The position numbers and the translations under genes are program-made. This document shows, piece after piece, positions 1-20,554 of a DNA stretch of 20,554 bases. The stretch covers positions 1-20,554 of the IMG/VR virus record IMGVR_UViG_3300031213_000263, one strand, 5' to 3'. Each line of letters begins with the position of its first letter. Within the stretch, counting starts at the first letter, position 1. The notes beneath the pieces are model-generated. The model saw nothing but the letters and a program-made list of their open reading frames with translations. It searched no databases and was not told where the DNA came from. This DNA comes from a virus.

Positions 1-166
1 ACCATTTGATACGTATAATGGTGGTGGTGCTTATGACATTTTTGGTGCTCCTAGTATAGCTGGTTCTGGTAGAATCGCTAACGTAGCAACAAACACCTAC
101 AGTGAAGAGAATAGTTACACAACACCTAATACTGAAGGTAACACAGGTCAAGTAATTATAGATTAA
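1..166 (+). CDS. C-terminal end of a probable virion protein (5' end outside window)
   Basis: The frame beginning at base 2 is open to a TAA at 164-166 and gives 54 residues. The fragment is rich in Gly, Asn, Thr and Ser (for example a YNGGGAYDIFG stretch near its start) and ends in QVIID. It has no charged catalytic-looking motif, and its composition resembles the tail end of a structural protein. It lies 4 bp upstream of the next gene in the same direction, so it is probably in the same transcript. The family cannot be named from this piece alone. The reading frame is well supported; the structural role is inferred from composition and neighbours only. Confidence 0.6.
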   Translation, partial: PFDTYNGGGAYDIFGAPSIAGSGRIANVATNTYSEENSYTTPNTEGNTGQVIID

Positions 167-170
167 AAAT

Positions 171-566
171 ATGTTAAAGCTTTACAATTTATATGAACAA
201 GTTATATTAGAAGCAACTGAAATCGAAAAGGTTATGGATGCTATTGAGAAACACTACACCGTAAATATTAAATATAATAATGGTAAGAATGATGGGTCTC
301 AAAATATGAAAAGGTATTGTGAAGTTTATAATTTTGGTACAACCTATGGTAATAACAACGCAATAAGGGTTTACCAATTGTCAGGACCAAATGGTCGTGG
401 ATGGAAAACACTTAGATTGGATAGAATCGTCGAGTGGGAACCAACTAACTTTAAATTTAACAATCCAGTTTCTGATAGAGCTGGTAGTGATGCGGAAGAT
501 TTCAAACCACACGATAAAACTCTAAGTTTTGGTGGTGGTGTAACAATATCAAATTTTAATAAGTAA
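171..566 (+). CDS. Small WYL-domain-like phage protein
   Basis: This 131-residue protein carries a pattern like the WYL fold: an N-terminal helix (residues 17-29), a strand VNIKYNNG (31-38), a R-x-CEVYNFG segment (48-56), AIRVYQL (64-70) and a W-K-x-x-RLDRI segment (78-86). WYL domains are Sm-like beta barrels that usually bind nucleotides or nucleic acid in regulators; no DNA-binding helix-turn-helix accompanies it here. The C-terminal 40 residues are Gly/Asp-rich and probably flexible. The gene starts 4 bp after the preceding stop and is followed 4 bp later by the next gene, so all three are probably co-transcribed. The fold is inferred from motif spacing; the role in the phage is unknown, and a head or core component is possible from its neighbours. 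Confidence 0.55.
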   Translation: MLKLYNLYEQVILEATEIEKVMDAIEKHYTVNIKYNNGKNDGSQNMKRYCEVYNFGTTYGNNNAIRVYQLSGPNGRGWKTLRLDRIVEWEPTNFKFNNPVSDRAGSDAEDFKPHDKTLSFGGGVTISNFNK

Positions 567-570
567 AGAA

Positions 571-1185
571 ATGAGTGAACAAAAAACTAAATTAATGGAA
601 ATGCTTAGTGGTGCTAAGCAAGTAATGGATAAAGTCAACGATAGTAATTTTAAAGTTGACCCAGAGAAGGTTAATAGAAGTATGGCTCAAAGTGGTGAGT
701 TACTTGAAAGTCTACCTGAAGGTGCTACACCACAACCCACACCTCAATACACCAATAATGCTTCTCAAAGTAGTGGTCAATATAAAAACCTAGGAACTAG
801 TAAAATGCCTGATAATATAAAAGAGGCTATGATTAATAACCCAATACCTAAAATGGATATGAACCCTGATGGTAATCCATCATTTTCATTAGAAGATGTT
901 CAAGAGTTATTAAATAAAAACCAACAACCAACAGCTCAACCTCAGCAGAGTCAGCCGCAGACACAAACGCAAACTAATCAAGTCAATGAATCTTACATCA
1001 CTAACTCTAGTGGTCAGAGATTAATTACTATGACTGAGGCAGAGTTAGATAAGAAGATAGACGATGCTTTGATGAATTTTATGTCAAAAACATTTACTAA
1101 AAACTTAACAGAGAATACAATTAAAAAGACAATAAATACCTTAATAAAAGAAGGTAAATTGAAAGTTAAGTCAAAAACTAAGTAA
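571..1185 (+). CDS. Gln/Pro-rich protein, possibly structural or scaffold
   Basis: This 204-residue protein has a Lys/Met-rich N-terminal helix (about 1-28), a Pro/Gln/Thr-rich linker (52-78), a second Gln/Pro/Thr low-complexity linker (116-138), and a basic helical C-terminus (from about 153, ending KVKSKTK). Two disordered linkers joining short helical segments are typical of scaffold, chaperone or head-associated phage proteins, but no family was recognised. The start ATG follows an A/G-rich leader just after the preceding stop. It is the last gene before the hairpin terminator at 1208-1235, so it ends a transcription unit. The CDS is secure; the function is not. Confidence 0.6.
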   Translation: MSEQKTKLMEMLSGAKQVMDKVNDSNFKVDPEKVNRSMAQSGELLESLPEGATPQPTPQYTNNASQSSGQYKNLGTSKMPDNIKEAMINNPIPKMDMNPDGNPSFSLEDVQELLNKNQQPTAQPQQSQPQTQTQTNQVNESYITNSSGQRLITMTEAELDKKIDDALMNFMSKTFTKNLTENTIKKTINTLIKEGKLKVKSKTK

Positions 1186-1207
1186 CTTATATACTAAATA
1201 TAAAATC

Positions 1208-1235
1208 AAACCTCACTCAATAGTGGGGTTTTTTT
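1208..1235 (+). terminator. Rho-independent terminator after the first gene block
   Basis: AAACCTCAC (1208-1216) pairs with GTGGGGTTT (1223-1231) through nine base pairs including one U-G wobble. The loop is TCAATA, and a run of seven T ends at 1235. It lies 22 bp after the stop of the Gln/Pro-rich gene and before the glycosyltransferase, marking a transcription-unit boundary. Confidence 0.88.
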
Positions 1236-1276
1236 ATGTTAAAAAACTCTACCTAAACACTTTACTTAATACTATA

Positions 1277-1292
1277 TTTTTAGTATGTTTAA
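1277..1292 (+). promoter_or_regulatory. Candidate promoter element upstream of the first glycosyltransferase
   Basis: After the terminator the gap contains TTTTTAG immediately followed by TATGTTTAA, 21 bp before the start at 1314. The same TAG plus TAT-rich pattern recurs before four other genes (2777, 11955, 15559 and 19102). TATGTTTA is one base from the Bacteroidota -7 pattern TAnnTTTG. A promoter here is expected because a terminator lies just upstream; the exact element is an inference. Confidence 0.4.
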
Positions 1293-1313
1293 CGAAGAAT
1301 TGAACTTAAGTAT

Positions 1314-2558
1314 ATGGAAAAAACAAATAGCAAAAAGATTAAGGTCCTTGTAGTACCTTCTGACCGAACTGGTGTAAGTTATTATAGGTCAACTAAACCT
1401 CACGTACATCTAGAACAAATGTACCCAGAAGAATTTCACGTAGATATAGATTACGAACCTCAATTAAATAACGATGAGTGGTTGAAGCAATACGATATTA
1501 TTCATTATCATAGAACGTTAGGTGATTATGGACATATGGAAGATTTAGTTAAACATTTAAACTCACTAGGAATAGTTACTATAATGGATTTAGATGACTA
1601 TTGGTTACCTGAGATGAGTCATCCAGCTTATCACATAATAAAAAATAATGATTTGGATGTAAAGATACGTAATAATATTAAAACAGCAGAAAACGTAACT
1701 ACAACTACATCCATTTTTGCTGACGAAATTAAAAAGGTTAATAAAAGCGTTAAAGTTTTACCTAACGCTATTGACCCTAATGAAAAACAATTCATTCCTA
1801 ACCCTGAACCTTCTGATAAAATAAGGATAGGATGGTTAGGTGGTAGTAGCCACTTAAATGATTTACAACTATTGAACAAATTAGTAACTAAATTGAAGTC
1901 TGATGGTTTATTAGATAAAATACAATTTGTTATTTGTGGGTTTGACATTAGAGGTAAAGTTAATATGATTAATAAAGAAACTGGCGAAACCACACAAAGA
2001 GATGTCAAACCAGAGGAAACAGTATGGGTTCAATATGAAAAAATATTCACTGATAACTACAGTACAATAAGTCCTGGATACAAAGACCATTTAAATAGAT
2101 TTGTCACACAGGAATTCGAAGGCGTAGAAAATGAACCATACAGAAGAGTATGGACCAAACCAATTAGTAGTTATGCAACCAACTACAATTTATTTGATAT
2201 ATCTTTAGCACCTTTAGTTGATAATACTTTCAATAAAGTTAAAAGTCAATTAAAGGTCATTGAAAGCGGGTTCCATAAAAAAGCATTGATTGCTCAAAAC
2301 TTTGGACCTTATACTTTAGATGTCGATAACGCATACGTTAGAGGCGGTGAGATTGACACAAGTAAAAATGGTTTTCTAGTTGATTCACATAAGAATCATA
2401 AATCTTGGTATCAGTACCTTAAAAGACTCATTCAAGAGCCAGAAATGATAAAAACTTTCGGTGACAATCTTTATAATACGGTAAAGGACAAATATAGTTT
2501 AGATGTTGTAACAAAAGAAAGGGCTGATTACTATAAGAAATTATTAAAGGAAAAATAA
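1314..2558 (+). CDS. GT-B fold glycosyltransferase (GT4-like)
   Basis: This 414-residue protein probably transfers a sugar from a nucleotide-sugar donor in the cytoplasm. The N-terminal Rossmann half opens with a strand KIKVLVVPSD (8-17) and a loop containing SYYRSTKP. A DIIHYH segment (61-66) and MDLDDYW (91-97) follow. The second half opens with RIGWLGGSSH (171-180) and has the donor-site helix region SQLKVIESGF (311-320), with K314 and E317 in the positions used by GT4 enzymes. A region at about 215-280 looks like an insertion. No membrane helix or signal peptide is seen. The start ATG at 1314 follows an A/T-rich leader. It is the first gene of the sugar block and is separated from upstream genes by a terminator. 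Acceptor and donor cannot be told from sequence. Confidence 0.82.
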   Translation: MEKTNSKKIKVLVVPSDRTGVSYYRSTKPHVHLEQMYPEEFHVDIDYEPQLNNDEWLKQYDIIHYHRTLGDYGHMEDLVKHLNSLGIVTIMDLDDYWLPEMSHPAYHIIKNNDLDVKIRNNIKTAENVTTTTSIFADEIKKVNKSVKVLPNAIDPNEKQFIPNPEPSDKIRIGWLGGSSHLNDLQLLNKLVTKLKSDGLLDKIQFVICGFDIRGKVNMINKETGETTQRDVKPEETVWVQYEKIFTDNYSTISPGYKDHLNRFVTQEFEGVENEPYRRVWTKPISSYATNYNLFDISLAPLVDNTFNKVKSQLKVIESGFHKKALIAQNFGPYTLDVDNAYVRGGEIDTSKNGFLVDSHKNHKSWYQYLKRLIQEPEMIKTFGDNLYNTVKDKYSLDVVTKERADYYKKLLKEK

Positions 2559-2559
2559 A

Positions 2560-2700
2560 ATGGAAATATTAAAGAAAATAGGTCGCTATTTTAAAAACTT
2601 GTTTTACACCATTATAGGTAAAGAAGTAAAACCTGAAGATAAGGAAGTTGAAGAAGAAAAATACACGGACTTTTTACTGAAAATAACGTCAAACGAATAA
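2560..2700 (+). CDS. Small hypothetical protein, 46 residues
   Basis: An ATG one base after the glycosyltransferase stop opens a 46-codon frame ending in TAA at 2698-2700. The product begins MEILKKIGRYFKNLFYTIIG, a short amphipathic, partly hydrophobic helix, followed by an acidic Lys/Glu-rich tail. It could associate with membranes through that helix, but one such helix is weak evidence. The tight spacing to the upstream gene and the phage-like composition favour a real gene. No family was recognised. A still shorter frame (ATG at 2707, 15 codons) follows and is not called. Confidence 0.5.
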   Translation: MEILKKIGRYFKNLFYTIIGKEVKPEDKEVEEEKYTDFLLKITSNE

Positions 2701-2756
2701 TTTATCATGGATAGAAAAATGCGTGAATTAAATGATATATCTGAAGAACAATAACC

Positions 2757-2787
2757 TTGTCTAAAAGTGTTTAAAATAGTATATTTG
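2757..2787 (+). promoter_or_regulatory. Bacteroidota-type promoter upstream of the HD-like gene
   Basis: TTG at 2757-2759 and TATATTTG at 2780-2787 are separated by 20 bp. This fits the known Bacteroidota primary sigma pattern (TTG at about -33, TAnnTTTG at about -7). The start codon at 2804 lies 17 bp downstream, after an A/T-only leader, so the 5' untranslated region would be very short. Confidence 0.6.
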
Positions 2788-2803
2788 ATTAAAATAAATT
2801 AAT

Positions 2804-3385
2804 ATGAGTTTAAAAAAGAGTAAAATTGTCTCTAATACTAAGAAGTATGTAGAGACAGCAAAGGAATATGGGTTCTTGACACCTGAGTTAGAAGATTTCT
2901 TAGGTAGCGACTTTATTGAAGCACCAGCTTCAACTTTAGTTAAGTTACATAACGCATTTGAAGGAGGTTTAATTGACCATACTTTAAGAGTTATGAAGCA
3001 TGGTTATTTAATTAATAAAAATAACCTTATTGATGAATTGAAAATTGATGAGGTTTCTTTATTTAAGATAATCTTGCTTCATTCAATAGGTAAAGCTAAA
3101 TTATACATTCCAGAAACTTCAGATTGGCATAGAGAAAACCAAGGTAAGATGTATAAATTTAACGAAGACCTTATATCAATGAGAGTTGGTGAACGTTCAG
3201 GTTATTACGCTCTTAGTAATGGTGTCGAATTAACTGAAGAAGAATACGCTTCTATCATTAACTTTGATAAATCAGGTGATACACAATCTGAATGGTATAA
3301 CACTACCGCTGGGGATGTTTTAAAAATGGCAGTTAAATTAGCAATCATGGAAGAAAAGAAGATTGCAGAAAGAAATCAAGATTAA
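2804..3385 (+). CDS. HD-domain-like protein with degenerate metal site
   Basis: The 193-residue product resembles phage HD-superfamily phosphohydrolases. It has GGLIDHTLRVMKHG (54-67), giving conserved H59 and H66, then an LLHSIGK segment (91-97) where the family has LHDIGK, and a helix ending KLAIMEEKK (178-186) where the family has an A-D-x-L-A pattern. Here the HD doublet reads H93-S94, and the final Asp position is V177, so two expected metal ligands are missing. HD enzymes normally hydrolyse phosphate esters of nucleotides; this copy may be inactive, bind a ligand only, or use another metal arrangement. A good promoter precedes it, and a MazG-like gene starts 2 bp after its stop, suggesting a shared nucleotide-related role. 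The family assignment is fairly firm; catalytic status is inferred. Confidence 0.72.
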   Translation: MSLKKSKIVSNTKKYVETAKEYGFLTPELEDFLGSDFIEAPASTLVKLHNAFEGGLIDHTLRVMKHGYLINKNNLIDELKIDEVSLFKIILLHSIGKAKLYIPETSDWHRENQGKMYKFNEDLISMRVGERSGYYALSNGVELTEEEYASIINFDKSGDTQSEWYNTTAGDVLKMAVKLAIMEEKKIAERNQD

Positions 3386-3386
3386 T

Positions 3387-3737
3387 ATGGAGTTTAAAGA
3401 ATTAAATGAAAAGGTAATTGAATGGGCTGATAATAAGGGAATCCTTAACATCGCCACACCTAAAAGTCAACTTGGTAAAACGAAAGAAGAGGTTGAGGAA
3501 TTGACTGAAGCTTTGGAAGCGCAAGATGAAGGTTTGTTTGAGTTTGTAAACTCAAAAGGTGAAACTAAGAACACCGATTTTGAAATAGAAGATAGTATTG
3601 GTGATATTCTAGTAACATTGATAATTCAAGCTAAGATGCAAAATATTGATATTGTAAAGGCCTTAGAATTAGCATATGATACAATCTCAAAAAGAACTGG
3701 TAAAATGGTTAATGGGGTTTTCGTTAAAAATAAATAA
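3387..3737 (+). CDS. mazG: MazG-like nucleotide pyrophosphohydrolase
   Basis: This 116-residue all-alpha protein matches the MazG-type NTP pyrophosphohydrolase pattern. A first helix (MEFKELNEKVIEWADNKG) is followed by KTKEEVEELTEAL with the E-E-x-x-E metal-binding signature, then an EDSIGDILVTL helix carrying the second acidic pair. Such enzymes cleave NTPs or dNTPs to NMP and pyrophosphate; phage copies are thought to tune nucleotide pools or alarmone levels. The frame extends back to a TTG at 3363 inside the upstream gene, but the ATG at 3387, two bases after that gene's stop, gives the usual family N-terminus and is preferred. It is cotranscribed with the HD-like gene and followed 11 bp later by the fusion glycosyltransferase. 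Confidence 0.82.
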   Translation: MEFKELNEKVIEWADNKGILNIATPKSQLGKTKEEVEELTEALEAQDEGLFEFVNSKGETKNTDFEIEDSIGDILVTLIIQAKMQNIDIVKALELAYDTISKRTGKMVNGVFVKNK

Positions 3738-3748
3738 ATAATTAGTAA

Positions 3749-5395
3749 GTGATAAGTATAGTATTCTGTACCAGAGAACATAACCAAAAGCATATAGACC
3801 ACTTAAAGAAAATGGCTGGTCACCCTAAAGTTGAAGTAATTGAATATATAAACAATGGAGAATCCTTAACTAAAGCTTATAATAAGTTGCTAGATAAGGC
3901 TAAGTTCGACATTGTTGTTTTTTGCCACGATGATATTGAAGTTAAAACGAAGCAAATGGCTAAAAAGATGAAGAGACATTACGATAAGACTGATTATGGT
4001 ATATTGGGTGTTGCTGGTACAAAATACTTACATTCAAATGGTAAGTGGTGGACGGACCCAAAGTCCATGTACGGGCGTGTATGGCATTCACACAAAGGTA
4101 AGCAATGGGAATCTAAATATAGTGAGGATTTAAATAAAGGGGTTGAAGATGTTGTTACAGTAGACGGTGTTTTCTTTTCTGTGATGAAATCTAGACTTGA
4201 AAAAATATTTAACGAAGACGTAGAAGGGTTCCATTTCTACGACATTGATTTTTGTTTTAGAAACTTTTTAGATGGTGTTAAAGTAGGAGTGCATACAGAC
4301 ATTTCAATCACTCACATGTCCATAGGTGAAACAAATAATGAATGGGAAGAGAATAGAAAGAATTTTGCTGAGGAATATAAAGATAAATTACCTATCAAAA
4401 TAGACAGAGAATTTAGCGACAATCATAGCTTTAATATAATGATTAGTTGCATTAACTTCAACAGTTACACGGGTTCCGAATTGTATAATTACGAACTGGC
4501 CAAAGCACTAGTTAAAAAAGGACACAACGTTACTATATGTTCTAACATAGGTGGTAAAATAGCACAACAAGCCTTAACACACGGAATTAAATTAGTTGAC
4601 ATTAGCGAACCCTTAGGTTTCAAAAGAGGTGATGGTAAATGGCAAATACAAGGTAATGACGGTAAATTAACACCTTCCGAAGCAAACAAGCTATATAGAG
4701 TAGGTCAAGTTAATATTGACATAATTCATTCAAGTCACACACCAGTAACAAAATTAATGGCTAAGATATACCCTGAGATACCAATAGTGTCTTCAATTCA
4801 TTCTGAAGTTATTAGTTTAGAACACCCAGTTTTATCTGATAACGTTAAGAAATATATAGCTATCAGGCCTGAAATAAAGGAGTATATCACTAAAGAGCAC
4901 GATATACCTGAGGAAAAAATAGAAATCATTTATAACCCTATCGATGAAACACGTTTTAAACCTGTAGAGGTTGATTCTAAGACCGACAAGAAGATTACTC
5001 TGTTTGTAGGGACGATTGACTATCTTAGAAAAGATATGCTCTTAGACCTCATTAAAAGAACTAAAGAAGAAAACGGTGAGTTGTGGGTAATAGGTAAAGA
5101 AAACGGTATTAATTTTGACGACATAGCTAACGGACAAGACCACGTACTATATCTTGGTATTCAAAGTAATGTAGAAAAATATATGAATATGGCCGACGAA
5201 ACCGCTGGAATACTTTTAGGTAGAACCACCATTGAAGGATGGATGTGTGGTAAAGGTGGTTGGATTTACGACGTTGATAACAAAGGTAAAATAAAAGGTA
5301 AAAGCTTTCACGAAGTTCCAGAATATATTGATAAATTTAAAAGTGGTGAAGTGGCTGATAAAATACTAGAAGAATATAAAGAAGTTTTAAAATAA
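3749..5395 (+). CDS. Two-domain glycosyltransferase: GT-A (StrF-like) fused to GT-B (GT4-like)
   Basis: The 548-residue product contains two different glycosyltransferase folds. Residues 1 to about 220 form a GT-A domain of the StrF-like GT2 type: ISIVFCTRE at the start, an FCHDDIEV metal and nucleotide-sugar site (H60-D61-D62), VTVDGVFF (137-143) and FHFYDIDFCFR (161-171). Residues from about 228 start a second Rossmann domain (FNIMISCINFNSYTGSELYN) and continue through an INPIDETRF-like hinge (IIYNPIDETRF) and a short GT4 donor domain (ITLFVGTIDYLRKD onward). Such fusions can add two successive sugars. The start codon is GTG at 3749; no nearby in-frame ATG precedes the first strand. The stop overlaps the next ATG by one base (TAATG). 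No membrane segment is visible. Confidence 0.82.
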   Translation: MISIVFCTREHNQKHIDHLKKMAGHPKVEVIEYINNGESLTKAYNKLLDKAKFDIVVFCHDDIEVKTKQMAKKMKRHYDKTDYGILGVAGTKYLHSNGKWWTDPKSMYGRVWHSHKGKQWESKYSEDLNKGVEDVVTVDGVFFSVMKSRLEKIFNEDVEGFHFYDIDFCFRNFLDGVKVGVHTDISITHMSIGETNNEWEENRKNFAEEYKDKLPIKIDREFSDNHSFNIMISCINFNSYTGSELYNYELAKALVKKGHNVTICSNIGGKIAQQALTHGIKLVDISEPLGFKRGDGKWQIQGNDGKLTPSEANKLYRVGQVNIDIIHSSHTPVTKLMAKIYPEIPIVSSIHSEVISLEHPVLSDNVKKYIAIRPEIKEYITKEHDIPEEKIEIIYNPIDETRFKPVEVDSKTDKKITLFVGTIDYLRKDMLLDLIKRTKEENGELWVIGKENGINFDDIANGQDHVLYLGIQSNVEKYMNMADETAGILLGRTTIEGWMCGKGGWIYDVDNKGKIKGKSFHEVPEYIDKFKSGEVADKILEEYKEVLK

Positions 5396-6108
5396 TGACA
5401 ATAAGAGTTTTAATATTAAACTTAAATAACTTAAATTTTATAAGGGACTGTGTTTCAGATTTGAGAGCGCAGGCCCATTTTAATTTTAAAGTAACCATAA
5501 TCGACCAAGATTCAACTGAAGAAGGTAATAGAGAATTTTTAGAGTCTATAAATGATAGTAGGTTTGAAATTATTTTTAACGAAAACAATGAACCAGTTAA
5601 TAAAATGTGGAACTGGTTTGCCAACACCTACGATGAAGATTTGTTATGTTTTTTAAACAACGATGTAAGAATACCAAAAAACTTTATTTTAGATACTATT
5701 GAGACCTTCCACAAAGAGGAAGAAGTTGGTATTGCTGTTCACGCAACAAATCACCCTCATTACAGCCATGTTAAATCTAAACTAATGTATGCTATTGTTC
5801 CCAAATTTAAATACATGCAAGGTTGGGATTACACAATAAGAAAAGAATGTTTCACGCAAATACCAGAAGAATTAAAAATATATTGCGGTGACGACTTTTT
5901 ATTTCACCAAACATATTTAAAAGGCTTTGATTTAGCATACATAGTCAGCTCTCCGATAATACACTATGAGGGTCAATCTAAAAAGTTCATGAGAACTACT
6001 GGTGTGGAGGATATAAAAACCTATAAAGATTTAGGTTTTAAACATTATTTAAAAATAAATTATGAATTTAGTAACATAAAACCAACTTACAAAGAATTTA
6101 AAAATTAA
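5395..6108 (+). CDS. GT2-family glycosyltransferase (GT-A fold)
   Basis: This 237-residue protein shows the GT-A pattern: strand IRVLILNLNN (3-12), VTIIDQDSTEEG (33-44) as the first nucleotide-binding Asp loop, and LLCFLNNDVRIP (83-94), in which the NND takes the place of the DxD metal site. An acceptor-side GWDYTIRKECF segment and a GDDFLFHQ motif follow, in the position of the general base region. It has no transmembrane helices, so it is probably a soluble cytoplasmic enzyme. It overlaps the upstream fusion glycosyltransferase by one base and ends 1 bp before the methyltransferase gene, so translation is probably coupled. The sugar substrate is unknown. Confidence 0.82.
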   Translation: MTIRVLILNLNNLNFIRDCVSDLRAQAHFNFKVTIIDQDSTEEGNREFLESINDSRFEIIFNENNEPVNKMWNWFANTYDEDLLCFLNNDVRIPKNFILDTIETFHKEEEVGIAVHATNHPHYSHVKSKLMYAIVPKFKYMQGWDYTIRKECFTQIPEELKIYCGDDFLFHQTYLKGFDLAYIVSSPIIHYEGQSKKFMRTTGVEDIKTYKDLGFKHYLKINYEFSNIKPTYKEFKN

Positions 6109-6109
6109 A

Positions 6110-6700
6110 ATGGAAAAAATTGAAGAATTATATAAAGGTTATAAATCAAAACCAATAGTCTATAAATCAAAAGACATTTATGAACACTTACCTGTTATAC
6201 GCAAGTACGCTAGTGAAGTTGACCATGTAACGGAAATGGGTGTTAGATGGGGTGCTTCTACTATTGCAATAGGAGTCGCTAACCCAAAGAAAATGATATC
6301 ATATGACATTACTAAAACATATGACATGTTGAAAGCTGTAAACTTATTAGAAGCATCTGAGATAGATTTCAGTTTTATTCTAGGTGATACACTTAACATT
6401 GAGATTGAAGAAACTCAAATGTTATTTATTGACACGCTACACACCTACAATCAATTAAGTAAAGAATTGGAGTTGCACGAGGGTAAGGTAACCAACTACA
6501 TCATCCTACATGACACCGAAAGCTTTGGTAGGAAAGATGAAAGTATATACTCACATGCCTCACAAACATTGAAAGAAATGAAAAAGGGTAAAGTTGGTCT
6601 AATGACAGCGGTCGAAGATTTTTTAGAAGTAAATAAAAGTTGGGTTATTGAAAAACATTATAAAAATAATAACGGTTTAACCGTATTAGCCAGAATTTAA
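6110..6700 (+). CDS. Class I SAM-dependent methyltransferase (Methyltransf_24-like)
   Basis: The 196-residue protein carries the SAM-binding loop VTEMGVRWGAST (40-51), an acidic strand end MISYDI (62-67), an FILGDT segment (89-94), MLFIDTLHTYNQL (104-116) and YIILHDTESFG (130-140). The paired DTLHTY and ILHDT motifs are typical of the Methyltransf_24 and cephalosporin-hydroxylase-like group, often found in sugar-modification clusters and phages. It would transfer a methyl group to a small molecule or glycan hydroxyl; the acceptor is unknown. The gene sits between a GT2 enzyme and an FkbM-like methyltransferase, which supports glycan tailoring. The start is the ATG at 6110, just after the preceding TAA. 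Confidence 0.75.
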   Translation: MEKIEELYKGYKSKPIVYKSKDIYEHLPVIRKYASEVDHVTEMGVRWGASTIAIGVANPKKMISYDITKTYDMLKAVNLLEASEIDFSFILGDTLNIEIEETQMLFIDTLHTYNQLSKELELHEGKVTNYIILHDTESFGRKDESIYSHASQTLKEMKKGKVGLMTAVEDFLEVNKSWVIEKHYKNNNGLTVLARI

Positions 6701-6711
6701 TAAAAATTGAT

Positions 6712-7329
6712 ATGAAAACTAGGGTCAATTTTTTTGATTTAGGCATGTTTGATGGAGCTGAATCCTTAATGTTTTTAGAAGATATTAAAGGTTTAAACGT
6801 TGACCCATACATTTATGGGTTTGAGGCGTATCAACCGTTTTACGAAAATATATGTGAGTTGTTTAGTGATAACAATAACGTTAACATAAATAATTTAGCA
6901 ATTTCTAATAGTGATTCTTACGTTAAACTTTTTCTAGAAAAAAGCGGTCAGGGAAATTCAATATACGAAAGTAAAAATAATGTTGACGCTAAAAATTTTA
7001 TTGAAGTTAAAAGTGTTTCATTCGCTGACTGGATGATTAAAAATGTAACAAATTATAAGAACAATTTCAATATACTAAGGTTTAATATAGAAGGTGCCGA
7101 ATTACCACTTATGGAAGACATTATCAATAAAAAGATTCATAAAGATTTTAAGATTTTTTTAGGGTCACACGTTGGTGTGGATATAAAAAAAGTGGGTGAA
7201 ATAAAGGATAAATTTAATTATTATGTCAACCTATTAAAAAGTAATAACATAAATGTAGAGTTATATTGTAAAGACTTAACAACTAGTAACGTCAACTTAC
7301 ATAATTTAATCAAAGAAAAACTAAAATGA
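6712..7329 (+). CDS. FkbM-family methyltransferase
   Basis: This 205-residue protein resembles FkbM O-methyltransferases. Motif I is FFDLGMFDGAES (7-18), followed by an acidic strand YIYGFEAYQPF (33-43), NVNINNLAISNSD (56-68) and the family's characteristic LRFNIEGAELPLM (122-134). FkbM enzymes methylate hydroxyls on natural products and surface sugars. The usual motif G-x-N-x-G reads DLGMFDG here, a known type of variation in phage copies. The 3' end overlaps the next gene by 4 bp (ATGA), so translation is probably coupled. In this cluster it probably caps a sugar with an O-methyl group; the acceptor is not predictable. Confidence 0.75.
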   Translation: MKTRVNFFDLGMFDGAESLMFLEDIKGLNVDPYIYGFEAYQPFYENICELFSDNNNVNINNLAISNSDSYVKLFLEKSGQGNSIYESKNNVDAKNFIEVKSVSFADWMIKNVTNYKNNFNILRFNIEGAELPLMEDIINKKIHKDFKIFLGSHVGVDIKKVGEIKDKFNYYVNLLKSNNINVELYCKDLTTSNVNLHNLIKEKLK

Positions 7330-7976
7330 TTGTAATATATAGCGCTATTTACGGAAATAAAAATAAAATACTTGAGGTACCTGAAATTGATGGTGTTAGT
7401 AACATAATGTACACAGATTATGACATTACCCCTAAGTATTATAAAGGTTGGGAAATAAGAAAATCTAAAGGTGAAGAATTCAATAGTAGTGTATTGAATG
7501 CCAAACAATTTAAACTTTTACCACATAAATTCTTACCTGAGTATGATACAACAATTTGGGTTGATGGTAGTATTAAAACTAAAAATATAGTCGAATTCAT
7601 TGAATTGTATAATAAAAATGAAATGGTTGTTTTTGACCATAATCACACTACATTTGATAAAAGAGATTGCATATATGACGAAGCTAAAGTGGTCATGTCT
7701 CAAGGTTTAGATAAGAAATCAACAATCAATAAACAAATAGGTGAGTATAAATCAGAAGGATTTCCGAAAAATAATGGTTTAATATGTGGCGGGGTTTTAT
7801 TAAGAAAGAATACAGACTTAATTAATAAAATTATGGATGAATGGTGGAGTGAAATTATAAAAGGAAGTTTTAGAGACCAATTATCATTTAATTATGTTGC
7901 TTGGAAAAATGATTTTAAACCACACTATATAAAAGATGACATTAGGTCAAACAAATATTTTAAAATTAATGAGTAA
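7326..7976 (+). CDS. DUF616-like glycosyltransferase
   Basis: The 216-residue product resembles the DUF616 (TOD1/MUCI70) glycosyltransferase-like family. It starts with VIYSAIYGNKN (3-13), has a short SNIMYTDYD segment (25-33), the signature YDTTIWVDGSIK (73-84) in which D80 would be a metal or sugar-nucleotide ligand, and FDHNHTTFDKRDCIYDEA (103-120) with the family's His-x-x-Arg/Glu region. A GLICGGVLLRKN segment and a DQLSFNYVAWK helix complete the GT-A-like fold. It overlaps the upstream FkbM gene by 4 bp and the downstream pyruvyl transferase by 8 bp. Donor and acceptor are unknown. The family match rests on motif order and is fairly firm. Confidence 0.72.
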   Translation: MIVIYSAIYGNKNKILEVPEIDGVSNIMYTDYDITPKYYKGWEIRKSKGEEFNSSVLNAKQFKLLPHKFLPEYDTTIWVDGSIKTKNIVEFIELYNKNEMVVFDHNHTTFDKRDCIYDEAKVVMSQGLDKKSTINKQIGEYKSEGFPKNNGLICGGVLLRKNTDLINKIMDEWWSEIIKGSFRDQLSFNYVAWKNDFKPHYIKDDIRSNKYFKINE

Positions 7977-9018
7977 AAGAACTGCAATTTTTAGTCTAGC
8001 ACCCCATGATAGACATAACTATGGTGATATATTATATGGTAATTTATTAAACAAACTTTATGCTGATAAAGACGTTGACTTTTACTATGTTGGGTTGGTG
8101 GACATTGATATGACAGAGTTAGGAGGTGGGGTTGTTATACCAGTCAGTAAGATGATTGAAATAAGTAAAATTTACACTGATGTTACAATATACGTTGGAG
8201 GTGGTGAGTTTTTAAACTCTGCTTATGGTGGCTTAAAGTCTTTTATAGATAACAACCTTAAAAAATCAATAGACAGAACTTTAAGGTATCCTTTTATGGT
8301 GGATAAATCACTGTTTGATTCGGATATAAATCTTAGTGTTAAGTTTATATCATTTGGTGGTGTAATGCCAAATGCACCACAAGTAGCTAAATTATTTAAT
8401 GAAGGTGATATTGTATACGCTAGAGATTCACTGACATCTTTCTTAGTTAAAGAAAAAGGTGTTAAGAATGTAAAAACATTTCCAGACTTAGGTCAATTCA
8501 CTAGAGAAATACTAAATTTAGAAAGCTTAACAAATGATTTGTTTGATGACTACGTTGTTATTCAAGTGGGTAAAGCTAAATTCGAATCTAAGGAGGTGTT
8601 GAAGAATGAAATAATAAAGTTAAGTGAAGTAGAAAACGTAATACTATTACCAGTGGCTTATTGTAACGAACATGACGACGACAAAATATTGGCTGAGTTG
8701 GAAAAAGAAATCAATCTACCCAACGTCAAATTATTTAAGGATAAAAACATAATCAATATAACTAAGGTAATTGCTAATAGTAATATGTGCATTGGTACTA
8801 GCCTACACTTAATGATGGTAGCTAACAGTTACGGGGTTAAATATTTACCACTTAACAGTGTCAAGAAAATTGATAGGTATCAAAACACTTGGCATGAAAC
8901 TAAGGTTAAATGTAATGAGAACAACCTTTTCGAGAAGTATAAAAAATCAATTAATAAAGAGTACAAGTTTTTCGAAAAATATAATGTTTCAGATTTAAAA
9001 AAAATAATAGGTATATGA
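7969..9018 (+). CDS. Polysaccharide pyruvyl transferase (CsaB/WcaK type)
   Basis: This 349-residue protein has the polysaccharide pyruvyl transferase pattern: RHNYGDILYGNLL (15-27), YVGGGEF (75-81), a SFGGVMP loop (128-134), VYARDSLT (149-156), FPDLGQ (171-176) and, in the second domain, SNMCIGTSLHLMMVAN (271-286) with the conserved H280. The enzymes use phosphoenolpyruvate to form a pyruvyl ketal on a sugar, adding a negative charge. The frame opens at 7936, but the ATG at 7969 gives the family's N-terminus (MSKRTAIFSL) and only an 8-bp overlap with the previous gene. It overlaps the next gene by 4 bp. A complete pyruvyl transferase in a phage glycan block is uncommon and suggests a negatively charged modification. 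Confidence 0.82.
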   Translation: MSKRTAIFSLAPHDRHNYGDILYGNLLNKLYADKDVDFYYVGLVDIDMTELGGGVVIPVSKMIEISKIYTDVTIYVGGGEFLNSAYGGLKSFIDNNLKKSIDRTLRYPFMVDKSLFDSDINLSVKFISFGGVMPNAPQVAKLFNEGDIVYARDSLTSFLVKEKGVKNVKTFPDLGQFTREILNLESLTNDLFDDYVVIQVGKAKFESKEVLKNEIIKLSEVENVILLPVAYCNEHDDDKILAELEKEINLPNVKLFKDKNIINITKVIANSNMCIGTSLHLMMVANSYGVKYLPLNSVKKIDRYQNTWHETKVKCNENNLFEKYKKSINKEYKFFEKYNVSDLKKIIGI

Positions 9019-9992
9019 TAGATAAATTTAAAAGAAAAATGGCTATGCTTTCATTAGCATTGTCTAAAGTAGAAAAATCTTCACTCAATAAAGAGTCGGG
9101 TGGGTTTGATAGCGAAAGCTTATTATCTCAAACTATGAACCAAGGTACCATGGCCGACGCCTTATTAAAGGGTGAAATAACGACTGAAGTAAAAGATTTA
9201 AGGTGGAGAACTTATAAAGTATTAAATGAGAGTGAAAATTTTAAAACTAAGATAAGTGGTTATGACGAAGACGGTATACCAATAACTGAAACTACTACTT
9301 CCGAAAAAAGAAACCTTAAAAAGGTTAATGTTGATTCGTATGACGATTATGAAGTTGAGTTAGTTATTAATAACGAGGAAACAACAAAATCTACATATGA
9401 TGAAATATCTAATGAAAGTCTAAAAATTTTAAAGGAAAAAGAAATTGAAGAATATGAAAAAAACAACGATAAATTTGACCTTATTGGAATGGAAGGTGAC
9501 GGGTCAACGGTAGGTGAGATATCATTTCACGATATGGTGTCTGATATGAAAACTGGTAGGTCAATAAACATTACCAGAGAATTAAAACCTAAATTTGAAA
9601 TTGAAGAGTACGCTAAAAAATTAGTGATTAGGAATATAAATGATGAAAGTAAGTTATTAGAGTTTTATATTTCTAAATATCCTGACGAATACAACAGAAA
9701 AAGTAGATTGATGTTGAGTGAGGTTAAAAAGATAAGTAAAAACCCTAGAGCTGTGAATATGTTAGATATAAACGGCGTTGATTTTATAACTGATAGAGCA
9801 ATAGGCGCCGATAATGGCATGGAATATTCTTATGTTATAAATAAATTTGACAAAATAATTGAACACAATGGTCACTATGTGTTAAAGTTTTTAGCCACAC
9901 CAGAAGTCAATGGTAGATTCATTTTTGATAAATACAGGCAAGAAGCTTTAGAAGAGCGTTATAGGAATAAAGAGAGTAAAAAATCTAGTTAA
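9015..9992 (+). CDS. Conserved-looking phage protein of unknown function
   Basis: The 325-residue product was not matched to a named family. An N-terminal basic helix (1-21) leads to a polar stretch with SQTMNQGTMADALLKGE (38-54) and EVKDLRWRTYKVL (58-70). Then comes an acidic, partly repetitive region (120-160) and a mixed alpha/beta C-terminus containing INGVDFITDRAIGADNG and HYVLKFLATPEVNG. The tail is Lys/Ser-rich. No enzyme motif, signal or membrane segment is visible. It overlaps the pyruvyl transferase by 4 bp and is the last gene before a strong terminator, so it ends the sugar operon yet looks more like a virion or assembly protein than an enzyme. Confidence 0.6.
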   Translation: MIDKFKRKMAMLSLALSKVEKSSLNKESGGFDSESLLSQTMNQGTMADALLKGEITTEVKDLRWRTYKVLNESENFKTKISGYDEDGIPITETTTSEKRNLKKVNVDSYDDYEVELVINNEETTKSTYDEISNESLKILKEKEIEEYEKNNDKFDLIGMEGDGSTVGEISFHDMVSDMKTGRSINITRELKPKFEIEEYAKKLVIRNINDESKLLEFYISKYPDEYNRKSRLMLSEVKKISKNPRAVNMLDINGVDFITDRAIGADNGMEYSYVINKFDKIIEHNGHYVLKFLATPEVNGRFIFDKYRQEALEERYRNKESKKSS

Positions 9993-10023
9993 TGGTTTAG
10001 TTTTTATTTTTTATACATATATT

Positions 10024-10057
10024 AAATGCGAGGTTAAAAAAAGCCTCGCATTTTTTT
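10024..10057 (+). terminator. Rho-independent terminator directly abutting the PhoH start codon
   Basis: AAATGCGAGG (10024-10033) and CCTCGCATTT (10044-10053) are a perfect 10-bp inverted repeat with a 10-base A-rich loop. The T tract runs from 10051 to 10057, and the PhoH ATG begins at 10058. It closes the transcription unit ending at 9992. Because it touches the start codon, a transcript reading through would carry the hairpin immediately before the PhoH start. Confidence 0.9.
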
Positions 10058-10804
10058 ATGGCAAAGAGACAACCAAAAAAGACAGAAAAAACAGAAAGAG
10101 ACCAAAAGGCTACTAGAAGTAAGCCGACAAGTAAGATACTAACTAAAAGAGTTACCTTAAAGTGTAAGAATGTTAAACAAAAAGAATATGCTAATTTAAT
10201 TAAAGAAAAAGAAATCATATTCTGCTCAGGTCCATCTGGTGTAGGTAAAAGTTATGTGGCAATGGCCGTAGCTTTGAAACTACTTCAAGATGGAGATAAT
10301 TCATTCAATAAGATATTAATTGTTAAACCAGCTGTAGAAGCTGAAGAAAACCTAGGTTTCTTACCAGGTGATTTAAAAGAAAAGATGGCACCTCATATGG
10401 CATCATCAATTGATATCGTAGACAAAATAATAGGTAAACCAAATAGACTAAAATTAGAAGAGTCTGAAGAGATTATGATTGAACCGCTGGGCTTCCTTAG
10501 GGGTAAATCAATTGATAATTCCATATTGGTTATGGAAGAAGCTCAAAATATGTCACCTTCTCAAATGAAAACTCTATTGACAAGGATAGGGTATGGGTCT
10601 AAATACATCATCTCAGGTGATATGGACCAATCAGATAGATACAAAGACAGTAAACAAAGTGGATTATATGACGCTATCAATAGACATAAGTTTATTGAAG
10701 AGTTAGGGTTTTTTGAATTTAATGAAAACGACATTGTAAGAAATCCATTGATAACCAAAATGCTTATCAACTATAAAGTAGAAAATAAAGTAATGGATAA
10801 ATAA
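10058..10804 (+). CDS. phoH: PhoH-like P-loop ATPase
   Basis: This 248-residue protein is a phage PhoH ATPase. A very basic N-terminal tail (1-40, Lys/Arg/Thr-rich) precedes the core. Walker A is GPSGVGKS (58-65), followed by the PhoH segment LIVKPAVEAEENLGFLPGDL (87-106). Walker B is ILVMEEAQN (156-164) and the sensor-like SGDMDQ is at 186-191. PhoH proteins bind and hydrolyse ATP and have been linked to RNA handling and phosphate starvation; the phage role is unsettled. The start ATG sits directly after the terminator T tract, leaving no room for a Shine-Dalgarno site. It is convergent with the endonuclease gene on the opposite strand, 65 bp away, and no hairpin was seen between them. Confidence 0.92.
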   Translation: MAKRQPKKTEKTERDQKATRSKPTSKILTKRVTLKCKNVKQKEYANLIKEKEIIFCSGPSGVGKSYVAMAVALKLLQDGDNSFNKILIVKPAVEAEENLGFLPGDLKEKMAPHMASSIDIVDKIIGKPNRLKLEESEEIMIEPLGFLRGKSIDNSILVMEEAQNMSPSQMKTLLTRIGYGSKYIISGDMDQSDRYKDSKQSGLYDAINRHKFIEELGFFEFNENDIVRNPLITKMLINYKVENKVMDK

Positions 10805-10851
10805 TAAAGACATTCTGTTCACTTTAGACAAAAAATACGTACAATAATAAT

Positions 10852-10890
10852 ATGAAAATAGGAATAACATTATTCACGTTTAAGATGTGA
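10852..10890 (+). pseudogene. Cut-off 5' end of the HAD-like gene, left of the endonuclease insertion
   Basis: ATG at 10852 opens a 12-codon frame, MKIGITLFTFKM, then TGA. Its IGITL codons are identical in sequence to those at the start of the gene at 11978 (MAQIGITLNEV). It is preceded by an A/T-rich leader. The simplest reading is that this is the original start of that gene, separated from its body by the endonuclease insertion. Joining it to base 12002 restores MKIGITLNEVIRDY in frame. Confidence 0.7.
10858..10872 (+). repeat. Left 15-bp direct repeat flanking the endonuclease insertion
   Basis: ATAGGAATAACATTA occurs here and again, identically and in the same orientation, at 11987-12001. 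The two copies are 1,129 bp apart, start to start. In both copies the bases fall in the same reading frame and encode IGITL. The last three bases also supply the endonuclease stop codon on the opposite strand. Confidence 0.85.
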
Positions 10891-11868
10891 TATGAGATAA
10901 TCTTTATTAGTCCTTTTTAAATGTTTGTAAATCCTCAATTCATTTTTTCTAAAATCCGTTAAATTATTATATTTATTTATAATTTTTTTTAATTCATTTA
11001 TTGTTAATTTAATATTAGACTTTTTATCAGGCATATGTTTAGCGGCTTCATCAACAATTTTAAGTTTCAACAACATTCTATATTCTTTCTCATGTTTATT
11101 TTTAAATTCATTAAACGAATTATATTTTTTACATAATTTAAATAATTTTTGTTTATTATATATTTTATTATATACATTATTTATTTTTATTTTGTTAACA
11201 TCATCTTCTCTTAAAGTTAAGTCAGTGGTTTTATTTATTAGTTTAAGATTATCATTAATTTGTTTCTTAATATCTTTAATATAATTTCTACTTTTTTCGT
11301 AAATATGAATCAATGTGATATTTTTATTCTTGGTTAAAGATATTTTTAATTCATCATTATTTTCTAAAGTATGCCAATATTTACCCTGATACTCAAAAGC
11401 CAATTTATATTCTTTGTAATATAAATCTAGTTCATATGGTTTAATTATTTTTCGATTGTTATATGATGCTTTTAAATTTAAAAGTTGATTCATTAAGTCT
11501 TCTAAAATCATCTGTGGGATACTATATTTAAATGGGGTCATATGAGACGTTAATTCATCTAAATAACCTTTTAAACGAGCAGATTGATAAGCTGGCTCAT
11601 CAAACTCTTTTAATTCTCTTATTGAAGTATATTTATTAAAAATTTTTTTTAATTCATTATAATTTAAATCTCTATAACCTAGATTTATTTTAGTTTTGTG
11701 ACCTTTTTTATTTCTCCATAATAAAAATTTTTCACTTTTTTTTAAACCCAATCTATACCCTTTATTGTCAATTGAAGATTTAGACTTATTCAAAATTGTT
11801 GCTATTTCTAAATTAGTTTTATTTGAATAAATTTCTTTTAATTTCTTTTCTTGCATTGTAGTCCACAT
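10870..11868 (-). CDS. Vsr/EDxHD-like homing endonuclease with DNA-binding repeats
   Basis: This 332-residue protein is the only clear gene on the - strand. Residues 1-44 form a SANT/GcrA-like helix-turn-helix (W2, NLEIATILNKSKSSI, YRLGLKKS). A PD-(D/E)XK nuclease core of the Vsr-like homing type follows at about 116-195: E123, KPYELDLY (143-150), KLAFEYQGKYWH (155-166) and ITLIHIYEKSR (184-194). Three divergent 33-residue repeats (about 78-110, 248-280 and 298-330), each built around a KY-N/T-S/N start and an SHM/KHM/SHL end, are probable DNA-recognition modules. The DNA is noticeably more A/T-rich than its neighbours. Its stop codon lies inside the left 15-bp repeat. It would cut an allele lacking the insertion, near the IGITL codons of the neighbouring gene. 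An intron-encoded origin is unlikely because it is antisense to the interrupted gene. Confidence 0.8.
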   Translation of the reverse strand: MWTTMQEKKLKEIYSNKTNLEIATILNKSKSSIDNKGYRLGLKKSEKFLLWRNKKGHKTKINLGYRDLNYNELKKIFNKYTSIRELKEFDEPAYQSARLKGYLDELTSHMTPFKYSIPQMILEDLMNQLLNLKASYNNRKIIKPYELDLYYKEYKLAFEYQGKYWHTLENNDELKISLTKNKNITLIHIYEKSRNYIKDIKKQINDNLKLINKTTDLTLREDDVNKIKINNVYNKIYNKQKLFKLCKKYNSFNEFKNKHEKEYRMLLKLKIVDEAAKHMPDKKSNIKLTINELKKIINKYNNLTDFRKNELRIYKHLKRTNKDYLISHLKRE

Positions 11869-11906
11869 AATAATCTCTCATTTATAATAATAAATTATAA
11901 CCAATT

Positions 11907-11921
11907 TTCACTAAAAGTGAA
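11907..11921. other. Small hairpin between the endonuclease and HAD-like genes
   Basis: TTCAC and GTGAA form a 5-bp stem around a TAAAA loop. It lies in the divergent gap between the endonuclease start (11868) and the next gene (11978). It has no T tract long enough to be a good terminator. A role in endonuclease control is possible but not shown. Confidence 0.35.
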
Positions 11922-11949
11922 TAATAAATAAAAAGATATACCTTTTTTA

Positions 11950-11970
11950 TTTTTAGGTGGTATATTAAAA
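11950..11970 (+). promoter_or_regulatory. Candidate promoter within the inserted leader
   Basis: A T-rich tract ends in TTTTAGGTGG, followed by TATATTAAAA at 11961-11970 and an A-rich leader up to the ATG at 11978. The same TAG plus TAT-rich arrangement precedes the genes at 1314, 2804, 15724 and 19127. Since the insertion displaced the original leader of this gene, this element may supply its present expression. It is a motif-based inference. Confidence 0.4.
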
Positions 11971-11977
11971 ATAAAAA

Positions 11978-12559
11978 ATGGCTCAGATAGGAATAACATT
12001 AAACGAAGTAATTAGAGACTATGTAGGTCAACTAAAGTACGTTTATAAGAAATATTACGGTGAAGATTTAGAAGATGTTAAAGTAGAAGACTTTGACTTA
12101 GCCAGTTTTTTCAAGTTTGACTCACAGGAAGCTTTTCATAAGTTTCTATACAGCGAGAGTCCAATGGAAATATTCGCACACGCTGACCAATCATATAAAA
12201 ATGTCGGTCCAATTCTAAACAGTTTTATTAACGACATAAACGACTACGAAGAACACGAGGTTATATTATTAAGTAGAGACGTACATAAAAGTAGACCCGC
12301 AACACTATTCTTTTTATCAAAACTAGGGTTTACTGGTAATAGCATTAAATTCGCACTTGATACTAAGAAATTATGGGATGATGTAGATGTTTTAGTTACA
12401 GCAAACCCAGTAGCTTTAGATAGTAAACCTGAAGGTAAAATTTCAGTTAAAATCGAAGCAACTTACAATGAAAATACTGAGTCTGATTATACATTAGAAT
12501 CAATATTAGATTTTATAAATAATGAAGAGCAATTTAAAAAAATAATGAATAATGATTAA
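11978..12559 (+). CDS. HAD/5'-nucleotidase-like protein lacking the catalytic aspartates
   Basis: The 193-residue product aligns by pattern with NT5C-type deoxynucleotidases of the HAD superfamily. The position of motif I (normally I-G-I-D-x-D-x-V) reads IGITLNEVIRD (4-14), so both catalytic Asp are replaced by T7 and N9. Motif II fits EVILLSR (94-100), a PATLFFLSKLG helix (107-117) follows, and motif IV fits LWDDVDVLVTANP (132-144), with GKISVKI (153-159) near the end. It is therefore probably a non-catalytic HAD-like protein, perhaps binding or regulatory. Its first codons were rebuilt by the endonuclease insertion: the present N-terminus is MAQIGITL, the displaced one MKIGITL. It overlaps the next gene by 8 bp. 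The fold assignment is moderate. Confidence 0.6.
   Translation: MAQIGITLNEVIRDYVGQLKYVYKKYYGEDLEDVKVEDFDLASFFKFDSQEAFHKFLYSESPMEIFAHADQSYKNVGPILNSFINDINDYEEHEVILLSRDVHKSRPATLFFLSKLGFTGNSIKFALDTKKLWDDVDVLVTANPVALDSKPEGKISVKIEATYNENTESDYTLESILDFINNEEQFKKIMNND
11987..12001 (+). repeat. Right 15-bp direct repeat flanking the endonuclease insertion
   Basis: This is identical to 10858-10872. It lies within codons 4-8 of the HAD-like gene and marks the right edge of the insertion. Confidence 0.85.
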
Positions 12560-12902
12560 AATATTTGGAGATTTATATTACATCGACTTTGAAAAGTTAG
12601 ATGCCTTTGTGGCTGATGGTCAAAAAGATAATGTATTTAAAACAGTGGATAAAGAATATAACTATGATAATGAATTGGTAAAGACGAAAATAATTGAAGC
12701 TGCTGAACCTACCACTAAAGAAGTTAACGTCGTGAGATATGAAATAATTAGAAATTTCATTGACGATATCTCAATGGCTGGTGGTACAAGTGACGAACAT
12801 GATGAAATGTTGGGGTCTAATAATCTAATTAAAACCGATGTAAAATTTAAATTAGCGTATAATACTCTAATTTTTTATAAGATATTAAAAAAAATTGATT
12901 AA
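12552..12902 (+). CDS. Small phage protein of unknown function
   Basis: This 116-residue protein starts MIKIFGDLYYIDFEKLDAFV and contains mixed beta strands and helices, including RYEIIRNFIDDI (62-73) and a hydrophobic C-terminal helix FKLAYNTLIFYKILKKID (99-116). It has an acidic middle with SDEHDEML. No catalytic motif, signal peptide or clear membrane segment is visible. The start overlaps the HAD-like gene by 8 bp and its stop is 4 bp before the next ATG, so the three are probably co-translated. The coding call is firm because of its length, spacing and amino-acid composition; no family was recognised. Confidence 0.65.
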   Translation: MIKIFGDLYYIDFEKLDAFVADGQKDNVFKTVDKEYNYDNELVKTKIIEAAEPTTKEVNVVRYEIIRNFIDDISMAGGTSDEHDEMLGSNNLIKTDVKFKLAYNTLIFYKILKKID

Positions 12903-12906
12903 AAAA

Positions 12907-14022
12907 ATGGAAAACGAAAAAAAACAAGTACAAGTAAAAGAATTTATAAGTAAAATTGATAATAAAGATTTTGGTTTATATTTCTTTACTTTGGATACAA
13001 AAGGTAACCCAACTGCTGGTATTGCTAATATATACGAGCACGTTAAAGTCTTAAATGATTTAGGGTATAAAGCTCATATATTACACGAAAAAGATGACTA
13101 TCATGGCGTTGAAGAATGGTTAGGTGAAGAGTACGCTAAACTACCACACGTTTCAATTGAACAACAAAATTTAAAACTAGTTGCAATAGATTACATTATT
13201 GTACCTGAGATTTTTGCTAACGTAATGGAGCAAGTAAAAGACTTCCCATGTAAGAAAATAGTATTTTCACAGTCCTATTCTTACATCTTAGAATTTTTAC
13301 CAATTGGTAATAGGTGGGATTTAAACTTTGGCTTTACTGATGTAATCACAACATCTGAAAGACAGTCAGAGTACATCAAAGACCTATTTCCAAGTATCGA
13401 CACTCATATCATACCGCCGTCAATACCTGAGTACTTTAAAACGACTGATAAGATTAAAAAACCGATTGTCTCTATTGTAACTAGAGACCAGAAAGCTGCA
13501 CTAAGATTGGTTAAGTCGTTCTACTTACAACATCCAATGTATAAATGGATTACGTTTAGAGAACTTAGAGGTTTACCTAGAAAAACGTTTGCTGAGCAAC
13601 TAGGTGAGTCTTGTCTAGCTATATGGGTTGATGATGAATCCAGTTTTGGAACATTCCCTATTGAAGCTATGGAGTGTGACACACCTGTTATAGGTAAGAT
13701 ACCTGCTATGATTCCTGAATGGATGGAAGACGATAGTTCGGATGAACAACAAATTAGTTTGAAAGATAATGGTGTTTGGACTAATAACGAATTATCTATA
13801 CCTAATTTAGTGTCAGAGTTCATGAGAGTATGGTTAGAAGATAATGTACCTAGTACCTTAATGGAAGGTGTTAAAAAATCTAAAGGTCAATACACTGAAG
13901 ATAAGCAAGTTGAAAATATCAAACGTGTATATGGTAATCTAATTGCTAATAGAAGAAGTGAGTTTGAAGCACTTATTGATATAACTAAAGAAAAAGAAAA
14001 AGAAAACAAAGATGAAAAATAA
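12907..14022 (+). CDS. GT-B fold glycosyltransferase-like protein (GT4-like)
   Basis: The 371-residue protein has a GT-B layout. An N-terminal Rossmann half contains FGLYFFTLDTKGNPTAGIAN (22-41), with a GGxxx-like acceptor loop, then DLGYKAHILHEKDDY (51-65) and IDYIIVPE (94-101). The second half has IVSIVTRDQKAALRLV (187-202), where a phosphate-binding Arg/Lys pair is expected, and SSFGTFPIEAMECDTPVIG (245-263), the donor-site helix with E253. The first part of the donor domain is short. The frame extends to a TTG at 12895, but the ATG at 12907 after an A-only leader is preferred. The Lys/Glu-rich tail overlaps the next glycosyltransferase by 11 bp. The acceptor is unknown. Confidence 0.75.
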   Translation: MENEKKQVQVKEFISKIDNKDFGLYFFTLDTKGNPTAGIANIYEHVKVLNDLGYKAHILHEKDDYHGVEEWLGEEYAKLPHVSIEQQNLKLVAIDYIIVPEIFANVMEQVKDFPCKKIVFSQSYSYILEFLPIGNRWDLNFGFTDVITTSERQSEYIKDLFPSIDTHIIPPSIPEYFKTTDKIKKPIVSIVTRDQKAALRLVKSFYLQHPMYKWITFRELRGLPRKTFAEQLGESCLAIWVDDESSFGTFPIEAMECDTPVIGKIPAMIPEWMEDDSSDEQQISLKDNGVWTNNELSIPNLVSEFMRVWLEDNVPSTLMEGVKKSKGQYTEDKQVENIKRVYGNLIANRRSEFEALIDITKEKEKENKDEK

Positions 14023-14800
14023 AAATGATATCACAGTAATCACGCCTCTTTATAATGTGGACGAGACTTTACTTAATAATGCTATCAAGTCGATAGCAAT
14101 GCAAGAAACAAAACCAGATACGGTAATGTTTGTTGTTGGTACCGATAAAGACCATGGTGTTTTATCTGATTTAATGAAAAATTACGATTTGAATTTTGAT
14201 GTTATTAAACATGACAAATCAACTGATTTTCAAGCTCAAATGAATCTAGGTGTTGAAAATTGCAAAAGTAAATGGTTTATCTTTTTAGAGCAAGACGATG
14301 AGTTAAGTGGAAAATGGGTAAGTAACGTTGTGAAGTATAGAGAAGTTTATACTGACACTCAAATATTTCTACCAATAATATTAGACGTGGACCCTCAAAG
14401 CAATTTTATTGGGTTCACTAACGAAGCTGTATGGGCATCTCAATTCTCAGATGAAATGGGTGTGTTGGATAATGCTGCACTATTGAGGTATCAAAATTTT
14501 AATATGGATGGAATGGCCATGTTAAAAGAAGCATATCAAGAATTCGGTGGACTTAAAGAAAGCATGAAATTGAGTTTTATAAGTGAATTCCTATTAAGGT
14601 TTACATTCAATTCATGTAAAGTGATGATTATCCCTAAATTAGGGTATAAACATCTAAATGACAGAGAAGGTAGCTTATTTAACTCTTATAAAAAAGAGTT
14701 AACGCCAGATGAATCAAGATGGTGGTTATCTTTGGCTAAGAAAGAATATTTCCACGTCAATGACAGAAATATCCTTTATGAAAAAACAGAAAAATCTTAA
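14012..14800 (+). CDS. GT2-family glycosyltransferase (GT-A fold)
   Basis: The 262-residue product begins ITVITPLYNVDETLLNNAIKSI (7-28), the classic GT2 first strand and helix. It continues with FVVGTDKD (40-47), FQAQMNLGVENCKSKWFIFLEQDDEL (73-98), in which D95-D96 form the metal-binding DxD-like site, and a FNMDGMAMLKEAYQEFGGL acceptor segment. No membrane helices are seen. It overlaps the GT-B gene upstream by 11 bp and the sigma-factor gene downstream by one base (TAATG), so the two glycosyltransferases and the sigma factor are probably in one transcript. Its donor sugar is not predictable. Confidence 0.85.
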   Translation: MKNKNDITVITPLYNVDETLLNNAIKSIAMQETKPDTVMFVVGTDKDHGVLSDLMKNYDLNFDVIKHDKSTDFQAQMNLGVENCKSKWFIFLEQDDELSGKWVSNVVKYREVYTDTQIFLPIILDVDPQSNFIGFTNEAVWASQFSDEMGVLDNAALLRYQNFNMDGMAMLKEAYQEFGGLKESMKLSFISEFLLRFTFNSCKVMIIPKLGYKHLNDREGSLFNSYKKELTPDESRWWLSLAKKEYFHVNDRNILYEKTEKS

Positions 14801-15540
14801 TGGCAAAAAAAAGAGGACGTAAAAGAATCAAAGGTTTATATTTTGGCCCTGAAGAAGAGGAAGCCGTTGTTAGGTTTTTGAATGAAGAAGACCCTATTAA
14901 AAGAGATAAAATTTATAATAAGCACTTAAGAGCTGCTTTTAATACAATGATTGAGTCTATTATTAGACGTTATAAATTATATAGGAAAACTTATACTTTT
15001 GAAAACCTACATGGTGACACACTCTCTTACCTTATGTTAAAAGCTGATAAATTTAAACCAGAAAAAGGTAAAAGAGCTTACTCGTATTACGGAACTATAT
15101 GTAAAAACTATATATTAGGATTATTGATTAAAGATGAGAAGAATATGAGGCAGACGCTGGAGTTCACGTCATCAATTAATAAGGTGCATGAAAAGGACGA
15201 GTTTATTTACCATTTATCGGATACCGATTATATGCTAAGCGACTTAATAGATACCATGTGCGATGAGATTAAAAGTGAGTTAAACGGCGAAGATGAGGGT
15301 AAAAAGAAATTAACAGAGAATGAACGTAAAGTAGGCGAAGCTCTAATTTCTATTTTAGGAAACTGGGAAACTTTATTTGAGTCACTAAGTGGCGGTTCCA
15401 AATTCAATAAGAATAGCATACTTAGTACAATTAGAGAATACACAGGGTTAGTAACTAAAGACATTAGGATTGCTATGCGGAGATATAAGACAATATATGA
15501 GCTAACTAAAGCTGATAAAATAGATAAGGGTTTTTTATAA
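14800..15540 (+). CDS. T4 gp55-like late transcription sigma factor
   Basis: This 246-residue protein resembles the small phage late sigma factors of the T4 gp55 type. The basic N-terminus (MAKKRGRKRIKGLYFG) is followed by a sigma region 2-like helical core: DPIKRDKIYNKHLRAAFNTM (31-50), IRRYKLYRKTYTFENLHGDT (55-74), MLKADKFKPEKGKRAYSYYG (79-98) and NYILGLLIKDEKN (103-115). In gp55 this domain binds core RNA polymerase and reads the TATAAATA late promoter with help from the sliding clamp. The C-terminal half is helical and less recognisable. It has no full sigma region 4. Its presence upstream of the structural block fits late gene control. The assignment rests on the region 2 pattern and size. 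Confidence 0.75.
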   Translation: MAKKRGRKRIKGLYFGPEEEEAVVRFLNEEDPIKRDKIYNKHLRAAFNTMIESIIRRYKLYRKTYTFENLHGDTLSYLMLKADKFKPEKGKRAYSYYGTICKNYILGLLIKDEKNMRQTLEFTSSINKVHEKDEFIYHLSDTDYMLSDLIDTMCDEIKSELNGEDEGKKKLTENERKVGEALISILGNWETLFESLSGGSKFNKNSILSTIREYTGLVTKDIRIAMRRYKTIYELTKADKIDKGFL

Positions 15541-15550
15541 TTATTATCTT

Positions 15551-15600
15551 TTTTTTTTTAGGTATTTAATAAAAATAAAGTTTTTATCTATTTATAAATA
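15551..15600 (+). promoter_or_regulatory. Candidate late promoter region with TATAAATA box
   Basis: A long T tract ends in TAGGTATTTAAT (15559-15570), followed by an A-rich leader, then TATTTATAAATA (15589-15600), a 12-bp palindrome containing TATAAATA. That octamer is the known T4 late promoter consensus. The box lies after the sigma-factor gene and 124 bp before the next intact start (15724). Since the region is A/T-rich, a chance match is possible. Confidence 0.45.
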
Positions 15601-15711
15601 AACACATGTATTATTAATGCTTTAAGTAATTTACAACCATTGTGGGCAACTACAAGGGAAATTAATGGTATGATATATGAAGGTAACCTAAATAAGTATA
15701 ACAAATATTAA
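15598..15711 (+). pseudogene. C-terminal remnant of an HNH-type endonuclease
   Basis: The frame after the stop at 15595-15597 reads through to a TAA at 15709-15711 without an upstream ATG. It encodes INALSNLQPLWATTREINGM and a short tail with YEGNLNKYNKY. NLQPLWA followed by a GNLNK-type ending is the usual C-terminus of phage HNH homing endonucleases, where it follows the zinc or catalytic His region. No HNH core (H-N-H) remains upstream; the preceding gene is the sigma factor. It is therefore best read as the decayed end of a homing endonuclease. A real short gene using the internal ATG at 15670 (13 codons) is unlikely. Confidence 0.55.
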
Positions 15712-15723
15712 AAATATAAGATT

Positions 15724-16092
15724 TTGCCTAGAAGTAAAAAACAAGAAATAAAAATAAATGATAACAGTTCTCTTCAAGGATTGTTACAAGAAGTCTACAA
15801 TAACGCTTGTAATCAAATAACTGACGCTCAAAAGGTCGTTAATGAAATTGGTGTTGGTTCGGTACCTGAAGATGTAGATGATTGGGCTAAAGTAGCCAAA
15901 GCTAAAACTGATGCTTTAAAGGTTAAAGATTCTGCAATAAAAACTAAATTAGATGTAGGTAGACTTCAAAGTGATATTATTAAATTTAGTGGTGAAATTA
16001 AAACCGCTTTAGATAATAATCCAGAAGTAGTATCTAACGATAGTTTTGCTAAGATTAGAGAAATGATTAACGAGTCTAAAAGTAAAGAATAA
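15724..16092 (+). CDS. Conserved-looking helical phage protein, TTG start
   Basis: The 122-residue product is almost entirely helical: a basic start (MPRSKKQEIKI), SLQGLLQEVYNNACNQITDAQKVVNEIG (15-42), a PEDVDDWAKVAKAKTDAL helix (49-66) and KLDVGRLQSDIIKFSGEIKTAL (75-96). It has a Ser/Lys tail and no enzyme motif. The start is probably TTG at 15724, because no ATG precedes the basic N-terminus in this frame. The unusual start follows an endonuclease remnant 12 bp upstream, so the leader may have been altered by that insertion. It begins the structural block and lies 6 bp before the next gene. The function is unknown; a small scaffold or terminase-like helper is possible. Confidence 0.65.
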   Translation: MPRSKKQEIKINDNSSLQGLLQEVYNNACNQITDAQKVVNEIGVGSVPEDVDDWAKVAKAKTDALKVKDSAIKTKLDVGRLQSDIIKFSGEIKTALDNNPEVVSNDSFAKIREMINESKSKE

Positions 16093-16098
16093 GATTTA

Positions 16099-17541
16099 AT
16101 GAATGTTACTAGAGAAAAATCTGACATATTTGCTCAAATAGCGGCTTTAAGGGTATCTTCAGAAGGTTACCCTAAATTCTCTAATACAAATTCTATTGAC
16201 TCAATTTCACAGGAAACTAACAGTTTAGATTTCTTATTAGACTTAACTAAGTCGTTAATAGGTTTTGAGCCTTTAAAGGAAGGCCTTATAGACGTTTTAA
16301 CCCATAACCTAGAAGATATAGAGTTAGATGTTAAAAAGGCCCTTAAGGAGGCTTTAAAATCGCTCGTTAGTTGTAGTATTAACCCTTCATTACCAGATTC
16401 GTTTGTTCAGGATGGAATTACTTTGGAAATCGATAGAGTAGATTTACTAGATAAGTTTAAGGTGAACCCAAATTCAGGGGCTGGTAAATTGCTTTACAAT
16501 GATGTAAACTCTGGGACCAACAGCACTGACTTCAATACTTTCTTATACGAAGTAATACAAGACAACGGTGGTACTAGTTCTTGGGGGAATCAGACTTTAG
16601 GTGAAGATATACTAAACATCAGATTCACACAAAATGCAACCACATCTAACGGTAATAATAATACCTTAAACATTAAACCTAGTTCAAATTATGAGGATAG
16701 TAAGTTGACCGACATAAATAACGACTATATCGACAGCATCAAACTATTTGAGACTAATAAATTAATAAACTCAGTTATAGAGTCTTTATTTGGTAGCATT
16801 AGTCTGAACACTTCTAAAAATAAAAACACTATTGAGAATGAAATTAAAATTCAGGAGATAATAGATAGAGTTATTAACCTAGATGAAGAGGAAATAGTAG
16901 ATAATAGTTTTTTTCAGTTTAGTAATGAAGAACTATCAAACATTGAGAGCAAGGCTGAAATGAAAAGCAAAGGTAAAAGACTTATAACTACATGCGATAA
17001 CGTAGAGTCTGAAATATCATTCGAGTCAATAAAGTCTTTAGATAGTGAACTAGATGAATTCAATACTCAGACTGTAACACCTCAATTAATTGAAAGAAAG
17101 ACTAGGATTGTTAGAAATGCATTAGATTCTCTGGCCGAAGAGTCAGCAAGTAATGTCGACAGTAGAGATAGGTATAACGTTAAGGTCAATCTTATTGAAG
17201 AGATGTTAAGGAATATAATGAATTCTATCGTAGGTGTTATATTATCACCTAAACTAATAGGTATATTAGCTTTAAATCATTTAATTGTTTACGGAGAAAC
17301 ATTTAAAGATATAGAGGAATTCATGATTAAAAATAAAAGTTTACTAACTTCAGTGTTAAGAACAATTCGTGATTCAGTGGTGTCAATATTACTGGAAAGG
17401 GTTTTAAAAGAAATTAAAACTCTAGTAGCGGATAATATAATAAGAACTCAAGTAGAAAGAGTTAAGTATAGTCAGGCACAACTAAGCAGCTTGGTTGGTG
17501 TAGATACTGAGATACTTAGAAATATATCTGGATTAACATAA
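16099..17541 (+). CDS. Probable tail or baseplate structural protein
   Basis: The 480-residue protein has a helical N-terminal third (residues 42-95, Leu/Lys/Asp-rich), a Gly/Asn/Ser/Thr-rich middle (131-200) likely to be beta or loop, and a long helical C-terminal half. The stretch NIMNSIVGVILSPKLIGILALNHLIVYG (372-399) is hydrophobic but contains Pro, Lys and Asn, so it is more likely a buried helix pair than a membrane span. No enzyme motif is present. It is followed by small structural-looking genes and the gp5-like hub, which suggests a baseplate or tail role. Spacing to the next gene is 6 bp. No named family was recognised. Confidence 0.65.
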   Translation: MNVTREKSDIFAQIAALRVSSEGYPKFSNTNSIDSISQETNSLDFLLDLTKSLIGFEPLKEGLIDVLTHNLEDIELDVKKALKEALKSLVSCSINPSLPDSFVQDGITLEIDRVDLLDKFKVNPNSGAGKLLYNDVNSGTNSTDFNTFLYEVIQDNGGTSSWGNQTLGEDILNIRFTQNATTSNGNNNTLNIKPSSNYEDSKLTDINNDYIDSIKLFETNKLINSVIESLFGSISLNTSKNKNTIENEIKIQEIIDRVINLDEEEIVDNSFFQFSNEELSNIESKAEMKSKGKRLITTCDNVESEISFESIKSLDSELDEFNTQTVTPQLIERKTRIVRNALDSLAEESASNVDSRDRYNVKVNLIEEMLRNIMNSIVGVILSPKLIGILALNHLIVYGETFKDIEEFMIKNKSLLTSVLRTIRDSVVSILLERVLKEIKTLVADNIIRTQVERVKYSQAQLSSLVGVDTEILRNISGLT

Positions 17542-17547
17542 AATAAT

Positions 17548-17952
17548 ATGGCAAATAAAAGCTCAATGACAAAAGTTATTGAAAGTCTTAAAGCCGCTTT
17601 CAACGCAACTAGAAAACCAATAGAACCATTACCACCTCAATTGTTAGTTGTTGGCGCTAACCTAAGGCCAGGTTTAAGTCCACGTAAAATAACATCTAAT
17701 GTTATATCTAGGCAATCTGAAGCTGGCGCTCCGTCTGGTGATATATTTTCAGAAAATAGTAATGTAATGGAATCTATGACATCTATAATGGTTGAAGAAA
17801 TTGTTAATGCGTTAGTTTTAGACGCCAAAATAGAAATAGCTGTACCACCTGGTGTTCAAGTAACAACCACTGGTGTCGGTAATTTAGGTGGTCCAATAAT
17901 TAGCCAAGGAGTTACAACAAATATTGCTTCTGGTAACGGTGTAATTAGATAG
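17548..17952 (+). CDS. Small probable virion protein
   Basis: The 134-residue protein begins with a helix (MANKSSMTKVIESLKAAFNA), followed by a Pro-rich segment (EPLPPQLLVVGANLRPGLSP) and KITSNVISRQSEAGAPSGDIF (47-67). A helix covers about 70-92. The final 40 residues are small and non-polar (IAVPPGVQVTTTGVGNLGGP and a Gly/Thr/Asn tail ending VIR), resembling a beta-rich virion domain. It lies between a large structural gene and a small coiled-coil gene, just upstream of the gp5-like hub, so a minor tail or baseplate part is likely. No family was recognised. Confidence 0.6.
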   Translation: MANKSSMTKVIESLKAAFNATRKPIEPLPPQLLVVGANLRPGLSPRKITSNVISRQSEAGAPSGDIFSENSNVMESMTSIMVEEIVNALVLDAKIEIAVPPGVQVTTTGVGNLGGPIISQGVTTNIASGNGVIR

Positions 17953-17953
17953 T

Positions 17954-18151
17954 ATGGAATATAAATGGGAACATAAAAGTAATAATGAGATAAGGTCAGC
18001 TCAAATTGAGATGCATCAGGAATATGAGGCTATTAAATTAGAAATTGCTAGTCTTGCCACTAAAATAAACAAACTGAAAGGTAAGTTAGATGACATGGAC
18101 GCTGAATATTTAACATCTAAAAAAGTGTTGGATGAAAGATTAAAATTTTAA
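17954..18151 (+). CDS. Small coiled-coil protein, 65 residues
   Basis: Almost the whole protein is a single predicted coiled coil. From about residue 14 to 62 hydrophobic residues recur with heptad spacing (AQIEMHQEYEAIKLEIASLA then KINKLKGKLDDMD), with charged residues between. It starts 1 bp after the preceding stop and ends 3 bp before the gp5-like gene, so it is translated with the hub gene. A small trimerising or chaperone-like baseplate partner is a reasonable guess, but no family was recognised. Confidence 0.6.
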   Translation: MEYKWEHKSNNEIRSAQIEMHQEYEAIKLEIASLATKINKLKGKLDDMDAEYLTSKKVLDERLKF

Positions 18152-18154
18152 AGT

Positions 18155-19096
18155 ATGAGTAAGTTTGCTTTTGGTGGTAGTAGTATATACAATAAGGGTG
18201 CTAGAGAACGTCTAGAGACCACTGTATTTTATTATGGTAAAGTTGTATCAAATGAAGATAATCTTGGCGCTAATAGGATAAAAGCTAGGATTACTGGTAT
18301 TGATGATAGTGTTACTAGAGATAATATTCCATTCGCTTTCCCTATGGTACAGAAATTTTTACATGTCATACCTAAAGTGGGTGAAAGTGTGTTAGTTTTT
18401 ATACCAGACGTTAAGAATCCTAACATTGATAGAATGTACATGGGACCAATCATATCCCAACCTCAACTACTGTTCAAAGATAGTGAATTATTCTCATCAA
18501 AATCAGCTTTAGATAGTGGTGTGAAAGAACCACAACCAGCACCATTTACAATACCTGAAAATAGGGGTGTTTATCCAGACTTAAAAGACATTGCATTACA
18601 AGGTAGGGACAACACTGACATTAGGTTAAAAGAAAAAGAGGTATTAATTAGAGCAGGGCAGTTTGAGTCTGACACACCCAAGGGTGAAATACCTAAATTC
18701 AACAAGGTAAACCCTTCTTACATACAAATAAAGCACGATGCTACCTTAAAAAGAGGTACACAGAATACAGAAACCGAAATAGGTGGTGCTATTAATGTTG
18801 TTAGTAATAAAATTAACCTACTAACACATAAGAATGGAAGTCCTAGATTTGCTTTAAATGACCAAAACAATATGATATCTGATGAAGAGTTGCAGAGAAT
18901 TGTTAAAGATGCACATCCTTTGGTATATGGTGACAACTTAATCGAATTCTTAAAAGTTTTAATCAATGCATTCGTAAATCACGTACACACATACCCAGGT
19001 ATGAAACCACAAGATTTATCAGGTTCAAACGACATCGATGATTTATTAGAGTTCAACCTTGAGTCCTTCTTATCTAAAAATATAAAAATTAACTAA
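18155..19096 (+). CDS. gp5-like baseplate hub protein (OB-fold, no lysozyme domain)
   Basis: The 313-residue product matches the T4 gp5-type hub layout. An N-terminal OB-fold covers about 23-103: VFYYGKVVSNEDNLGANRIK, GIDD and the long strand pair FLHVIPKVGESVLVFIPD (68-85), then MYMGPIISQP (95-104). A linker with PQPAPFTIPENRGVYPD follows. The C-terminal part has INVVSNKINLLTH (about 215-227), LVYGDNLIEFLKVLI and VNHVHTYPGMKP (about 273-284), which are the recurring sequences of phage hub proteins lacking a lysozyme. The lysozyme domain that lies between OB-fold and beta-helix in T4 gp5 is absent. It would sit at the tip of the tail tube. It follows the coiled-coil gene by 3 bp. Confidence 0.85.
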   Translation: MSKFAFGGSSIYNKGARERLETTVFYYGKVVSNEDNLGANRIKARITGIDDSVTRDNIPFAFPMVQKFLHVIPKVGESVLVFIPDVKNPNIDRMYMGPIISQPQLLFKDSELFSSKSALDSGVKEPQPAPFTIPENRGVYPDLKDIALQGRDNTDIRLKEKEVLIRAGQFESDTPKGEIPKFNKVNPSYIQIKHDATLKRGTQNTETEIGGAINVVSNKINLLTHKNGSPRFALNDQNNMISDEELQRIVKDAHPLVYGDNLIEFLKVLINAFVNHVHTYPGMKPQDLSGSNDIDDLLEFNLESFLSKNIKIN

Positions 19097-19101
19097 ATAA
19101 A

Positions 19102-19120
19102 TAGATATTTATTAATAAAG
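19102..19120 (+). promoter_or_regulatory. Candidate promoter element before the last gene
   Basis: TAGATATTTATTAATAAAG lies 7 bp before the ATG at 19127. The same TAG plus TAT-rich pattern with an A-rich leader precedes four other genes. The 30-bp gap is unusual for this tightly packed block, where gaps are 1-6 bp. Confidence 0.4.
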
Positions 19121-19126
19121 ATTAAT

Positions 19127-20548
19127 ATGGTAATCAGGACTTACTTTGATAGAAACAACACAATTATATATAATAGAACCGAAAATACAGGTAAAAACCC
19201 TGTAGCTGAAATGTTTTATGGCGGTAACGTTGAAAAGGACGAACCATTCTTTAGCAGATATTTATTCCAATTTGACGTACAACGTATAATAGACTTAAGG
19301 ACCAAAGGTTTATACCCTGATATATCTAAATTAAAACATACTCTAAAAATGACTAACACCAGTACGTTTGATACCTCACTATTAGGTGGTCAAACTGCTG
19401 ACGGTAAAGATAGAGCTTCATCTTTCGACTTGAATTTATTTGAAATCAATCAAGAATGGGATGAGGGTGTTGGTTATGACTTTGCTGGTCAAAAATACTT
19501 TACATCCAGTGATAGTACGGTGACAAGTACAGAACCATCTAATTGGTTACAACCTAGAAATGGTGATACTTGGGATAATGGTAATGGTGTCTTTAGTGGA
19601 TGGACCAGTGGCACTACTCTAGCGACGCAAAGTTTTGAGGATGGTAATGAAAACCTAGAGATTGATGTTACTGATATTGTTAATGGTTATTTAACTGGTA
19701 ATACAAATAATGGTTTAGGTTTAGCTTTTGATGAGTCATTAGAAAATACAATTAGAGAAGAATTACAGTACGTAGGTTTCTTTACAAGACATACACAAAC
19801 TTTTTATGAACCATACGTTGAAACTAGATATGAAAATTCAATACAAGATGACAGAGCTGACTTTTATTTAGATAAACCAAACAAACTTTACCTATATGTT
19901 AATCTAAGAGGTATACCAACAGACGTAGACTCAATGTCTGGTATGAGCGTTACAATATTAGATAATTTAGGTGAGACATTTTCAGCCTTTACTTCTTCAG
20001 ACATAACTCATGAAGACATAGGAGTGTATTCAATAGAACTAACCGTACCTACTACAGAAATAGGTTGTGTTTTATATGAAGATATTTGGGAAGGAATTAC
20101 TGTAAACGGTATAACTAGACCACCTATTGAATTAGAGTTCGAATTAAAAGACTCTAATGAATACTATAGCATTGGTAGTGACAACTCAACACCTAAGAAT
20201 TACAAATTTAATGTATCAGGTATTAAAGATTCAGAAAAAATAAAACGTGGTGATATTAGGAAAGTGAGGGTTATGGCTAAAGTACCTTATACTACTAATG
20301 ACCAAGAAGTGTTATCATCTATTGAATATAGACTATATACAAGAGAGGGTCAGGCCGAATACACGGTAATTGATTACACACCAGTTAATAGGGCGTTTAA
20401 TTACAATTACTTCCTACTTGATACTCAGAGTTTATTACCTACTAGGTATCATTTAGATGTTAAAGTTACGTCAAATTCTGAAGTGAGGACAATGCAAAAC
20501 ATTATTAGTTTTGATATCACAAGTCAAGTTGACCAAAGAAAGGGTTAA
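19127..20548 (+). CDS. Large probable virion protein with beta-rich domains
   Basis: The 473-residue protein has a beta-rich N-terminal half with an FFSRYLFQFDVQRI segment (41-54), a region of Ser/Thr/Gly/Trp (125-168) and LEIDVTDIVNGYLTGNTNNG (about 177-196), a layout like DNRLRE-type domains of extracellular stalks. It continues through FFTRHTQTFYEPYVETRYEN and a second half of immunoglobulin-like strands (DKPNKLYLYVNLRG, GVYSIELTVP, IRKVRVMAKVP). No enzyme motif is present. It lies directly after the gp5-like hub, which suggests a tail, baseplate or fibre part. It ends in TAA at 20546-20548, just before the window edge. The family is not firmly identified. Confidence 0.7.
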   Translation: MVIRTYFDRNNTIIYNRTENTGKNPVAEMFYGGNVEKDEPFFSRYLFQFDVQRIIDLRTKGLYPDISKLKHTLKMTNTSTFDTSLLGGQTADGKDRASSFDLNLFEINQEWDEGVGYDFAGQKYFTSSDSTVTSTEPSNWLQPRNGDTWDNGNGVFSGWTSGTTLATQSFEDGNENLEIDVTDIVNGYLTGNTNNGLGLAFDESLENTIREELQYVGFFTRHTQTFYEPYVETRYENSIQDDRADFYLDKPNKLYLYVNLRGIPTDVDSMSGMSVTILDNLGETFSAFTSSDITHEDIGVYSIELTVPTTEIGCVLYEDIWEGITVNGITRPPIELEFELKDSNEYYSIGSDNSTPKNYKFNVSGIKDSEKIKRGDIRKVRVMAKVPYTTNDQEVLSSIEYRLYTREGQAEYTVIDYTPVNRAFNYNYFLLDTQSLLPTRYHLDVKVTSNSEVRTMQNIISFDITSQVDQRKG

Positions 20549-20554
20549 TTTCTG

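Follow-up and report, generated by a model that had tools for sequence, protein, structure and literature searches.

A homing endonuclease gene within the first codons of a phage gene, with a displaced native start and a probable replacement

The window analysed here, a stretch of 20,554 nucleotides of viral DNA (IMG/VR record IMGVR_UViG_3300031213_000263), carries a homing endonuclease gene that, judged from its flanks, is inserted inside the first codons of a host gene, directly after codon 7 (IGITL|NEV). We think it probable (roughly 0.6) that a free-standing endonuclease gene of the EDxHD type, running antisense and accompanied by a divergent control region, displaced the native start of the host gene and brought a replacement for it. 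The features of the region are collected in Table 1.

Table 1. Features at and around the insertion (window coordinates).
Feature	Position	Strand	Remarks
PhoH-like ATPase gene, conserved upstream neighbour	10058-10804	+	Pfam PhoH, 1e-60
Native leader of the host gene, stranded	10805-10851	+	TTCACTTT at 10818-10825; match to native leaders
Native 5′ end (MKIGITL), displaced; reaches a stop after 12 codons	10852-10890	+	Left repeat, 10858-10872
Homing endonuclease gene, antisense, 332 aa	10870-11868	-	phrog_3339 homing endonuclease, 2e-12
Divergent leader between endonuclease and rebuilt gene	11869-11977		11903-11976 common to L034 (67/74)
TTCACTTT motif facing the endonuclease gene	11914-11921	-	
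Host gene with rebuilt start, HAD/deoxyribonucleotidase-like	11978-12559	+	ATGGCTCAG at 11978-11986; right repeat, 11987-12001

The earlier note had described 15-bp direct repeats on either side of the endonuclease gene, and both copies of ATAGGAATAACATTA are indeed exact (15/15 bp), each reading IGITL. The left copy follows ATGAAA, and the frame from the ATG at 10852 reads MKIGITLFTFKM and then a stop, whereas the right copy is preceded by ATGGCTCAG and lies in an ORF of 193 aa opening with MAQIGITLNEV; the contrast drawn in that note between a dead-end frame and an intact gene is thus borne out. The two copies are 1,129 bp apart from start to start, and joining the flanks across the insert yields MKIGITLNEVIRDY, so that removal of the intervening DNA restores a gene start as had been proposed. 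Between the repeats lie the antisense ORF (11868 to 10870) and a leader of 109 bp, and the endonuclease ORF ends in a stop codon complementary to 10870-10872, the three bases that close the left repeat. In the whole window, five pairs of identical 15-mers lie within 1.5 kb of each other, against three altogether in 20 dinucleotide shuffles (mean 0.15; 0.3 in a second run of 10). Because the five also count other pairs, as well as words that overlap within longer repeats, chance statistics alone are not decisive, and we judge the repeat genuine because the homology of the left leader to the native leaders of endonuclease-free relatives decides the matter.

The host protein is 99-100% identical in eleven near-identical contigs, which constitute the window's clade. 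All eleven contain endonuclease sequence and nine contain both repeats, the other two (L006 and L011) ending inside the endonuclease gene. The endonuclease ORF is 332 aa long in each of the nine, and six of these, aligned with the window, show 0 to 8 differences over 1011 positions of the endonuclease region. Outside the clade the picture is different. A profile-guided scan, from which the best 80 of 214 loci were taken, returned the 11 clade members and 69 others, and none of these 69 gave an endonuclease match at E 0.001 among the matches listed. Nor did any of them show a second repeat copy (up to 2 substitutions) over 2 kb of upstream DNA, or over as much of that as the contig contains. 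PhoH is found upstream in 59 of the 69, 51-362 bp before the gene as counted from the end of the PhoH match, and was not seen in 10; none of the 69 has the endonuclease at this site, the PhoH-gene junction being directly visible in those 59. Among the loci listed, the endonuclease is therefore confined to one near-identical clade. The gene starts with MK in 40 of the 69, with MR in 10, with MAQ in one and otherwise in 18. A degenerate DNA pattern for IGITLNEVI found 24 stretches; 11 belong to the window's clade, and the remaining 13 read MKIGITLNEV (7), MRIGITLNEV (5) or MAQIGITLNEV (1). The empty allele predicted in the earlier note, MKIGITLNEV without an endonuclease, accordingly exists. MA- and MS-type starts also occur among the loci listed in distant relatives without any endonuclease, so an altered start alone is no mark of the cassette. 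L093, L095, L097, L100, L104, L112, L125, L126 and L141 have MA- or MS- before the same strand and carry no endonuclease. The phage record collection gave no match for the 3.5-kb region, the host gene, the downstream glycosyltransferase or the endonuclease, and a pattern search of bacterial and archaeal genomes found no relative of the host gene or of the endonuclease.

The two leaders are unrelated. The 47-bp leader on the left aligns with the native leader of L076 (on the same contig as L016) at a score of 41, against a shuffled mean of 16.2, and with that of L080 at 38, against 16.1 (0 of 500 shuffles reaching the score in either case); the comparison with L084 gave p 0.008, and the remaining six of the nine native leaders tested gave no value below 0.05. 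The right leader matches none of the same nine (lowest p 0.2), and a search for a decayed native leader hidden in it, in the window or in L034, was not significant against any of them. Because the relatives pair PhoH with MK- or MR- gene starts, sequence comparison identifies the left copy as the native 5′ end, displaced together with its own native leader, and the right copy as the rebuilt MAQ- start. The earlier note had allowed that its reading would fail if the left frame were unrelated; the leader matches mark that frame as the native start. Native leaders often carry TTYACTTT some 31-43 bp upstream of the gene, and the motif lies on the plus strand within 130 bp in 27 of 49 distinct upstream stretches. 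It occurs seven times in the window, twice in intergenic DNA: once in the native leader (10818, +) and once directed toward the endonuclease gene (11921, -). The endonuclease I-TevI is known to have an operator that resembles its target site; such an operator, sought in the leader and insert, gave nothing significant (tail fractions 0.41-0.81).

The right leader has one counterpart outside the clade: its pattern occurs in only 12 stretches, the 11 clade contigs and L034. The latter is an 11-kb contig with PhoH and an MAQ start, lacking both the endonuclease and the left copy. Its 74-bp leader is identical to the window's at 67 of 74 positions, ungapped (score 113; shuffle maximum 51 in 1000), and no significant homology extends beyond these 74 bp toward the endonuclease gene (p 0.75). 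L034 shares its IMG sample number with the endonuclease-bearing contig L007; at only 91% identity, its leader is no assembly duplicate of the one in L007. The gene body of L034 is unlike the window's and closest to that of L074, where the leader is native and the gene begins MRIGITLDEV. Where window and relative encode the same amino acid in the host gene, third codon positions agree at 74/127 with L034 and 76/130 with L074. Two other intergenic gaps align, with indels, at 52/65 and 45/60 between the window and L034, and another yields only 9 bases. The leader is therefore better conserved than other non-coding DNA.

Trees of 11 phages, one from five genes on the right of the host gene and one from two genes on its left, place this shared leader against the phylogeny. 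Both sides give (window,(L034,L074)), with L034 and L074 joined at 100/99 and the three together forming one clade at 100/98 and 100/99; in the left-side alignment the row of L016 is only 40% filled. Constraining the window and L034 together was rejected (p-AU 0.0041 for the right genes, 0.0003 for the left). Single-gene support is 97/93 for the host gene and 99/96 for the glycosyltransferase; PhoH by itself did not resolve the tree, which concatenation with the preceding gene did. Within the carried coding part, MAQ in place of MK/MR is the only difference, and a gene tree cannot be drawn from so few residues. Because the leader of L074 is native and the flanking genes reject a window-L034 clade, a transfer of leader and MAQ start between phages is most likely, and we favour it over an old and strongly constrained leader that L074 lost. 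As for L034, it most likely either lost the nuclease or received the right-hand part only. Of the scheme put forward in the earlier note, the interruption of a coding 5′ end by a cassette is sustained by the empty alleles; its corollary that leader and start arrived with the endonuclease is qualified by L034, which has this start without the enzyme, so that the two are separable and need not have arrived together. That note had named an MAQ start with both repeats and no endonuclease as evidence against it, and L034, with its MAQ start and the same leader, comes near; lacking the left repeat, it does not amount to a refutation.

L034 is also the chief ground for an alternative that we consider unlikely but the best of those remaining, namely that an MAQ allele with its own control region (the state of L034) arose or circulated alone and that the endonuclease landed upstream later. 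The native remnant on the left would then be the product of recombination, at the shared ATAGGAATAACATTA microhomology, with a phage of the MK type, and the endonuclease would not have brought the start. The repeated appearance of extra-residue starts in distant relatives agrees with this. Against it, L034 keeps, as TTTACTTT on its minus strand, the counterpart of the endonuclease-facing motif, with no endonuclease beyond, and minus-strand motifs are rare, being found in 2 of the 49 upstream stretches, L034's contig included, where the plus-strand form occurs in 27; this is suggestive only, since the motif could act either way and no significant homology continues past the 74 bp toward the endonuclease gene. 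A single old insertion in the common ancestor of the window, L034 and L074, followed by deletion of the endonuclease in L034 and reversion by recombination in L074, would need just one gain in what is one clade on both sides, but seems improbable to us: the stranded left copy is still 15/15 and its leader still native-like, which is unexpected given third positions that agree at only 74 of 127, although its decay might have been slowed by conversion between the copies, and by the overlap of the repeat with the stop codon of the endonuclease gene. Two exact direct repeats flanking an insert might also suggest a transposon-like insertion that duplicated a 15-bp target, or a gene start duplicated in tandem and later split by the endonuclease gene, but this is very improbable, as the insert contains no transposase or integrase, its only ORF of length has no transposase-like match, the leaders are unrelated, the codons before the repeat differ, and neither kind of duplication gives both sides. 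A group I intron or intein was rejected as well: 10700-12200 contains no intron family (one chance match, E 0.58, is below threshold), and the antisense endonuclease and the new start on the right also speak against it.

The product of the host gene looks like a HAD/5′-nucleotidase-like protein. Its predicted structure (mean pLDDT 82.7) finds its best solved match in 3bwv, a deoxyribonucleotidase-like HAD protein (E 4.4e-4, TM 0.61 by query length), and the Pfam NT5C match is weak (E 0.046, below threshold). The repeat encodes the conserved first strand of this HAD-like protein. The usual DxD is missing at that strand (ITLNEV), one Asp being kept in the relatives L114 (GVDLNEV), L131 (GIDINEV) and L074 (ITLDEV); the sequences suggest a HAD-like family drifting away from catalysis. 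Genes that by eye resemble those for glycosyltransferases and sugar enzymes crowd the phage structural-gene region of the window (1314-9018 and 12895-14800).

The endonuclease is grouped by profile with the EDxHD (I-Bth0305I-like) nucleases. A profile of the catalytic stretches of the window and of three relatives, L143-L145, matches 3r3p (I-Bth0305I) at E 8.7e-07, a match to which the relatives contribute most; the window enzyme alone reaches E 0.087. The ELD and E-x2-G motifs and an H are invariant over the four sequences, the positions having been compared by sequence alone. The structure model of the endonuclease has a mean pLDDT of 38.8 and is unusable. The phrog_3339 family is present in 4 of 20 kin phage records searched, one being the window's clade and the others having it at other places: the protein search matched the clade, G003 and G020, while G018 was found by the family profile alone. 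The catalytic-motif pattern was confined to the window's clade (9 stretches).

Comparison of the alleles shows PhoH beside an uninterrupted MK/MR-IGITL gene in the relatives. In the window the native leader and first seven codons are cut off on the left; on the right an unrelated leader and the new start ATGGCTCAG continue in frame into those IGITL codons, and this leader and start recur in L034 against the flanking-gene tree. We infer that the endonuclease recognises a long site reaching from the native leader into the first codons; for an EDxHD enzyme a span of nearly 60 bp is possible, according to an excerpt of PMC3943268. It would make a double-strand break in the native allele near IGITL|NEV, to be repaired from an allele carrying the endonuclease, its own two-way leader and a gene start. 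The native half-site would be displaced leftward, and, were the site of about 60 bp to cover the native leader and first codons, the rebuilt gene could keep IGITL and yet no longer be a full target. With a replacement start contained in the insert, the host gene retains a single frame. On loss of the endonuclease, the right half of the cassette, leader and start, might persist at the locus or be transferred. The leader presumably has promoter activity, and leader and endonuclease may travel together.

A broader proposal, to which we give slightly under even odds, is that the insert is a mobile gene-start exchanger, in which an endonuclease, a two-way control region and a replacement start are spread among related phages by homing and leave a new promoter and protein start behind after endonuclease loss, as in L034. 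There are three allele states: occupied (the window), empty (L016 and L074) and scar (L034). If the proposal is true, homing is a route for one-step promoter change of phage genes. If the leader travels along, homing could rewire the timing or strength of expression of a conserved phage gene, leaving a scar.

Among known systems, I-Bth0305I (3r3p) is alike in its catalytic domain by profile; its structure-database entry calls it a mobile intron protein, whereas the window locus matches no intron family. The endonucleases of L143, L144 and L145 are of the same profile family. Those of L143 (1495-3105) and L144 (1489-2922) likewise lie antisense just upstream of their host gene, here a gp19-like one, and make up another divergent pair of endonuclease and structural gene, but in them the host gene begins undisturbed and shares no repeat family with the far end of the insert. 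In L145 (16-1167 and 1489-3201) an endonuclease gene of phrog_3339 and another ORF, which by eye we take to resemble TnpB, lie beside a gp23-like capsid gene; unlike the window's, this endonuclease gene is downstream of, and on the same strand as, its neighbour.

Free-standing endonucleases are thought to be intergenic, to lie inside genes with splicing, or to split the gene that they enter. In their insertion in or beside conserved phage genes, the T4-type seg and mob genes and Aeh1 mobE in nrdA resemble the present case, and an excerpted review (PMC2988022) relates that T4 endonuclease genes embed promoters of downstream genes, which is said to favour retention, and that flanks are co-converted. 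The insertions in nrdA and gene 60 described there split these genes, mobE and mobA leaving hosts in two working polypeptides, whereas the window keeps one frame with its start replaced. In that excerpt segD is the only antisense T4 case; the window endonuclease is antisense too, with a divergent leader. No phage endonuclease replacing the 5′ end of a gene was found in the titles and abstract openings of the open-licence literature searched. The nearest parallel is in fungal mitochondria, where mobile ORFs carry gene ends in Allomyces macrogynus atp6 and in Glomus atp6, atp9, cox2 and nad3 (PMC3630166, in excerpt). By that account, they have in common with the window a free-standing endonuclease gene in a protein gene, a substitute end carried with it, a hybrid gene kept open and a native end stranded beyond the insert. 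The fungal elements so described are mostly LAGLIDADG and replace the 3′ (carboxy-terminal) end, whereas in the phage window the enzyme is of the EDxHD type, its gene is antisense, and the replaced part is the 5′ end with control region, start codon and first residues. By analogy, then, the window resembles the fungal replacement of gene ends, but at the 5′ end and in a phage.
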